Shown here piece after piece: positions 1 through 64,000 of a stretch of 64,000 bases of DNA. The notes beneath the pieces are model-generated. The model saw only the letters and a program-made list of their open reading frames with translations. It was not told the origin of the DNA and did no database searches. The DNA is from Granulicella sp. S156. Lineage in GTDB: Bacteria > Acidobacteriota > Terriglobia > Terriglobales > Acidobacteriaceae. Position 1 is the stretch's first letter, and each line of letters opens with the position of its first letter. The translations under genes were made by a program, and so were the position numbers. Location: positions 89,428 to 153,427 of the forward strand of contig NZ_LMUH01000009.1 of assembly GCF_009766105.1 (NCBI RefSeq). The letters run 5' to 3'.

Positions 1-96
1 GGCTCGCTGAACGGCATGTTCGACTTCAGCAAAAACAAGCCGCAGAACGAAAGACGAGTTCTGCTGGATCCGCAAACTGGATTGGCCGAAAAATAA
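1..96 (+). CDS. C-terminal end of a probable phosphoesterase (partial)
   Basis: Frame 1 is open from the window edge to a TAA at 94-96 and gives 31 residues. The segment LNGMFDFSKNKPQ followed by a short hydrophilic tail resembles the C-terminus of exported phospholipase C / acid phosphatase-type phosphoesterases, where an 'M(F)DFS' motif precedes a proline-rich end. Only the tail is visible, so no catalytic residue can be checked and the family call is an inference from this short motif. It runs in the same direction as the multicopper oxidase that starts 28 bases later. Confidence 0.4.
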   Translation, partial: GSLNGMFDFSKNKPQNERRVLLDPQTGLAEK

Positions 97-124
97 GGAA
101 CAGCAAGTCAAGAAGGGCAGAACG

Positions 125-1744
125 TTGAACAGCTGGACTCGCAGGCAACTTATCAGGCAAGCCGGAATGGTGGTTGCGGGCGGTAGTCTGCTCAGCGGTA
201 GAGCATGGGCTTTGCAGCATGCAGGCATGAAGATGGGCGGAGCCTCGCCTGTACACGGTCCGCATACGCTCGATGCAATGAAGCTGGAGCCGTTTGTCGA
301 TCCTCTACCGCTCCCGCAGCGGATGCACTCCGAAGGACGACGCTCTTCGGACTCTCTCAAAGCAGTCGATGCTCCGTACTATCGCGTGAACATTCGCGAG
401 GTATCGTGCAAGATGCATCGCGACCTTCCGCCATCGCGCATGTGGAGCTACGGCGAAAGCGCTGCACCAGTGCTGTTTGAAGCGCGCAGTCATGAAGGTG
501 TGTTGATCGACTGGTGGAACCAGTTACCCAAAAAACACTTCCTGCCTCTGGACACTCCCATGCACGGAATGGCTAACGCGCCGGAGACGCGCACCATCAC
601 GCATGTCCATGGCGCGCGCGTGCCGACCAACAGCGACGGGTATCCAGAGGACTGGTTTGGTCCAGGGGAGAGCAAGCTATCTTTCTATCCAAACCATCAG
701 GATGCGACGGCGTTATGGCTGCATGACCACGCGATGGGCGTGAATCGCTTGAACATCTTTGCCGGGCTCATGGGCTGGTATCTTATCCGTGATGAGGCTG
801 AGGAGAAGCTTGGACTACCCACGGGCAAGTACGAGCTCCCGTTGCTGATCTACGACCGCAGCTTCGATCCGCACGGGCAGCTCTACTATCCGAACCCACC
901 TGACGAAGGCGCCTGGGCGCAGGAGTATCTGGGCGATGCGATGGTGGTGAACGGTAAGGTGAAACCGTATCACGAGGTTGAAGCACGGCGTTATCGCCTG
1001 CGCATTGCCAACACCGCAAACTCTCGCTTCTTCTCGCTCGCACTGTCGAACGGACAGAGCTTTCATGTGATCGGGTCCGATCAGGGATTGTTGTCTGCAC
1101 CCGTTGAAATGAAGCGGCTGGTGCTGGCGCCGGCGGAGCGCACCGACATCCTCGTGGACTTCAGCCACGCTCGTGGCGAGAACGTCGTGTTGATGAGCGA
1201 TCGCCTGGAACTGATGCAGTTCCGTGTGGCCAAAGATTCGGCTACGGACAGCAGCCTGTTGCCTGAGGTCGTACGGCCCGTCGAGCGCATCGATGAGAAG
1301 CAGTCGATCCGAACGCGTGAGATGACGTTGAACGAGTTTGACGGCGACAACGGCGAAGCCATGGTGATGCTGCTGAACCGCAAACACTGGGCCGATCCGG
1401 TGACGGAGATCGTGAAGCTGGATTCGACCGAGATCTGGAGTCTTATCAATCTGACGGAAGATACCCATCCGATCCATCTACACCTCGTGCGTTTCCAGAT
1501 TCTCGACCGGCAGAGTTTTGCGAACTACGACTATCTGGCAGAGGAGAAGCTGCGTCTTACGGGCGAGGTCATACCACCGCAAGCCCATGAAGCAGGCTGG
1601 AAGGACGTGGTGCAGTGCCCGCCAGGCATGGTCACACGCATCATCGTTACCTTTCACGGCTACGCGGGAAGATACCTTTGGCACTGCCATATCCTGGAGC
1701 ATGAGGCCAACGATATGATGCGTCCCTATGACGTGATCGTGTAG
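125..1744 (+). CDS. Multicopper oxidase (CotA/bilirubin oxidase-like), Tat-exported
   Basis: A 539-residue copper oxidase that would oxidise phenolic or metal substrates and reduce O2 to water outside the cytoplasm. Copper ligand motifs are complete: HVHG near residues 160-163, WLHDHAMG near 198-205, HPIHLH near 448-453 and HCHILEHEANDMM near the C-terminus (type 1 site with axial Met). The N-terminus TRRQLIRQAG followed by a hydrophobic stretch is a twin-arginine signal, as expected for an enzyme folded with its cofactor. The start is a TTG; no ATG lies upstream before an in-frame stop and later ATGs would remove the twin arginines. The large proline-rich domain layout matches CotA-type laccases. 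The substrate is not predictable. The downstream membrane gene begins 43 bases later and may be co-transcribed. Confidence 0.9.
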   Translation: MNSWTRRQLIRQAGMVVAGGSLLSGRAWALQHAGMKMGGASPVHGPHTLDAMKLEPFVDPLPLPQRMHSEGRRSSDSLKAVDAPYYRVNIREVSCKMHRDLPPSRMWSYGESAAPVLFEARSHEGVLIDWWNQLPKKHFLPLDTPMHGMANAPETRTITHVHGARVPTNSDGYPEDWFGPGESKLSFYPNHQDATALWLHDHAMGVNRLNIFAGLMGWYLIRDEAEEKLGLPTGKYELPLLIYDRSFDPHGQLYYPNPPDEGAWAQEYLGDAMVVNGKVKPYHEVEARRYRLRIANTANSRFFSLALSNGQSFHVIGSDQGLLSAPVEMKRLVLAPAERTDILVDFSHARGENVVLMSDRLELMQFRVAKDSATDSSLLPEVVRPVERIDEKQSIRTREMTLNEFDGDNGEAMVMLLNRKHWADPVTEIVKLDSTEIWSLINLTEDTHPIHLHLVRFQILDRQSFANYDYLAEEKLRLTGEVIPPQAHEAGWKDVVQCPPGMVTRIIVTFHGYAGRYLWHCHILEHEANDMMRPYDVIV

Positions 1745-1787
1745 GCAGCCCTACAATCGGTTAACGTATCCGTGAAGGGGTGACGTT

Positions 1788-3071
1788 ATGCATTCATGGA
1801 TCGAACTGCTGCATGCCGGCTCCGCACAGTTTCCACCGGCATTGACCGCATTAAAACTCGGGGTTGCTTTGGCCATCGGTCTCCTGATCGGGTTTGAGCG
1901 GCAGTGGTCTCACAAGGACTTTGGCGTCCGCACCTTCAGCCTGGCCGCGCTGCTCGGCGGCCTGACGGCGATGATGCCTCTGCCGGTACTAATCACCGGC
2001 ATGGTTGGGATTCTTATCCTTGCCGCACTGCTTAACCTTCGAGACATCCTTGCTTCTCAATCTGTCGAAGGCACCACTTCCGCGGCGCTCATCTTGACGT
2101 TCGTGTTGGGGGCGCTCTGTGGCGGAGGGCATATTTTTACCGCGACTTCCTGCGCCATCGTGACCACCTGGCTGTTGTCCTTGAAGCCACAGTTTCGCGC
2201 CTTCGCGGGTGGTGTAAAGCCGGAGGAGATCCGCAGTGCGCTGATGCTGGGGCTCTTCGGCTTTGTCATCTGGCCGCTTCTGCCGAATCGGTACATCGAT
2301 CCCTGGGAGCTGCTGCAACCACGTGAAGCGTGGGTAACGATTCTGGTAGTAGCCTGCATTGGGTTTGTGAACTACATCCTGCTTCGTGTTTATGGAAAGC
2401 GAGGCGTGGCCCTGACTGCTGTCCTTGGCGGCATGGTGAACTCGACAGCGGCAACGGCAGAGTTCGCGGGAACGCTGCCTGCTTCAGGCTTGTTATCGCA
2501 GACGGTTGTCGCTGTTCTCCTAACCTCCGTGGCTATGTTCGCTCGCAATCTCCTGCTGCTCGCGATCTTTGCGCGCGAGGCTGTGCCCTATGCCATAGCG
2601 CCCATGATCACCATGACCGCAATTGCCGGATTCTTCGTGTGGCGCAGGCACCGTCCGCGCGACGAAGAGCGAGAGATGGACCTGAACCTGGCCTCGCCGT
2701 TGTCGTTTGCGAAGGTCTTTCGACTGGGTGGCTTGTTCATTCTTATTCAGGTGATCGGAACAGCAGCCACGCGTTGGTTGGGCAATGCCGGTTTGCTGGC
2801 TGTCAGTATGATCGGCGGAACCGTATCGAGCGCGAGTACAACGGCTGCCGCTGCGAATCTTGCCGCCCACGGCAAGGCGACTGCCTTGCAGGCCGGCATG
2901 GCCACCGTGGTCACCTCGATCGTCAGCACGGCGGTAAATCTGCCTATTCTGTACAGGCACACCGAGGCCAAACCCATCATCGGAGAGATAACGCTGGCGA
3001 CAGCTATCCAGATAGCAGGAGGCATCACGGTGATGATCCTGCAAGCCCACTGGCATGGAATATTCCGCTAG
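1788..3071 (+). CDS. MgtC/SapB N-terminal and DUF4010 membrane protein
   Basis: A 427-residue polytopic inner-membrane protein. The first ~140 residues carry the MgtC/SapB signature (ALAIGLLIGFERQW, then RTFSLAALLGGL), and the rest, with several further hydrophobic helices and a conserved VNSTAATAEFAG segment, matches the DUF4010 domain usually fused behind it. MgtC-like proteins have been tied to Mg2+ homeostasis and to modulation of ATP synthase, but the DUF4010 branch has no established function. An ATG at 1788 follows a purine-rich AAGGGGTGA ribosome site. It probably follows the multicopper oxidase on one transcript and converges with the minus-strand kinase gene 38 bases downstream. Confidence 0.85.
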   Translation: MHSWIELLHAGSAQFPPALTALKLGVALAIGLLIGFERQWSHKDFGVRTFSLAALLGGLTAMMPLPVLITGMVGILILAALLNLRDILASQSVEGTTSAALILTFVLGALCGGGHIFTATSCAIVTTWLLSLKPQFRAFAGGVKPEEIRSALMLGLFGFVIWPLLPNRYIDPWELLQPREAWVTILVVACIGFVNYILLRVYGKRGVALTAVLGGMVNSTAATAEFAGTLPASGLLSQTVVAVLLTSVAMFARNLLLLAIFAREAVPYAIAPMITMTAIAGFFVWRRHRPRDEEREMDLNLASPLSFAKVFRLGGLFILIQVIGTAATRWLGNAGLLAVSMIGGTVSSASTTAAAANLAAHGKATALQAGMATVVTSIVSTAVNLPILYRHTEAKPIIGEITLATAIQIAGGITVMILQAHWHGIFR

Positions 3072-3109
3072 TCAGCAGCCTGGCACAGCACGACAGTCTT
3101 GGCTCTAAC

Positions 3110-4039
3110 CTATGCGGAGTTTCTTCCAGCCCGTGCTCGCCAAAGAGCGCCGGCGATGGGATCGACAACTCCCGGCAGTATCTTGATCTCGGGAAAGATA
3201 TGCCGCAGGGAGGATTCCATCTCCAGGCGTACCGGCTCGACATTTTGCAGGATGCTTCCCGTGACTGCAACGTGCGGTACCTCTGCTTGCTGACCGTTGC
3301 CCTCCAATTTGAGCACCTTGCGGATGACGTGAGAGGCCACAGTCGCAAGATCGCGTCCAGCCTGCTGCAAGGTCTCCGCTGCAACGGCGTCTCCCCGGCT
3401 CGCACACTCAACGACTAACTTGGTCAGCTTCGAAAAATCAGGGGAGGGCTGGCGGTTGGCATACTCGACAAGCGAGGACACGGAATCTAGACTCCAGAAC
3501 TCCAGAATCTTTGCCAGCAGAGATGTTTCACGGTCTTCGTCCAATGCGCTAAAGACATTGCGCAGGGCTTGATGTCCGATGGAGTGGCCTGAGCCCTGGT
3601 CCGCGAGAGCCGGACCCCAGCCTCCGGCGGTTACGATCTGGCCTCCGCTACTTCTACCGGCCGTGTTGGAACCCGTGCCTGCAAGAACCAGAACACCGCG
3701 CTTCCCAAAGAAAGCTGCGTCCAACGCAATCTCGACATCGCCCACCAGGATCAGCTCTCCGCCGACGTGTGCATGGAGAGCCGTCCGAATCCAATCCGTC
3801 ACAAGCGGAACAGTCTCCCCGGCGGTACCGACGCAGATGCGCGTAATCTCGCGCAGGTTTACGCTGGCCTGTTTTGTCAGCTCGCCGAGTGCTGTTTGCA
3901 AATTATGCTCAGCGATATCGGCGCTCGTCCGCATCCGTTTGATGGTGCCTGTGCGAACGCGGCCGAGCTCGTTTGTCTCATCCGCAAGTACGAAATCAGT
4001 TTTGGTGCCGCCAGCATCGAGAGCAAGAAAATAAGCCAT
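3110..4039 (-). CDS. BadF/BadG/BcrA/BcrD-family ATPase, N-acetylglucosamine kinase-like
   Basis: A 309-residue cytoplasmic kinase of the ASKHA fold. The phosphate-1 motif ALDAGGTKTDFVLAD is at the N-terminus, and the adenosine/phosphate-2 region VLAGTGSNTAGR with the following GGWGPALADQGSG lies near residues 120-150, the pattern of GlcNAc kinases in the BadF/BadG group. Its likely role is phosphorylation of an amino sugar or related sugar released by the nearby glycan-degrading enzymes. It lies 127 bases downstream of the IclR gene in the same direction, an arrangement that suggests one regulated unit. The exact sugar cannot be read from sequence; the alternative is an uncharacterised ROK-like sugar kinase role. 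Confidence 0.82.
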   Translation of the reverse strand: MAYFLALDAGGTKTDFVLADETNELGRVRTGTIKRMRTSADIAEHNLQTALGELTKQASVNLREITRICVGTAGETVPLVTDWIRTALHAHVGGELILVGDVEIALDAAFFGKRGVLVLAGTGSNTAGRSSGGQIVTAGGWGPALADQGSGHSIGHQALRNVFSALDEDRETSLLAKILEFWSLDSVSSLVEYANRQPSPDFSKLTKLVVECASRGDAVAAETLQQAGRDLATVASHVIRKVLKLEGNGQQAEVPHVAVTGSILQNVEPVRLEMESSLRHIFPEIKILPGVVDPIAGALWRARAGRNSA

Positions 4040-4166
4040 AGTCTCTATTCATTTATAACCTCTACGCGAGGCTCAGGTCGTCACTTCTGTACATCGTCAC
4101 TGGGCAGAATAGCCTCAGCAGTAGGCTGCGGGGTTTGCGTCGTTGGCGACTCTTCCGCGCAAGCGA

Positions 4167-4988
4167 TTACTTACTCTTAGCCGGTTTGGATCCGGGAGCC
4201 TCGCCCCCGAGTGCGGCTGTAATCTCTGCGGTAGCCTTGCCCAGGGCTTCGATTACCTGGCTGGTTGCCATTGCAGGGCCGTTGTACTGAATGTAGGGAA
4301 TCGTGAGTGCCCCAACAGCCGAACCTCTTTCATCGAAGATCGGGTAGCTGATATCGATAACGCCTTTTACGACGTAGCTCGCGCGCTTGTCATATCCCGC
4401 CTTTTGAATGCGCGCGAGGTGCACGGCAAGATCGCGTGGCGGTTTCTTGCCTGTCTCGCGGCTCCACTCGGCAAGCGTACGCTCCCTTTGCACCTCATCC
4501 TGATGCGCCAGGATGACATAACCACTGGCCGCTTCCATAAGGTCTGCGGTCGAACCCAGCTTCACATAGAAGCCCCGGTTTGCGGGAGCATTGATCTGCG
4601 CCAGAATGGCGACGCGGCTGCCCTCCAGCACACCCATGTGGCACGATTGCAGCGTCTCATGCGCGAGCCGGTGCATCACTGGCAGGGCATCCACAATCAG
4701 TCGCTCGGTTGGTGGATGCTCCTGCACCAGCTTGAACAGCTTCAACGTTAACGAGTAGCGATCTTCGGCGAGCTGTGCGATGTATCCCCGGCGCTCCAGG
4801 CATAGCAGCATGCGAAAGATCTCTGAGACCGTCCGGTTCAGCTCGCGGGCCATCTGGCTCTTGGTGAGGCCGGCTGGCTGGTGCGCCAGCAGTTCCAGAA
4901 CATCCAGCCCCTTTTCAAGAGCAGGTGTTGCATAGTTGAGAGTCTTCTCGTTCGTTGCAGAAGCTTTTGCAGTTCGTTTCCCGGCCAT
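4167..4988 (-). CDS. IclR-family transcriptional regulator
   Basis: A 273-residue DNA-binding regulator with an N-terminal winged helix (residues ~24-85, ALEKGLDVLELLAHQPAGLTKSQMAREL) and a C-terminal effector-binding GAF-like domain (to ~255, including SYPIFDERGSAVGALTIPY). The ATG at 4988 is preferred over the longer open frame reaching 5060 because an AGGTGG ribosome site sits just ahead of it and the helix-turn-helix then begins at the usual distance. IclR regulators often repress catabolic genes and respond to pathway intermediates. Its divergent neighbour is an exported esterase and the downstream gene is a sugar kinase, so it probably controls this glycan locus. A lysine-rich tail follows the effector domain. 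Confidence 0.9.
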   Translation of the reverse strand: MAGKRTAKASATNEKTLNYATPALEKGLDVLELLAHQPAGLTKSQMARELNRTVSEIFRMLLCLERRGYIAQLAEDRYSLTLKLFKLVQEHPPTERLIVDALPVMHRLAHETLQSCHMGVLEGSRVAILAQINAPANRGFYVKLGSTADLMEAASGYVILAHQDEVQRERTLAEWSRETGKKPPRDLAVHLARIQKAGYDKRASYVVKGVIDISYPIFDERGSAVGALTIPYIQYNGPAMATSQVIEALGKATAEITAALGGEAPGSKPAKSK

Positions 4989-5081
4989 TCTGGTCCACCT
5001 GCTCAATCGATCTCGAAACAGAGTAGCAGGATAGCGCCGTAAGTTGATCAGGAAGCCCAAATTCGAAAGAAAGCGAAAGGC

Positions 5082-5100
5082 GTTAGCTATTTTGACTAAC
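5082..5100. promoter_or_regulatory. Palindrome between IclR and esterase genes (candidate operator)
   Basis: GTTAG and CTAAC half-sites (5082-5086 and 5096-5100) are separated by 9 bases in an AT-rich stretch of the divergent intergenic region. The position between the IclR gene and the plus-strand esterase fits an autoregulatory IclR operator. No exact IclR consensus is claimed. Confidence 0.35.
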
Positions 5101-5237
5101 TAAAACTATATTTTTGGTGATAAAAGTTGTTCCGACGAAAGCTCGGTAAGAACGAACAGAGTTGCAGGATTTTTGTGCGTACACACTGCAAGCGCCATCC
5201 ATACAGCCTCACGAGCGCAGCAAATAGGAGTAGCCCC

Positions 5238-6428
5238 ATGGCCCGATCTTCGCGTTGCGTCTTCGGAATAACATCGTTGGTATTGGTTCTTCTCGGTGTG
5301 CGCGCTTCAGCGCAACAAGCCTCTTTACCGGCAACGCTGGCCACAACCACTCAGAGCCTTCAACTCTCGTCGCCGCTCGACTACCAGGTCTTTCAGCGTC
5401 GCACGAAACTTAGCGGCAGCATCGTCATTCGCGGCCACGCTGAGCTCCCGGTAACGGCTGTCGAAGCGCGGTTAGCCGGAAACTCTCTCGCCGGGCCCCT
5501 CGCGCCAACCTGGCACAGAATTTCTTTCAATGCCCAAACTGGCGATTTTTATGACAGTCTCGCAACCACTGCAGGAGGCTTCTATTCGCTTGAAGTGCGT
5601 GTATTGCATCGCGGCCATGCCCCCGAAGAAGTTGTTGTGCCCCATGTCGGTGTGGGTGAGGTCTTCGTCGTCTCTGGTCAATCGAACTCGACCAACTATG
5701 GAGAAACACCGCAAGTCACCGAGACGCAGAAGGTGACGACATTCGACGGCAAGGTGTGGCGGCTCGCGAATGACCCGCAACCCGGCGTGCAGGACAACAG
5801 CAGCAAAGGCAGCTTCATTCCGCCCTTTGGCGACGCACTCTTTCGCAAATATGGAGTGCCCATCGGCATAGCCTCAGTCGGCCATGGATCCACCAGCGTC
5901 CGCCAATGGCTGCCAGCGGGTACTCCCGTGGAGGTCATGCCGACGATGACCAGGTTCGTGAATGCCGCACCGGATGGCACGCTTGTCTGTGATGGCACAC
6001 TCTTCCATGGCATGATGGCCCGCATCCAGGAGCTTGGTCCGCAGGGCTTTCGGGCAGTGTTATGGCATCAGGGTGAGTCGGATTCGCATCAACCTCCAGA
6101 GCACGAGATATCCGCCGAAACCTATCGTCGCATGCTGGAGCAAATCATTCTCTCCACGCGCAGCCAGGCTGGGTGGGAGATCCCATGGTTCGTCGCACAG
6201 GTCAGCTATCACACGCCTGCGGACACTTCTTGCCCGCCCCTCCGAGAGGCGCAGCGAAGTCTATGGCAGAGTGGGATCGCTCTTGAAGGACCTGACACCG
6301 ACACCCTGACCTCTGCATACCGGCAGGACAATGGCAAGGGCATACACCTGAACGATGCAGGCCTCAAAGCCCACGGTCTGCTGTGGGCGCACTGGGTGGA
6401 ACTCTACCTCGATCCTCTGCTGCGCTAA
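5238..6428 (+). CDS. Exported SGNH esterase, sialate-O-acetylesterase-like (SASA)
   Basis: A 396-residue secreted esterase that would remove O-acetyl groups from sugars of complex glycans. VFVVSGQSNS places the nucleophile serine near residue 149, LWHQGESDSH gives the conserved GES oxyanion block, and a DAGLKAHG segment near the C-terminus may hold the Asp-His pair. The ATG at 5238 is chosen because AGGAG lies 7 bases ahead and a clean signal peptide (MARSSRCVFGITSLVLVLLG, cleaved after ASAQ) follows; the open frame upstream lacks these. The preceding ~100 residues form a beta-rich domain. With the fucosidase and TonB receptor downstream it suggests breakdown of acetylated glycans. Acetylxylan esterase activity is equally possible. 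Confidence 0.85.
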   Translation: MARSSRCVFGITSLVLVLLGVRASAQQASLPATLATTTQSLQLSSPLDYQVFQRRTKLSGSIVIRGHAELPVTAVEARLAGNSLAGPLAPTWHRISFNAQTGDFYDSLATTAGGFYSLEVRVLHRGHAPEEVVVPHVGVGEVFVVSGQSNSTNYGETPQVTETQKVTTFDGKVWRLANDPQPGVQDNSSKGSFIPPFGDALFRKYGVPIGIASVGHGSTSVRQWLPAGTPVEVMPTMTRFVNAAPDGTLVCDGTLFHGMMARIQELGPQGFRAVLWHQGESDSHQPPEHEISAETYRRMLEQIILSTRSQAGWEIPWFVAQVSYHTPADTSCPPLREAQRSLWQSGIALEGPDTDTLTSAYRQDNGKGIHLNDAGLKAHGLLWAHWVELYLDPLLR

Positions 6429-6748
6429 GCAGTCCCTTTAGGCGTGCACCAAACGAGAAATTATTTCAAACAATGCTGGATGGCACCGCTGCGCGGTGCT
6501 GTGTAGCAGAAAAAATGAGAAATGTTGCGAATAGTGCAACATCATTCTCATGCGCTTCATCCTGCCTATTCAAGCGGTACTACATAGAAAACAAAGGCTA
6601 TTCGTATGGTGTGTTCTTGTCAATAAATTTTCTCTTGTAAAAACAATTACCCATCAGTGAAAAATCTGTTGACATTCGTTTCGCCGCCTTTGTAGGATGC
6701 GCTCCGTTGAAACTTCAAGACATTTTGCGTTGCCTACGGAGTACATGC
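6429..6748 (+). other. Leader region ahead of the first TonB receptor
   Basis: A 320-base AT-rich stretch between the esterase and the receptor. Apart from the promoter at 6669-6698 I see no gene, long repeat or convincing terminator. A short upstream in-frame TTG at 6707 exists but lies almost at the predicted transcription start. Confidence 0.5.
6669..6698 (+). promoter_or_regulatory. Sigma-70-type promoter of the first TonB receptor
   Basis: TTGACA at 6669-6674 and TAGGAT at 6693-6698 are spaced by 18 bases, a near-consensus housekeeping promoter. Transcription would begin near 6705, which argues that translation starts at the ATG at 6749 rather than the TTG at 6707. Confidence 0.6.
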
Positions 6749-9700
6749 ATGCCGATCCTTTGTTGTAAGAATCCAATCAAGCGGGCCATGATGGCTGGCA
6801 TTCTCGCGGTGTGCTTCGCCGTTTTTGCGACGATGGCGCACGCGCAGAGTTCGTCTGCCGCCGTCACGGGCGCCGTAACGGATTCATCCGGAGCCCGGCT
6901 TCCCGGCGCAAAGGTCGTGCTCACCAATGTCGAAACCAACGTCGCGCGCGACACCGTATCGAACGATGCGGGCGACTACAACTTTGTCAGTGTTCCGCCG
7001 GCAAAATACACGCTGGCAATCACCGCACCGACGTTTCAGACGCAGAAGTTCGCGGCATTCGACGTCGCTGTGGATCAGAAGGTGAATATCAACGCGGTGC
7101 TGAAGATCGGCGATGTGTCCACGAGCGTCACGGTGGAGGCCCAGGGCACGGAGGTCGAATCGACCACGTCACAACTCGGCACAGTCATGGGAACCAAGGA
7201 GGTCAACGACCTCCCGCTGAACGGGCGTAACTTTACACAACTGTTGACGTTGACGCCGGGAGCTGCGCCGGTCAATGTAGCCCAGAACAGCAGTTCGAGC
7301 AATACCGCGAATAACTCGGGTGATCAATACATTCTTCCAGCCCTGAACGGACAGCCGAATCGTGCCACGCTTTGGCTTGTAGACGGGTTGAACGACAACA
7401 ACAGCTGGTACAACACCTACGCCATCCCGCCGATCATCGATACGATCCAGGAGTTCAAGATCAACGCCCACAACGATGCGCAATATGGGCAGGTCACCGG
7501 CGGCGTTGTAAATATTGCCACGAAGGCTGGAACCAATTCGCCGCACGGCTCCGTTTGGGAGTTTGTCCGGAACAACGATTTCGATGCCCAGACGTTTTTC
7601 CCGTCCGTCGGCAACACCTATCACCAGAACCAGTTCGGAGCCCAGGCTGGCGGCCCGATCGTCATTCCTCATCTGTACAACGGGCACAACAAGACATTCT
7701 TCGAGGTTGGCTTTGAAGGCTTCCGCTACAGCAAAGCCTCCCAGACGTACTTTCTGCAACCGACCGCCGCGCAGTTAGGCGAGTCGACTTGGGGTGGGCC
7801 GCAAAACCTGGCCTACGGCGACTTCAGCTCCGCCTCAACCGGGGTCGCTGGAAACTGCGTGGCTGGAGCCGTAAGCACCGGCAAGTGTCAGTTGTTCGAC
7901 CCCACAGGAAACGGCAACGCACACTCGAACCGGCCGGCGTATGTCGGCAATCAGATTCCCGTATCCGAGATGGATCCGCACGCGATCGCCTACATCAATG
8001 CGATCTTCAGCGCGCCGATCACCATTCCCGGCATCGCCCCGACCACGGACAACGGCGAAGTAACAACTCCATCGCGCCAATCCACCTACAACTACACGGC
8101 GCGTATCGACCAGCACCTCGGCACCAGGGACTTTTTCTTCTTCCGCTATTCGGGCTGGAAGGAGGAGAGCGTCGGGCCTTCGACCGTTCCGCACCTTTTC
8201 TCGGACGGCGTGTTGCCCGCGCAGCAATATGGCGCAACCTGGCTGCGCGTCTTCAACCCCACACTCACCATGCAGGTGGAGTATGGCAGAACGCATGTCG
8301 CCTATAACAGCAGCACGGTCTACGATATTCCCAACATCGCCCTCGGCATCTACGGCATGTCGCCGGCCTTCGCGCAGAGCTTTATCGGTGGCATCACCTT
8401 GTTGACGGGCCTCTCGATTACCGGTGGCCCCGCTCCCGGCGAGAGTAACTCTCCGGTCCCGAACGAAACCAACACGCACGAGTATCTGGGTTCCATTACC
8501 AAGACCATCGGCCGGCATACCCTCCAGGCCGGCGGAGGCTGGGACCAGATCAACTATGGGCAATTGATTCGCCAGGGAACAACGACCTTCAGTGGCGCTT
8601 CGACGGCTGACTTTACGCTCAACGCCAGCACGGTTAACCCCGGCGCGCCTGCTGGAACCACCCCCGCGCAAGCCAGCGCGCAAACTGGATTTGGATGGGC
8701 CGACTTTCTCCTGGATGAACCCAACAGCGCCAACAAGCGCAACGTCAACATCACCATGCGAGTGGGGGGAATTGGCAGTATCTATCTTCAGGATAGCTGG
8801 AGGGTTCTGCCCAAGCTGACCTTGAACTACGGCATCCGCTATGACCGTTCCGTATGGCCGCAGTATGGAACCGATGGTTCTATTGGCACTCAGGGCAGCA
8901 TCGAGACAGGAGACTTCGACTTCAACACCGGGCAGTACATTCTCCAGGTGGCGCCACCGCTATGCACTGTGCGTCTGCACGCACCATGCCTGCCGTCGGG
9001 AACACTACCTGCGAATGTTGTGGTTGCCCTGAACCAGAAGATTATCAAGGGCACCAAGACGAACATCGGTCCGCGTTTTGGTCTGGCTTATGCCGTCAAC
9101 AGCACGCTTGCTATTCGTGCGGGGTTCGGCATTACCTATGACAATTGGTCGGCCATCACGCAAATGGCGCAGAACTTCCAGGGATCGTGGCCTGACATAG
9201 GAACCCTGCAACAGAACAGTCTCAATACACCTGGATCGGCGGCCTATACCTCCGCGCAAAACCCCTTTGGCACAAGCTCTGGAATCTATCCTGCGGCAAC
9301 GCCCTTTTCGGCGACCAATGTAAATTACTTCGTCGATCCAGAGATCAAAAACCCGTATTCGGAGCAGTGGAACGTGGGCATCGAGCAGCAGATCGATCAG
9401 CACACGGTCGCATCGATAAACTACGTCGGTTCCGAATCACATCGCCTGGACATCGGTGGCTACTACAACACCGGAACGCTTTCCGCCACTTCCTTCGCCA
9501 CCCGCCAGGCTAAGTATGCCGCCAATCCTTCGGCGTATAGCAACGGCGCGGGCAACAATCCCACGGGTCAACCCTATCCCTACACGGTGCCCAACAAATG
9601 GGACCACAATGCAGGCAGCGGGGATTATCACGCTTTGCAAATGGCGCTGACTCGCAGAACCTCGAACGGCCTTACCTTCAATGCGAGCTATACCTGGAGC

Positions 9701-10441
9701 AAGGCCATTGATGAAGGCATGTCGGAGCTCTTCTACGCTGGCACGGGCGCGTCGCTCGAAGATCCCTACAATCCGCGCGGCAGCCGCGGCGTAGCTGGTT
9801 TCAACGTTCCGCAGCAGTTGACCATCGGCCTGTCGTATGACCTTCCTTTTGGCAAGAACAAGAGCTTTTCTACAGGGAACGCTGTAGCGGACTACATCCT
9901 GGGCAACTGGGAGGTAAGCACGATCTACATCATGCGTTCCGGGCAGAACTTCAGTGTCAGCTCGGGAGGAGATATTGGGAATACGGGCAATGCCAATACC
10001 TATGAGCGGGCAAATCTGGTGGGCAATCCCTATGTGGCTGGCCCTGTTGCCGCGAATCCAGGTTGTACGCCGAAGGCAGGCGCAGTTCGTACTGCCGCAC
10101 AGTGGTTCAACACCTGCGCCTTTGAAACGCCCGGTATCGGCACGCTGGGCGACTCCGGACGCAACTCAATGATGGCGCAGACCTATAACCAGATGGACGC
10201 ATCGCTCTCCAGGGTCTTCCCGATCTGGAGGACCCTGAAGTTCAATCTGCGGGCCGACACCTTCAATGCACTGAATCACCCCGTACTCAGCTATCCTGGC
10301 GCCGCCACCACAACCCCTTCGTCGTACGGAGTGATTACAACACAGCAAACAATCAGCGGCTCATGCAGTTCTCCGGGAAGTTCCAGTTCTAACGCTGCGA
10401 CGACACCAGGCAAATTCAACAGGCACGTCTTAACAACATAG
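6749..10441 (+). CDS. TonB-dependent receptor, Oar-like, with carboxypeptidase-regulatory domain
   Basis: A ~1230-residue outer-membrane receptor expected to import large oligosaccharides. After a signal peptide ending at MAHAQ comes a carboxypeptidase-regulatory-like beta domain (AAVTGAVTDSSGARLPGAKVV), a plug (ELPLNGRNFTQLL type motif, seen here as DLPLNGRNFTQLLTLTPG) and a long beta-barrel. The ATG at 6749 has CGGAG 7 bases ahead and follows the promoter at a sensible distance. The C-terminus is unusual: it ends GKFNRHVLTT and lacks the final aromatic-ended beta-strand used for barrel assembly, unlike the paralogue at 16.4-19.6 kb that ends in VRYTF. The fucosidase gene starts 15 bases later, so the two are probably one transcript and the receptor may serve fucosylated glycans. 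Confidence 0.9.
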   Translation: MPILCCKNPIKRAMMAGILAVCFAVFATMAHAQSSSAAVTGAVTDSSGARLPGAKVVLTNVETNVARDTVSNDAGDYNFVSVPPAKYTLAITAPTFQTQKFAAFDVAVDQKVNINAVLKIGDVSTSVTVEAQGTEVESTTSQLGTVMGTKEVNDLPLNGRNFTQLLTLTPGAAPVNVAQNSSSSNTANNSGDQYILPALNGQPNRATLWLVDGLNDNNSWYNTYAIPPIIDTIQEFKINAHNDAQYGQVTGGVVNIATKAGTNSPHGSVWEFVRNNDFDAQTFFPSVGNTYHQNQFGAQAGGPIVIPHLYNGHNKTFFEVGFEGFRYSKASQTYFLQPTAAQLGESTWGGPQNLAYGDFSSASTGVAGNCVAGAVSTGKCQLFDPTGNGNAHSNRPAYVGNQIPVSEMDPHAIAYINAIFSAPITIPGIAPTTDNGEVTTPSRQSTYNYTARIDQHLGTRDFFFFRYSGWKEESVGPSTVPHLFSDGVLPAQQYGATWLRVFNPTLTMQVEYGRTHVAYNSSTVYDIPNIALGIYGMSPAFAQSFIGGITLLTGLSITGGPAPGESNSPVPNETNTHEYLGSITKTIGRHTLQAGGGWDQINYGQLIRQGTTTFSGASTADFTLNASTVNPGAPAGTTPAQASAQTGFGWADFLLDEPNSANKRNVNITMRVGGIGSIYLQDSWRVLPKLTLNYGIRYDRSVWPQYGTDGSIGTQGSIETGDFDFNTGQYILQVAPPLCTVRLHAPCLPSGTLPANVVVALNQKIIKGTKTNIGPRFGLAYAVNSTLAIRAGFGITYDNWSAITQMAQNFQGSWPDIGTLQQNSLNTPGSAAYTSAQNPFGTSSGIYPAATPFSATNVNYFVDPEIKNPYSEQWNVGIEQQIDQHTVASINYVGSESHRLDIGGYYNTGTLSATSFATRQAKYAANPSAYSNGAGNNPTGQPYPYTVPNKWDHNAGSGDYHALQMALTRRTSNGLTFNASYTWSKAIDEGMSELFYAGTGASLEDPYNPRGSRGVAGFNVPQQLTIGLSYDLPFGKNKSFSTGNAVADYILGNWEVSTIYIMRSGQNFSVSSGGDIGNTGNANTYERANLVGNPYVAGPVAANPGCTPKAGAVRTAAQWFNTCAFETPGIGTLGDSGRNSMMAQTYNQMDASLSRVFPIWRTLKFNLRADTFNALNHPVLSYPGAATTTPSSYGVITTQQTISGSCSSPGSSSSNAATTPGKFNRHVLTT

Positions 10442-10455
10442 GAAGATAAATCGCA

Positions 10456-11805
10456 ATGAGCTCAATCAAGCTAAGCCGGCGCAACATGCTGCTGGGAACC
10501 GGAGCGGCAGTAGCCTCACTAAGTGCGGGTTCTCTTGCACTCGCACAGAAACCAGCGCCGGGCGAGCGCGATCCGACGTCCGTTCCCCCAACCCCCGATC
10601 AGATTCGTCGCATGAAGTGGTGGCATGAAGCCAGGTTCGGTATGTTCATTCACTTCGGCCTGTACAGCCAGCATGCGCGCCACGAGTGGGCGATGGAGAC
10701 CGAAGCAATTCCCATCGGCGACTACACCCCTCTCGCCAAAGTATTCAACCCCGCACCAGGATCGGCGCGTGGCTGGGCGAAGCTCGCCAAGGCGGCCGGC
10801 ATGAAGTACATGGTGCTGACGACCAAGCATCATGAGGGCTTTTGCAACTTCGACACCAAACTCACCGACTACTGCGCCACGAAGCAGGGCCCAGGTCGCG
10901 ATCTGGTTCGCGAATACGTCGAAGCTGCCCGTGCTGAAGGCCTGCATGTCGGCTTCTACTACTCGCTGATGGATTGGCATCATCCCGACGGCGCACGCTG
11001 CGCCACTGACGAGGCTGCTCGCAAGCGCTTCGTCGAATACACTCACGGACTCATCCGCGAGTTGCTTACCAACTACGGCAAGATCGACGTGCTCTGGTAC
11101 GACGTCTCCTGGCCGCTCGACGCCGCTGGTTGGGAGTCCGAGCGCATGAACAAGATGGTCTTCGAGCTTCAGCCCGACATCATCGTCAACAACCGCAATC
11201 AGCTCATAGGCGATTTCTCCACGCCGGAGCAGAAGATCGTCGCCGAAACCAACGGCCGTGCATGGGAGAGCTGTATGACCCTCAACGACAGTTGGGGTTT
11301 TCAGCGTGCGGACGATAACTGGAAGTCGTCCAGGACCATCATTCGCAATCTGATTACCTGTGTGCGCGACGGCGGCAACTATCTGCTGAACATCGGACCT
11401 CGACCTGACGGCGCAGTTCCTGCAGAGTCCGTTCGCGTACTCACAGAAGTAGGGCAGTGGATGGCAGTCAACGGCGAGACGATCTACAAGTCCGAGATAT
11501 GCCTGCCGCGGCGCTCGAACTATGCAAGCTTCACGCGTACCGGCAACACACTCTACATGCACGTACACTTCTGGCCCGGCCAGGACGTCGCCATCTCCGG
11601 CCTCACGGTCAAAGTGAAATCGGCACGCCTCCTGAAGACCAACCAGGAAGTGAAGTTCACACAGGACCCGTACCGCGTGCATCTTACCGGCCTCCCCATG
11701 GATGCACCTGATTCGCCCGTCACGACCATAGCGATCGTGTGTGATGGAGAGCCACAGCAGGACACCAACGCCGTCCGCAAAAACAAACCACGCGGAGGCG
11801 TTTAA
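10456..11805 (+). CDS. Alpha-L-fucosidase, GH29, Tat-type signal
   Basis: A 449-residue glycoside hydrolase removing alpha-L-fucose from glycans. GH29 landmarks are WWHEARFGMFIHFGLYS near residues 55-71, HHEGF near 125-129 and KIDVLWYD with the nucleophile aspartate near residue 216. The N-terminus LSRRNMLLGTGAAVA is a twin-arginine type signal, so export to the periplasm or cell surface is expected. The ATG at 10456 has AGGAAG upstream. It directly follows the TonB receptor gene, consistent with uptake of the same glycan. The acid/base residue cannot be assigned with confidence because it varies in GH29. A strong inverted repeat follows the stop codon. Confidence 0.92.
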   Translation: MSSIKLSRRNMLLGTGAAVASLSAGSLALAQKPAPGERDPTSVPPTPDQIRRMKWWHEARFGMFIHFGLYSQHARHEWAMETEAIPIGDYTPLAKVFNPAPGSARGWAKLAKAAGMKYMVLTTKHHEGFCNFDTKLTDYCATKQGPGRDLVREYVEAARAEGLHVGFYYSLMDWHHPDGARCATDEAARKRFVEYTHGLIRELLTNYGKIDVLWYDVSWPLDAAGWESERMNKMVFELQPDIIVNNRNQLIGDFSTPEQKIVAETNGRAWESCMTLNDSWGFQRADDNWKSSRTIIRNLITCVRDGGNYLLNIGPRPDGAVPAESVRVLTEVGQWMAVNGETIYKSEICLPRRSNYASFTRTGNTLYMHVHFWPGQDVAISGLTVKVKSARLLKTNQEVKFTQDPYRVHLTGLPMDAPDSPVTTIAIVCDGEPQQDTNAVRKNKPRGGV

Positions 11806-11849
11806 GAACGTATCCAGGAAGGCTGTCGCTGCTTCTGGGAGGACTCTAA

Positions 11850-11894
11850 GGCGATCCGCTCCTCGCATGATCTGTGTGCGAGGAGCGGATCGCC
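11850..11894. terminator. Perfect 18-bp inverted repeat between convergent genes
   Basis: Arms 11850-11867 and 11877-11894 (GGCGATCCGCTCCTCGCA and its exact complement) flank a 9-base loop between the fucosidase and the convergent LysR gene. It is likely a bidirectional terminator, but there is no T-tract on the plus side. Confidence 0.6.
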
Positions 11895-11903
11895 ATGAAC
11901 CGC

Positions 11904-12824
11904 CTACGTCTTTACCGCCAGAGAACGGCCAAGGGTCAGGATTGTTTTTCTCAGCCAGATATGAGCAGAATCTGTGTTGACCCGAGGATGCCAAATCATC
12001 ACGTACTTGAACGGGTACAGCGGTTCAGGGGCGGCAAGAAGTTTGATGCGGGGATCCTGGGCGTAAGCCAGGGCAAATCGGCGTGGAACGGTTGCGATCA
12101 GTTCGGTATTTGGAACGGATTGAATCGCCGCTGCGAAGTACGGCACCTGCACCACTACATTGCGCTTGTAGCCGAGTGCCGCGAGTCTATCCTCCGGAAC
12201 TGTCTGTAAGCCGCCCAATATGCTTACTCCAATATGATCTCCTTGCAAATATTGTTTCAAGGTAAGTCTTTTCCCGCCACCCCGCTCAGCGGCAACCACG
12301 CAAACGAAAGCCTCTTCATAGAGTTCAAACCGTTGTAAGGGTGAGGGGATTTTGATTTCCGCGGCATCCAGAACGAGATCGAGGCTTCCGTGTGTCAAAG
12401 CTTCGAATCGATCTGAAGGGGCGCTCGTAAGCTCGAACCTCACTTTCTCCGCGATAGGGAGAATCTCCCGGCACAAGAGCGGAGAAAATACGCTCGCTGC
12501 GTTATCGGTCACGGCTATTCGAAAACGGGCAACTTCCTTCGAGGGATCGAATTCACCGCCGCTGATCAAACGATCCAGCCGGGGCAGCATGACTTCCAAC
12601 TCCTGCATGAGCCGTTGGCCTTGTGGTGTCAGTTCATAAGAGAGCGCTGTTCTGACAAAAAGGTCGTCATGAAACAGATCGCGCAACCGTTGCAGAGAAC
12701 GGCTCACTGCGGGTTGCGTCAAGAGCAATCTCGACGCTGTCCTCGATACGTTGCGCTCTTCCGCCATTACGGCGAATACCACCAGAAGGTTGAGATCGGC
12801 CTGACGTAGTTGAGTGAGACGCAT
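11904..12824 (-). CDS. LysR-family transcriptional regulator
   Basis: A 306-residue LysR regulator. The N-terminal winged helix (residues ~10-68, LNLLVVFAVMAEERNVSRTASRLL and TQPAVSRSLQRLRD) is followed by a periplasmic-binding-like effector domain. The ATG at 12824 is preferred over an upstream GTG at 12839 because the usual LysR spacing to the first helix is then kept. It is divergent from a pair of short-chain dehydrogenases, the classical geometry for a LysR regulator controlling its neighbour, with 91 bases shared between the two starts. The effector is unknown. Confidence 0.9.
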   Translation of the reverse strand: MRLTQLRQADLNLLVVFAVMAEERNVSRTASRLLLTQPAVSRSLQRLRDLFHDDLFVRTALSYELTPQGQRLMQELEVMLPRLDRLISGGEFDPSKEVARFRIAVTDNAASVFSPLLCREILPIAEKVRFELTSAPSDRFEALTHGSLDLVLDAAEIKIPSPLQRFELYEEAFVCVVAAERGGGKRLTLKQYLQGDHIGVSILGGLQTVPEDRLAALGYKRNVVVQVPYFAAAIQSVPNTELIATVPRRFALAYAQDPRIKLLAAPEPLYPFKYVMIWHPRVNTDSAHIWLRKTILTLGRSLAVKT

Positions 12825-12915
12825 AACGGATATTAGCACTATGCATTGGACTCATAGCGGCTGGCGGCGTCATATGGTCACAGGCGTTGCGGAAAGCGGC
12901 GCAAAGGAGAAGGTC

Positions 12916-13647
12916 ATGGCAAAGATAGCAATCGTAACCGGGGCATCACGCGGAATTGGTCGAGTGATCGCCAAGCGCCTTGCAAAAGATGGCTTTTCGG
13001 TCGTCGTCAACTATGCAGGCAACGCAACCAAGGCACAGGAAGTCGTCAACGAGATCGTCGCAGGCGGTGGTACAGCGACCGCGCTGCAGGCTGACATCTC
13101 GAAGCCGGAAGATGTTCAGAACTTGTTTGCATCGACCATGCAGCAATACGGCCAGATCGATGTCGTTGTTAACAATGCCGGCATCATGGGGTTGTCCCCG
13201 ATTGTGAAGGGCGATCTGGAATTGTTCGACAAGACGATCCAGACAAATCTGCGCGGTACGTATCTGATCTTCGCTCAGGCGGCGCAGCACATCGCTGATG
13301 GTGGCCGGATCATCGCGTTTTCAAGCAGCGTTTTGCTGAAGGCCTTTCCCACCTATGGTGCCTATATCGCCGCGAAGGCTGGCGTCGAAGGCTTGGTTCA
13401 TGTTCTTGCGAATGAGCTGGCCGGACGCAACATCACGGTCAACGGCGTGGCTCCCGGGCCTACAGGAACAGAGCTCTTCTTGAATGGCAAAACAGAAGAG
13501 GACATCGCACGCCTGCGCAATCTCTCTCCCTTGCACCGCCTCGGCGAGCCGGAAGACATAGCGAACGTGGTGTCGTTTCTTGCAGGACCCGACGGCGGAT
13601 GGATGAACTCGCAGATTCTGCGCGTAAATGGTGGCTTCGCATACTGA
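12916..13647 (+). CDS. Short-chain dehydrogenase/reductase (FabG-like)
   Basis: A 243-residue NAD(P)-dependent oxidoreductase with a Rossmann fold. TGASRGIGR near residues 9-17 binds the cofactor, NNAGIMG follows strand 4, and the catalytic Ser (FSSSVL), Tyr and Lys (YGAYIAAK) are in the expected order. A full FabG-like C-terminus (SFLAGPDGGWMNSQILRVNGG) is present. The ATG at 12916 has a good AAGGAGAAGG ribosome site; the open frame upstream lacks SDR features. It is divergent from the LysR gene and followed 72 bases later by a second SDR. The substrate is unknown. Confidence 0.88.
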   Translation: MAKIAIVTGASRGIGRVIAKRLAKDGFSVVVNYAGNATKAQEVVNEIVAGGGTATALQADISKPEDVQNLFASTMQQYGQIDVVVNNAGIMGLSPIVKGDLELFDKTIQTNLRGTYLIFAQAAQHIADGGRIIAFSSSVLLKAFPTYGAYIAAKAGVEGLVHVLANELAGRNITVNGVAPGPTGTELFLNGKTEEDIARLRNLSPLHRLGEPEDIANVVSFLAGPDGGWMNSQILRVNGGFAY

Positions 13648-13719
13648 CACGTGTTGGCCGCAAAGCGCACGACGTATCGCGCACAACATTGCAATCACAA
13701 AACATTCAAGAGGGGAATT

Positions 13720-14631
13720 ATGAAAAGCGTAATCGTAATTACAGGAGCATCGAGCGGGTTTGGCGCACTGACTGCCCGCGAATTAGCCAAGGCAGGTCAT
13801 ACCGTATACGCCGGCATGCGTGAGACGGCAGGCCGGAACGCACCACAGGTCGAGGATGCCCGTAAGTTCGCGACCGACAACAAGGCCGATCTGCGAACTG
13901 TCGAAATGGATGTGCAGTCGCAGGATTCTGTGGACAAGGCCATCCAGGCAATCGTCACGGAGCATGGCCGGCTGGATGTCGTAATCCACAATGCGGGTCA
14001 CATGGTCTTCGGACCGGCTGAATCATTCACGCCCGAGCAGCTCGCTGAACTCTATGACGTCAACGTGTTGAGTACGCAACGCGTCAATCGTGCTGCTTTG
14101 CCGATACTTCGCAAACAAGGCACCGGCCTCGTACTTTGGATAGGAAGCACGAGCACGCGCGGCGGTACGCCTCCCTACCTCGCACCCTACTTCGCCGCCA
14201 AGGCCGGCATGGACGCCCTTGCCGTCAGCTATGCAGGAGAACTCTCTCGCTGGAATATCGAGACAACTATCATCGTTCCCGGCGCCTACACCTCTGGCAC
14301 AAATCATTTCGCTCATGCAGGTCACCCGAAAGACAAGGACCGGCTGGCCGAGTATGACAACGGGCCCACATCCGGACTCGACAAGGAGATCATGGCAGGC
14401 CTGCAGAGTGTCTCCCCTGAAGGTGCCGATGTTATCGAGGTGGCAAGGGCTGTGGTGAAGGTCGTAGACATGCCCTTCGGCACACGTCCCTTCCGCGTGC
14501 ATATCGACCCAGCAGACGACGGCGCGCACGTTGTGAATGCTGTCGCCGACCGCATCCGTGTGGAGTTTCTTCACAACATTGGCCTTCAGGATCTTCTTAA
14601 ACCCACAACCGCGCACAGCCCGAGGTCTTAA
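13720..14631 (+). CDS. Short-chain dehydrogenase/reductase
   Basis: A 303-residue SDR oxidoreductase. The cofactor motif ITGASSGFGAL is at the N-terminus, NAG is at HNAGHM, and the catalytic triad is visible as WIGSTSTRG (Ser) and YLAPYFAAKAG (Tyr, Lys). It is longer than the upstream SDR by about 60 residues at the C-terminus, typical of the classical subgroup acting on retinol- or ketone-like substrates. The ATG at 13720 follows GAGGGGAA. It is probably co-transcribed with the SDR 72 bases upstream under the LysR gene. The substrate is unknown. Confidence 0.88.
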   Translation: MKSVIVITGASSGFGALTARELAKAGHTVYAGMRETAGRNAPQVEDARKFATDNKADLRTVEMDVQSQDSVDKAIQAIVTEHGRLDVVIHNAGHMVFGPAESFTPEQLAELYDVNVLSTQRVNRAALPILRKQGTGLVLWIGSTSTRGGTPPYLAPYFAAKAGMDALAVSYAGELSRWNIETTIIVPGAYTSGTNHFAHAGHPKDKDRLAEYDNGPTSGLDKEIMAGLQSVSPEGADVIEVARAVVKVVDMPFGTRPFRVHIDPADDGAHVVNAVADRIRVEFLHNIGLQDLLKPTTAHSPRS

Positions 14632-14806
14632 GCGGCGAAGGGGTTCAGCTTTGGAGACCAATGTCCAGAAGCAGGGCAGATGGGGTTGGCCGCATTGATT
14701 TCAGAGTTATTGATTGAGAGTTTTTTACTCCTCGAAAACTGACCTTGCGGTTGGCCCATTCCCCAAACATTGCAGATGCAACACATACCCACCGCCAGGA
14801 GAAAAG

Positions 14807-15082
14807 ATGTCATATCGCTACCGCATCACCATTGAGTCTCTCGGCTCAAGCCCAAACTATCAGGAGTATGAGAGTCTGCAATTCTGTGCCGACAATCACG
14901 ACAACCTATGTGAGGTGGTGAAAGCGATTCACTCGAAACGGTTGTTCGATGCGGATAAGTCGGCATCACTGGCAATTGGTCTGAAGCTCTTCAGCGAAGT
15001 CATCCTCGAAAAAAGAAACGACCCACTGTTTGCTCCTCTTGTACTTCCGATCCGTAGCTTCATTCAACAAATTAAGATGTAG
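14807..15082 (+). CDS. DUF3861 family small protein
   Basis: A 91-residue cytoplasmic protein. The opening YRYRITIESLG, the middle FCADNHDNLCEVVKAI and the ending LAIGLKLFSEVILEKRNDPL match the conserved layout of DUF3861 proteins, which have no established function. The ATG at 14807 has AGGAGA 4 bases upstream. The 175 bases before it hold no other gene; the GH5 gene starts 58 bases after the stop. Confidence 0.75.
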   Translation: MSYRYRITIESLGSSPNYQEYESLQFCADNHDNLCEVVKAIHSKRLFDADKSASLAIGLKLFSEVILEKRNDPLFAPLVLPIRSFIQQIKM

Positions 15083-15140
15083 ACAACCGCTTGACTATGA
15101 AGCATCATGGATTCGCCAGCTTCATTGGAGGTCCGTTGTC

Positions 15141-16376
15141 ATGTTGAACCGCCGTTTATGTGTCTTGCTGCTTAGCGCGATCGCTCTGTCCCCTGTCACG
15201 AGTCGCGCGCAATACGCGCACACCCAGGGAGAACAAGTGATCGGCCGCGATGGCAAGCCACTGCTTTTGCGCGGAATCAATCTCGGAAACTGGATGGTCC
15301 CCGAGGGCTACATGTGGCAATTCGGCGGTCACGTCCAGTCCGCGCGCGAGATCGAAGCGTTCGTTACAGAGTTGATCGGTCCCGAGCGCAACCGGGCCTT
15401 CTGGCAACAGTGGCGCGATACCTACATCACGCAGCAGGACATTCACCTGATCCATCAGGCAGGCTTCAACTCCATCCGTATCCCCATCCACTACCGGTTC
15501 TTCCAGAGTGAGGATGCGGAGGGCTTTCGCCTGCTCGACCGGCTTGTGCAATGGAGCCGCGCGGAAGGCCTCTACCTCGTTCTGGACATGCACGCTGCTC
15601 CCGGCGGCCAGACCGGCACCAATATCGACGACAGTGACGGCTATCCCTGGCTCTTTACCGACAAGACTTCGCAGCAGCAGCTTCTGGATACCTGGCAGCG
15701 CATCGCACATCACTACCGCAACGAGCCCACCATCCTTGGCTACGATCTTCTGAACGAGCCTATCCCAACCTATCCCAGTCTGCACTCGTTGAATCCTTTG
15801 CTGGAGCCTTTGTACAAGCGCACGGCGGCTGTCATCCGCAAGGAAGACAAGCACCACATCCTCATTCTCGGCGGCGCACAGTGGGACAACAACTTCGACG
15901 TCTTCGGCCCACCCTTCGACTCGAACGTCATCTACGAGTGGCACAAGTACAAGGTTGTCACTCCTGATCAGAACGTCGTCCAGCGTTATGTGGACTTCCG
16001 CGCTAAGAACCACGTTCCCATCTGGCTGGGAGAGTCGGGAGAGAACAAAGACGATTGGATCGCTACCTTTAGAACTGTTCTGGAAAAGAACAATATCGGC
16101 TGGGCCTTCTGGCCTTATAAGAAACTGGCCGCCACCTCGGCGGTAGAGACCATTACACCTCCGGCCGATTGGCCGAGCATCGTCGCATACTCGAAGCTGC
16201 CGAATGGCGTCGGGCTCACATCGGATCGTCTGAAGGAGCGGCCGCAGCAGGAGGTCATCGACCGTGCCTTCGCCGAGCTGCTCGAGAACATCAAGTTCTC
16301 TCACTGCACAACGAACCTCGGCTATGTCCGTGCGCTGCTAGCTGAGACGACACTTACCGCCGCCGCGAATCAGTAA
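15141..16376 (+). CDS. Glycoside hydrolase family 5 (exo-1,3-glucanase / endoglucanase-like)
   Basis: A 411-residue exported beta-glycosidase. A signal peptide (MLNRRLCVLLLSAIALSPVTS, cleaved near RAQ) precedes the barrel. RGINLGNWMVPEG near residues 44-56 is typical of the exo-beta-1,3-glucanase side of GH5. The acid/base glutamate is in GYDLLNEP near 206 and the nucleophile in WLGESGE near 298. The ATG at 15141 is chosen for its GGAGG ribosome site and signal peptide. Likely substrates are fungal or plant beta-glucans. A bidirectional terminator follows and the next gene is a convergent TonB receptor. Confidence 0.88.
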   Translation: MLNRRLCVLLLSAIALSPVTSRAQYAHTQGEQVIGRDGKPLLLRGINLGNWMVPEGYMWQFGGHVQSAREIEAFVTELIGPERNRAFWQQWRDTYITQQDIHLIHQAGFNSIRIPIHYRFFQSEDAEGFRLLDRLVQWSRAEGLYLVLDMHAAPGGQTGTNIDDSDGYPWLFTDKTSQQQLLDTWQRIAHHYRNEPTILGYDLLNEPIPTYPSLHSLNPLLEPLYKRTAAVIRKEDKHHILILGGAQWDNNFDVFGPPFDSNVIYEWHKYKVVTPDQNVVQRYVDFRAKNHVPIWLGESGENKDDWIATFRTVLEKNNIGWAFWPYKKLAATSAVETITPPADWPSIVAYSKLPNGVGLTSDRLKERPQQEVIDRAFAELLENIKFSHCTTNLGYVRALLAETTLTAAANQ

Positions 16377-16381
16377 AAAAG

Positions 16382-16407
16382 AGGCCGGAGAAAAAACTCT
16401 CCGGCCT
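16382..16407. terminator. Bidirectional hairpin terminator
   Basis: AGGCCGGAG (16382-16390) pairs perfectly with CTCCGGCCT (16399-16407) around an A-rich loop, with an A-run before the stem that becomes a T-run on the minus strand. It lies between the GH5 gene and the convergent TonB receptor gene. Confidence 0.8.
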
Positions 16408-16430
16408 TGTGAAACATGAAAACGGGTTGT

Positions 16431-19400
16431 TTAGAAGGTGTAGCGTACCGAAGCCTGAGCGCGTCTCGCGTTGGTGCCGTCAGGGAAGCCTTGGGAGGCA
16501 GTGCCGACGCCATCAGGTACTTGTTGCAAGTACCCGTTGCCCTCGATGTCGAGAAACTCGCTATAGGCCGTTTGAGTTACAGAGGTGATCGTGCTGTAGT
16601 TGAAGGCGTTGAAGACCTCGAAGTTCAGTGTCAGGCTCTGCTCTTTCGGCAACTGAAAAATCTTCGTGAGACGAGCGTCCGTTCGTATCGTTGTTCCCAG
16701 TTGAACACTGCTTCTCGGGAGGAAGGGAACGCGTTGGGTTGCCGCAAATCCGATGCCAATACCGTCGATGGTTGCAGTGGAGTATGGATTATTGAAAGGT
16801 AGAGGGCCGGTAATTGCTGGGTTAGGGCATGGGTTGATGGGTGGATTGGTGGGGCATGCGTTGTACCCCCCGATCGTAATCTGCGGATCGACGCCTTGCG
16901 GTGTCGCATAGGTTTCGATCGCAGAGAACTGCCATCCGTTCGCAGCAGCGTTGACCAGCTTCGATCCATAACTCTTCTTTGGAACCGAGACGATGCCATT
17001 GGCCACAAGCCGATGCCGTTGATCGAGCGGGGACCTGCCCTTCTCAAACCGCTGGTCGCCATTGAAGACCGTAATGGGAGGATCGGTGTAGTAGATGTTA
17101 TCCGCACCCGCTCCTTGTCCGAGATCGATGGAGTGAGACCACGTATACGCGATGGACATCTGCGTCCACTGAGATTGCCGGCGGTTCAGCGAGATAGCAA
17201 GGGCGTCATAAAACAACTTGCCGCCGTTGTAGATGTGATTCAGGACACCATAGCGCGGATCGTTGACGCCGTTGTTGTAGATCGGAGTGGTGTAGCTCCC
17301 GACCTGGGTCCCTGACGTATTCAAAATTTTGTACGTGTAGCTGCTGGTAGGGGCCTTTACGTTGTCGTCCTTCCGGGTAAGGAAGTCGTCGCCGTCATTC
17401 CAAAGATAGGAGATCGAGAGGTTTGTCTTCCTGTCGATCTTCTGCTCTAGCGTAAGGTCGGCCTGCTCCGTATAAGGAGTCTTCAGATTTGGATCGGCAT
17501 AGGTCACGTTGCTGCCTGTGCCGGGAATGCTTGTTCCCGATAGAAATCCCGGAAAGGTAGGCGCGCCCGCCGTAACACCGGGGATAAAGTAGATCGTCTT
17601 CTGAATAACACCGTTCCTCTGCTGCAACCGGATAACGCTGGCTGAGGGCAGGCGGGCATAGGAGATGCCAATGCCGCCGCGCAGCACCGTATTACCTCCG
17701 TTCATGGAGTAAGCAAAACCAACGCGCGGGGCGAAGTTGTTCTTAGGCTCGTTCAGCACTCCGGTTGCGGGATAGTCCGGGTTCAACGGCGGCTGCGTGA
17801 AACGGTTGAACTCATACCGCAGTCCCAGATTCAACGTGAGCTGGCTACTCACCTGCCATTGATCCTGAGCATAGAAGTTGTAGTCGCGCACGATGGCCTC
17901 CGTACGCAACGGTCCAAAGGACTGAAGAAAACCGTTGTAGCGCAGCCCAGCCAGCGGATCACCCAGAGTCGGTGTTAGATCTTCGGCCCAGCTTGTGATC
18001 GTGCCGTAAAAGTACTCGCCCTTGGCATAGAACAGGGCATCTTCTACGTCGCGCATGTAATTGGTCTCTGCGCCAAACTTCAACTGATGCTTCTTGACGA
18101 CCACGGAGTAGCCGTCCGTGAGCAGGAAGCGGTCCTCCGACGGCTGCGAGTTCGGGATGTTGACCGAAGGCCCCAGGTTGGCAAGGTCCGCAACGGAGAG
18201 GCCGGACTGCAGGCCATCGGTAGGATCAAGAGCTGGGTTGATGGACTGTTTGCGGGTGTCCTTGAACCAGCCGAAACGGAGCTCGTTGATCGCCGTGTCC
18301 GAGACGACGTGCGTGTAGGACGCGCGTCCCCAGCGGGTGAGATCGATCTGGTTGCCGTTGGGATAGTACCCACTGCCATCTGCCAGCGCGACACCACTGA
18401 CGGCTCCATTGGGTGAAGAGAACTGCATCAGGTTGAAGTTGGCACTGATGCTGTCACGCTGTGTCGGCCGGTAGTCGATCTTCAGGAAGCCGATGTTCTC
18501 GTCCAGCTTGCGTGGAAGGACGGCGAAGGTCCTCTGGATATAAGCCTGTGCGGCCGCGCACTGAGCGGCGGTTGCCTGGCATGCGCCAGCCGTGAAGCTG
18601 CCGTCCGGATTCAGGTTGACCCCGCCATCCGTCGTGGAGGAAACCAACGGCCTGCTTTCGCGTGTTTCTTCCGTGTTGGCAAAGAAGAAGAGCTTGTCTC
18701 TGATAATGGGACCGCCCACGCTGCCTCCGAACTGATGACGCCAGTTGGGCGGATTGAAGGGCGCGCCGGTAGAGGTGGTCGAATAAGGATCGGTAGCGTT
18801 GAGTGTGCGGTTCTTGAAGAACTCAAACGCAGATCCATGAAAGTTGTTGGTGCCGCTCTTGGTGAGCGTGTTGACGATGCCGCCGGCTGCGTGGCCGAAC
18901 TCGGCGGTATAGCCGGAGGTCATCACCTGGAACTCCTGCACCGCATCCTGGCTGAGCGGTGAGAACGCGCTGGTGCTGCCGGCATCGTCCTGACCCCATT
19001 GCTGGGTTACATCCATGCCGTCCTGCAGGAAGATGTTGTTTCCGGGAACGCCGCGAAACGTGACCTCTCCACCGGCGCCGTCGGTCGTTACGCCGGGAGT
19101 CAGCAGCACAAACTGGTCGGCGCGACGGCCGTTGATCGGGAGATCGTTGATCTCTTTCTGATTCACCAGAGAGGACACACCCGGACTGGTCAGGTCGATC
19201 TCGGTATCGGCTGCATTCACGGACACGGTCTCCGCAACACCGGAGAGCGAAAGCACGACTGGCACACTCGCGATCTCGCCAACGTGTATGACGATACCCT
19301 TCGTCTCATAGGGCGCGAAACCGGTCGCCTTCACGGTTATGGCATATCCGGGAGCTGGCGGCAGGGACGATGCTTCGAAGTCGCCAGCGGAGGTCGAGAT

Positions 19401-19628
19401 CGTCTTGCGCGTAATGCCCAGGGAGGCGTTCGAGACGGTGATCTCTGCTCTTCCAACCACCGCGCCAGAGGGATCATGCACCGCACCACTGATAGCTCCC
19501 AATCCTGCCAACGACTGAGCGGATGCAAAGCCAGTGCTGAAGAGGAAGAGAGCGATCAGAAGGGCGAAGTACACCGGGATAAGGCCGGGTGTACAGGAGT
19601 ATGAGCGACGACGCGTTCCTGGCTGCAT
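16431..19628 (-). CDS. TonB-dependent receptor, Oar-like
   Basis: A 1065-residue outer-membrane receptor. A long signal region (hydrophobic PVYFALLIALFLFSTG, cleaved near FASAQ) is followed by a carboxypeptidase-regulatory-like domain (GAISGAVHDPSGAVVGRAEI), a plug with DLPINGRRADQFVLLTPG and FRGVPGNNIFLQDGMD, and the barrel. It ends in SVRYTF, the aromatic C-terminal strand expected for barrel assembly. The family imports polysaccharide fragments in acidobacteria and Bacteroidetes-like systems. The convergent GH5 enzyme across the terminator may release its substrate. A LacI-type palindrome ~155 bases upstream suggests repression by a LacI-family regulator encoded elsewhere. Confidence 0.92.
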   Translation of the reverse strand: MQPGTRRRSYSCTPGLIPVYFALLIALFLFSTGFASAQSLAGLGAISGAVHDPSGAVVGRAEITVSNASLGITRKTISTSAGDFEASSLPPAPGYAITVKATGFAPYETKGIVIHVGEIASVPVVLSLSGVAETVSVNAADTEIDLTSPGVSSLVNQKEINDLPINGRRADQFVLLTPGVTTDGAGGEVTFRGVPGNNIFLQDGMDVTQQWGQDDAGSTSAFSPLSQDAVQEFQVMTSGYTAEFGHAAGGIVNTLTKSGTNNFHGSAFEFFKNRTLNATDPYSTTSTGAPFNPPNWRHQFGGSVGGPIIRDKLFFFANTEETRESRPLVSSTTDGGVNLNPDGSFTAGACQATAAQCAAAQAYIQRTFAVLPRKLDENIGFLKIDYRPTQRDSISANFNLMQFSSPNGAVSGVALADGSGYYPNGNQIDLTRWGRASYTHVVSDTAINELRFGWFKDTRKQSINPALDPTDGLQSGLSVADLANLGPSVNIPNSQPSEDRFLLTDGYSVVVKKHQLKFGAETNYMRDVEDALFYAKGEYFYGTITSWAEDLTPTLGDPLAGLRYNGFLQSFGPLRTEAIVRDYNFYAQDQWQVSSQLTLNLGLRYEFNRFTQPPLNPDYPATGVLNEPKNNFAPRVGFAYSMNGGNTVLRGGIGISYARLPSASVIRLQQRNGVIQKTIYFIPGVTAGAPTFPGFLSGTSIPGTGSNVTYADPNLKTPYTEQADLTLEQKIDRKTNLSISYLWNDGDDFLTRKDDNVKAPTSSYTYKILNTSGTQVGSYTTPIYNNGVNDPRYGVLNHIYNGGKLFYDALAISLNRRQSQWTQMSIAYTWSHSIDLGQGAGADNIYYTDPPITVFNGDQRFEKGRSPLDQRHRLVANGIVSVPKKSYGSKLVNAAANGWQFSAIETYATPQGVDPQITIGGYNACPTNPPINPCPNPAITGPLPFNNPYSTATIDGIGIGFAATQRVPFLPRSSVQLGTTIRTDARLTKIFQLPKEQSLTLNFEVFNAFNYSTITSVTQTAYSEFLDIEGNGYLQQVPDGVGTASQGFPDGTNARRAQASVRYTF

Positions 19629-19783
19629 AGTAAAGAACCTCTCAAAGATGAATCAAAGTTCGTGAAAGCCAAGGCGTCATTTAAGGCGCAAGGCGAAAGT
19701 GAAGGAGATACAACCTCGCCAAAGGAAATTTGGATCTCTTCCGATGGGTCGAGCAGCCTATGGTTATCGCGTGCAGCGTGCAA

Positions 19784-19797
19784 CTGAAACGTTTCAG
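19784..19797. promoter_or_regulatory. Perfect palindrome CTGAAACGTTTCAG (LacI-family operator)
   Basis: A perfect 14-bp palindrome with the central CG and flanking AAA/TTT typical of LacI/GalR-family operators. It lies about 155 bases upstream of the minus-strand TonB receptor start. No LacI-family regulator is encoded in the window. Confidence 0.65.
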
Positions 19798-20071
19798 AAA
19801 CGTCTGTGCCGAGTCGGTGTCCTCCGTCGTGATGGAGGATCGCTCTGCCGGCGGAAGCTTCCGCCAGGCTGAAGAAAATACACTACCGGGACTACCTGGT
19901 TGAGGCAGAAAAGACGATAGCTATAGGTTGCGATGAGGGTCGGGTAAAGCTCTAAATTGCCGAGATTAAGGTGATTCAAACACAGTGCAGAGATGCCGTC
20001 CAATCGCATTTTTTGAATTGTCGATTCGTTTCGCTAATCATGGCTATGCCGCTCAAGGAATGAAAAGAATG

Positions 20072-20099
20072 TTGACTTGTTGCCAATAATGTGTAATTT
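20072..20099 (+). promoter_or_regulatory. Promoter of the second LysR gene
   Basis: TTGACT at 20072-20077 and TAATTT at 20094-20099 are separated by 16 bases in an AT-rich context, giving a transcript starting ~35 bases before the proposed CTG start. Confidence 0.45.
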
Positions 20100-20140
20100 T
20101 CTTTAGAAATGGGCCGCTAATACGCTTTGGAGGCCTTTCT

Positions 20141-21037
20141 CTGGAACTGAGAAATCTCACTGCATTTGTAGCCGTGGCGGAGAAGAAAAGCTTCGTACAG
20201 GCTGCCACGCAGCTTCATCTCTCGCAACCGGCTATCACGGCGCAGATACAGCGCCTGGAGCAGGAACTCGGCTTGCTGCTGTTTGATCGCAACCGTCGAT
20301 CGGTGCGCACAACGGCGGCGGGTGAGACGTTCCTTGTCGGCGCGCGTGCCACGCTGGCCACCGCCGCCGAAGCCGCGCTAGCCGCACAGCGTGTGGCGAT
20401 GCAACAGACCGAGCGTCTGCGATTCGGCTTTCCTCCATCGGTCTCCCGCGAGATTGTTCCGAGCATCATGACCGAGTTCCACAAACGCTATCCGCACGTG
20501 AAGCTCGACCTGTTCTCCTTCCACACGAGCATCACCGTTACAGAGTTGCAGAAAGAGTCGCTCGATCTTGGCTTCGTGCGTCTGCCGGTCGAGGCCAAGG
20601 GGCTCGACATCGTTCCTGTACATCACGAACCCCTGGTCCTGTGCCTGCCCAAGGACCATCCACTGTGTACGGCGCCGCAGGTTGCAATCGCCGACCTGCG
20701 GCACGAACGATTCATCATGTACGGCCGCAAGTGGGCGCCTGGCTTTTATGACCGGATCACCGACCGATGCCTCGAAGCGGGATTCTCTCCCATCGTGTCC
20801 AACGAGATCGACGAGATGTATGTCGCGCCGGCGCTCGTAGCTGCCGGAGAAGGCATCGCGATTCTGCCGAAAATGGTGATCACCTCTCCGATTCGCAATG
20901 TCATCGTAAGAGAGCTCATGATCCCCGACCCATGTTCCGAACTTGGGATCGCCACCCGGACGCTGGATCATTCCCCCATGATCCGTACAGCTGTTTCGAT
21001 CTCGCGCGCTGTCTGCCAGCGCTTTTCGGTCAACTAG
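20141..21037 (+). CDS. LysR-family regulator with an apparent CTG start
   Basis: A 298-residue LysR regulator if translation begins at the CTG at 20141. The sequence then opens ELRNLTAFVAVAEKKSFVQAATQLHLSQ, the canonical LysR N-terminus, and TTGGAGG lies 7 bases ahead. A conventional start (GTG at 20174) would remove the first 11 residues including most of helix 1. The winged helix runs to ~residue 62 and the effector domain from ~90 to 290. It belongs to the BenM/CatM/CynR-like branch by appearance (PAITAQIQRLEQELG, LLFDRNRR). The neighbouring RarA-C-like gene starts 206 bases downstream; the regulated gene is not evident. Confidence 0.88.
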   Translation: MELRNLTAFVAVAEKKSFVQAATQLHLSQPAITAQIQRLEQELGLLLFDRNRRSVRTTAAGETFLVGARATLATAAEAALAAQRVAMQQTERLRFGFPPSVSREIVPSIMTEFHKRYPHVKLDLFSFHTSITVTELQKESLDLGFVRLPVEAKGLDIVPVHHEPLVLCLPKDHPLCTAPQVAIADLRHERFIMYGRKWAPGFYDRITDRCLEAGFSPIVSNEIDEMYVAPALVAAGEGIAILPKMVITSPIRNVIVRELMIPDPCSELGIATRTLDHSPMIRTAVSISRAVCQRFSVN

Positions 21038-21243
21038 GCTGCACAATCAAACTCTCCTATCACTCCATCTTTAAATATGATTGGAGTCCCTTCCGTCGCT
21101 GTGCTTGAATCGAGCTATCGTCGACCTGCTCCCACCTGTCGACGCCCACGTCGCCAAGGTGGTGCGGAATTTCGACCCCGCGTTATCGCGCTCTTCCTTA
21201 AGCGGATGGCCGCACCGATGAATTTCTAATCAAGAAGAAATGG

Positions 21244-21840
21244 ATGACCCGCATGTCTGAACAGAAGCCGCAAAACTACCAAAGCAAAGACGTTTGGAGC
21301 CGTACCACCAGCATCCACGGATATCCCATCGATGAACTGCGTTCGGTGCTGCAAAAGAGCATTCGTCGCGGACGTGTGGAAGAAGCGGCGCTCGCCGCGT
21401 ATGAGTTCTTTGCCTCCGGGCCGGAGACCGAAGAGGTGTTGTGGCGCAGGCTGGAGATCATCGCCACAGAAGATGTCGGCCTCGGCCTGGCTACGGCTCC
21501 ATCGATCATCAACGCGCTGTACTTGCAGGCCGGTCGCATGGCTGACGCTGGCGACCGCTGGATCTATTGCGCCCACGCCGTACGGCTTCTGGCGACAGCA
21601 CCGAAGGACAACATGTCGATGGAGCTCTCCGGATGGACGAAGGAAGTCGTGGAACGCGGTGAACGGCAGGTAGAGGTCGAAGACTTCATGGTCGACCTGC
21701 ACACTCGCCGCGGCACAGAGATGGGACGCACCGTCGCGCACTGGTGGAACGAAGGCGCAAAGCTCGAGAACCGCATCGATGGCTACGACCCCAAGTGGGG
21801 CGACTATCTGCGCAAACTCGCGGGAGCGAAGGCGGAGTAG
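21244..21840 (+). CDS. Stand-alone RarA/MgsA C-terminal-like protein (no AAA+ domain)
   Basis: A 198-residue cytoplasmic protein resembling only the C-terminal part of the RarA/MgsA replication-associated recombination factor. LRSVLQKSIRRGRVEEAALAAY, WRRLEIIATEDVGLG and AVRLLATAPKDN line up with the RarA segments that follow the ATPase (SALHKS...DAALYW, CLAIASEDVG, YLACAPKSN). The Walker A and B domain is absent and there is no room for it upstream. The RarA C-terminus mediates tetramer assembly and SSB-linked fork work, so this could be an adaptor, but that is inference. The start may be the ATG at 21244 or 21253. Neighbours are LysR and AraC regulators with no evident link. Confidence 0.65.
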   Translation: MTRMSEQKPQNYQSKDVWSRTTSIHGYPIDELRSVLQKSIRRGRVEEAALAAYEFFASGPETEEVLWRRLEIIATEDVGLGLATAPSIINALYLQAGRMADAGDRWIYCAHAVRLLATAPKDNMSMELSGWTKEVVERGERQVEVEDFMVDLHTRRGTEMGRTVAHWWNEGAKLENRIDGYDPKWGDYLRKLAGAKAE

Positions 21841-21850
21841 CACAGCCTCG

Positions 21851-21864
21851 ACCGGGTGCCCCAT
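21851..21864 (+). repeat. Short intergenic repeat ACCGGGTGCCCCAT, copy 1
   Basis: This 14-mer recurs exactly at 28220-28233 and 45988-46001. Here it stands without the GAA-loop hairpin that follows the other two copies. Confidence 0.65.
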
Positions 21865-21912
21865 TCTGCCGGTAAAATCTAGACAAGAACCGCATCTTCC
21901 ACCCTGTTGCCT

Positions 21913-22596
21913 ATGAGCCATCTGAGTCCAGTTTTCTATGGTCGTCAATTTCGGAACGGCTTCACCGTATTGCCACGGCACCGGCATGGTGACAGCTACC
22001 TCGCCCTGGTACTGTCGGGCGGCTACGAAGAAGCCGGCGATGGCGGACGCCATCGTGTACGTGCCGGCCAGGTTGTGATGCATGGCGCATTTGAGGCTCA
22101 CTTGAACCGCTACGATGTCGAGGGCTCTGAAGTGCTCGATCTGGCTCTGCCCTCCTGGATGGAGCCTTCCACAGTCTTGATGCAGGCTCCCGATCCCGAT
22201 ACCGCTGTCCGTTTGGCCGAACGCGATCCGCAGGAAGCGCTTGCGTTTCTGCTCGAGACAATGAGGCCGCTGTCTCACCGTCTCCTCGACTGGCCGGATG
22301 AGTTGGCGCATGCGATGACCCTAGATCCCCATCTGCGCCTGCAGGACTGGGCCCGCGAGCGCCGACTCGCCGATGCAACCATCTCACGAGGATTCCGTCA
22401 GGTCTTTGGCATCGCTCCGTCCGCCTACCGCATACAGCTAAAGAGCAGGTTCGCTTGGCGGCAGGCAACTTCAGGTCGCGAGACTCTGTCTTCCATTGCG
22501 GCCCACGCAGGATTCTGCGATCAGGCGCATATGACCCATGCCGTTCGTGCCGTCACCGGCCGGACGCCTGGCGCCTGGCGTCGGCACGTCAAATAG
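21913..22596 (+). CDS. AraC-family transcriptional regulator
   Basis: A 227-residue regulator with a short cupin-like N-terminal sensor (GFTVLPRHRHGDSYLALVLSGG; H-x-H pair of a cupin) and a C-terminal AraC DNA-binding domain (LQDWARERRLADATISRGFRQVFGIAPSAYR and the second helix-turn-helix SIAAHAGFCDQAHMTHAVRAVTGRTPGAWR). The ATG at 21913 is preferred to a TTG two codons earlier. The peptidase gene 40 bases downstream in the same direction may share its transcript or its control. The ligand is unknown. Confidence 0.88.
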   Translation: MSHLSPVFYGRQFRNGFTVLPRHRHGDSYLALVLSGGYEEAGDGGRHRVRAGQVVMHGAFEAHLNRYDVEGSEVLDLALPSWMEPSTVLMQAPDPDTAVRLAERDPQEALAFLLETMRPLSHRLLDWPDELAHAMTLDPHLRLQDWARERRLADATISRGFRQVFGIAPSAYRIQLKSRFAWRQATSGRETLSSIAAHAGFCDQAHMTHAVRAVTGRTPGAWRRHVK

Positions 22597-22636
22597 ATAC
22601 AAGACAAGTTTCGCCAAATTGGGGCATGCTGGCTGC

Positions 22637-24418
22637 ATGTCCAGAAAGATTGCCACAGTAGCGCTCTCCTCCCTGCTGCTTTCGTTTTCCTGCCTGCCTG
22701 CTCAGGTCACGAAGAACAAAAAAGTACAGACTCCCGCGCCATCCCAGCCACATGGATACGACTACGAACATCCAGAGGCCCAGCCTGCTGTGGAGGCTCT
22801 GGATCTCAACATGTACTTCCGCATTCGCAAAGAGGGCCTCGATCACTCTCACATCATGGAGTACGCCAGCGGACTGTTTGATGGCATCGGCCCGCGTCTC
22901 ACTGGCTCACCCAACATGGCCAAGGCGAATGCGTGGACGCGTGACCAGCTCACAGCTATGGGTTGTTCGAATGCGCATCTGGAGAGCTGGGGCGAATTCG
23001 GGCTGGGCTGGCGTCAGATCAGCACCTCCGTCGATATGGCCGCGCCCGATACGGCTGTCTTCATCGCACAGGCCACGCCCTGGTCGCCGGCGACAAACGG
23101 TGCCGTCACAGCAGACGTAATCGCTATGCCTTCCCTCAAGGACGAAAAAGACCTTGACGCGTGGAAAGGCAAGCTGGCAGGAAAGATCGTTCTTTTGGGA
23201 AACCCGCCGGCGATCAAGCCAGATCCTGAGCCGATGCTGCAGCACTACGATAAGAAAAAACTTGACCAGATCTACGACTACCCGCTCGACGGCGACATGC
23301 AGGAACAGCATGTCTATACGGACGATCCTCAGTTCTGGGCGAAGGTCTTCAAGCAGGCAAATTTCGCCGAGAAAATCTCGCGATTCCTCGCCGATGAACA
23401 TGCCGTGGCTATCCTGCTCTCGAGTTACGGTGGCGACGGCGGCATCATCAAGGACGACAATAACGAAGCCATGGGCCCGCGTGTGTTTATGCCGGACCAT
23501 AAGCAGCCGATTCCCTCTGCCGTTCTGGCCAACGAAGCCTTTGGCCGCATCTCACGACTGCTTAAGCATCAGGTCCCCGTACAAGTTACTGCAAACATCA
23601 ACACCCAGTTCACCGGAGACCACGAGCAGGGCTACGACACGATTGCGGAGATACCAGGCACCGATCCGTCGTTGAAAGACGAGGTCGTCATGGTCGGAGG
23701 CCACCTCGATAGCTGGCCCGCCGGCACCGGCGCAACCGACGATGGCGCAGGCGCGATCATCGCCATGGAAGTAATGCGTATCCTCACGGCGCTGCATGTA
23801 CAGCCGAAGCGGACCATCCGGATCGGCTTGTGGAGCGGCGAAGAGCAGGGGTACATGGGATCGCTTGGCTATGTGGCGAACCACTTCGGCACAGTCGGTC
23901 TATCGACCAGTCCAGAACAATTGGAGGTGCCGGAGTTCCTGCGCCAACAGGTTGGCCCGCTCAAACTCAAGCCGGAGCAGGCACGCATCTCTGGCTACTT
24001 TAATCTGGACAACGGCGGCGGTAAGCTGCTCGGTATCTTTGCGCAGGAGAATGCAGCCATCGTGCCGATCTTCCAACAATGGATAGCGCCCCTCAAAGAT
24101 CTGGGTGTGAGCACGATCAGCATGCGCAGGACATCTGGCACCGATCACGATGTCTTCGACGAAGTGGGAGTTCCCGGCTTTCAGTTTATTCAGGACCCCC
24201 GCGACTATGAGACGCGCAGCGTTCATACCAATCAGGACGTCTATGAGCGGCTCTCTCCCACCGACCTCAAACAGGCAGCAGTGGTCGAAGCGATCTTCGT
24301 CTACAACACCGCCATGCGAGACCAGATGCTACCCCGCAAGCCGCTGCCCCACCCGGAGAACTTCGACCGGGAGCGTCAGCCTTTGAAGGATGCAATGCCT
24401 GGCGCCGTAACAAAGTGA
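22637..24418 (+). CDS. Secreted M28-family metallopeptidase with PA domain
   Basis: A 593-residue exported aminopeptidase-type enzyme. A signal peptide ends near LPAQ. The di-zinc ligands are visible in order: GGHLDSW (His, Asp bridge region), TDDGAGAIIA (Asp), WSGEEQGYMGS (catalytic Glu and ligand Glu), FNLDNGGG (Asp) and GTDHDVFDEVG (His). The ~250 residues before them hold a protease-associated (PA) domain. The ATG at 22637 is preferred over the long upstream frame because only there does a signal peptide begin. It follows the AraC gene by 40 bases and is closed by a strong terminator. The substrate specificity is unknown. Confidence 0.9.
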   Translation: MSRKIATVALSSLLLSFSCLPAQVTKNKKVQTPAPSQPHGYDYEHPEAQPAVEALDLNMYFRIRKEGLDHSHIMEYASGLFDGIGPRLTGSPNMAKANAWTRDQLTAMGCSNAHLESWGEFGLGWRQISTSVDMAAPDTAVFIAQATPWSPATNGAVTADVIAMPSLKDEKDLDAWKGKLAGKIVLLGNPPAIKPDPEPMLQHYDKKKLDQIYDYPLDGDMQEQHVYTDDPQFWAKVFKQANFAEKISRFLADEHAVAILLSSYGGDGGIIKDDNNEAMGPRVFMPDHKQPIPSAVLANEAFGRISRLLKHQVPVQVTANINTQFTGDHEQGYDTIAEIPGTDPSLKDEVVMVGGHLDSWPAGTGATDDGAGAIIAMEVMRILTALHVQPKRTIRIGLWSGEEQGYMGSLGYVANHFGTVGLSTSPEQLEVPEFLRQQVGPLKLKPEQARISGYFNLDNGGGKLLGIFAQENAAIVPIFQQWIAPLKDLGVSTISMRRTSGTDHDVFDEVGVPGFQFIQDPRDYETRSVHTNQDVYERLSPTDLKQAAVVEAIFVYNTAMRDQMLPRKPLPHPENFDRERQPLKDAMPGAVTK

Positions 24419-24463
24419 TGGGGGGCACATGGCAGGCTTGAAAAAGCTTTGACATGAGCAGAG

Positions 24464-24509
24464 AGAGCCAAGTTTCGCCACTGCAGCCGTAGCGAAACTT
24501 GGCTCTTTT
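24464..24509 (+). terminator. Rho-independent terminator
   Basis: AGAGCCAAGTTTCGC (24464-24478) pairs perfectly with its complement at 24492-24506, followed by TTT at 24507-24509 (the run begins at 24506, inside the arm). It ends the M28 transcript; read on the minus strand it also follows the ABC permease gene. Confidence 0.82.
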
Positions 24510-24553
24510 CTTCGCGAACTTTGCGTCAAAGTTTTCTCATGTGTTGGCAAGTC

Positions 24554-25294
24554 TCACGCAAACCGCAGCCGAACCCGTTTCTCCAGCGCGCTGCTGGCCT
24601 CATACAACGCCGTCGACAGCGCCATCGCAATCACGCTGGCTCCCAGCGCACGATGCAGATTGAACTGCTGCATCGTCACAGCGAACATATCTCCCAGTCC
24701 GCCAGTCTGCATCAGGAACTCAGCCACTACCGTCACCAGAATGCTGTACGCAGTGCCCACACGAAGCGCGACGGCCAACTCAGGCACCGCTGCGGGGAGC
24801 GCCAGCAGCACCAGCCGCTTCCATCGCGAAGCATGCAGTGCAGCGAACAACTCCTGCGACCGTTGCGGCAGACGGCGCAGTCCAGACCCTGCATAGACGA
24901 AGCTGGGAAAGAAGGTCATGATCGCGACCGTCAGCAGCTCTGTCCTGCTCTGATAGCCGAACAGGCGCGCAAGAATCGGGATCAGGCAGACGATAGGCGT
25001 CGCCGTCAGCAGCAGTGCCGAAGATTGCAATAGCCCGGACAAGATCTTCGAGGTCCAGCAAATCACCGCCAGCACAAGCCCTGCCAGCATTCCGAGCAAC
25101 AAACCTCCCAGCGCGAAGCCCGTGGTCCACAAGGCAGGCACAATATAAACCGGCGCATGCATCGTGAGGTCCTGCAACACAGAGAGCGGCGAGACGACCA
25201 CGATGCTGTTGTAGTTCGTCGTCATCACTCCAATCTGCCAGAGCAGCAGAAGCAGAATCACAGCCCATGATTTTTTCAGAAAGCGGAGGATCAT
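24554..25294 (-). CDS. ABC transporter permease (SsuC/ThiX-like), distal copy
   Basis: A 246-residue inner-membrane permease of the binding-protein-dependent importer superfamily with about six membrane helices. The conserved cytoplasmic EAA-type loop is at ALHASRWKRLVLLALPAAVPEL. The ATG at 25294 overlaps the stop codon of the upstream permease by four bases (ATGA), showing translational coupling; the longer open frame reaching 25561 lies inside the neighbouring gene and is discarded. It forms a heterodimeric channel with the other permease and is energised by the ATPase of the same operon. This is the last gene of the operon. Confidence 0.88.
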   Translation of the reverse strand: MILRFLKKSWAVILLLLLWQIGVMTTNYNSIVVVSPLSVLQDLTMHAPVYIVPALWTTGFALGGLLLGMLAGLVLAVICWTSKILSGLLQSSALLLTATPIVCLIPILARLFGYQSRTELLTVAIMTFFPSFVYAGSGLRRLPQRSQELFAALHASRWKRLVLLALPAAVPELAVALRVGTAYSILVTVVAEFLMQTGGLGDMFAVTMQQFNLHRALGASVIAMALSTALYEASSALEKRVRLRFA

Positions 25295-26058
25295 GCCATC
25301 CTCCGTTCTACGGCACTCTGCAACAGCCCAATCACTCCATAGCCTGTCAGCGAGATACCCGCCACCACCAGCACCGCAGCCCACATCAGCGGGATCTGGA
25401 AGTTCTGCATCGTATTCAAAATCACAATGCCCAACCCCGTAGGCGCACCGAACCACTCGCCAACGACCGCGCCGATCATGGCAGTCGTTACTGCCAGCTT
25501 CATACCGTTCAGCAGCGCAGGCAGCGCGGAGATGGCATCGAGATAGAGGAAGCGAGTCCACCAGCTTGCACCGCTCGCCTTGAAGAACTGCCCCAGCCTC
25601 TGGTCGGCGGATTGCAGTCCCGAAGTCGCGGCTACATAGATAAGAAAGAAGACAGGAATCGCCGCCAGCAGCGCGGGCGTAGCCTCTCTGCCTACCGTAA
25701 TAATCAGCACCGGCCCCAGCGCGATGGCGGGCAGTGCATTGACCACAACCGCCAGGCGATCAAGCCCCGGTTCGAGAACGGGCAACAGTTGTGCCGTCAG
25801 CGCCGTAACGCAACCCAGCGCCGCACCCAGCAGCAACCCAATGCCTGCGGAGGATACCGTAGTCACCGCCGCACGCAGCAGCAACGCGCGACGCCAGCCT
25901 ATGGTGTACACGCGTAGAACATCGCTAAGAGCAGGCAATGTCTTGCCGCCCATTCCAGCCTTGCCGGCGATCTGCCACGCTGCAAGCAGCAGAAGAAATC
26001 CGCACGCCTGATACAGCGCGCGTTGCACTCCACCGTTGTTTCGCTCGGCGTATCGCAT
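25291..26058 (-). CDS. ABC transporter permease (SsuC/ThiX-like), proximal copy
   Basis: A 255-residue polytopic permease. The EAA loop reads FKASGASWWTRFLYLDAISALPA, and the helices before and after it fit the nitrate/sulfonate/thiamine-precursor permease family. The ATG at 26058 shares one base with the ATPase stop (TGATG); a GTG one codon earlier is possible. Having two different permeases next to one ATPase points to a heterodimeric transmembrane unit. The operon order is binding protein, amidohydrolase, ATPase, permease, permease. Confidence 0.88.
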   Translation of the reverse strand: MRYAERNNGGVQRALYQACGFLLLLAAWQIAGKAGMGGKTLPALSDVLRVYTIGWRRALLLRAAVTTVSSAGIGLLLGAALGCVTALTAQLLPVLEPGLDRLAVVVNALPAIALGPVLIITVGREATPALLAAIPVFFLIYVAATSGLQSADQRLGQFFKASGASWWTRFLYLDAISALPALLNGMKLAVTTAMIGAVVGEWFGAPTGLGIVILNTMQNFQIPLMWAAVLVVAGISLTGYGVIGLLQSAVERRMA

Positions 26059-26813
26059 CACGGTTCCAGGCTCAACGTAAGGTCATCGACCAGTTGATGA
26101 AACAACTCTTGTCGCATGGTCTCGACAGCACGCGGCCGTGGAAAGGGTACTTGCAACTCGCGGATGATCCGCCCCGGACGGCCGCTCATCACCAGCACGC
26201 GATCGGCCAGAAAGATAGCCTCCTCCACGGTATGAGTCACGAGGATCGTGGTGATCTGCTTCTCCTGCCAGATGCGCTGCAACTCAAGATTCATGAAGCG
26301 GCGCGTAACGGCATCGAGCGCACCGAACGGCTCGTCGAGCAGCAGCAGTTTCGGATTCAGGCATAACGCACGGGCAATCGACACACGCTGCCGCATGCCA
26401 CCCGAGAGCTGGCTCGGCCGTGCGGACTCGAATCCCTTCAGCCCCACAAGCTCAATCAAACCCGCAATGTGCTCGCGATCCGACGTACGTCCTGCAATCT
26501 GGAACGGCAACTCCAGGTTGCCCTCCACGGTTCGCCAGGGCAGAAGCGCGTGTTCCTGAAACGCAATGCCGAGCTGCTGCTTCGCCTGCAACTGCCGTGG
26601 CGGCAGGCCGTCCACAGTGACCGTTCCGGTCGAAGGCTCATCCAGTCCCGCGACCAGATGCAGGATCGTGCTCTTGCCGCAGCCGGAAGGTCCCAGCAGC
26701 GCGACGAACTCACCCTCGCGAATCGTAAGGTCCATCGCGCTTAGGGCCAGCACGCTACGCTCCCGGTTGATCCGGAACTCTTTGCTCACGTCCTTCAGTT
26801 CAATCGTGCTCAA
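26058..26813 (-). CDS. ABC transporter ATP-binding protein (SsuB/TauB-like)
   Basis: A 251-residue cytoplasmic ATPase. Walker A is GPSGCGKST at residues 41-49, the Q-loop glutamine is in AFQEHALLPWRT, the ABC signature LSGGMRQRVS is near 136-145 and Walker B LLLLDEPFGALD near 157-167, with the H-loop in VTHTVEEA. It closely fits the nitrate/sulfonate/taurine importer class. Its start is 3 bases after the amidohydrolase stop and its stop overlaps the permease start, so this is a compact operon. It powers import of the ligand bound by the lipoprotein at the operon head. Confidence 0.92.
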   Translation of the reverse strand: MSTIELKDVSKEFRINRERSVLALSAMDLTIREGEFVALLGPSGCGKSTILHLVAGLDEPSTGTVTVDGLPPRQLQAKQQLGIAFQEHALLPWRTVEGNLELPFQIAGRTSDREHIAGLIELVGLKGFESARPSQLSGGMRQRVSIARALCLNPKLLLLDEPFGALDAVTRRFMNLELQRIWQEKQITTILVTHTVEEAIFLADRVLVMSGRPGRIIRELQVPFPRPRAVETMRQELFHQLVDDLTLSLEP

Positions 26814-26816
26814 GGA

Positions 26817-28196
26817 CTATCCGATCGCGCGGTCGAACCGCGACATCAAAGTCTGATACTGCCGCCCAACGCGTTCGCGCATCGGCCCCAGGTCGAGCGT
26901 CAACAATTCACCATCCTTCAAGACGACCCGGCCATCGATAACCACCGTCCTGACATCCCTGCCCACGGCACTCTCTGCAAGCGTAATCACCGGATCATAG
27001 TTAGGGAACTGGTCATAATCATCGGTCGCAACCAGAACGATATCGGCCTTCTTTCCCACCTCCAGGCTGCCCACCGCATGCTCCAGCCGCGCTGCCCGCG
27101 CGCCTCCGCGCAGAGCCTGTTTGAGCATCTGCTCGTGCGTTACAGGCGGGTCGACATGGTACGGCGTACCCGCTACGGCCTGTTGTCCAAGCACCGCCCC
27201 GTGCATCACCTGGAACATGTCCAGGCTCGCTCGCGTCGCAGCACCATCGGTGCCCAGACCCACCCGAATCCCACGCCGCATCATCTCTAGCAGTCGCGGC
27301 GTTCCCATCGTGTAGTTGTTCAACGCGCAATGGCAGGCGGAGACGTCTCGCTCCGCATACAGATCCAGTTCATTCAAACTCAACAGCACCGAGTGCGCCC
27401 CATGCACATAGTGGTCGAGACAGCCGATGCGTTCCAGATACTCCGCCGAGCGCATACTCCACTGCTTGATCGCGAAGTCTACCTCGTAGGTTCCCTCCGC
27501 CAGGTGCGTATGGATCGGCGTATCGAGCGCATGCGACATCTCGTGCATCCCCAGCCGCAGCGCCTCGGTGTTCACCATGAGCTGGCGCAGGGAGAGCCAC
27601 GTATTCACTCGTGGATGGTCCTTCCACCGCAACACCAGCTCTTCGCTTCGCCGCAGAGCGTCCTGGGTATCCATGCGCGACTGCGGCGGCAGGTCGTCCA
27701 CAGTGTCCATGGTGGACATCGCAATTCTGCCGCGAATGCCGATCTCGTCGGCAGCTCTGCCCATCTCATCGGGGAACGGTCCGCCCGCTTCCAGAAAGCA
27801 GGTCGTTCCGCTGCGGATCATGGCAGCATAGGCGGCGACGCCGCTGCAATACACATCCTCCGGTTCGAGGCCGCTCTCAAAGGGAATCAGATAGCGCTGC
27901 CACATCGGGCTGCGCAGCTCGCCTTTGCGGCGAATCGACGGCAGCTTGCCGTGCAGGAACTGCTGCGCGGTATGTACATGGCAATCGATAAAGCCCGGCA
28001 TCGCAATCATGCCCGGCGCGCGGATCGTCTCCGTCGCCGCAAACTTCTCAGCGGCATCGCTCGCCGCCCCGATCCAGACGATCGAATCTCCATCAACCGC
28101 AATCGCTCCATCGCGCACCAGCGTGTCCCGGTCATCGAAGCAGACAACGTCTGCTCCCGTAATCAAAAGACTCACCGCTTGTTTTTCTTCGCTCAT
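26817..28196 (-). CDS. Amidohydrolase / deaminase (AtzA/TrzA, cytosine deaminase-like)
   Basis: A 459-residue metal-dependent hydrolase of the amidohydrolase superfamily. The HxH metal motif is DCHVHTAQQ near residues 73-75, a further His lies in HTHLAEGTYE, another in GAHSVLL, and the metal-binding Asp is in GLGTDGAAT. This is the layout of aminohydrolases acting on nitrogen heterocycles such as cytosine, 8-oxoguanine, or methylthioadenosine and of the triazine hydrolases. Location between a binding protein and its ABC partner strongly suggests that it processes the imported compound, probably by deamination or hydrolysis in the cytoplasm. The exact substrate is not predictable. Confidence 0.85.
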   Translation of the reverse strand: MSEEKQAVSLLITGADVVCFDDRDTLVRDGAIAVDGDSIVWIGAASDAAEKFAATETIRAPGMIAMPGFIDCHVHTAQQFLHGKLPSIRRKGELRSPMWQRYLIPFESGLEPEDVYCSGVAAYAAMIRSGTTCFLEAGGPFPDEMGRAADEIGIRGRIAMSTMDTVDDLPPQSRMDTQDALRRSEELVLRWKDHPRVNTWLSLRQLMVNTEALRLGMHEMSHALDTPIHTHLAEGTYEVDFAIKQWSMRSAEYLERIGCLDHYVHGAHSVLLSLNELDLYAERDVSACHCALNNYTMGTPRLLEMMRRGIRVGLGTDGAATRASLDMFQVMHGAVLGQQAVAGTPYHVDPPVTHEQMLKQALRGGARAARLEHAVGSLEVGKKADIVLVATDDYDQFPNYDPVITLAESAVGRDVRTVVIDGRVVLKDGELLTLDLGPMRERVGRQYQTLMSRFDRAIG

Positions 28197-28219
28197 CTCA
28201 TCTCCATCCTGTCACCAAC

Positions 28220-28304
28220 ACCGGGTGCCCCATCCTTTGCTGCACAATTTTGTGAAGTAGCAAAAGATTTGATGGCAAAGGGTGGGGTATCGCCCGAAGG
28301 GCGA
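28220..28304. repeat. Hairpin repeat with GAA loop, inside the ABC operon
   Basis: ACCGGGTGCCCCAT (28220-28233) starts an imperfect inverted repeat (CCCCATCCTTTGC at 28228-28240 versus GCAAAGGGTGGGG at 28275-28287, one mismatch), then TCGCCCGAAGGGCGA (28290-28304). The first and last elements recur at 45988-46026. It separates the binding-protein gene from the rest of the operon. Confidence 0.7.
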
Positions 28305-28358
28305 CCGCCCCTGCCCGTGTCCGCGTTGCTTCCGATCTTCGTACCCGCATGATCCGTT

Positions 28359-29414
28359 TCACCCACGGCGGTCTTCTGCAACACTTCGATAAGCCTCTTC
28401 CAGCAAACTCAAATCGACCATGCGCTCTGGAGAAGGCAGATTCGTTCTCCCTGTCACGGCTGCCACTGCATACATGTTGGCAATGCCCTGCTTCTGGAAC
28501 CAGAACGGAATCGTTGCACCCGCCTCGACTTGCAGCGGCATCTGCAGCCGGTTCAACGTGACCTGCTGTTTCAAGTCCAATCCCAGATCGCCACCGTATT
28601 TTTCAACGGCCAGCCTCGCGGCGATAGTGGGATCGACGAGACTGTCCGCGCGCGCCCGCAGCAGGCCCTTCAGGAACCCCACGATCTGCCGCCGCTTCGT
28701 GGTCAGTGTTACGCGATCCACAAAGAGAAGGGAAGAAGGAACCTTGTAGCCCAGGTCGTAGATCTTTGTGACGAAGAAGTCCTTCCCCTGCCGCAGCCCC
28801 ATGTTCTCGAGCATCGTCGGCTGATTGGTTACGTAGCAGAAGTACGCGTCGCCCTCTCCATTCAGCAGCGCCTCGGGTGAGAAGCCGACGGGAATCAACT
28901 TGTAATCCATCGGCAGGTGATTGATGCGAAAGGTAGCGTCCAGCTCATTGCGCTCGCTCGGTCCCTGCACCAGAAAACGCCCGCCTACAAGATCGGCTGG
29001 TTTCAGCATCGGCCGCTTCGGCAGCGAGATCAGTCCGGTGGGCAGAATAGGAAACTGCGAAGCCACGATGACGAAATCGTTGTCCTGCGCTACGGCATCG
29101 AGAAAGGGAAGCCACTCTGCGTCGCCCAGCGAAGCCTGTTGCGCAGCAACTACGACGACTGGCTGTGGCGCATTCGGCCCACCCGGCAGATAGCCAACTC
29201 GAACACCCTCCTGCCGAAAGTAGCCTTTGTCCATCCCCACCCAAAGGTTGCCGTATTCCACATCGGGAAGCCATCCCAGGGCCCACACGAGCCCATCGCC
29301 GCGCGATCGTCGACAGCCCGAGAGCCCGGCCAATCCAGCTAACCCTCCTAGCTGTAGAAAGCGTCGGCGGTCCAATGAAAATGCACCTCCGGACGTTTGT
29401 AGTTCGGCTCGCAT
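28359..29414 (-). CDS. ABC transporter substrate-binding lipoprotein (NMT1/THI5/SsuA-like)
   Basis: A 351-residue periplasmic binding protein. The N-terminus DRRRFLQLGGLAGLAGLSGC combines twin-arginine residues with a lipobox (LSGC), so it is probably a Tat-exported lipoprotein. The mature part opens WALGWLPDVEYGNLWVGMDKGYF, the pattern of NMT1/ThiY-type proteins that bind pyrimidine or sulfonate-type ligands. It heads the minus-strand importer operon and the gene 162 bases downstream is the amidohydrolase. The ribosome site ahead of the ATG at 29414 is weak. A heterocyclic ligand is inferred from the neighbouring hydrolase. Confidence 0.87.
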   Translation of the reverse strand: MRAELQTSGGAFSLDRRRFLQLGGLAGLAGLSGCRRSRGDGLVWALGWLPDVEYGNLWVGMDKGYFRQEGVRVGYLPGGPNAPQPVVVVAAQQASLGDAEWLPFLDAVAQDNDFVIVASQFPILPTGLISLPKRPMLKPADLVGGRFLVQGPSERNELDATFRINHLPMDYKLIPVGFSPEALLNGEGDAYFCYVTNQPTMLENMGLRQGKDFFVTKIYDLGYKVPSSLLFVDRVTLTTKRRQIVGFLKGLLRARADSLVDPTIAARLAVEKYGGDLGLDLKQQVTLNRLQMPLQVEAGATIPFWFQKQGIANMYAVAAVTGRTNLPSPERMVDLSLLEEAYRSVAEDRRG

Positions 29415-29659
29415 GCTTCGAGAGTAGCGTGAAGCACCCCGGCGAGCTAATCGGAAAATGCGATCACTCGATCCAGAGAAATGATTGGACTTTACACCGC
29501 TCCTCTGATTCCATGAGGATCACAGATATTTTGCGTGCAGCGCCTTTGCGGTATCTGGAACCTCCTTTTCCCCACATTTCTCTGAGCTTTTTGCGCTTTC
29601 CCGTTTCATTACTGATTTCTGCTATTCAGGCGGATGCTCCGTTTTACGAGGTCAAAGGC

Positions 29660-32440
29660 ATGGCAGCACGGTTTGCACGAGGCATTGCGACAACCGTCTT
29701 TTGTAGCGTCATAGGATTTTCGACAATCCTGCCGCCCGCACTCGCGCAGAGTCCTGTCCCACCCGTCTCTGCCGAAGTCTCCTACGAGCAGACGGTAAAA
29801 CCTATCTTCGATAGAAGTTGTAGCGGCTGTCACGTGAACGGCGGCCACGCCGGTGGCCTCAAGCTGGACTCCTTCGCTCTCCTGATGAAGGGCGGCGAAG
29901 ACGGCGTCGTGATGGTTCCCGGCGATCCCACCAAAAGCATGTTGGCGAAAGCCATTCACTACGACGACACCTCCTTGCAGATGCCTCCCAAGGCCAAGCT
30001 CGCCGACGACGATATAGCCGTCATTGACCGCTGGATCAAGGAAAGCTCAACATCGATCGAGCCGAGCCCTGCTACGCCAGCCAAGACTCCAGCGGTAACT
30101 CCAGTACCGTCTCAACCTGCAACCTCGCTAGTGTCGACATCTCCCGCCGGTCCAGCTTCGCCGCAACTTGTTGCCGAGCAGGAACAGTTCTTCGAGACCA
30201 GTGTGCGGCCGATTCTCGTGGGCAAATGTTATTCCTGCCACGCTAGCGCGGCTAAGGGCGGCCTCCGCCTGGACTCGCGCAAAGCTTTGCTGCAGGGCGG
30301 AAAAGATGGTGCTGTCGTCGTCCCCGGTCATCCGGAGACCAGCATGCTCAGCTCCGCCGTCCACTACGGCGACAGCCGCTTGCAGATGCCTCCACGCCTC
30401 ATGCTCAAGCCGGAACAGGTTGCCTCGCTCGACCAATGGATCAAAGACGGCCTGATCTGGCCGGAGAGCGCTTCTACCTCGGCTACCGAAAAAGTGACGG
30501 AGGCCCAGCGCAACTTCTGGTCGTTCAGGCCACCCGTCCGTCCCGCCGTTCCAGTCGTGCAGTCCAAGTGGGCAGAGAACGACATCGACCGTTTCATCCT
30601 GGCCAATCTCGAAGAGAAGAAACTCAAGGTCGGCGCAGACGCGGACAAGCGCACGTTGATTCGCCGCGTCACCTATGACCTCACCGGACTTCCGCCCACA
30701 GCCGCCGAAGTCGAAGCCTTCACAGCTGACAAGTCTCCCCAGGCGTACGAGCACATCGTCGATCGCCTGCTCGCTTCCAAGTCCTACGGCGAACGCTGGG
30801 GTCGCATCTGGCTCGACGTCGTTCGCTATGCCGATACCACCGGCGGCGGCGGCGACTTTCCCGTTCCACAGGTCTCCAAATATCGCGACTACGTCATCGA
30901 GGCCTTCAACGAAGACAAGCCCTACGATCGCTTCATCAAAGAGCAGATCGCCGGTGACCTGCTGCCTGCCGCAACCGAAGAAGCTCATTGGAAGAGCACC
31001 ATCGCGACCGGATACCTCGCAGGCGCTTCCACCAACGACAACGCGCAGATTCCTGATGCCGTCGACAACCTCGGCTACGCCTTCCTGGGAGTGACCGTAG
31101 CCTGCGCTCGCTGCCACGACCACAAGTTCGATCCCATCCCGACCTCGGACTACTACGCACTCGCCGGCATTCTAAAGAGCACGCACTTCCCGAAGGCAGG
31201 CGATGATGGCGTCCGCTACCAGAAGGAGTTTGTCTACCGCGACCCCAGCGCACTGCAGCGTCCCGATATCGAGGCCTTTCAGGCCCAGTTGAAGCCGATT
31301 GAAGGGGCTATCTCCGCAGTGCTCGAGCTCCCCGGTACGTATGACGATCTGTTGCCACAGCTTGAGAGGCGGCGCATGAATCTCTATGCACGCGCTCCTG
31401 TCTTTCCCGAGACTGCCTATGCCGTAAGCGAAGGCAAGCCCCTGCAGGCCCAGATACAACTGCACGGAGACCCAACCAATCTTGGCGATGAGGTTCCGCG
31501 CGGGTTTCTGCAGGTGCTCGGCGGGTCATCTCTGCCGCCGGACAGCAAAGGCAGCGGACGGCTTGAGTTAGCCAACTGGATAGCCAGCAAAGACAATCCG
31601 CTTACCGCGCGCGTTCTCGTCAACCGGCTCTGGCAGGGCCACTTCGGCCGCGGCATCGTCGCGACGCCCAACAACTTCGGCAACCGCGGCCTCCCTCCCA
31701 GCAATCAGGCATTGCTGGACTTTCTCGCGACGGAGCTCATCCAGAAGGGATGGTCGATCAAAGCCATGCAACGGGAGATGGTGCTCTCGCATGCCTATCG
31801 CCTCTCTACGGCGGACATCGCGGCGAACGATGAGATCGACCCCGACAATCTCTACCTCTGGCGGCACACCAGAATGCGTCTCGATGCGGAGGAGATCCGC
31901 GACTCCCTGCTCGCCGACTCGCAACTGCTGGACCGAAGTCCGGCTGGCCTGCATCCCTTTCCTCCGCAGTCCGAGTGGAACTGGGAAGAGCAGAATCCCT
32001 TCGTGCCCGAACTCGCGAAGTACGAGAACGACCATCGCACGGTCTACATGATGGTGCAGCGAAGCGTGAAGCACCCCTACATGACGCTCTTCGACGGTGC
32101 GGACGCCAACGCCAGCACCGATCAGCGCAGCAGCAGCCTCACGCCGCTACAGGCGCTCTACTTCATGAACTCCGCCTTCCCGAAGCGCTGCGCGGACCAT
32201 CTCGCCGAGCTGCTGGATGACGGCAAGCTGACCGATGAAACCCGCCTCGACCGTGCATTCCTCCTCATCTACAACCGGCTTCCCGAAAAGGCAGAGCGTG
32301 CGCGTTCAATGCAGTTCATCCAGCAGATGAGCGAGACGTATGTGGCCCGTGGCGATGCTCCTGACATCGCCCACCAGAAGTCGCTCTCTCACCTGTTCCA
32401 GGTCATGTTTTCCAGCAACGAGTTCATGTTCATCGAGTAG
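29660..32440 (+). CDS. Planctomycete-type cytochrome c protein: two PSCyt1, PSCyt2 (DUF1549), PSD1 (DUF1553)
   Basis: A 926-residue exported protein. After a signal peptide (hydrophobic TTVFCSVIGFSTILPP, cleaved near LAQ) there are two tandem PSCyt1 domains with heme motifs SCSGCH (residues ~54-58) and KCYSCH (~190-194), joined by a Pro/Thr/Ser-rich linker at ~130-170. A third CxxCH (ACARCH, ~482-486) lies in the DUF1549 domain, and the C-terminal half is DUF1553. The ATG at 29660 has a purine-rich site ahead and begins the signal peptide; the much longer open frame overlaps the divergent lipoprotein gene. The family pairs with DUF1501 proteins, as here (gap of 14 bases), and is suspected to work in oxidative polysaccharide breakdown, but no activity is established. 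Confidence 0.9.
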   Translation: MAARFARGIATTVFCSVIGFSTILPPALAQSPVPPVSAEVSYEQTVKPIFDRSCSGCHVNGGHAGGLKLDSFALLMKGGEDGVVMVPGDPTKSMLAKAIHYDDTSLQMPPKAKLADDDIAVIDRWIKESSTSIEPSPATPAKTPAVTPVPSQPATSLVSTSPAGPASPQLVAEQEQFFETSVRPILVGKCYSCHASAAKGGLRLDSRKALLQGGKDGAVVVPGHPETSMLSSAVHYGDSRLQMPPRLMLKPEQVASLDQWIKDGLIWPESASTSATEKVTEAQRNFWSFRPPVRPAVPVVQSKWAENDIDRFILANLEEKKLKVGADADKRTLIRRVTYDLTGLPPTAAEVEAFTADKSPQAYEHIVDRLLASKSYGERWGRIWLDVVRYADTTGGGGDFPVPQVSKYRDYVIEAFNEDKPYDRFIKEQIAGDLLPAATEEAHWKSTIATGYLAGASTNDNAQIPDAVDNLGYAFLGVTVACARCHDHKFDPIPTSDYYALAGILKSTHFPKAGDDGVRYQKEFVYRDPSALQRPDIEAFQAQLKPIEGAISAVLELPGTYDDLLPQLERRRMNLYARAPVFPETAYAVSEGKPLQAQIQLHGDPTNLGDEVPRGFLQVLGGSSLPPDSKGSGRLELANWIASKDNPLTARVLVNRLWQGHFGRGIVATPNNFGNRGLPPSNQALLDFLATELIQKGWSIKAMQREMVLSHAYRLSTADIAANDEIDPDNLYLWRHTRMRLDAEEIRDSLLADSQLLDRSPAGLHPFPPQSEWNWEEQNPFVPELAKYENDHRTVYMMVQRSVKHPYMTLFDGADANASTDQRSSSLTPLQALYFMNSAFPKRCADHLAELLDDGKLTDETRLDRAFLLIYNRLPEKAERARSMQFIQQMSETYVARGDAPDIAHQKSLSHLFQVMFSSNEFMFIE

Positions 32441-32454
32441 CGGAGGCAAGTCCT

Positions 32455-33840
32455 ATGTCACATCGCAGACCGCAATCACGCCGCACCTTCATCCAGTCCC
32501 TCGCCAGCGCCTCGCTGATCCTGCCCGGCATGCTCCACGAGATGATGGCCGAGACCGTATCCCCGGCCCACTCTGCCGCTGACAATCCGCTCGCGCCCCG
32601 TGCGCCAATGTTTCCCGCCAAAGCCAAACGCGTCATCTTCCTCTACATGAGCGGAGGCGTCTCGCACGTCGATACTTTCGATCCCAAGCCGAAGCTCACG
32701 GCGGCCCACCGCCAGCTCTATCAACAGGACTTCCTCAAGGCCTCACCATGGAAGTTCAATCGCTACGCCAAATGCGGTACCGAGGTAAGCGAGCTCTTTC
32801 CTCACGTCGGCGGCATGATGGATGACATCTGCGTCATCCGCTCCATGAAGAACGACATCCCGAACCACACCCAGGCCGTCATGCAGATTCATGGCGGGTC
32901 CACGGTTGATGCCCGTCCGAGCATCGGTTCGTGGATGAGCTATGGCCTCGGCACCGTGAATCAGGAGCTGCCGTCCTACATGGTGCTCGCTCCGGAGATT
33001 CCCTACGGCGGAGCCTCCTGTTGGGACTCCAGCTTTCTTCCCGCATGTCATCAAGGCATTCGGGTGATCCCCGGGCAGGAAGCCATTCCTAACATGACAC
33101 GCCAGAGTTCCCTGGATATCCAGGAGATGGATCTCGGTCTCATCAACTTCTTCAATCAGCGCAACCTTGCCGAACACGATGGCGACAAGACACTGGCCGC
33201 GCGCATCAAGACCTTCGAGACCGCCGCCGGCATGCAGAAGGAAGCCCCCGACGTCTTCGACATCACCAAAGAGTCAGACGCAACACTCGCGCTCTACGGC
33301 ATCACGCGCGACACCAAGAAGGGCTTTGGCTGGCAGTGCCTCATGGCACGCCGCCTCGCCGAGCGCGGTGTGCGCTTCGTCGAACTCATCGATACAGGCT
33401 CGGATAAATACAACAACTGGGACTCGCACCTCGACATCAAGATGCACGCCACCCAGGCCCGCAAGGTCGATCAGCCCATCGCCGGTCTGCTGAAGGACCT
33501 CAAATCCCGCGGCATGTTGGAAGACACACTGGTTGTCTGGACAACCGAGTTCGGACGCAAGCCGGGAGACGGCTCGCCGGATGAAGCCGGTCGCACGCAC
33601 TGGTCCAAGGCCTACTCCTCCTGGCTGGCCGGCGCAGGCGTAAAGAGCGGCATCACCTACGGGGCCTCGGACGACTACGGCTATGACATCGCCGAGAACC
33701 CCTGCGACATCCATGACTTCCACGCGACCATCCTGGCCCTGATGGGGCTCGACCACAAGAAGCTGACCTACCGCCACGCTGGCCGCGACTATCGCCTCAC
33801 CGACGTCTCAGGCCATGTCGTTAAAGACATCATGACCTAA
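32455..33840 (+). CDS. DUF1501 domain protein, Tat-exported
   Basis: A 461-residue exported protein. QSRRTFIQSLASASLILPG is a twin-arginine signal. The body fits DUF1501, an alkaline-phosphatase/sulfatase-like fold: YMSGGVSHVDTFDPKP near the start, MKNDIPNHTQAVMQIHGG in the middle and VVWTTEFGRKPGDGSPDEAGRTHW followed by DIHDFHATILALMGLDH near the end, which contain likely metal ligands. It is 14 bases downstream of the cytochrome-domain gene and the two families almost always occur as a pair. The function is not known; a role with the partner at the cell envelope is inferred. Confidence 0.9.
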   Translation: MSHRRPQSRRTFIQSLASASLILPGMLHEMMAETVSPAHSAADNPLAPRAPMFPAKAKRVIFLYMSGGVSHVDTFDPKPKLTAAHRQLYQQDFLKASPWKFNRYAKCGTEVSELFPHVGGMMDDICVIRSMKNDIPNHTQAVMQIHGGSTVDARPSIGSWMSYGLGTVNQELPSYMVLAPEIPYGGASCWDSSFLPACHQGIRVIPGQEAIPNMTRQSSLDIQEMDLGLINFFNQRNLAEHDGDKTLAARIKTFETAAGMQKEAPDVFDITKESDATLALYGITRDTKKGFGWQCLMARRLAERGVRFVELIDTGSDKYNNWDSHLDIKMHATQARKVDQPIAGLLKDLKSRGMLEDTLVVWTTEFGRKPGDGSPDEAGRTHWSKAYSSWLAGAGVKSGITYGASDDYGYDIAENPCDIHDFHATILALMGLDHKKLTYRHAGRDYRLTDVSGHVVKDIMT

Positions 33841-33912
33841 TGATCTAACTAGAGGAAAAGGCACGATATGTGCTTTTATGTCTTTTGCACCCGATCCCCA
33901 TGGAGATTCGTA

Positions 33913-34824
33913 ATGCGCCGTAGTCATCTTTGGTTGTGCTCTTTTGGTGCCGTGCTTCTGCTGATGATCGGTATGCGATCTCTCCAGGCGCAGGCACCTT
34001 TGTTGGTCAAGCCCGGCGTTTTGCCACCACAAAAATCCACGCTGATCTTCGGCCAGAAGATCGTCTACTACGACACAGGCACAGGCCCCACGGTAGTTCT
34101 GGTCCACGGCTTCGCCAGCCAGGCCATGTTCGACTGGGGCAACGTCATCATGCCTCTCGCGAAGACACATCGCGTGATCGCGCTCGACCAGATTGGCTTT
34201 GGCGCATCCGACAAGCCTTTCATCGACTACAGCATCCAGACCTACGTCGATTTTCTCGGCGAGTTCCTAAGCACGCTCAAGGTGGACCACTTCGCTCTTG
34301 CGGGTGAGTCGCTTGGTGGCTGGATCTCTGCGGCCTACACGATCCAGGCCCTGAGCCCCGGTAACACCGGCAAGTACGCTCTACCGAAGCCGGAGAAGCT
34401 GATCCTCGAAGACGCCGCGGGACACACCGCCCTCAAATCCTTAACCCCGATCCCCGTCGCGGGTTCGTTAGCGGATGCAGCCGGTGTCGCGTTCATCTTC
34501 TACGACAAATCGCGCGTGACCGAGGAGTTTATCCGGCAGAACTTTGAGATCAAGCTCAAGGCAAACGACGGCAGCACGCAACGCCTGCTCTGGAACAATC
34601 CGAAGGTGGCGATTGAGACCGTAGGTGATAAGCTGCAGGGCATCACGATACCGACGCTCGTAGTCTGGGGCGGGAACGACGCTGTCGTTCCGCTTGCCGA
34701 TGGCCGCGACTATGCCGCGAAGATCCCAAACGCCAGACTCGTGATCGTCCCCGAGTGCGGCCATGCGCCGTCGCTTGAAAAGCCTGCGGAGTTTCTGGCG
34801 GCAGCCCTGCCGTTCTTGCAATAA
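33913..34824 (+). CDS. Exported alpha/beta hydrolase
   Basis: A 303-residue alpha/beta-hydrolase with a signal peptide (RSHLWLCSFGAVLLLMIGMRSLQAQA). The oxyanion motif VLVHGFAS, the nucleophile elbow AGESLGGW (Ser), the acid VVWGGNDAVVPL (Asp) and the base PECGHAPSLEKP (His) form a complete catalytic triad. The ATG at 33913 is chosen for the signal peptide; an upstream in-frame start at 33868 is less plausible. The sequence fits the meta-cleavage-product hydrolase / haloperoxidase type of fold, but the substrate is unknown. It lies 72 bases after the DUF1501 gene and may be independent of both neighbours. Confidence 0.85.
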   Translation: MRRSHLWLCSFGAVLLLMIGMRSLQAQAPLLVKPGVLPPQKSTLIFGQKIVYYDTGTGPTVVLVHGFASQAMFDWGNVIMPLAKTHRVIALDQIGFGASDKPFIDYSIQTYVDFLGEFLSTLKVDHFALAGESLGGWISAAYTIQALSPGNTGKYALPKPEKLILEDAAGHTALKSLTPIPVAGSLADAAGVAFIFYDKSRVTEEFIRQNFEIKLKANDGSTQRLLWNNPKVAIETVGDKLQGITIPTLVVWGGNDAVVPLADGRDYAAKIPNARLVIVPECGHAPSLEKPAEFLAAALPFLQ

Positions 34825-34960
34825 ATCGTCTCCACCGGAGCCGGCCAGGGTAAATAACAAGCACTCGACAAAAGAATGACAAACTCAAGACCGGGCGCAA
34901 ACGTCTGCTCCGTGGCCAATGGTGCATCCTAAATAAGCACTATAGGTAACCGGAGGCTTC

Positions 34961-36049
34961 GTGACCCAGGCGTACATCAACCGCATCGCCACTGCTGTAC
35001 CCAACGACGATGTGCATAACGCGTTCGTCGCCTATGCTGACCAGATGCTCGGCGAAGCGACGAACTCCGACGCTCCTCGGGTTCAATCTCTATTTAGGCG
35101 CATGGCGGTACGATCGGGCATCGAGCATCGGTATTCAGTCCTCACGCTCAATGGCGCCAGCGACGAGTTTGCTGTGGACGCGAATGAGTTCTATACGCGC
35201 GGCAGCTTCCCCGATACGGCAAAGCGCATGCAGATATTCGAGCGCCTCGCGCCACGGCTGGCGCAGCAAACACTCGACAAGCTGGCACTGAACAACGAAG
35301 AACGCAGCGGTATTACCCACGTCATCGTAACGTCCTGCACCGGGCTATACGCACCGGGGCTCGACTTCGATATCGTCGACCACCTCGGGCTCGACACCTC
35401 GGTCGAGCGCACGATGATCGGCTTTATGGGCTGTTATGCGGCGATCAACGGGCTCAAGCAGGCCCGCCACATCGTGCGGTCCGAGCCGAAGTCCAAAGTC
35501 CTGATGCTCAACCTCGAACTCTGCACCTTGCACCTGCAGGAGACCGAGGACTTGGAACAGGTCCTCTCCTTTCTGGTCTTCGGCGACGGCTGTGCAGCAG
35601 CACTCATCTCTGCGGAGGAGACGGGTTTTGCGATGGACAGTTTTCGCTCCGTGCTGATCCCCGCAACGCGAGACCTGATTACATGGCGCATTCGCGGCGG
35701 TGGATTCGACATGCTGCTTTCAGGCAAGGTGCCGGGCGAGATCGGCAGGGCATTGCATACGAGCAGCAGTGACGTGCTGGAGCAGCATTGCAAGGAGAGC
35801 ATCGCACTGTGGGGTGTGCATCCGGGCGGCAAGTCGGTGCTCGATGCTGTGCAGTTTGGCCTTGCGCTGCCCAAGTGCGCGCTCGATGCCTCACGCGAGG
35901 TGTTGGAACGCTTTGGGAATATGTCATCGGCGACGGTAATGTTTGTGCTCGAACGGCTCATGCAGACCGCGGAATCGGGACAAAAAGGCTGCGCGATGGC
36001 CTTCGGCCCCGGGCTTACGGCGGAGACCATGTTGTTCCATGCAGCCTAA
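34961..36049 (+). CDS. Type III polyketide synthase (chalcone/stilbene synthase family)
   Basis: A 362-residue homodimeric ketosynthase that would extend an acyl-CoA starter with malonyl-CoA to give an alkylresorcinol, alkylpyrone or phloroglucinol. The Cys-His-Asn triad is complete: SCTGLYAPG (Cys near residue 126), LWGVHPGGK (His near 287) and FGNMSSATVMF (Asn near 320). The length is ordinary for the family. The GTG at 34961 has GGAGG upstream. The next gene starts inside its last codons, so it is the first gene of a three-gene operon with a methyltransferase and an FAD oxidoreductase. The starter unit and product are unknown. Confidence 0.92.
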   Translation: MTQAYINRIATAVPNDDVHNAFVAYADQMLGEATNSDAPRVQSLFRRMAVRSGIEHRYSVLTLNGASDEFAVDANEFYTRGSFPDTAKRMQIFERLAPRLAQQTLDKLALNNEERSGITHVIVTSCTGLYAPGLDFDIVDHLGLDTSVERTMIGFMGCYAAINGLKQARHIVRSEPKSKVLMLNLELCTLHLQETEDLEQVLSFLVFGDGCAAALISAEETGFAMDSFRSVLIPATRDLITWRIRGGGFDMLLSGKVPGEIGRALHTSSSDVLEQHCKESIALWGVHPGGKSVLDAVQFGLALPKCALDASREVLERFGNMSSATVMFVLERLMQTAESGQKGCAMAFGPGLTAETMLFHAA

Positions 36050-36773
36050 GCCATCATCCATCGACTTCACTCATCGCACCGCGCCGGAAGATCTGCCGGA
36101 GTGGATGGACGAGCCTTGTTCCTATGAGGACTTTCGCGAGTGCCTCGCTGATCTCGCGCAGGTAAACCGCCTCACGCTGGCGTATCGGCCGACACTGCGT
36201 TTTCTGGATCACTTGATTGCAGTGCAGCCAACCTCAAAACCGCTGCACATCGTCGATGTGGGTTGTGGTGGCGGCGATATGCTGCGTCACATCGCCGCAT
36301 GGGCCACGCGTCGCGGTGTGGCGACTGTTCTGACGGGCATTGATCTGAATCCGTATGCAGCACGCGTGGCGCGTGAGTTCTCGTCCAGCGATAACGGCAT
36401 TGAATGGATCACCGGAGATGCATTCTCATACGCTCCTCCGGACGGAATCGATATCGTGCTGAGTTCTCTTTTCACGCATCACCTTCCCGAGCCGGAGATC
36501 GTGCACTTCCTCGAGTGGATGGACTCAATTGCTAGGCACGGGTGGTTCATCAACGATCTTTGTCGCGAGCGAACACCGTTCCGCCTCTTCACCGTGCTTG
36601 CAAAGGCAATCCGCTGGCATCGTTTTGTGCAGCACGACGGGCCAGTCTCCATTCGCCGCAGCTTTCGCGAGGACGATTGGCACCGCATGATCGCTGCAGC
36701 CGGCCTCGACCGTGCTTCCGTGCAGATAGAGCGTCGCTTTCCCGGGCGTCTGTGCGTGGGCAGGCTGCGGTGA
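36039..36773 (+). CDS. Class I SAM-dependent methyltransferase of the polyketide operon
   Basis: A 244-residue methyltransferase. SAM-binding motif I is IVDVGCGGGDMLRHIAAW near residues 70-87, followed by TGIDLNPYAARVA (motif II acidic residue) and SSLFTHHLPEPE. The ATG at 36039 overlaps the end of the polyketide synthase gene by 11 bases, and its TGA overlaps the GTG of the next gene, so all three are translationally coupled. It probably O- or C-methylates the phenolic or pyrone product. Its substrate is inferred only from the operon. Confidence 0.88.
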   Translation: MQPKPSSIDFTHRTAPEDLPEWMDEPCSYEDFRECLADLAQVNRLTLAYRPTLRFLDHLIAVQPTSKPLHIVDVGCGGGDMLRHIAAWATRRGVATVLTGIDLNPYAARVAREFSSSDNGIEWITGDAFSYAPPDGIDIVLSSLFTHHLPEPEIVHFLEWMDSIARHGWFINDLCRERTPFRLFTVLAKAIRWHRFVQHDGPVSIRRSFREDDWHRMIAAAGLDRASVQIERRFPGRLCVGRLR

Positions 36774-37882
36774 ACACGTATGAAGGGGTGATCGTGGGTG
36801 GTGGGCTCGCGGGTTCTGCCGCTGCCATTACGCTCGCGCAGGCCGGCCGCAGCGTTGTGCTCCTCGAAAAAGAATCGCAGGCGCACCATAAAGTCTGCGG
36901 CGAATTTCTTAGCCAGGAGGCACTCGTTTATCTGCGTGCTCTCGGTGTGGAGGTCGCGACACTCGGTGCTGTGCCGATCAACGCTGTGCGCCTGGCAGGA
37001 CGATTCGGCGTCAGCGAGGTGCCACTGCCGTTTGCTTCAAGAGCGCTGACACGTCGCAAGCTCGATGAAGAACTTTTGCAGCTTGCCGAACGCGCTGGAG
37101 CCACCGTATTGCGGGGAAGGCGCGTGTTGTCGTTCGATCGTGCAGACGAAGGCTGGTCGGTGCGGCTTGCCGATGGGGCTACGGTCGTGGCGAATACGGT
37201 GTTTCTCGCTACCGGCAAGCACGATCTGCGCGAGCGGCCGCGGCCTGCAGGCCGTCAGGGAGACTTGATTGCCTTCAAGATGTACTGGCGTCTGGCACCC
37301 GAGCAGGCGGCGGCTCTTGAAGGCCATGTGGAGCTGAACCTCTATCGCAACGGCTATGCGGGGATGCTGCCGGTTGAGGATGGTGCGGTGAACCTGTGCG
37401 GTCTGGTGAAGCGCGCTGAGTACCTCCGTATGGGGGCACGATGGGAGCACCTGCTTACGGCGATGCAGCGGGATTGCTCGCATTTGAAACAGCGGCTACA
37501 GGGCGCGACGCCTTTATTGGCAAAGCCACTGGCGATCTCCGCGATTCCATATGGTTTCGTCCGCGAGCGTTCCGACGGAGCCTGGGTGTTGGGCGATCAG
37601 GCGGCGGTGATTCCTTCTTTTACCGGCGACGGTATGTCGATCGCTCTGCACAGCGGACGGCTCGCTGCTGGGATGTATCTACAGGGTGCGACAGCCGAGA
37701 ATTTTCAGCAGCAACTGCATAGAGAACTGTCTCAGCAGGTGTCTCTGGCGACGGTGGTGTCGCGAGCCATCGTCAGTGAGCCTCGGCGGACCCTGGTGGA
37801 ATCGGCGGTGCGGGTCTGGCCTGGGTTGCTGGGAAGTGTAGCGAGACGAACACGGATACGGCCAGACGCCATGCTGGGTTGA
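36770..37882 (+). CDS. FAD-dependent oxidoreductase (geranylgeranyl-reductase/aromatic hydroxylase-like)
   Basis: A 370-residue flavoprotein. The dinucleotide-binding motif GVIVGGGLAGSAAAITLAQAG opens the protein, KVCGEFLSQEA follows as in geranylgeranyl-reductase-type enzymes, and the second FAD motif reads VLGDQAAVIPSFTGDGMSIALHSG. The GTG at 36770 overlaps the methyltransferase stop (GTGA) and is chosen over a long upstream frame inside the neighbouring gene. In the operon it would hydroxylate or oxidise the polyketide, for example to a quinone. Reduction of an unsaturated chain is an alternative. Confidence 0.88.
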   Translation: MNTYEGVIVGGGLAGSAAAITLAQAGRSVVLLEKESQAHHKVCGEFLSQEALVYLRALGVEVATLGAVPINAVRLAGRFGVSEVPLPFASRALTRRKLDEELLQLAERAGATVLRGRRVLSFDRADEGWSVRLADGATVVANTVFLATGKHDLRERPRPAGRQGDLIAFKMYWRLAPEQAAALEGHVELNLYRNGYAGMLPVEDGAVNLCGLVKRAEYLRMGARWEHLLTAMQRDCSHLKQRLQGATPLLAKPLAISAIPYGFVRERSDGAWVLGDQAAVIPSFTGDGMSIALHSGRLAAGMYLQGATAENFQQQLHRELSQQVSLATVVSRAIVSEPRRTLVESAVRVWPGLLGSVARRTRIRPDAMLG

Positions 37883-37931
37883 ACGGATTTAGTAGTCCAC
37901 GAACTCCAGTATTTGGCTTACTATTTCTCCC

Positions 37932-38570
37932 ATGCCCACTGTGAATGCAGCTGTCGACGCCTACATTGCGAAGTCCGCTCCCTTCGCGCAACCGATACTC
38001 ATCCATTTGCGCGAGATCGTGCATGAGGCCGCCCCTGACGTGGAGGAGGCGATGAAGTGGTCGCGTCCCTTCTTCATGTATCGAGGCGTTATCCTGGGCA
38101 ACATCTCGGCGTTCAAGGAGCATTGCAGCTTCGGGCTGTGGGGTACGGAGATTGCGGAGATACTGCGCGCCGAGGGCATAGCGTCGAGTGAAGGCATGGG
38201 GACGTTTGGACGCATAGCCTCGCTGAAGAACCTGCCTCCACGTAAGAAGCTGGTGAGCTATGTGAAGCAGGCGGCAAAGATGATCGACGAGGGCGTGCGC
38301 ACGAAGTCGCTGTCAATGCGGCCCAGGGTCGCCAAGCTACCAGTAGATGTGCCGGAAGCACTGACAGCCGCGCTCAAGAAGAATAAAGCTGCGGCGAAGA
38401 AATTCGAGGCCATGAGTCCGAGTTGCCGTCGTGAGTACTCCGAATGGATCGCCGAGGCCAAGCGCGAGGAGACGCGTGACAAACGGATTGCAACGGCATT
38501 GGAGTGGATCGCCGAGGGCAAGTCGCGGAACTGGAAGTATGAAAAGAGCTCGGCGTGGCAAGTAGACTAA
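37932..38570 (+). CDS. YdeI/OmpD-associated family protein with DUF1801-like domain
   Basis: A 212-residue cytoplasmic protein. The N-terminal half (VDAYIAKSAPFAQPILIHLREIV, then EAMKWSRPFFMYRG and HCSFGLWG) is the DUF1801/YdeI fold and the C-terminal half (LTAALKKNKAAAKKFEAMSPSCRREY, EWIAEAKREETRDKRI) is the OmdA-type bacteriocin-protection domain. No function is firmly established; an E. coli relative affects outer-membrane protein amount and peptide resistance. It lies 49 bases after the FAD oxidoreductase gene and 4 bases before mutY. The ATG at 37932 has no strong ribosome site. Confidence 0.82.
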   Translation: MPTVNAAVDAYIAKSAPFAQPILIHLREIVHEAAPDVEEAMKWSRPFFMYRGVILGNISAFKEHCSFGLWGTEIAEILRAEGIASSEGMGTFGRIASLKNLPPRKKLVSYVKQAAKMIDEGVRTKSLSMRPRVAKLPVDVPEALTAALKKNKAAAKKFEAMSPSCRREYSEWIAEAKREETRDKRIATALEWIAEGKSRNWKYEKSSAWQVD

Positions 38571-38574
38571 GTCG

Positions 38575-39693
38575 ATGAAACAGGCTGTTGCTAAGACCGG
38601 GCCCGCGCACGATGTTGAAATACCTGGTATCGAGTTTCGCCGGCAGTTGCTTGGCTGGTATCGCGAACATGCGCGTGCATTGCCCTGGCGCGGGATCGAC
38701 GATCCTTATGCGACGTGGCTATCGGAGATCATGCTGCAGCAGACCCGCGTGGCCACGGTGATCGACCGTTATCGCGAGTTCCTTCAGCGTTTTCCAAATC
38801 TTCAGGCACTGGCTGCAGCTGAGGAGAACGACGTTCTCGCGCTGTGGAGCGGATTGGGCTACTACCGTCGAGCTCGCATGTTGCATCGCGGAGCGCAGTT
38901 TGTGGTGGGCGAGTTGCAAGGCAAAATGCCCACCACCGCAGCGGAGTTGAAGGCGTTGCCGGGTGTTGGCGACTATACGGCTGCGGCAATTGCGAGCATA
39001 GCCTTCGGCGAGAGCGTCGCCGTAGTGGATGGCAACGTCGAACGCGTGCTGTTGCGCCTTATGGGATTGCCCGAAGAACGCTCTACAAAAGGCCGTGCCC
39101 GAGTAACCCGAGCGGCGCAGGCGCTGGTCCCGTCTGCGGCAAAGCGCGGGATCGGAAATCCGCCGGGAGATCATAACCAGGCCATGATGGAACTGGGTGC
39201 GACGATCTGCACGCCGAAATCGCCGCTCTGTCTTCAATGTCCCGTAGTTGAGATCTGCAGGACACGAGGTGAGCACGCAACGCCTGCGAGAGCTAAGCAG
39301 AAGAGCCGCAGTGTGGCGTATCTGCTGCTACGGCGCGGCGAAAAAGTTCTGTTGGAGAGGCGTGCGGCAGAGGCTTCGCTGATGCCGGGCATGCTGGAAC
39401 TCCCACCGCTACCGATGGATGCGGTTGCTGAATATGATCCAGTGCTGCGGGTGCGACACGCGATCACCAACACAAACTACGACGTGCAGGTATTTGCAGA
39501 GAGCAAGCTGCGTGACACGATTCCTGCTGCTGCGAGCGATCTTGTGTGGACGCCGGTTGCGAAGCTGCGCGAGATGCCGCTGACGGGGCTCGCCCGAAAG
39601 GTGTTGCAACGATTGGGTGTGATGACGTCCCCAAATCTGGGTACCCCCTCCTCGGCACCCGGAGCGCCGCCTATACTGACAACGAAGCCCTGA
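38575..39693 (+). CDS. mutY: A/G-specific adenine DNA glycosylase
   Basis: A 372-residue base-excision enzyme that removes adenine opposite 8-oxoguanine. The helix-hairpin-helix LKALPGVGDYTAAAIASIAF, the general-acid Glu in SEIMLQQTRVATV (near residue 51) and the catalytic Asp in VVDGNVERV (near 152) are present. The Cys-X6-Cys-X2-Cys-X5-Cys iron-sulfur site is at ICTPKSPLCLQCPVVEIC. The C-terminal ~100 residues form the NUDIX-like domain that reads 8-oxoguanine. The length is normal for the family and the start sits 4 bases after the preceding gene, so the two are probably co-transcribed. Confidence 0.95.
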   Translation: MKQAVAKTGPAHDVEIPGIEFRRQLLGWYREHARALPWRGIDDPYATWLSEIMLQQTRVATVIDRYREFLQRFPNLQALAAAEENDVLALWSGLGYYRRARMLHRGAQFVVGELQGKMPTTAAELKALPGVGDYTAAAIASIAFGESVAVVDGNVERVLLRLMGLPEERSTKGRARVTRAAQALVPSAAKRGIGNPPGDHNQAMMELGATICTPKSPLCLQCPVVEICRTRGEHATPARAKQKSRSVAYLLLRRGEKVLLERRAAEASLMPGMLELPPLPMDAVAEYDPVLRVRHAITNTNYDVQVFAESKLRDTIPAAASDLVWTPVAKLREMPLTGLARKVLQRLGVMTSPNLGTPSSAPGAPPILTTKP

Positions 39694-39722
39694 GTTGAAC
39701 GATCTCCTAAAGGAAAACAAGG

Positions 39723-41405
39723 ATGACAAAGCATTGGATGAAGACGGCGTTGCTGCTGATAGCAGCTGGCGCAAGCGCAGGCAAGATGTTGAGCCAGAGT
39801 GCGAACTTGACGGGCCCACTCAGTGCGGCGGAGAAGTCAGTTAGCGCGGATCGCATGCGTGAGCAGGACAAGTTTATCTCCGATGATCTACTCGAGGGAC
39901 GCTATCCAGGGCTGCGCGGCGGCGAGCTTGCGGCGAAGTATATTGCTACGCAGTTTGCACTTGAAGGCCTGACGCCTGCTGGCGATGATGGCACGTTCTT
40001 CCAGCAGGTGAACTTCGTCGGCATGAAAGCGAAGCCGGCGGAGACGACATTCACCCTGGAACCAGAGAAGGGCAAGGCGCTCTTACTAAACTTTGGCGCC
40101 GACTTCGTCGTTACGAACCAGACACTGACGCCGGTGACCAAGATCGACGCTCCTATCGTCTTCGTCGGGTATGGCGCGACCGCCCCTGAGTTCAACTGGG
40201 ACGACTATGCGGGCGTTGACGTGAAGGGCAAGGTGATTCTCTGCATCGTCGGCGATCCTCCTTCGGACGATCCAAAGTTCTTCGCGGGCAAAGCGCTGAC
40301 GTACTACGGTCGTTGGACCTACAAGTTTGAGCAAGCCGCCCGAAAGGGCGCCGTCGGCGCGCTGATTATCCATCGCACCGATCTCGCCAGCTATGGCTGG
40401 GACGTAGTGAAGAACTCGAACTCCGGCGAGCGCACCGCGCTTCGTGACGACGCCAATCCCCGCCTGCAGGCTGCCAGCTGGATCCAGCTTGAAGTCGCCC
40501 GCAAACTGTTCGCGATGAGCGGGCTCGATATCGACAAAGAGTTTGCGGCTGCGGGACAGCGCGGATTTCATGCGGTAGAGCTTCCGGTGCGCCTGAAGGC
40601 AACGGTGACCAGCACCGTGCGTCCCTTCCAGAGCCCGAATGTTGTGGCGATACTGCAGGGCCAGAACAAAGCGAGCGGCAAGCCCGATCAGGCGGTACTT
40701 TACACGGCACACTACGACCATCTCGGCTTCGTACCGGGAATGCCTGGCGATAACATCTACAACGGCGCTGCGGACAACGGAACCGGCGTCGCTATGATCC
40801 TGGAGATGGCACGCGCCTGGAAGCAGGTTCCTCCCAGCGAGCTGCCGCACTCGGTAATCATCGCAGCGGTCACAGCGGAGGAGCAGGGTTTGCTCGGCTC
40901 GGAGTATCTAGGCCAGCATCCGCCGGTGCCTTCCTCGCAGATCTCTCTCGACATCAACTACGACATGCTGCTCCCGATCGGTATCCAGCAGGAGATTAAT
41001 GTCAACGGCGCGCAGCGCACGACATTCTTCCCCGAGGTGCAGGCGACGGCGAAGCGCTTCGGCCTGGCCATCGTTCCGGATCCGCGGCCCGAGGCCGGCA
41101 GCTACTATCGCAGCGACCATTTCAGCCTCTCGCGGGTAGGTATACCGGCGTTCTCGGTCGATGGGGGCACCTTGTACGAGGGCCACGACCGCGCCTGGGG
41201 TGTCGCCCAGGAGAAGGACTACAACGACAACCACTATCACAACTTCAGCGACAACTTTGACCCCAACTGGGACTTCCGAGGCGACGCTAAGTTGGTGCGG
41301 TTTGGGATCGATCTAGGCTGGCAGGTGATCCACGCACCCCATACGGTGGAGTGGAAGGCCGGCGATGAGTTCGAGGCTGCGCGCAAGGCAAGCGAGGCAA
41401 AGTAG
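39723..41405 (+). CDS. Secreted M28-family metallopeptidase
   Basis: A 560-residue exported aminopeptidase-type enzyme. The signal segment is LLLIAAGASAGKMLSQ. Zinc ligands appear in order: YTAHYDHLGF (His, Asp), GAADNGTGVAM (Asp), AVTAEEQGLLGS (Glu pair), SLDINYDM (Asp) and SDHFSLSRVGIPAF (His). A PA-type insert (residues ~130-270) precedes them. It is a distant paralogue of the M28 enzyme at 22.6-24.4 kb. AAAGGAAAACAAGG precedes the ATG at 39723. The gene stands 29 bases after mutY, but a shared function is unlikely. Confidence 0.9.
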   Translation: MTKHWMKTALLLIAAGASAGKMLSQSANLTGPLSAAEKSVSADRMREQDKFISDDLLEGRYPGLRGGELAAKYIATQFALEGLTPAGDDGTFFQQVNFVGMKAKPAETTFTLEPEKGKALLLNFGADFVVTNQTLTPVTKIDAPIVFVGYGATAPEFNWDDYAGVDVKGKVILCIVGDPPSDDPKFFAGKALTYYGRWTYKFEQAARKGAVGALIIHRTDLASYGWDVVKNSNSGERTALRDDANPRLQAASWIQLEVARKLFAMSGLDIDKEFAAAGQRGFHAVELPVRLKATVTSTVRPFQSPNVVAILQGQNKASGKPDQAVLYTAHYDHLGFVPGMPGDNIYNGAADNGTGVAMILEMARAWKQVPPSELPHSVIIAAVTAEEQGLLGSEYLGQHPPVPSSQISLDINYDMLLPIGIQQEINVNGAQRTTFFPEVQATAKRFGLAIVPDPRPEAGSYYRSDHFSLSRVGIPAFSVDGGTLYEGHDRAWGVAQEKDYNDNHYHNFSDNFDPNWDFRGDAKLVRFGIDLGWQVIHAPHTVEWKAGDEFEAARKASEAK

Positions 41406-41474
41406 GGATAGGTGCTTTTCGTACAAATCACCCTAACATTGTCATCTCGACCGAAGGCGGCGTTCTTTGCTGCC

Positions 41475-41548
41475 GTAGTGGAGAGACCTGCAGGTTGACC
41501 GCGCAGGCACTATTGCCAGCACAAACAAACTGCAGACCTCTCCACTAC
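41475..41548. repeat. Imperfect inverted repeat in intergenic DNA
   Basis: GTAGTGGAGAGACCTGCAG (41475-41493) and CTGCAGACCTCTCCACTAC (41530-41548) form 19-base arms with two mismatches around a 36-base spacer. It lies between the M28 gene and the convergent DUF3592 gene, and may act as a terminator or belong to a dispersed repeat family. Confidence 0.65.
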
Positions 41549-41623
41549 ACACCGGTAACCGTTATGCTCCGCTCGAGGTGAGAATGTGCGGGTAATGATT
41601 CGATCCTGCCGAATCGCAAGGCT

Positions 41624-42097
41624 CTAGTCGTGGTGCTGCTGCTCTTTCGGCTCAGTACTGCTTTGCCGCAGCCACAGCCCGCTCCAGCTTTCAGAGACCA
41701 GAATACTGTTGCCGGGGTTACGCGGGTCGTAGCGCACCTGCACCGCCTGATCGAGCCGGAAGCCGCGCACCCGCTCGGGCAGGCGCGAGACATCCTGGGC
41801 GCAGTTATAGGTCACCCCAGCGAGGCGATAGCTATAGAACAGGACCTCGGGTGTCGGGGAAAGGCTTTCTTCGCCGTCGAGCGACCGAGCGTCCACGAGA
41901 TAGCCGTCGGTGATGCGGCCATTCATGGAGATACTTTCGCAGCGGCGGCGTTCAAGTTCATCGGCCGAAGGTCGAAGTCGGCGGATGAACCACCAGCAGA
42001 TGCCTAAAACAACGAGGGCTCCTGCGGCAACCCCACCGATCAGGCGGGGCTCACGGCCATCGAAAACGTGCACGAGGTCATGGAGATAGGGCTTCAC
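41624..42097 (-). CDS. DUF3592-like single-pass membrane protein
   Basis: A 157-residue protein with one membrane helix (LIGGVAAGALVVLGICWWFI, residues ~17-36) and a beta-rich soluble domain with FYSYRLAGVTYNCAQDVSRLP and VRYDPRNPGNSILV, the pattern of DUF3592 proteins (SMODS-like or envelope proteins of unknown role). A GTG at 42097 is the only reasonable start and its ribosome site is weak. It stands alone on the minus strand between a peptidase and hslV. No function can be assigned. Confidence 0.6.
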   Translation of the reverse strand: MKPYLHDLVHVFDGREPRLIGGVAAGALVVLGICWWFIRRLRPSADELERRRCESISMNGRITDGYLVDARSLDGEESLSPTPEVLFYSYRLAGVTYNCAQDVSRLPERVRGFRLDQAVQVRYDPRNPGNSILVSESWSGLWLRQSSTEPKEQQHHD

Positions 42098-42182
42098 GGG
42101 CTTGGGGAAAGGATAGCGTAGAGACCTGTCTTACGGGTGAAAGGTGAGCCAAGTATGGTTCGTCCCTGCCGCTGTTTTTGTC

Positions 42183-42205
42183 TTTGTTTTTCTGGTTGTC
42201 ATTCC
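42183..42205 (+). repeat. 23-base intergenic repeat, copy 1
   Basis: TTTGTTTTTCTGGTTGTCAT (then TCC) is repeated exactly at 46038-46060, upstream of the membrane glycosyltransferase gene. Both copies sit in gene-free DNA flanking the hslV-hslU region and precede a GC-rich stretch. Confidence 0.65.
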
Positions 42206-42327
42206 GAGCGGAGCGAGCGAACCTGTTTTCTCCCGTTTTTCGCTCATATCACCCCTACTTCCGGCGAGGTAAGGCCCACCAGAAAAAGGCCAACACCCAC
42301 GCGGCGATATACTGCCCTGTGCGAACT

Positions 42328-42945
42328 ATGCGAAAGAACAGTGCAAAACCAGACGTTGTAACCGGCCACCCGCTCGACCTTGGCGAGGGCCGCCGTGTGC
42401 GGTCTACGACGGTGATCTGCGTGAAGCGAGGGGACTCGATGGTGATGGCCGCCGACGGGCAGGTCACCCTCGGATCTACAGTCATGAAGCACTCGGCGAA
42501 GAAGATTCGCCGCCTCTACAACGAGAAGATTCTCGCCGGCTTTGCCGGTTCGACGGCCGATGCGTTCTCGCTCTTCACCCGTTTCGAGGCCAAGCTGGAG
42601 CAGTACGGCGGCAATCTCGGCCGTTCCGCCGTGGAACTTGCCAAGGACTGGCGCACCGACAAGCTGTTGCGCCAGTTGCAGGCTCTGCTGATCGTCGCCG
42701 ACACGAAGCAGATGTTCCTGCTGAGCGGCGATGGCGACGTCATCGAACCCGATGCAGTGGGCGACGGCCTGATCGCGACCATCGGCTCGGGCGGAAGCTT
42801 CGCGCTGGCTGCGGCGACGGCCTTGATGGAAAACACGCCGATGACGGCGCGCGAGATTGTCGAACGCAGCATGAAGATTGCTGCTGAGATCTGCATCTAT
42901 TCGAACCAGAGCGTAACGATCGAAGAGCTGAAGGCAGCGGAGTAG
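42328..42945 (+). CDS. hslV: HslV, peptidase subunit of the HslUV protease
   Basis: A 205-residue threonine protease subunit that forms a double hexamer and degrades proteins unfolded by HslU. Mature enzyme begins at the catalytic Thr in [13 protein letters not shown] (near residue 27), so a 26-residue propeptide would be removed. The family motifs [35 protein letters not shown] and [14 protein letters not shown] are all present. The ATG at 42328 is the first start giving this layout; the open frame runs on upstream without HslV similarity. Its ATPase partner hslU lies 1.4 kb downstream with two unrelated genes in between, unusual for hslVU. Confidence 0.95.
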
Positions 42946-42984
42946 TCTGCTGGCCGGAGCGAATGCTGAATGACAGGAGATTTC

Positions 42985-43503
42985 ATGTTGCGTCTCGCCA
43001 AATACGTCCTTTTAGCCGGAGCTGTCCTTGGCACGGCTGCTTTTTCTCCCTCCCTGACAGCGCAGCGCAAGGCTGCACCGGTGAACTCGTCCGCAGCGCC
43101 GGTACCCGCGCCGATTTTGCAGGGCAAGAAGGCGTTCATCTCGTTTGAACTGGGGGATGTCAGCTCGTTTCCTTCGACCTATAGCGGCGGCCCGGAGCGT
43201 GCGTACAACGAGTTCTTTCAGGGGATGCAGGAGTGGGGGCGATATCAGCTCGTCGCCGATCCTAAAGATGCGGATGTGATCTTCGCGATCCGGTTTGTTG
43301 ACTCGCCGGGCCTCAGCAATCCACAGATTCGGCTGGGCATCTCCGACTCCCGCGGACGCGTCTCGCTGTGGGGTTTTGCCGAGGAGATCAACGGAGCGTT
43401 TCGCAAGAAGAACCGCGACGCCGCATTTTCGGATGCGATCACTCAGATCATTAGTGATGTGAAGCTGCTGGTGCAATCGAATGTTGCACCGCCACAACCG
43501 TAG
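42985..43503 (+). CDS. Exported protein of unknown function between hslV and hslU
   Basis: A 172-residue protein with a signal peptide (RLAKYVLLAGAVLGTAAFSP, cleaved near LTAQ). The mature part starts with a low-complexity Ala/Pro stretch, then a compact domain containing KKAFISFELGDVSSF, RAYNEFFQGMQEWGRYQLV, PKDADVIFAIRFVD and DSRGRVSLWGFAEE. I do not recognise a named family. The pattern suggests a small alpha/beta periplasmic domain that may bind something. The ATG at 42985 has AGGAG ahead and is preferred to one 15 bases earlier. It starts 39 bases after hslV. Confidence 0.7.
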   Translation: MLRLAKYVLLAGAVLGTAAFSPSLTAQRKAAPVNSSAAPVPAPILQGKKAFISFELGDVSSFPSTYSGGPERAYNEFFQGMQEWGRYQLVADPKDADVIFAIRFVDSPGLSNPQIRLGISDSRGRVSLWGFAEEINGAFRKKNRDAAFSDAITQIISDVKLLVQSNVAPPQP

Positions 43504-43522
43504 TCACGCCCAGGTACGCTGT

Positions 43523-44326
43523 ATGTCCGATTTTACTGTGTCGATAGTCTCTGTTGCCCTGTTTTGTGTCGTGGCCTACTTGATGGCGCGCCACGGCGCC
43601 GCACGCCGTCTCCGCAGGCTACAGCAGGAGTATGGCGCGGAGAATGTCTTCTTCTCCCGTGTCGACCAAAGCTATATCGCGCTCGACCCCACGAAAAAAC
43701 GTGTCGCACTCAGTGGACGTGGTGGTTCTTCTTCTACGGGTACGAGCATGGGAGTGTATGACTTTGCGCAGATCAGCTCCGCCGAGATCGTAAGCAATGG
43801 GACGACGCTCGCGCGTGTGAGCCGTACAGAAGAGGTTGGCAGTCCTTCTACTGCGTTGCTATCGCGACCGGCTGCGGCAGAGATAAACTCCGAGTCAATG
43901 CGTCACGTTGGACTGCGTGTCAACGTCAACGATTCTGTTTATCCGACGTTTCTTATCCAGTTTGTTTATGAAGCCATACCCAGCACTGAGAAGCCTGCGG
44001 CGGAAGAGCGTCCCGAGCTGACGGCACTTCGTTCGTTCTATGATCGGTTGCGTACTGCTATCCGCCAGACGGAGGCTGTTTCGGCGGAGGCAGGTTTGTC
44101 TGCGGCCTCACCGTCCGGGCCGTGCATTGTGTCGATCGTGAGCGCGCGCAATACAATCGATGCGATCAATGCGATCCGGCGGTTGCGTCCGGACCTCGAT
44201 TTAGTCTCAGCCAGGAATCTGGTGGAAAGTATGCCTGCAGTCGTAATGACCGGCGTCGATCCCCAGGAGGCGGAGCGGCTTCGTAACTCACTCGCACTGC
44301 AGGGGATTGGCGTCTCCATTATCTAA
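43523..44326 (+). CDS. Membrane-anchored protein with L7/L12 C-terminal-like domain
   Basis: A 267-residue protein with one N-terminal helix (VSIVSVALFCVVAYLMA), a beta-rich middle domain (YIALDPTKKRVALSG, then VYDFAQISSAEIVSNG) and a C-terminal ~70 residues resembling the C-terminal domain of ribosomal protein L7/L12: NTIDAINAIRRLRPDLDLVS, ARNLVESMPAVVM, DPQEAERLRNSLALQGIGVSI. L7/L12 itself reads close to this (VIKVIR, KEAKDLVE, EAEKIKKKLEEAGAKVEI). Such domains are protein-interaction modules. No function is known. It lies between hslV and hslU, with its stop 35 bases before the hslU start, so the four genes may be one transcript. Confidence 0.65.
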   Translation: MSDFTVSIVSVALFCVVAYLMARHGAARRLRRLQQEYGAENVFFSRVDQSYIALDPTKKRVALSGRGGSSSTGTSMGVYDFAQISSAEIVSNGTTLARVSRTEEVGSPSTALLSRPAAAEINSESMRHVGLRVNVNDSVYPTFLIQFVYEAIPSTEKPAAEERPELTALRSFYDRLRTAIRQTEAVSAEAGLSAASPSGPCIVSIVSARNTIDAINAIRRLRPDLDLVSARNLVESMPAVVMTGVDPQEAERLRNSLALQGIGVSII

Positions 44327-44361
44327 AAGTTTTGTAAGGAAGAAAGAAGAACCCTCGAATT

Positions 44362-45966
44362 ATGGCAATTTACCTTCCCGGAACGGCTGAAGACCAGGCA
44401 CTCGCGCTCGACGAGATGACGCCGCGCGAGATCGTGGCCGAGCTCGACAAGTATGTCGTCGGCCAGGCCGCGGCCAAACGTGCGGTGGCTATTGCGCTGA
44501 GAAACAGATCGCGCCGGCAGAAGCTCCCCCCCGATCTTGCGGAAGAGATCATGCCGAAGAACATCCTCATGATCGGCTCGACAGGCGTGGGCAAGACCGA
44601 GATCGCGCGGCGGCTGGCCAAACTCACCAACTCACCGTTTCTCAAGATTGAGGCTTCGAAGTTTACCGAGGTCGGCTACGTTGGGCGTGATGTGGAGTCG
44701 ATGGTGCGCGACCTCGTCGAGATCGGCATCGACATGGTGCGCGAGGAAAAGCTCGACGAGATTGAAGATCGTGCCGAGATTGCTGCTGAAGATCGCCTGA
44801 TTGATCTGCTGTTGCAGCAGGGATCAGCAAGTTCGCCATCCGCGGAAGCAGGTCCTGCCACGCCCAGGCTCGTCCTGACAGTTGAAGGAGAGCCCCTACC
44901 CGCCCTGGTGCTAAAAAGCGGTGTTGAAGAGGGACCACCCAAACCTGCAGAGGCAGCCGCAAAGGATGCGTCTCCCGGGCTGGTCGTAGTGCCGAAGACC
45001 GACGCGGAACGCGCCCGCGAAAAGGACCGGCTCCGCCAGCAGTTTCGCGAGGGCCGCCTCGACGACCGCATGGTGGAGATCGAAGCCCGCGACCGCAACA
45101 TGCCGCAGATCGAGTTCATCAGCAACCAGCCTCCGGAGGACATGGAATCAAGCGGCATGAAGGAGATGCTCTCCGGCATGTTCGGTCAGCGCACCCGCAA
45201 GCGCCCCATGAAGGTCGCCGATGCCTTCGACTACCTCGTACAGGAAGAAGAGGGCCGCTTGCTCGACATGGACCAGGTCACGCGTCTCGCGATTGAACGC
45301 GTCGAGGACTCGGGCATGGTCTTTCTCGACGAGATCGACAAGATCGCCGGGCGCGAAGGCGGGCACGGGCCCGACATCAGCCGCGAGGGCGTGCAGCGCG
45401 ATATCCTCCCCATCGTCGAAGGGACGACCGTCAATACCAAGTACGGCATGGTTGCGACCGACCATATCCTCTTCATCGCCGCCGGAGCGTTCCACGTCTC
45501 TAAGCCGAGCGATCTCATCCCGGAGCTGCAAGGGCGCTTTCCGATTCGCGTAGAGTTGCTGCCGCTGACGGTGGCTGACTTCCTGCGTATCCTCACCGAG
45601 CCCCGCGCGTCGCTGGTAAAGCAGGCAACGGCCTTGCTCGAAACCGAAGGACTGACGTTGGAGTTCGCTCCCGAGGCGCTCGAAGAGATGGCGAACTTCG
45701 CCTTTCGTGTGAACGAGACAACCGAGAACATCGGTGCGCGGCGTCTGCACACCATCATGGAGCGCGTGTTGGACGAGATCAGCTTCCAGGCTCCGGACCT
45801 CGTAAAGGCAGTCCAGCCTGCAGACGGAACAAAGCCTGTGCCGCAGCTGATCGAACGCACAACAGACAAAGGCACGCAGCGCGTTCTGCGCGTCGAGCGA
45901 GAGTACGTGCAGCAGCAGGTAGCCGACATCGTGAAGAACCAGGATCTGAGCCGCTATATTTTGTAA
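44362..45966 (+). CDS. hslU: HslU, ATPase subunit of the HslUV protease
   Basis: A 534-residue AAA+ unfoldase that feeds substrates to HslV. The N-terminus MTPREIVAELDKYVVGQAAAKRAVAIAL, Walker A MIGSTGVGKTEIARRLAKL, Walker B SGMVFLDEIDKIAGR and the arginine/sensor region VNETTENIGARRLHTIMERVLDEI are standard, as is the C-terminal DLSRYIL that docks into HslV. It is about 90 residues longer than the E. coli protein because a Pro/Ala-rich segment is inserted in the I domain (residues ~150-220), between LIDLLLQQ and REGRLDDRMVEIE. The function should be unchanged; the insert could affect substrate selection. Confidence 0.95.
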   Translation: MAIYLPGTAEDQALALDEMTPREIVAELDKYVVGQAAAKRAVAIALRNRSRRQKLPPDLAEEIMPKNILMIGSTGVGKTEIARRLAKLTNSPFLKIEASKFTEVGYVGRDVESMVRDLVEIGIDMVREEKLDEIEDRAEIAAEDRLIDLLLQQGSASSPSAEAGPATPRLVLTVEGEPLPALVLKSGVEEGPPKPAEAAAKDASPGLVVVPKTDAERAREKDRLRQQFREGRLDDRMVEIEARDRNMPQIEFISNQPPEDMESSGMKEMLSGMFGQRTRKRPMKVADAFDYLVQEEEGRLLDMDQVTRLAIERVEDSGMVFLDEIDKIAGREGGHGPDISREGVQRDILPIVEGTTVNTKYGMVATDHILFIAAGAFHVSKPSDLIPELQGRFPIRVELLPLTVADFLRILTEPRASLVKQATALLETEGLTLEFAPEALEEMANFAFRVNETTENIGARRLHTIMERVLDEISFQAPDLVKAVQPADGTKPVPQLIERTTDKGTQRVLRVEREYVQQQVADIVKNQDLSRYIL

Positions 45967-45987
45967 TCTTTGAGGCGGAGTCACGAA

Positions 45988-46060
45988 ACCGGGTGCCCCA
46001 TCTCCAGGGCATCGCCCGAAGGGCGACCGCTCCCGCTTTTGTTTTTCTGGTTGTCATTCC
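45988..46060 (+). repeat. Compound intergenic repeat after hslU
   Basis: Contains ACCGGGTGCCCCAT (45988-46001) and the GAA-loop hairpin TCGCCCGAAGGGCGA (46012-46026), both exact copies of elements at 28220-28304, and then the 23-base repeat shared with 42183-42205 (46038-46060). It may contribute to hslU termination. Confidence 0.7.
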
Positions 46061-46182
46061 CGTAGGGAACCTGCTTCTCGTTTGCTGTGGCTGGACTCTC
46101 TATGGCACGGCTCAAACCTTGTGTTTCATAAACTTCGTCAACCACTCCCCTATACTTAATCCATCGTGCCTAGAGGAGCTTC

Positions 46183-47916
46183 ATGACGAGTCAACGCATT
46201 CGCCGGCTGCTAGGTGTGTATGCAGTCCTGATGTTGGTAGTGGCCTTTGGGTATGCCCGCTACGACGGCTACATCATGGATGGCGATGGCACAGCATTCA
46301 TGGACATCTCGCAGGCCCTGACCGATGGTCACGCGGGCCTCGCGATCAACGGTTACTGGAACCCCGGCTATCCTGCGGTGCTGGCCGTGGTGAGGATGCT
46401 TGTTCACCCCACGCGCTGGACCGAGATGGCGATGGCGCGCTACACCAACGTCGTCATCTTCGCGTTGGCGATGGCGGCATGTCTCTTTTTGACGACCGGG
46501 CTGGTGCGGCTGCGCGCGCAGCGCGGGCCGGGTGAACCTGGCGCAGCGGTCCCAGAGTGGGCCTTGCATCTGCTCGGATTAGCACTGCTGACGATAAGCG
46601 CCGGACGCGAACTGCCCCTCTCAGCGGTACGTTCCGACACACTGCTCATGGCGCTACTGCTGTTCGCCATGGGGCTGGTGCTGCGGCTGCAGGCAGGCAC
46701 AGGCTTCTGGGCGTGGCCTGTCTTGGGAGCCATACTGGGCTGCGCCTATCTGGTCAAATCCTTTGCCTTCCTGCCGTCTGTATTTTTGATCTTGGCGGCA
46801 TTGATCTTCGGTCTTACGCGCAAGGGCAGCGCTCGGACGCAGATCGCCTCCGGCGCTGTAGTCGCGGGAGTGGTATTTGCGGCCATCGCCGGGCCTTATG
46901 TCGTAGCGGTCTCGCGACAGTTAGGACACCTGTCGACTGGTGACTCCGCGCGCCTGAACTATTGCTTCTTTATTGACCAGACCCCGCGCTGGCACGAGTG
47001 GTACCTCCACGATCTCGGCCACGCCGTAGGCACATTCACGCACCCTGAAGCCGTCATCGCTGCACCGCCACCGGTCTTCAGCTTCGCGGCGCACCCGGTG
47101 GGCACGTTTCCGCTGTGGTTCGACCCAGCCTATTGGACCGATGGCCTGAAGCCGCACTTCTGGCTCAGAGGCCATCTGGAGCGACTGCTCCGCTGCACGG
47201 AGTTGCTGACGCGCTTCCTGCTCGCGCGCCCGGAGGTCTTCGTCCTCTTAGGCGTAATGCTCGCCTTCGGTGCGATCTGGCCAAGGCGACGCGCGCTGTG
47301 GGTAGGCGCTCCCGCTGTCGCATGGGGTCTGCTGATGCTGGGCATCTACTTTCCCATCGATCTGCAGGACCGCTATCTAACGGGACCGTTTCTGTTGGTG
47401 CTGTTGCCGCTCTTTGCGTGGTTGCAGCGCCGCGAGGGCGAAGGTGATCGTACGCGCTGGATCGCCGCCGCGTTGGTAGTGCTGACGGCAGGCGTCGCCA
47501 TCGCACAGGCCGGAAGCTATCTGCTGGAACGCCGCCGTCTCGAACCTGCCGCACATCGCGGAGAAGCCGGCTACAACCCGGAGATGAACCCCATGGCTCA
47601 GGCCCTTAACACAATGGGCCTCAAACCCGGCGACAAGATCGCCTGCTTCGGAGACACAGCCTGCTATCTGGATCACCAGTGGGCAAGGCTGGCGGGTGCG
47701 CAAATCCTCGCAGAAGTAGAGACACCCAACAGCGCCGACCCGCAGCAGGTATGGGATTCGGTCGCCGACAAGCACACCATCACGGAGCCGCTCCAGAAGA
47801 TGGGCTTGCGGTTCATCGTGACGAAGTTCGCCAACTCAGCGCGCAAGCCCGACGGCTGGGTGCAGTTGGGGGACAGTGACTTCTTTGCCTATCCATTAAC
47901 GGATGGGTCGCGCTAA
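46183..47916 (+). CDS. GT-C type membrane glycosyltransferase (ArnT/PMT-like)
   Basis: A 577-residue polytopic inner-membrane protein with roughly ten helices. The first external loop carries YDGYIMDGDGTAFMDISQALTDGH and NGYWNPGYPAVLAVV, the acidic-loop arrangement of GT-C enzymes that use polyprenyl-phosphate sugars; the C-terminal ~120 residues form a soluble periplasmic domain (GLKPGDKIACFGDTACYL). AGGAG precedes the ATG at 46183. It likely transfers a sugar to an envelope component. The sugar donor is probably made by a dolichol-phosphate-mannose-synthase-like GT2 such as the one at 55.2-56.2 kb. No specific substrate is evident. Confidence 0.75.
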   Translation: MTSQRIRRLLGVYAVLMLVVAFGYARYDGYIMDGDGTAFMDISQALTDGHAGLAINGYWNPGYPAVLAVVRMLVHPTRWTEMAMARYTNVVIFALAMAACLFLTTGLVRLRAQRGPGEPGAAVPEWALHLLGLALLTISAGRELPLSAVRSDTLLMALLLFAMGLVLRLQAGTGFWAWPVLGAILGCAYLVKSFAFLPSVFLILAALIFGLTRKGSARTQIASGAVVAGVVFAAIAGPYVVAVSRQLGHLSTGDSARLNYCFFIDQTPRWHEWYLHDLGHAVGTFTHPEAVIAAPPPVFSFAAHPVGTFPLWFDPAYWTDGLKPHFWLRGHLERLLRCTELLTRFLLARPEVFVLLGVMLAFGAIWPRRRALWVGAPAVAWGLLMLGIYFPIDLQDRYLTGPFLLVLLPLFAWLQRREGEGDRTRWIAAALVVLTAGVAIAQAGSYLLERRRLEPAAHRGEAGYNPEMNPMAQALNTMGLKPGDKIACFGDTACYLDHQWARLAGAQILAEVETPNSADPQQVWDSVADKHTITEPLQKMGLRFIVTKFANSARKPDGWVQLGDSDFFAYPLTDGSR

Positions 47917-47930
47917 GCCCAGCAAAGAAT

Positions 47931-49919
47931 CTACGGGCGAGTGCCCAGGTTGCTGGTTCCATCCAGCGTTGGAACAATGGGCAGACCTGCAGCGATCGGA
48001 GTGATCACGGGAGTAGCAACGCCGATGATCTCGGTCACGGAGCTGCCCAGGAAGTTTGGCACCCAGACGTTGCCCGAGCTGTCGATCGCGATCCCCTCTG
48101 GCCCGTTCAGGCCGCCGCCAGTATAGAAGCCGGTTCCGGAGAGAATGGCTCCGGCATTGGAGAGTTCGGTCACTGTATTGCCATGGAAGTTACTTATCCA
48201 GGCGTTGCCCGAGCCGTCGATCGCGATCGCCGTTGGCTGGCTCAGGCTGCCGCCGGTGTAGCCGGTGGTCCCGGAGAGAATTGCCCCGGTATTTGAGAAC
48301 TTAGACACAGATTCGCCTAAGTCATTGGGCGACCAGGCGTTGCCGGAACTGTCGATCGCAATCCCCTGTGGAAAGTCCAGGCCGCCGCCGGTGTACCCAT
48401 TCGCTCCGGAGAGGATTGCCCCGGCATTGGAGACCTCGGTCAAGGAGTTAATCCCGAAATTAGCCACCCAGGCGTTGCCCGAGCCGTCGATCGCGATCCC
48501 ATCGGGATCGCTGAAGCCGCCGCCGGTGTAGCCATTGGTCCCGGAGAGGAACGTTCCGGTGCTGGAGATCTCAGTCACGGAGTTACCTCCTTCATTAGCC
48601 ACCCAGGCGTTGCCCAGGCCATCGAACGCGATGCCCTCTGGCTCGTTCAGGCCGCCGCCGGTGTAGCCGTTGGTTCCGGAGAGGAATGTCCCGGAGCTGG
48701 AAATCACGGTCACGGAGTTACTACCAAGATTATCCACCCAGGCGTTGCCTGAGCTGTCGATCGCAATCCCCAATGGATGGCTCAGGCCGCCGCCGGTGTA
48801 GCCATTGGCCCCGGAGAGGAATGCCCCGGAGCTGGAAATCACGGTCACGGCGTCATCGGAAGGATTCGTTACCCAGGCGTTGCCCGCGCTGTCGATCGCG
48901 ACCCCACTGGGCCCGCTCAGGCCGCCACCGGCGTAGTTGAGAGTGAGAGACAAGTCGTTGGCCGAGTTGAAGAATGGCTGGAAGGGACTGGTGCTGGTAA
49001 TCAGACCGATCAGTGTGGCGACATTGCCATTCGGGTTCTGCGCGAAGTTGATGGCCGCTGCTGCCGTATCGGTGGGCGCGGTGGCATAGGTGGTATTGGA
49101 GAAGAGCGTGCTGCATCCGGACGAGCTAGTTCCGGTGGTATTGACGCAGGCAGCCAGGAAGTCCGCCACGGTGTTGATCCTGGTCACGGGAACTGTGACG
49201 TTGCTATGGAGAGGGAAGGTCGAATTGGGCAGCCCGCTGGCCTGGTTCACAATATTCAATGCAGTATTGAAGGCATTTGCTAATCCAATCCCGGAGGCTG
49301 CATGGCCCGTTACCGCGCTGGGCGCACCGATGTGCAACGGATCGGTCGCAAAGCCTGCCAAAGCAAAGGCCGTCACAGCCGTGCTGACCTCATTCATGGT
49401 CACGAAGGTAACGCCCGGGAAGGCACCGCTGGCAGTCGCGCTGGCGCAGTTGCCCATTACAGCCAGCAGCGTTGCCGCCAGGTTGGCGCCGCTGGGGGTG
49501 CCAACTCCGTTGACCTGCGGATCTCCGCCGATGGAGTACAGGTAGACCTGGGTGTTCGGCGTGCAGGCGAAAGCGCCATTGATATCGAAGTTGCCATAGG
49601 GATCCGTGGTGACGTAGAAGTTCCCATTCCCATCCGCCGGATTCCCCGTCGCAGCAGTCAGCAGCGAGGTCGACGCGTTACTCGAGGAGGCGGCGATGCC
49701 GTTCCCGCCGTAAGCGGCAGTGCTGGCAGCATACATATAGACATGCGCGCCATTGAGCGGCTGCTGTCCTCCATGTACGACGCCCTTGATGTGCACGGCG
49801 GTCTGCGTCGAGGTATTGGAAACATCCCCGAAGTTCGCCGAGCAGCCGGTCATACCAAGCACAAAAGCCACGCCCAGTACGCTGGCCACAGACGAGAAAG
49901 ACAGAGGATGGTTTCGCAT
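47931..49919 (-). CDS. NHL-repeat lipoprotein, copy A
   Basis: A 662-residue surface or periplasmic lipoprotein. The N-terminus has a lipobox (MTGC) after a hydrophobic signal. A ~300-residue conserved region beginning VHIKGVVHGGQQPLNGAHVYMY resembles a carboxypeptidase-regulatory beta domain followed by a helical part. Then come seven NHL-like repeats of ~45 residues with the core GIAIDSSGNAWV, predicting a seven-bladed beta-propeller, and a 30-residue tail ending SNLGTRP. It is the last of three tandem paralogues on the minus strand. ATG 49919 has GGAG upstream. The ligand and role are unknown; surface binding of carbohydrate or peptidoglycan is a guess. Confidence 0.8.
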   Translation of the reverse strand: MRNHPLSFSSVASVLGVAFVLGMTGCSANFGDVSNTSTQTAVHIKGVVHGGQQPLNGAHVYMYAASTAAYGGNGIAASSSNASTSLLTAATGNPADGNGNFYVTTDPYGNFDINGAFACTPNTQVYLYSIGGDPQVNGVGTPSGANLAATLLAVMGNCASATASGAFPGVTFVTMNEVSTAVTAFALAGFATDPLHIGAPSAVTGHAASGIGLANAFNTALNIVNQASGLPNSTFPLHSNVTVPVTRINTVADFLAACVNTTGTSSSGCSTLFSNTTYATAPTDTAAAAINFAQNPNGNVATLIGLITSTSPFQPFFNSANDLSLTLNYAGGGLSGPSGVAIDSAGNAWVTNPSDDAVTVISSSGAFLSGANGYTGGGLSHPLGIAIDSSGNAWVDNLGSNSVTVISSSGTFLSGTNGYTGGGLNEPEGIAFDGLGNAWVANEGGNSVTEISSTGTFLSGTNGYTGGGFSDPDGIAIDGSGNAWVANFGINSLTEVSNAGAILSGANGYTGGGLDFPQGIAIDSSGNAWSPNDLGESVSKFSNTGAILSGTTGYTGGSLSQPTAIAIDGSGNAWISNFHGNTVTELSNAGAILSGTGFYTGGGLNGPEGIAIDSSGNVWVPNFLGSSVTEIIGVATPVITPIAAGLPIVPTLDGTSNLGTRP

Positions 49920-49950
49920 AGTTCTCCTATAAGGGAACGGTAGTCATATT

Positions 49951-49963
49951 CGTAAAACTTACG
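49951..49963 (-). promoter_or_regulatory. Conserved short palindrome in the 5' region of NHL copy A
   Basis: CGTAAAACTTACG followed by a conserved ACTTACGCAGAACAG and a GGGCCCG block. Nearly the same arrangement occurs at 52189-52202. The position ~32-44 bases upstream of the copy A start suggests a shared operator or 5'-UTR element. Confidence 0.45.
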
Positions 49964-49994
49964 CAGAACAGGGGCCCGAACTCCAGATAAGAAT

Positions 49995-52016
49995 CTACGG
50001 GCGAGTGCCAAGGTTGCTGCTTCCGTCCGGCGTTGGAACAACGGGCAGACCGGCAGTGATCGGAGTCACCACAGGGGTAGCAAGGCCGATCATCTCGGTC
50101 ACGGAGTTGCCTTGAAAGTTCGTGATCCAGGCGTTGCCTGAGCCGTCGATCGCGATCTGCATGGGCTGATTCAGGCCGCCGTTGGCGTAGCCGCTGAAAC
50201 CGGAGAGAGTTGCCCCGGTGCTGGAGATCCCGACGACAGAGCCGAAGGTGTTGGCCACCCAGGCGTTGCCAGCCCCGTCGATCGCGATCCCGGCAGCCTC
50301 GTTCACGGTATTGTCGGCAACGTAGCCGGTGGTCCCGGAGAGGAATGTCCCGGTATTGGAGATCTCGGTGACAGCGAACCCCCCACCGGCTATCCAGGCA
50401 TTGCCCGCTCCGTCAATCGCGATCTGTTGTGGCGTTTGCAGGCCCCCGCCGGTGTAGCCGTTGGTTCCGGAAAGGACTGTTCCGGTATTGGAGAACTCGG
50501 TCACGGAGGCACCGCTGAAATTCCCCGCCCAGGCGTTGCCCGCGCCGTCGATCGCCATTCCATTGGGCTCGCTCAGGCCGCCGCCGGTGTAAACGTCCCC
50601 GGGAAGTATCGCCCCTGTGCTGGAGAGCTTGCTTACGGAGTTGCGAAAATCACTCGCCCAGAGATTGCCCGCGCCGTCGATCGCGATCGACTCCGGCTCG
50701 TCCAGGGCGCCGCCGCGGGAGCCGACGGTTCCGTTGAAGACGGTCCCTGCATTGGAGAGTTCGATCAGGCCAATACCACCACTGGTTACCCAGACATTGT
50801 TCGCGCGGTCGATCGCGATATTACTGGGTCCAACCAGGGAGATGTCTTGGTAGCCGCTGGCTCCGGAAAGATAGGACCCGGAGCTGGAGATCTCGGTCAC
50901 GTCAAACCCTCCGGCATTCGCCACCCAGGCGTTTCCCGAGGCGTCGACTGCGATCCCATTCGGAGAGGTCAAGCCGCCGCCGGTGTAGTTGATCCCAAGA
51001 GATAAGTCGATGATAGTGCTGTTGAAGGGCTGGAAGGGACTGGTGTTGTTTGCCAGAGGGAGCAGAAAGTTAATATTGGTTCCCGCGTTCTGCGCGATGT
51101 TGATGGCTGCGGCGGCCGTATCGGTGGGCATCGTGGCGTAGGTCGTGTTGGAGAAGAGTGTGCTGCATCCGGAGGAACCAGCGCCGCTGGAGTTGACGCA
51201 GGCAGCCAGGATGTCTGCCACGGTGTTGATCGTGGTCACGGGGACCACAGCGTTGCTGTTGAGAGGCAAGGTAGGATTGGGCAGTCCGGTGCTCTGGTTC
51301 ACGAGGTTCAGCCCGATCGTGAAGGCGTTGGCCAGGCCGGTCCCGGCGAGCGCATCGCCCGATGCGCTAGGCGCCCCGATGTGCAGGGGATCGGTGGTAA
51401 AACCTGCCAGCGCATATGCAGTGGCTACCGTACTGACCTCATTCAGAGACACGAACGTAACGTTCGGGAAGGCGCCGCTGGGAGTCGCACTCGCGCAGTC
51501 GCCCACTACCGCCATCAACGCTGCCGCAGAATTCGGCGTACCGGCAACTCCTTGACCACTCAACTGCGGATCTCCGCCGATCGAATACAGATAGACCTGA
51601 GTGTTCGGCGTGCAGGCAAAAGCCCCGTGGATGTCGAAATTGCCTCCTGCATCCGTGACGACATAGAAGTTCCCGTTCCCATCCGCCGGATTCCCCGTCG
51701 CAGCGGTCAGCAAGGAGGTCGACGCATTGCTCGAGGAGGCAGCGATGCCGCTACCGCCATACGCCCCTGTGTTGGCGGCATACATATAGACATGCGCGCC
51801 ATTGAGCGGCTGCTGGCCTCCATGAACCGCGCCCTTGATGTGCATGGCCGTCCCAGTGGGAGCGCTGGAGACGTCACCGAAGTTCGCTGAGCATCCGCTT
51901 AGGATAACTACGCTGGCAAGCCCAACAGAACTGACCACGAAAGAGAGTGACAGAGCCTTTGTCTTCACAGGACCTTCCCCCTGCCGAGGGGTTGACGGGC
52001 TGCTGGACGTGGCCAT
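49995..52016 (-). CDS. NHL-repeat lipoprotein, copy B
   Basis: A 673-residue paralogue of copies A and C with a longer basic N-terminal segment before the signal and a lipobox LSGC. The ATG at 52016 has GGGGAGA upstream and is preferred to an earlier ATG at 52064. The N-terminal domain is close to the others (GGQQPLNGAHVYMY, DGNGNFYVVTD, NSAAALMAVVGDCASA), while the seven repeats are the most diverged (one reads DISLVGPSNIAIDRANNVWV, another has NGGLNQPMQIAIDGSGNAWI). It ends with the common tail SNLGTRP. It lies 75 bases upstream of copy A. The function is unknown. Confidence 0.8.
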   Translation of the reverse strand: MATSSSPSTPRQGEGPVKTKALSLSFVVSSVGLASVVILSGCSANFGDVSSAPTGTAMHIKGAVHGGQQPLNGAHVYMYAANTGAYGGSGIAASSSNASTSLLTAATGNPADGNGNFYVVTDAGGNFDIHGAFACTPNTQVYLYSIGGDPQLSGQGVAGTPNSAAALMAVVGDCASATPSGAFPNVTFVSLNEVSTVATAYALAGFTTDPLHIGAPSASGDALAGTGLANAFTIGLNLVNQSTGLPNPTLPLNSNAVVPVTTINTVADILAACVNSSGAGSSGCSTLFSNTTYATMPTDTAAAAINIAQNAGTNINFLLPLANNTSPFQPFNSTIIDLSLGINYTGGGLTSPNGIAVDASGNAWVANAGGFDVTEISSSGSYLSGASGYQDISLVGPSNIAIDRANNVWVTSGGIGLIELSNAGTVFNGTVGSRGGALDEPESIAIDGAGNLWASDFRNSVSKLSSTGAILPGDVYTGGGLSEPNGMAIDGAGNAWAGNFSGASVTEFSNTGTVLSGTNGYTGGGLQTPQQIAIDGAGNAWIAGGGFAVTEISNTGTFLSGTTGYVADNTVNEAAGIAIDGAGNAWVANTFGSVVGISSTGATLSGFSGYANGGLNQPMQIAIDGSGNAWITNFQGNSVTEMIGLATPVVTPITAGLPVVPTPDGSSNLGTRP

Positions 52017-52188
52017 GATGGTCTCCCCTGGGGTGTTTTTGATATGTGGACGCAATTCATCCAAACATACTCGAGTCCTGGGCGATCAGGTAGAGCCAGA
52101 TCTAAGGTTTCCATGGTGCCAGATTCATCCGGAGGGGCTCTTCTGGAGATTTTGCATAGATCTCCCACACCGGAACAGGGGGCTCATT

Positions 52189-52202
52189 CGTAAAAACTTA
52201 CG
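52189..52202 (-). promoter_or_regulatory. Conserved short palindrome between NHL copies B and C
   Basis: CGTAAAAACTTACG followed by GCAGAACAGGGCCCG, the same arrangement as at 49951-49963. Here it lies between the genes for copies B and C, ~170 bases upstream of the copy B start. Confidence 0.45.
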
Positions 52203-52254
52203 CAGAACAGGGCCCGCACGTAACGAACGATGACAGAGCCCTCGAGCGAAGCAG

Positions 52255-54249
52255 CTACGGGCGTGTGCCGAGGTTGCTGGTTCCGTCCGTCGTTGGGATA
52301 ACGGGCAGACCCGCAGAGATCGGAGTAATCACGGGGGTAGCAAGGCCGATCAGCTCGGTCACGGGGTGACCCTGGATGGTTCCCACCCAGATGTTGCCGG
52401 AGCCGTCGATCGCCAACGCCTCTGGGTAGTTCAGGCCACCGCCTGTATAGCCGTTGGTTCCGGAGAGGATTGCTCCGGTGCTGGAGAGTTCAATCACGGA
52501 GCCTCCTCCAGGATTCACTACCCAGGCATTGCCCGAGCCGTCGATCGCGATTCCCCCTGGAAACTGTGTGCCGGCTGGGGCGGCCGTGTAGCCGTTGGTC
52601 CCGGAGAGGAATGTCCCGGCGCTGGAGATCTTGGTCACGGCGCCTGTGTGATTCGTCACCCAGGCGTTGCCCGAGCTGTCGATTGCGAGCGAATTGGGAT
52701 CTTCCAGGCCGCCGCCCCTATAGCCGAGGGTTCCAGAGAGGCCTGTCCCGGCGCTGGAGAGCTTGATCACGGAGAAAGAATCTTCACTCGCCACCCAGGC
52801 GTTGCCGGAGCCGTCGATCGCGATCCCCTGTGTCCCGTCCATCTCACCGCCCTGATAGCCGTTGTCCCCGGAGAGGATTGTTCCGGTGCTGGTGAGTTCA
52901 TACACGGAGGCACCCTCGAAATTCGTCACCCAGGCGTTGCCGGAGCTGTCGATCGCGATTCCCTGTGTACCGTCCAGGCCACCGCCCGTATAGCCATTGG
53001 TTCCGGAGAGGATCACCCCGGCGCTGGAGATCTTGGTCACGCCGCAACATAAAGCATTCGTCACCCAGGCATTGCCCGCACCGTCGATCGCGATCCCTGC
53101 GGGATCGTTCAGGCCGCCGCCGGTATAGCCGTTGGTTCCGGAGAGGATTGCTCCGGCGCTGGAGATCTTGGTCACGGAGTCAGTTCCAGAATTAGGCACC
53201 CAGGCGTTGCCCTCGCCGTCGATCGCGATCCCAAAGGTCTCGTTCAGGCCGCCGCCGCCGGTGTAGTTGATACCGAGGGAGAAGTCGTTGGCAGAGCTAA
53301 GGGTCCCCTGGAAGGGACTGGTTGTCGTTACCAGGCCGAGTAGGGCGGAGACATTGGCCCCCGGGTGCTGCGCGATGTTGATGGCCGCCGTTGCCGTATC
53401 GGTCGGCGCGGTGCCGTAGGTCGTATTGGAGAAGAGTGTGCCGCAGCCAGACGAGCTGGTTCCGGTGGTGTTGACGCAGGCCGCCAGGATGTCCGCCACA
53501 GTGTTGATCGTAGTCACGGGAACTGTGGCCTTGCTGTTCAGGGGCAAGGTCGGATTAGGAGCTCCGCTGGCCTGGTCCACGATATTCAGTGCGGTATTGA
53601 ACGCATTGGCAATACCGGTCCCAGAGAGCGCATGGCCCGTTACCGCGCTGGGTGCGCCGATATGCAGCGGATCGGTGGCAAAGGCCGCCAAAGCATACGC
53701 GGCAGCGACAGTGCTGACCTCATTCAGAGACACGAAGGTGGCGGTTGGAAAGGCCGCACTGGGAGTCGCGCTGGCGCAGTTGCCCACCACTGCCAGCAGC
53801 GTTGCGGCAGAATTCGGTGTACCGGCAACGCCTTCGCCACCCAACTGCGGATCTCCGCCGCTCGAATAGAGATAGACCTGCTGGCCAGAAGAGCAGGCGA
53901 ATGCCCCATTGATATCGAAGCTGCCCCCTGTATCCGTAGTGACGTAGAAGTTTCCGTTCCCATCCGCGGGGTTTCCCGTCGCGGCAGTCAGCAGAGAGGT
54001 CGACGCATTGCTGGAGGAGGCGGCGATACCGCTCCCACCATAAGCGGCAGTGCCGGCGGCATACATGTAGACATGCGCGCCGTTGAGCGGCTGCTGGCCC
54101 CCATGAACCACGCCCTTAATGTGCACCGCGGTCTGCGTCGAGGTATTGGTCGTGTCCCCGAAGTTCGCCGAGCAGCCGCTCAACCCAAGAGCAAAAGCCA
54201 CGCTCAGTACGCTTGCCACAGACGAGAAAGACAGACGATGGTTTTTCAT
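52255..54249 (-). CDS. NHL-repeat lipoprotein, copy C
   Basis: A 664-residue paralogue of copies A and B. The ATG at 54249 has GGAG 6 bases upstream and starts the signal MKNHRLSFSSVASVLSVAFA with lipobox LSGC; the open frame extends further upstream without any conserved feature. The conserved N-terminal region is followed by seven repeats with the core GIAIDGSGNAWV and the tail SNLGTRP. One repeat has adjacent cysteines (NALCCGVTKI), unusual in this propeller type. It is first in the minus-strand trio; a following frameshifted SDR is on the opposite strand. Confidence 0.8.
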   Translation of the reverse strand: MKNHRLSFSSVASVLSVAFALGLSGCSANFGDTTNTSTQTAVHIKGVVHGGQQPLNGAHVYMYAAGTAAYGGSGIAASSSNASTSLLTAATGNPADGNGNFYVTTDTGGSFDINGAFACSSGQQVYLYSSGGDPQLGGEGVAGTPNSAATLLAVVGNCASATPSAAFPTATFVSLNEVSTVAAAYALAAFATDPLHIGAPSAVTGHALSGTGIANAFNTALNIVDQASGAPNPTLPLNSKATVPVTTINTVADILAACVNTTGTSSSGCGTLFSNTTYGTAPTDTATAAINIAQHPGANVSALLGLVTTTSPFQGTLSSANDFSLGINYTGGGGLNETFGIAIDGEGNAWVPNSGTDSVTKISSAGAILSGTNGYTGGGLNDPAGIAIDGAGNAWVTNALCCGVTKISSAGVILSGTNGYTGGGLDGTQGIAIDSSGNAWVTNFEGASVYELTSTGTILSGDNGYQGGEMDGTQGIAIDGSGNAWVASEDSFSVIKLSSAGTGLSGTLGYRGGGLEDPNSLAIDSSGNAWVTNHTGAVTKISSAGTFLSGTNGYTAAPAGTQFPGGIAIDGSGNAWVVNPGGGSVIELSSTGAILSGTNGYTGGGLNYPEALAIDGSGNIWVGTIQGHPVTELIGLATPVITPISAGLPVIPTTDGTSNLGTRP

Positions 54250-54444
54250 AGTTCTCCTACACCAGGCAACAATGCTTTTATGTTGAAACTTGCCCAGAGT
54301 AGGGGCCCGGACTCCAGATAGATTAACAGCAGATCGCCTGCACTTTGAAGAGCAAAATGTAAAATTCCACCGGAAAGAACGCGGATTTCGTCCAACGGCT
54401 CGCCACCTTGTGTGGCATAGATGCAAAGAATCTGGAGTAAAGCT

Positions 54445-55222
54445 TTGAGAGTACAGAACAAAGTCGCCTTGATTACCGGCGGCAGCAGTGGAATTGGTTT
54501 GGCAACGGCCAGGCTACTTCGAGTGGAAGGCGCAAAGGTCTCAATCACAGGCAGGGATCAACTCCGGCTGGATGCGGCGGCAAAGGAACTCGGCCCTGAT
54601 GCCCTTGCCATCAACGCGGATGTCTCGGACTTTCCCGCGATGGAAAGAGCCATAGAACGCACGGTCGAAGAGTTCGGGAAGCTCGACATAGTATTTGCAA
54701 ATGCAGGACTCTCGATCCCGACTCCCCTTGGGGGCTCTTCGGTTGAGATCTTCGAAAGCGTTGTGAACGTCAATTTAACGTCAACCTTTTTTCTGATTCA
54801 GGCGTGTCTGCCGTACCTCAACGACGGCGCTTCGTTGATCTTCACATGGCTCAGTCCAGAGTGTTAACGGCAGGCCGGGATGGTCGGCCTATGCCGCCAG
54901 CAAAGCTGCCCTGCGAACGCTGGCAAGGGTGCTGGCATCTGAACTGTCTCCTCGCGGCATTCGCGTCAATGTCGTGACGCCCGGTTCCGTGGATACACCT
55001 CTTCTGGACGCTGCAATCTCAAGTCACGACGAAGATCGTGACCCATTTATCGAGAAGCTAAAGGCAGCCATCCCACTCGGTCGTATGGGCCGGCCACTCG
55101 AAGTCGCGAACGCGGTTCTCTTCCTCGCCTCGGAGGAATCGTCTTTTGTGCAAGCGAGTGAGATTGTCGTTGACGGCGGAGCTACGGGCGCATTTTCAGG
55201 AGCGCCAATTTATAAACGATGA
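54445..55222 (+). pseudogene. Short-chain dehydrogenase interrupted by a one-base insertion
   Basis: The 5' part (TTG 54445, GGAG 7 bases ahead, MRVQNKVALITGGSSGIG) reads as an ordinary SDR to LIFT, then an extra T at 54847 shifts the frame and a stop follows at 54865. Dropping that one base gives GSVQSVNGRPGWSAYAASKAAL and the C-terminal part ending GGATGAFSGAPIYKR at 55222, with the catalytic Ser, Tyr and Lys intact. The rest is undamaged, so this is either a very recent mutation or a sequencing error. An intact protein would be ~258 residues. It is not in an evident operon; the minus-strand GT2 gene ends 10 bases later. Confidence 0.85.
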
Positions 55223-55232
55223 CCTTCAATCT

Positions 55233-56213
55233 TCAACGCCGGATGATCGACGCGGGAATCGAAAGATAGGTCATGCGCTTGGCCTCTTTACGTCCACGTG
55301 CGACCGAATCCAGCACCAGACCACAAACCATCGAGAGGAACGAAAGCAGCACGATGCCCGTCGAGAGTATTGCTGTCGGAAAGCGTGGGACCAGGTGCGT
55401 CCGGTGGAACTCGATCAGAATAGGAACGCTCAGGCCAACACCCAGAACGAACAGAATGGCTCCGCTAATCGTGAAGAACTGCAAAGGGCGCTGATCCTTA
55501 ACCAGCGCGACGATCGTAGCGAGGATACGCGCTCCGTCCTTGTAGGTATTCAGCTTGGAGGTGCTGCCTTCGCCGCGATCGCGGTACGGGGTCTCAATCT
55601 CGCCGAGCGGCATCTTGAGCTCCAGCGCATGGATAGTGAGTTCCGTCTCGGTCTCGAAGCCGGAGCTGAGCGCGGGAAAGCTCTTGACGAAGCGGCGGCT
55701 GAAGACGCGGTAGCCCGAGAGCATATCCGTAATGCGGTTGCCGAAGATGGAGCGAACGATGCCTGTAAGCATCGCATTGCCGAAGCGGTGGCCGCGGCGG
55801 TAGGCGGCTGCGATGCTGGTGACACGCGTACCGGTAACCATATCGATGCCTTCGGAGAAGAGCATGTCGAGCATGGGAACGGCGCTGGCAGCTTCGTACG
55901 TGTCGTCGCCATCGACCAGCACATAGGCGTCGGCCTCGATGTCCGAGAACATGCGGCGGACGACGTTGCCTTTGCCTTGCAATCGTTCAACCGAGACGAA
56001 AGCTCCTGCGGCGCGGGCGACTTCAATGGTGCGGTCGGTAGAGTTGTTGTCGTAGACGTAGATCGTCGCCGAAGGAAGCTCACGGGCAAAAGCCTTAACG
56101 ACCTTACCGATAGCAGCCTCTTCGTTATGGCAGGGAATCAAGACCGCAATACGCAGCAGAGTGTCCGAAGCGCCAGGTCGCGCTGCCTGATTGGTTGAAA
56201 GTTGTTCCCCCAT
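55233..56213 (-). CDS. Family 2 glycosyltransferase with C-terminal membrane helices
   Basis: A 326-residue inverting glycosyltransferase of the dolichol-phosphate-mannose-synthase type. IAVLIPCHNEEAAIGKVV opens the GT-A domain, ADAYVLVDGDDTYEAASA holds the DxD metal motif, and SGYRVFSRRFVKSFPAL follows. The C-terminal ~90 residues have two hydrophobic helices (TISGAILFVLGVGLSVPIL and LSTGIVLLSFLSMVCGLVL). The ATG at 56213 has GGGAG upstream; a TTG at 56222 is possible. It probably makes a polyprenyl-phosphate sugar used by the GT-C enzymes nearby, one of which is divergently encoded 83 bases away. The sugar is not known. Confidence 0.85.
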   Translation of the reverse strand: MGEQLSTNQAARPGASDTLLRIAVLIPCHNEEAAIGKVVKAFARELPSATIYVYDNNSTDRTIEVARAAGAFVSVERLQGKGNVVRRMFSDIEADAYVLVDGDDTYEAASAVPMLDMLFSEGIDMVTGTRVTSIAAAYRRGHRFGNAMLTGIVRSIFGNRITDMLSGYRVFSRRFVKSFPALSSGFETETELTIHALELKMPLGEIETPYRDRGEGSTSKLNTYKDGARILATIVALVKDQRPLQFFTISGAILFVLGVGLSVPILIEFHRTHLVPRFPTAILSTGIVLLSFLSMVCGLVLDSVARGRKEAKRMTYLSIPASIIRR

Positions 56214-56296
56214 TGCTCCCAAAGGCTATCACCGATAGACGGCAGGACGAGACACTTTTCCGCGCCGTGTTGAGGTCCGGGCTCTAAAATGGGCGT

Positions 56297-57844
56297 ATGC
56301 CGCTCAATGAAGAATCCAGGTTGGAGCGCCCCTTGCGGCTGGCCGCTCTCGGGTTATCGCTTTTCTTTGTACTGTTCTTTCTCTTCATCGCTCTGCATCG
56401 CCTGCACTACCCGTTCGAGGTGGACCGCGTCGAGAGTGGCATGATGACCTCGGTCTGGAGGCTGCGGCACGGCTATCCGCTCTACGCAGCGCCAAGCCTG
56501 GAGTGGGCTCCCTATCTGTATGCTCCGCTGTTCTTCTATCTTTCAGCCGCGTTGTCCAAGGTGATGGGCCTCAGCTATGCCCCGCTGCGTATGGTGTCGA
56601 TTCTCTCTACGCTCGGCAGCTTCGGCGTGATCTTCCTGATGGTCTGGAAGGAGACAAAGCGATTCGCGGCTGCAGCGGTGGCGGTTGGACTCTTCGCCAG
56701 CCTGTATGTCTTCGTGCTGGGCTGGTTCGACGTGGGCCGAGTCGATTCGTTGTCGGTCTTCCTGTTTCTTCTTGCCGTATTGGCGACGCGGCGAGCGCAT
56801 CCTCTGCTGGCGGCAGTGATGTGGCTGCTTGCCTTTCATGGCAAACAAACTTTTCTGCCCCTGGGGCTGGCGATCTTCCTCGTGGAGTGGCAGCGGCCAA
56901 AGCGCATGCTGCTGGGGATGGCAGCCTTTACGGCGATGGCCTGGGCCAGCGTCGTCTGGCTCAATCATCTAACGCAGCACTGGTACAGCTTCTATGCGTT
57001 CGGCACGTCGGGCGCGCTGGGCTGGGCTCCGCGGGAAGCAGCGATGTTTCTGCCGCATGACTTTTTTGAGCCGCTGCCGGTTGCCGTGATCCTGATCCTG
57101 ATGGCTGTGTTGCTGGCCCCCATGCGCTGGCGAGAGCGTGACGGATCGTTCTTCGCTATCGTCACAGCGCTCCTGGGCGCGGCCGTTTGGTTCGTTCGAG
57201 CCCATGGCGGAGCCAATATCAACGCAACAATTCCGTTGTACGCCTGGGTGGCCATCCTCACCGGAGTGGCGGTCCATCGGCTGCTTGTGGTTTGGGAGAC
57301 ATCTGAATCCGTGCCCTCTTTCGCGCGCGTTTCAGTCCCGGCACTGCTCTGGATGGCGCTGACCTTACAGCTGATGGCACACCTCTATCGCCCCGGACAG
57401 GTACTGCCGATAGAGGGATCGTTGGCAGCGCGCCAGCAATTCATGGAAGACTTGCGCGCGACGCCAGGGGATGTGTGGCTCGTAAACCATAGCTACGATG
57501 GCCTGATGGCGGGCAAGCCGATGCACGCCGAGATGGACGCTCTGGATGCCGTGCTGGGCCGCGGATATCAGCCCGCTGTGCAGGAGTTCCATCGCCAGAT
57601 CGCCGGGCAACACTTCACCGCAGTCGTGCTGGACCGTGGTCAAGGAAGCTACGAACCGCCGGGGCTCTTCACGACGCCACCCTTCAGCGACGTCTATGTT
57701 CTGCAGGCCGCGGCCCCCGGCGCAGCGGTCGACCAGCCAAACCTCGTGCTGCTGCCCTGTGCGGCTGCTTCTGCTCCACAACCTCAGCCCGGACTGTTAC
57801 GCCTGGATGCAGGTTTCGTGGATCGTTCGCAGTGCAAGCCTTGA
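56297..57844 (+). CDS. GT-C type membrane glycosyltransferase
   Basis: A 515-residue polytopic membrane protein with ~10 helices. The first external loop contains HYPFEVDRVESGMMTSVWRL and GYPLYAAPSLEWAPYLYAPLFFY, which fits the acidic loop of GT-C enzymes using lipid-linked sugars. A soluble C-terminal stretch (~residues 390-515) follows. It is divergent from the GT2 gene, suggesting that GT2 makes its sugar donor. It is followed by a strong bidirectional terminator. The acceptor is unknown; glycan or protein glycosylation at the outer face of the inner membrane is likely. Confidence 0.72.
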   Translation: MPLNEESRLERPLRLAALGLSLFFVLFFLFIALHRLHYPFEVDRVESGMMTSVWRLRHGYPLYAAPSLEWAPYLYAPLFFYLSAALSKVMGLSYAPLRMVSILSTLGSFGVIFLMVWKETKRFAAAAVAVGLFASLYVFVLGWFDVGRVDSLSVFLFLLAVLATRRAHPLLAAVMWLLAFHGKQTFLPLGLAIFLVEWQRPKRMLLGMAAFTAMAWASVVWLNHLTQHWYSFYAFGTSGALGWAPREAAMFLPHDFFEPLPVAVILILMAVLLAPMRWRERDGSFFAIVTALLGAAVWFVRAHGGANINATIPLYAWVAILTGVAVHRLLVVWETSESVPSFARVSVPALLWMALTLQLMAHLYRPGQVLPIEGSLAARQQFMEDLRATPGDVWLVNHSYDGLMAGKPMHAEMDALDAVLGRGYQPAVQEFHRQIAGQHFTAVVLDRGQGSYEPPGLFTTPPFSDVYVLQAAAPGAAVDQPNLVLLPCAAASAPQPQPGLLRLDAGFVDRSQCKP

Positions 57845-57861
57845 CCGTTGATGGGAGGCAG

Positions 57862-57893
57862 AAAAATGGCGGCCCGCAAGGGCCGCCATTTTT
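57862..57893. terminator. Bidirectional hairpin terminator
   Basis: AAAAATGGCGGCCC (57862-57875) and GGGCCGCCATTTTT (57880-57893) are exact complements around the loop GCAA, with T-runs on both strands. It separates the GT-C gene from the convergent transaldolase gene. Confidence 0.9.
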
Positions 57894-57895
57894 TC

Positions 57896-58891
57896 TTATG
57901 CCTGAAGCGCAGGCTCAGGTAGTTCCGTCAGTCGTTCGGTCAGCAAGTGCTCAAGCCCTTCAAGCGCCTTGGAGAAGCCTTCGATGCCTTCCTTCAGCTT
58001 GTCGTGCGCCATGCGGTTCTCAGCATGCATCTTGTCGAAGGTGGCCTTGTCGACCGTAATCTTCTCGATCGCATCGTCTTTGGAAGCGGCAGGTTCGAGC
58101 TTACGAACCAGCGTGCCTTCGGTAGTCTGCAGCTCTTCGAGCAGCTTGGGTGCGATGGTGAGCAGATCGCAGCCGGCCAGTTCGATGATCTCGCCGGTGT
58201 TGCGGAAGCTCGCACCCATCACGACGGTCTTATAGCCGAACTTCTTGTAGTAGTGATAGATCTCCGTGACCGAGTGGACGCCGGGGTCATCCGCACCCTT
58301 GTAGTCCTTACCGGTGTCCTGCTTGTACCAATCGAGGATACGGCCGACGAACGGCGAGATCAGCGTGACGTGGGCTTCAGCAGCGGCGACGGCCTGGTGC
58401 ATGCCGAAGAGCAGCGTCATATTGCAGTGGATACCCTCTTTTTCGAGGATCTCCGCGGCGCGGATGCCCTCCCACGTAGACGCGAGCTTAATGAGCACGC
58501 GATCGGTGCCGATACCGGCGTCAGCGTACTGCTTGATGATGTCGCGCGCCGCAGCGAGGGAACCCTCGGTGTCGTAGCTCAGGCGTGCATCCACCTCGGT
58601 GGAGACGCGACCCGGGACGATGTCGAGAATCTTGAGGCCGAAGGCCACAGCCAGCGACTTGAACGCCGAAGCCGCGACATCTTTGTCGGATGTGCCGGCG
58701 GGGGCCTTCGCGCGCGCGGTCTGCAACACGCCGTCGACGATGGGCTGATACTCGGGCAATGCGGCAGCAGCCGCAATGAGCGAAGGATTCGTCGTCGCGT
58801 CGGTTGGTTTGTACTTCTTGATGGCATTGATGTCGCCGGTATCGGAAACCACCGTGGTCATCGACTTAAGCTGATCTAGCAGGTTTGACAT
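57896..58891 (-). CDS. tal: Transaldolase
   Basis: A 331-residue class I aldolase of the non-oxidative pentose phosphate pathway that moves a dihydroxyacetone unit between sugar phosphates. Motifs are [10 protein letters not shown] near the start, [12 protein letters not shown], the Schiff-base Lys in [12 protein letters not shown], and [21 protein letters not shown]. The ATG at 58891 has GAGGAG upstream and is preferred over an open frame starting 60 bases earlier. The length is close to the usual TalB size. The gene shares a terminator with the GT-C gene. The candidate promoter at 58950-58955 lies ~60 bases upstream. Confidence 0.95.
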
Positions 58892-58949
58892 AGCAAAACT
58901 CCTCGGTGAGGAAAGTGTGGGGCGCGGTTCGAACGCGCGTAGGAAGTCC

Positions 58950-58955
58950 ATTATA
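58950..58955 (-). promoter_or_regulatory. -10 element of the tal promoter
   Basis: The minus strand reads TATAAT, an exact -10 hexamer, with no good -35 match at the usual distance. The inferred 5' leader to the tal ATG would be about 50 bases. Confidence 0.4.
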
Positions 58956-59104
58956 AATCTCTTTGCCGGCGTTCGCTGGATGCCGCCGAACAGGCGCTTT
59001 CGTCTGCTGTGAACATGGCATGAACGATGCCTGAGCGGAACACGCTAGTTTTCAGCCGCTTGGAGCGGATAATTCCCTGAAAATTGCATCCAAGGAGAAA
59101 GACG

Positions 59105-59215
59105 GAGCAGAGCCCCTATAGGTATACCCAAAGGCAATCATTTGGACGGAGCTTTTCAGCAAGAAAAGCTCCACTCCTCAGCTCTTTCCGGGGGACAGTA
59201 ATAGGGGTTCTGCTC
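59105..59215 (+). ncRNA. Strongly structured leader or small inverted-repeat element
   Basis: A 15-base closing stem (GAGCAGAGCCCCTAT at 59105-59119 with ATAGGGGTTCTGCTC at 59201-59215, one G-U) encloses a palindrome GGTATACC (59121-59128), a CCAAA/TTTGG hairpin (59128-59145) and a 10-bp hairpin (GGAGCTTTTC at 59148-59157, GAAAAGCTCC at 59163-59172). It ends 16 bases before the ATG of the 65-residue protein. It could be a cis-regulatory RNA or a miniature inverted-repeat element; no known riboswitch class is recognised. Confidence 0.55.
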
Positions 59216-59231
59216 TAAGAAGGCAGGTTCA

Positions 59232-59429
59232 ATGAGTGACGAGAAACATGGTGGTGAGCATTCGCATCGCGATACGGGACCGCATCCCCCGCATCCTCAG
59301 GGGATTCCCTATTGGCAACGCGCGCATAAGGACTGGAAGTTCTGGGTGGGTGTTGTCTTCATCGCCGCGGCGATCGTGATCTATGTCCTTACGCTCGATC
59401 TATCCACGGTTCCTCGCCCCCAGCATTAG
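59232..59429 (+). CDS. Small single-pass membrane protein, His-rich N-terminus
   Basis: A 65-residue protein. The first ~30 residues are polar and rich in His (EKHGGEHSHRDTGPHPPHPQG), then WFWVG-like aromatic residues and one membrane helix (FWVGVVFIAAAIVIYVLTL). The ATG at 59232 follows the structured element by 16 bases; the GGCAGG ahead of it is a weak ribosome site. No named family is recognised. The His-rich tail could bind metal but may simply be a spacer. Confidence 0.5.
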   Translation: MSDEKHGGEHSHRDTGPHPPHPQGIPYWQRAHKDWKFWVGVVFIAAAIVIYVLTLDLSTVPRPQH

Positions 59430-59567
59430 AGTGTTAGCTCCGGGCAGCGTTGGCTTTTGCTCTGCCGGAACGGAATACTATCCGGTTGCAGGTATGCTCG
59501 CTTCTTCGGGCGAGAATCACAGGGGAAAAGGCACTATTCAGCCCCTGCCGCTGCAAGGGAGACCCGT

Positions 59568-60638
59568 TTGGACTTGCATTTTTCGTGGTACTTTATCGTG
59601 TTCTTCCTTCTGGTCAAAGGCTGGCCGGTAGTGCTGGTCGTAGCACTCGCCAGTCTGGCTGCCGGTTGGCGAACTCATGGAATTGCAAGAGTTATTTTTC
59701 TGTCAATCTCTGCGATTTTTATCGCCTTCCTTGTTGGCGTTGGCGTTTGGCTGCGGCTCGACAAGATCAAGGAAGCTCGCGAGGCCAGAGAAAATGCGGC
59801 ATCCGAGGCCAGAGAATATGCGGCATCCGAGGCGCATCGCCACACGACACTCACTGCGCCCAGGCAGATCGAAGGGCTCGATCTGCCTGCCGGCACAGCG
59901 ATCTACTGGAAGGATGACGCTCTCACGGATCTAAGCACGGCCGATCTGCCCGGTCCCACACGCATTCTGGGTGTCATGCTCTCAGGCCATATCGGTCACG
60001 ACTATGACTCCTGGTGGGACGTGACTCTGGCGGAAGACGCGGTCATTGGTGGCTGGCCATGCAGCGCCGGAGACATCGAACTGGCCAGGAGAGAACCCCT
60101 GCTATGGCGATGCGATCTGTCGAAAGAAACGCCGGTGCGCGCACCCCGGCAGGCAGGCCAGCCAGCGGCGAGTCCGTTGCTCTTTCCCGCTGGGACGAAG
60201 GTCAGCCAATCTCCGGGTAGCGACATCGGCTTTGAGCTTTTCCTGCCTAAGGGCAAGTCGATGAAGCTGAACGAAGTCGGCGTTGTCATTCCCAGCGGTA
60301 TCGACGTGCATCTTTTTCCGAACGGAGCTATTCGACAGCTCTATGCCGGGGGCGAGTCGTTATTTTCGATTCGCGGCATCCCCTTTGTGACGGACATCCG
60401 TTGGATCTATCCCGAAGATCTTCCCGAGGATTCGCAAGGGTCAACCATGGCTCCCATTGCCGTCTTCGGCACGCTTGGGCAGGACGTTCGCTGCGCTAAC
60501 CATCTCTACTCATCGTCCGCGTTTGCCCGTATTACCCTCAAGTCGAACACAGTAGAGTTCATCGGGTATGACGGCGATAAAAGGATTGCCACGCCCCCGA
60601 TAGCCACCTCGGAGTGCGCCATTGTGCCTCGGAGCTAA
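59568..60638 (+). CDS. Membrane-anchored protein of unknown function
   Basis: A 356-residue protein with two adjacent N-terminal helices (WYFIVFFLLVKGWPVVLVVA and VIFLSISAIFIAFLVGVGVW), a short charged coiled-coil (residues ~65-85) made of 8-residue repeats EARENAAS/EAREYAAS, and a large domain with LPAGTAIYWKDDALTDLST, GYDGDKRI and SPLLFPAGTKVSQSPGS. I do not recognise the family. The TTG at 59568 is the best start because AAGGGA lies 7 bases ahead and a membrane helix follows; the longer upstream frame lacks features. The stop lies just ahead of the convergent glgA-like gene. The domain may sit in the periplasm. Confidence 0.55.
   Translation: MDLHFSWYFIVFFLLVKGWPVVLVVALASLAAGWRTHGIARVIFLSISAIFIAFLVGVGVWLRLDKIKEAREARENAASEAREYAASEAHRHTTLTAPRQIEGLDLPAGTAIYWKDDALTDLSTADLPGPTRILGVMLSGHIGHDYDSWWDVTLAEDAVIGGWPCSAGDIELARREPLLWRCDLSKETPVRAPRQAGQPAASPLLFPAGTKVSQSPGSDIGFELFLPKGKSMKLNEVGVVIPSGIDVHLFPNGAIRQLYAGGESLFSIRGIPFVTDIRWIYPEDLPEDSQGSTMAPIAVFGTLGQDVRCANHLYSSSAFARITLKSNTVEFIGYDGDKRIATPPIATSECAIVPRS
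59781..59828 (+). repeat. Tandem 24-base repeat inside the unknown membrane protein gene
   Basis: Two units (59781-59804 and 59805-59828), both starting GAGGCCAGAGAA and ending TGCGGCATCC, differ at one base and encode eight residues each. They form the charged coiled-coil after the membrane helices. Confidence 0.75.
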
Positions 60639-60642
60639 ATAA

Positions 60643-61887
60643 CTATCCCCGTGCTGCGATGAGCTTCTCGTACAGCTCGATCGTCTGATCCGCGATCGCA
60701 GTCCAGGAGAAGTGGTCTTCCACCCGCTTGCGCCCGGCTTCCCCCATCTGTTTAGCCTTCGCGGGGTCAGCAAGCACTTCAGAGATACGCGCGGCCAGAT
60801 CCCGTGCAAACTGCGCCGTGTCGACTGGAAATGTCGTAACCGGATCGGCGGTAAAAGGCACCAGGTGACCGGTTTCGCCCTCTACGACCACCTCTAGAAT
60901 CCCACCTGTAGCGCTCGCCACCACCGGAGCCCGGCAGGCCATCGCCTCCAGATTGATAATGCCGAAGGGCTCATAGACCGAAGGGCAGCAGAAGACCGCG
61001 CAGTGCGAGTAGAGCTGAATCGCGTCCTGTTTGCTAACCATGTTCTCAATCCACACGATATTGCCCCCGGCCGCTCGTGCAGTGGCGACTTTTTCCTGTA
61101 TTTCGGCAGCGATCTCCGGAGTGTCGGGCGCACCCGCGCAGAGCACAACCTGCGTCCCCGCAGGCAGGTGCTGAACGGCTTCGACCAGATGCGTCACACC
61201 TTTCTGCCGTGTGATTCGACCGACAAACAGAACGTAAGGCTTCGTCTCGTCCACGCCAAAGGCGTGCAGCGCGGTTGTGTCGGGCGTCCACTGGTACTGA
61301 TTCAGATCGATGCCGTTGTAGATAACGTGAATGCGCGCGGGATCAACATCGGGATAGGCCTTCAGGATGTCGGCCTTGGTGCCATTCGACACCGCGACAA
61401 TAGCATCGGCATCCAGAATGGCCGTCCGCTCCATCCATGAACTCAAGGCATAACCGGTGCCAAGCTGCTCGGCCTTCCATGCGCGCAATGGCTCCAGCGA
61501 GTGCGTCGTCAGCACGAACGGAATGTTGTACAGCTTCTTCGCCAGAAAGCCCGCCATCGACACGTACCAGGTGTGGGTGTGGATGACGTCGAGCTTCTCC
61601 AGATGAAGCTGTTGCAGCAGGTTTAGCGAGAGTGCCTCAAGCGCTCCCTTGAACTTGGCCTGGGTGCCGTGCGAGATCAGCGGCCACGGGTTCTCGAAGT
61701 GGACATCGAGATGCGCCTCATGTGGAGTTTCGAGTTCTTTCAGCCCATCATGGTCCGGAGCATCGCCCCACGCATAGACTTCGACCTCGATCTTCCTGGC
61801 GAGTTCACGCGAGAGATACTCAACGTGGACGCCTGCGCCTCCATAGACGTAGGGTGGATATTCACGGGTCATCAGGCCTACACGCAT
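60643..61887 (-). CDS. Glycogen synthase, GT4 actinobacterial type (GlgA/GlgM-like)
   Basis: A 414-residue retaining glucosyltransferase. The N-terminus MRVGLMTREYPPYVYGGAGVHVEYLSREL is characteristic of the actinobacterial GT4 enzymes that use ADP-glucose to extend glucan or to form maltose-1-phosphate (GlgM). The catalytic region VFCCPSVYEPFGIINLEAMACRAPVVASATGG has the E-x7-E motif. The length is shorter than that of the GT5 glycogen synthases. The role is storage-glucan synthesis; the choice between glucan and maltose-1-phosphate product is open. No other glg gene is next to it. The start ATG at 61887 follows a purine-rich sequence. Confidence 0.85.
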   Translation of the reverse strand: MRVGLMTREYPPYVYGGAGVHVEYLSRELARKIEVEVYAWGDAPDHDGLKELETPHEAHLDVHFENPWPLISHGTQAKFKGALEALSLNLLQQLHLEKLDVIHTHTWYVSMAGFLAKKLYNIPFVLTTHSLEPLRAWKAEQLGTGYALSSWMERTAILDADAIVAVSNGTKADILKAYPDVDPARIHVIYNGIDLNQYQWTPDTTALHAFGVDETKPYVLFVGRITRQKGVTHLVEAVQHLPAGTQVVLCAGAPDTPEIAAEIQEKVATARAAGGNIVWIENMVSKQDAIQLYSHCAVFCCPSVYEPFGIINLEAMACRAPVVASATGGILEVVVEGETGHLVPFTADPVTTFPVDTAQFARDLAARISEVLADPAKAKQMGEAGRKRVEDHFSWTAIADQTIELYEKLIAARG

Positions 61888-62067
61888 GAAATGGGCTCCT
61901 TGAAATGCGTCTGCGTATGCGCAGCAGGCATAGATCGAATTTTACGGGATGAACACGGACCTCAGCCCCGAAGGGGCGAGATATCGTGCTACCACTGCAG
62001 CGAGCCAACAACCTGCCGTCTCTACCCACCGCCTTTAGAATTGCTGATACATGAGAGGCGAGAAACG

Positions 62068-63852
62068 ATGAAGTTCAGGTTCGGGATGGCGGTCATCGCG
62101 GCAACCGTGTTTGCCATAACCTTTGCCGTATCGGCGGAATCACAATCATCCGCCGTGACCCCAAATACCCGTGAAGACGCTCGTCTGAAGGCGATCTACA
62201 CCGCCGAGTCAGCGTGGCGGAAGGCGCAGCCCGGCGGCTCCGACGATGAGAACGACGAGACCATCCTCCCCGAACTGCCGAAGGTAGATGAAGCCACCCA
62301 GCAGGCCTATCTGGCGCACTGGACAAACGTGAGGTCGCAACTCGACGCGCTGCATGTGAAAGCTCTTTCCCCTGCGGAGACCATGAACTACCGCGTCTTT
62401 CGCTCGCAGATCGAGGTGCTGATCAATAGCGAGAAGTTCCGCGACTACGAGATGCCGGTAAACTCCGACAGTGCCTTCTGGTCGGGGATCTCGGACCCGC
62501 CAGTCAACTCCTTCAAGACGGCCGAGGATTACACCCACTACGTCTCCCAGTTGAACGACACACCGCGCTTCTTCAACGAAGAGGTAGCGAACATGCGCGC
62601 CGGCCTTGCGCGCCGGTTTACGCCACCCAAAGTAACCCTGAAGGGCCGCGATCTTTCCATCGCCGCGATTGCCGAGGCAAAGCACGCGGAAGACACGCCA
62701 TTCTGGAAGCCCTTCGCCACGATGCCGGCCTCCATCCCCGAGAGCACGCAAGCCGAGATCCGGCTCAAAGCACGTGCCGTCATAGAACAGAAGATCATTC
62801 CGGTCTACGCGTCTTTGCTTAAGTTTTTCCGCGAAGAGTATCTGCCCGGAGCGCAGGAGTCGCTCGCCGCAGAGAGTCTGCCGGACGGCAAGGCTTACTA
62901 CCGGTCGAAGATTCTCGAATACGCCACAGTCGATCTGTCCCCAGAGCAGATCCACGAGATCGGCCTGCATGAGATGGCCGGCATCCACGCCGAGATGCTC
63001 ACCGCGATCCAGCAGACGGGCTTCAAGGGCGACTTCCCGGCATTCCTCCAGTACCTTCGCACTGATCCCCAGTTCTACGCGAAGACGCCGGAAGAGTTGC
63101 TGATGCGCGCTGCCTTTATCGCCAAGGAGTTCGACGGCGTAGCCGCACGCTACTTCGGCTATCTGCCACGAGAGCGATTTGGCATACGCCCTGTTCCAGC
63201 GGAGATTGCGCCGTTCTACACCTCGGCCCGAGGCGGCCCGGGAGTGTACTTCGTGAACACCTACGATCTCCCGTCGCGCGGCCTGTTCGCGCTGCCCGCA
63301 CTCACCCTGCACGAGTCCGCGCCTGGTCACGCCTTCCAGATTCCAATCGCCATGGAGCACAAAGACCTGCCGAAGTTTCGCGGCGCGTATATCTCTGCCT
63401 ATGGCGAGGGATGGGCCGTCTACTGTGAACGGCTTGGCACGGAGATGGGCATCTATCACACACCCTATGAGACCTTCGGCATGTTGAGCTATCAAGCCTG
63501 GCGCGCAGCGCGGCTGGTCGTCGATACCGGCATCCACTCGCAGGGCTGGACCCGCGAACAGGCGCGGCAGTATCTGCACGACAACACAGCACTCTCCGAC
63601 CATGAGATCGAGACCGAAGTCGACCGCTACATCTCCTGGCCGGGGCAGGCACTCTCCTACTACCTCGGTGAGCTGTCGATCCTCAAGGAGCGCCACAAAG
63701 CAGAGGCTGCCTTGGGCACGAAGTTCAACATCCGTGCTTTCCACGACGCCGTGCTGGAGACAGGGTCCGTGCCGCTCCCCGTCCTCGAAGAACACCTCGA
63801 CCAGTGGATCGCCGGTGGCGGAGTCGGACCCTATCCGGAGATGGAGCAGTAA
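62068..63852 (+). CDS. DUF885 protein, putative exported metallopeptidase
   Basis: A 594-residue exported protein with a signal peptide (KFRFGMAVIAATVFAITFAV, cleaved near SAESQ). The DUF885 motif HESAPGHAFQ, an HExxx-type zinc site, lies near residues 415-424, with the following GEGWAVYCERLG as in the family, and LSYYLGELSILKERHKAEAALG near the end. Family members are presumed zinc peptidases, but activity is mostly unproven. The ATG at 62068 has GAGAGGCGAGAAA ahead; a longer upstream frame lacks a signal. It is divergent from the glycogen synthase gene. Confidence 0.87.
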   Translation: MKFRFGMAVIAATVFAITFAVSAESQSSAVTPNTREDARLKAIYTAESAWRKAQPGGSDDENDETILPELPKVDEATQQAYLAHWTNVRSQLDALHVKALSPAETMNYRVFRSQIEVLINSEKFRDYEMPVNSDSAFWSGISDPPVNSFKTAEDYTHYVSQLNDTPRFFNEEVANMRAGLARRFTPPKVTLKGRDLSIAAIAEAKHAEDTPFWKPFATMPASIPESTQAEIRLKARAVIEQKIIPVYASLLKFFREEYLPGAQESLAAESLPDGKAYYRSKILEYATVDLSPEQIHEIGLHEMAGIHAEMLTAIQQTGFKGDFPAFLQYLRTDPQFYAKTPEELLMRAAFIAKEFDGVAARYFGYLPRERFGIRPVPAEIAPFYTSARGGPGVYFVNTYDLPSRGLFALPALTLHESAPGHAFQIPIAMEHKDLPKFRGAYISAYGEGWAVYCERLGTEMGIYHTPYETFGMLSYQAWRAARLVVDTGIHSQGWTREQARQYLHDNTALSDHEIETEVDRYISWPGQALSYYLGELSILKERHKAEAALGTKFNIRAFHDAVLETGSVPLPVLEEHLDQWIAGGGVGPYPEMEQ

Positions 63853-63929
63853 ACGCAAAGGCCGCCACGACACCCTCTGCGAAACCTCCGCGCCCTCTGC
63901 GTTAAAGCTTTTGCTGTTGCTTGTTCTTC

Positions 63930-63950
63930 GTGTAGTGAAATGCTCTACAC
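63930..63950. promoter_or_regulatory. Inverted repeat GTGTAG-N9-CTACAC
   Basis: Perfect 6-base half-sites (63930-63935 and 63945-63950) separated by 9 bases overlap the predicted start of the next gene. The geometry suits a dimeric repressor operator. No regulator in the window can be assigned to it. Confidence 0.4.
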
Positions 63951-64000
63951 TATTGGCCTCCGCCGTGTTCTGCAAACTGCCGCAATTGCAACTGCAATCG
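63940..64000 (+). CDS. N-terminus of a probable exported protein (partial)
   Basis: ATG at 63940 opens a frame to the window edge giving MLYTIGLRRVLQTAAIATAI, which looks like the basic-hydrophobic start of a signal peptide. The ribosome site is weak and the palindrome overlaps the start codon, so this is only a suggestion. Confidence 0.35.
   Translation, partial: MLYTIGLRRVLQTAAIATAI

Follow-up and report, generated by a model that had tools for sequence, protein, structure and literature searches.

A 115-bp repeat of Granulicella sp. S156, probably a non-autonomous IS630-family MITE, often located at stop codons

Introduction

The repeat that is nearest in kind to the element described here is RUP, the repeat unit of pneumococcus, which has been proposed to be a MITE of IS630-Spn1 (PMC2229807). 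RUP is described there as 107 bp long, intergenic and bounded by TA, with ends that resemble IS630 ends, and in these respects it is like our element; its arms, as tabulated there, are only 9 bp, whereas those of our element are 17 bp. The present element further differs from RUP in that its central hairpin covaries, its subfamilies, found in several genera, have diverged widely, and its copies are frequently located at stop codons. The BOX repeat of Streptococcus pneumoniae is comparable in another way, as it encodes the stop codon in 36 of 58 coding sequences that it overlaps, with truncation not strongly indicated (PMC3049150). However, its ends have been likened to ISSpn2 and not to IS630, and a self-restoring TA+G end of the type found here is not described in the accessible portion of that paper (PMC3049150). 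ERIC and Correia/NEMIS elements, which we compare by their description, are similarly small (approximately 100–200 bp), have TA termini and give stably folded transcripts (PMC2229807), but occur in other hosts. The kind of element is therefore already known, since RUP is so close to it and BOX is known to supply stop codons.

Our literature search, which left most subscription journals outside its range, found no account of this MITE family, of a covarying hairpin in it or of a stop-codon excess. Searches on MITEs in Acidobacteria and on Granulicella/Terriglobus repeats and transposases returned nothing on the element in titles and the beginnings of abstracts, and none was found that joined Granulicella with IS630 or that described IS630 insertion "into the stop codon". 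In the accessible text of PMC8841776 "MITE" occurs in a reference only, and the main text of PMC5900883, whose IS-family table is in its supplement, contains neither "MITE" nor IS630.

Here we describe an element found in a 64,000-nucleotide stretch of the Granulicella sp. S156 genome (contig NZ_LMUH01000009.1, positions 89,428 to 153,427; hereafter the window). We consider it to be one copy of a non-autonomous IS630-family MITE, with a probability of roughly 0.9, and the best reading of the family as a whole is that it is a new MITE family of IS630 type which inserts at YTAR. This assignment is based on its length of 115 bp, its 17-bp arms, the terminal TA, its dispersion, its absence at orthologous loci, and the likeness of its ends to those of elements of about 1 kb in relatives that carry an IS630 transposase.

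Results and Discussion

The window copy and its neighbors

A preliminary description of this locus had reported a 111-base unit that is closed by a 15-bp stem and is separated by 16 bases from a start codon. Both observations were confirmed, the stem being formed by 59105–59119 and 59201–59215 and the start codon being the ATG at 59232. Alignment with other copies indicated that the true unit is longer by two bases on each side (Table 1). Two inner hairpins had also been proposed: the central one (59148–59157 with 59163–59172) is both folded and conserved, whereas the other, CCAAA/TTTGG (approximately 59127–59145), lies outside the RNA minimum-energy fold. The 127-nt stretch 59105–59231 has a folding energy of −53.2 kcal/mol, compared to a mean of −35.0 (sd 3.5) for shuffled sequences, none of which folded equally well (0 of 200; z −5.3), and its z value when folded as DNA is −5.2. 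The window copy is decayed, as its left TA reads CG, and in its central hairpin one pair is changed on both sides relative to the GGCGC/GCGCC that is usual in its subfamily.

Table 1. Features of the window at and around the element (window coordinates).
Feature	Position	Strand	Remarks
Whole MITE copy, 115 bp	59103..59217	+	Ends like TAGAGCAGAATCCCTAT subfamily; left terminal TA decayed to CG
Left terminal inverted repeat	59103..59119	+	14/17 complementary to right arm
Right terminal inverted repeat	59201..59217	-	Terminates in TA
Central hairpin GGAGCTTTTC-AGCAA-GAAAAGCTCC	59148..59172	+	10 bp; in fold, conserved across copies
Purine-rich, ribosome-binding-like stretch	59218..59227	+	Directly outside element; putative, from sequence
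ORF, 65 codons	59232..59429	+	Small membrane-type protein by look; homologs in six relatives
Transaldolase gene	57896..58891	-	Divergent neighbor; TIGR00874, 465.5 bits (cut-off 396.2)

Searches of Pfam and NCBIfam with the product of the 65-codon ORF gave no match at E 0.001. From its position, the window copy is presumed to lie in the 5′ leader of this ORF, and it may affect that mRNA. A consensus-based promoter scan of 58850–59300 returned no promoters, and a terminator scan of the same interval returned two terminator-like sites where 0.4 would be expected. Both are on the minus strand; one lies at the left arm of the element (59116–59104), and the central hairpin produced none.

Orthologous loci in relatives

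The strong fold, the compensatory changes among copies (see below) and the location 16 bases before a start codon are all features that a cis-regulatory RNA, either a riboswitch or a leader, controlling the small membrane-protein gene would have. The small ORF is kept in six relatives (G001, G005, G007, G012, G013, and G015), but the element precedes it in none of them, and a looser search for paired arms between genes was also empty. In addition, copies are scattered over many loci, frequently where an open frame ends, and have a terminal TA and insertion-sequence-like ends. No Rfam match was obtained in the whole window at the gathering threshold, nor in 59000–59300 at up to E 10. We therefore rejected a riboswitch or leader RNA, based on the unconserved position and the lack of an Rfam match, and consider control of this gene by such an RNA very improbable.

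Absence from the orthologous sites of relatives is a mark of a MITE and is what was found here. The preliminary description had left the choice between a regulatory RNA and a small mobile element, and the mobile element is now strongly supported, while regulation of the membrane-protein gene is not. The copy search that it proposed revealed many copies in the genome itself, more in relatives, and ends matching an insertion-sequence family; the covarying stems that it would have taken as a sign of regulation do exist, but between copies that occupy many different loci and not at a conserved position ahead of homologs.

The 65-codon membrane-type ORF is itself conserved beside the transaldolase gene in several relatives, and the divergent order of the two is the same in G001, G005, G007, and G015. 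At the transaldolase locus of G002 neither the conserved motif of the ORF nor the element was seen.

Copies and host range

BLAST searches of the S156 genome with the stretch gave 18 matches including itself, nine of the others having 76–92% identity to the window copy over at least 86 bases. A search with the arm pattern, allowing up to two mismatches, gave 96 matches in this genome compared to 17 for the reversed pattern; many were paired approximately 115 bp apart and they revealed further subfamilies. We built a covariance model (R1) from 24 copies of this genome, one of which is the window copy (116 bits, E 8e-27; E-values of this model are rough). At E ≤ 0.01 the model identified at least 66 distinct places in the same genome, with the 24 model-building copies included and 150 of 1629 first-look candidates scored.

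Matches to R1, a one-genome model that may miss distant members, were found in 19 of 31 genomes, the S156 genome included, with G012 matching only at E 0.009. The copy-rich G010 has 114 R1 matches and 252 arm matches compared to none for the reversed pattern; the arm matches would correspond to approximately 125 copies on the assumption that each copy contributes both of its arms. In a phylum-wide sample that was passed through stricter filters, five of 149 genomes had matches at E ≤ 1e-5, again with S156 included, and all belong to its family; the survey of 31 genomes adds three from a second family of the same order. In these surveys all genomes with the MITE family thus belonged to two families of a single acidobacterial order. 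A scan of named genomes with a pattern for one end found, among the matches listed (80 of at least 117 stretches), Granulicella, Terriglobus albidus, Silvibacterium, and Acidobacteria bins. The element is therefore like a bacterial MITE in being short, in having terminal inverted repeats and in having many dispersed copies.

In Terriglobus albidus there are head-to-tail arrays of elements with a spacing of 114–115 bp (L213:1350–1760 and 4800–5150; L138:4972–5203), and the array copies of L213 have one fused junction in common. At three other loci (L031, L037, and L038, at about 1400–1550) incomplete copies adjoin another hairpin repeat with GGGCGATGCCCACC-like sequence, which is possibly a second repeat family.

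Relationship to IS630 elements

Three complete IS630-family elements were identified in relatives: L097 (1028 bp), L098 (1030 bp), and L291 (996 bp). Their paired, TA-bounded ends were found without reference to the MITE (L097 and L098 among 26 loci, L291 among seven). When each of the six ends is compared with the most similar of 158 MITE ends, 17–19 of 22 bases agree, a value reached by only 0–1 of 1000 shuffles. For nine ends from five elements of other IS630 groups the agreement is 9–13 of 22 bases, which 112–887 of 1000 shuffles reach. The L097 protein matches both the IS630 transposase model NF033545 (transpos_IS630; 126.5 bits, cut-off 100) and PF13358. The MITE therefore has ends in common with an IS630-family element in the sense of similarity and not of identity, as no IS630 element with ends identical to the MITE end was found and the best agreement was 19 of 22. 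Further single ends at L117, L295, and L106 agree at 15–19 of 22 bases (0–9 of 1000 shuffles) but are not independent support since resemblance to MITE ends was the basis on which they were picked. The transposase frame of each of the three complete elements is split over two overlapping frames, reflecting either expression by frameshift or decay.

These ends also bear on an alternative in which the element is of REP/BIME type and moved by a RAYT (REP-associated tyrosine transposase) and not by a DDE transposase. The element is palindromic and has a high copy number, and RAYT genes have been reported in Acidobacteria (PMC3733652). However, REPs are 20–40 bp as given in the accessible part of that report (PMC3733652), compared to 115 bp here, and the TA-bounded ends resemble IS630 elements, so that we regard a REP-type origin as highly unlikely.

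The DDE_3 domain was matched in 12 of the 31 genomes and the S156 genome is not among them; its copies are probably relics because no DDE_3 transposase was detected there. No autonomous element with MITE ends was seen by eye in this genome among the listed arm matches. Across genomes there is no simple correspondence between copy number and the presence of a transposase: copies are numerous in G000 and G002, where DDE_3 had no match, and G012, G013, and G014 have DDE_3 and just 1–4 model matches. L100, a DDE_3 locus of G010, had no end pair by the rule used. Elsewhere in G010 (L121:1284–1399) a MITE abuts the right end of an IS630 element, with one TA common to both. Two further candidates were discarded: an IS5-type parent, as PF13340 had no matches in the S156 genome, and a pair of inward-facing ends 2.2 kb apart at L158, which turned out to belong to two distinct copies of the MITE.

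The central hairpin

Conservation of the fold was evaluated in an alignment of 19 rows, comprising the window copy and 18 of 19 representatives that are less than 75% identical to one another (L160 was omitted for an internal deletion, and L004 is closely similar to the window copy). Across the 26 pairs of this alignment 96.7% of cells pair, compared to 79.1% after shuffling and 46–49% when slid, with the reservation that complementarity of the arms was a selection criterion for the set from which the 18 representatives were taken. Changes on both sides were found in 17 pairs (11.9 in shuffles), and there were 31 further pair types compared to 26.5, with 9 of 500 shuffles giving as many. In the central helix 98.2% of cells pair, and five of the nine pairs are compensated.

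Many of the relatives' loci were found through a model that includes the hairpin, which biases such figures, and a cleaner estimate starts from one end only. Among the matches listed, this pattern had 131 matches in 117 loci, and 115 of the 131 have a partner arm (at least 13 of 17) closing a unit of 110–119 bp. A central stem of at least 8 bp is present in 102 of these 115 units but in only 24 of 575 base-shuffled interiors. The 16 listed matches that are without a partner arm look truncated, indel-bearing or edge-cut, as judged from at most 140 bases of each, and one of the partnerless matches (L226) looks to have a different interior.

The hairpin is maintained by compensatory change across much-diverged copies, from which we infer that the folded single strand matters, either in transposition or in a transcript. 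Correction by template switching is known in near-palindromes, and the compensatory pattern could be mutational and not selected if one arm is copied onto the other. Such a process would act on arms and hairpin alike, and the window copy does carry a two-sided change; by itself, though, it gives no reason for the hairpin to stay in place in elements of 110–119 bp as often as the one-end set indicates. Template switching could be the source of part of the pattern, and as the explanation of the whole we think it rather doubtful. The interior fold of a MITE that evolves by compensatory change makes it possible to test selection on the fold against movement. The MITE assignment accounts for a recurring, unannotated repeat of a common group of soil bacteria, which need no longer be mistaken for a riboswitch because of its covariation.

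Target site and stop codons

Well-kept copies have TA at both ends within YTAR flanks, from which a TA duplication may be deduced. For the analysis of stop codons we used 157 distinct copies that are bounded by TA on both sides and whose arms are complementary at a minimum of 15 of the 17 positions. C or T precedes the left TA in 121 of the 157 copies and G or A follows the right TA in 130. The TA is followed inward by G on both strands so that each end reads TAG into the element; the third pair is G-C in 23 of the 24 model-building copies of the S156 genome. The count of 298 TAG and 15 TAA among the 314 ends is overstated, since a copy entered the set only when one of its ends read TAG or TAA. 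After the 17-bp arms, TG was found at bases 21–22 in 268 of the 314 ends examined.

Flanks of at least 450 bp were available for 298 ends. In 112 of these a frame that stays open for at least 150 codons reaches the element, and in 97 of the 112 frames the stop is the first codon of the element (8 and 7 in the other phases). A purine follows the far TA in 87 of 92 ends of this stop type compared to 152 of 206 other ends (150-codon cut), an excess that is expected if a stop codon stood there before. To compare insertion sites with other TA sites of the same loci, the element was cut out, the flanks were rejoined at TA and frames of at least 120 codons were recorded; these frames are mechanical and some are spurious. 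The 139 rejoined sites comprised 75 TAA/TAG stops, 34 sites outside frames and 30 inside, and the 7030 control sites comprised 286, 838 and 5906, respectively. With in-frame sites left aside, stops account for 75 of 109 insertion sites compared to 286 of 1124 control sites (p 3e-19), and for 49 of 67 compared to 118 of 304 when only YTAR sites are considered (p 3e-7). Both p-values are optimistic, as neighboring loci may share control sites, and L150/L151 and L249/L266 have common flanks. An earlier control (stops at 660 of 2386 non-coding TA and at 244 of 648 YTAR sites) was dropped because it treated elements and control sites differently. No long ORF stops at either end in 61 of 142 well-kept copies, and the window copy, which is outside the well-kept set owing to the loss of its left TA, is not at a stop. 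At L041:1501–1616 the element lies between pdxS and pdxT and supplies the TAG stop of pdxS. The match of PdxS to its family model extends to the final position (298 of 298), its alignment with a PdxS of solved structure likewise includes the last residue, and the next codon is the TAG of the element; pdxT follows directly, and AGGAG in the right arm precedes its presumed GTG start.

In the IS630-type reading, a transposase would bind the element ends in trans, excise the element and insert it at a TA within YTAR, with the TA being duplicated. Because of the TA+G ends, an element that inserts at the TA of a stop codon (TAA or TAG) restores a stop at the same codon. Gene ends would thus be a safe home for the element, since the stop restores itself and a stop codon also satisfies YTAR when the last sense codon ends in a pyrimidine. 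Such a selfish element would be tolerated where the stop is restored and may gain a survival advantage there. Little damage to the host is probable, as related copies are often exactly on the stop codon of a neighboring gene and supply a new one. The family therefore offers a countable case in which the end sequence of a transposon makes insertion into a stop codon silent.

It is fairly probable, and compatible with the IS630-type MITE reading, that the excess of stops reflects nothing more than YTAR targeting together with purifying selection against other sites, with no gain to the host. YTAR is the observed target and 118 of the 304 control YTAR sites outside frames are already stops. Targeting to YTAR is insufficient by itself, as the proportion of stops at the element's own YTAR sites is significantly higher, but the remainder could come from selection against insertions in promoters.

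More tentatively, and in our view unlikely, the element may serve the host as a portable gene end, which lands in stop codons, restores the stop on either strand and has a hairpin selected as RNA, acting as a 3′ cap or an insulator. If so, the host would tolerate or keep the element, and its persistence without a transposase would be explained. As a variant of this equally tentative proposal, AGGAG in some right arms might make the element a linker of a stop and a ribosome site, as between pdxS and pdxT at L041.
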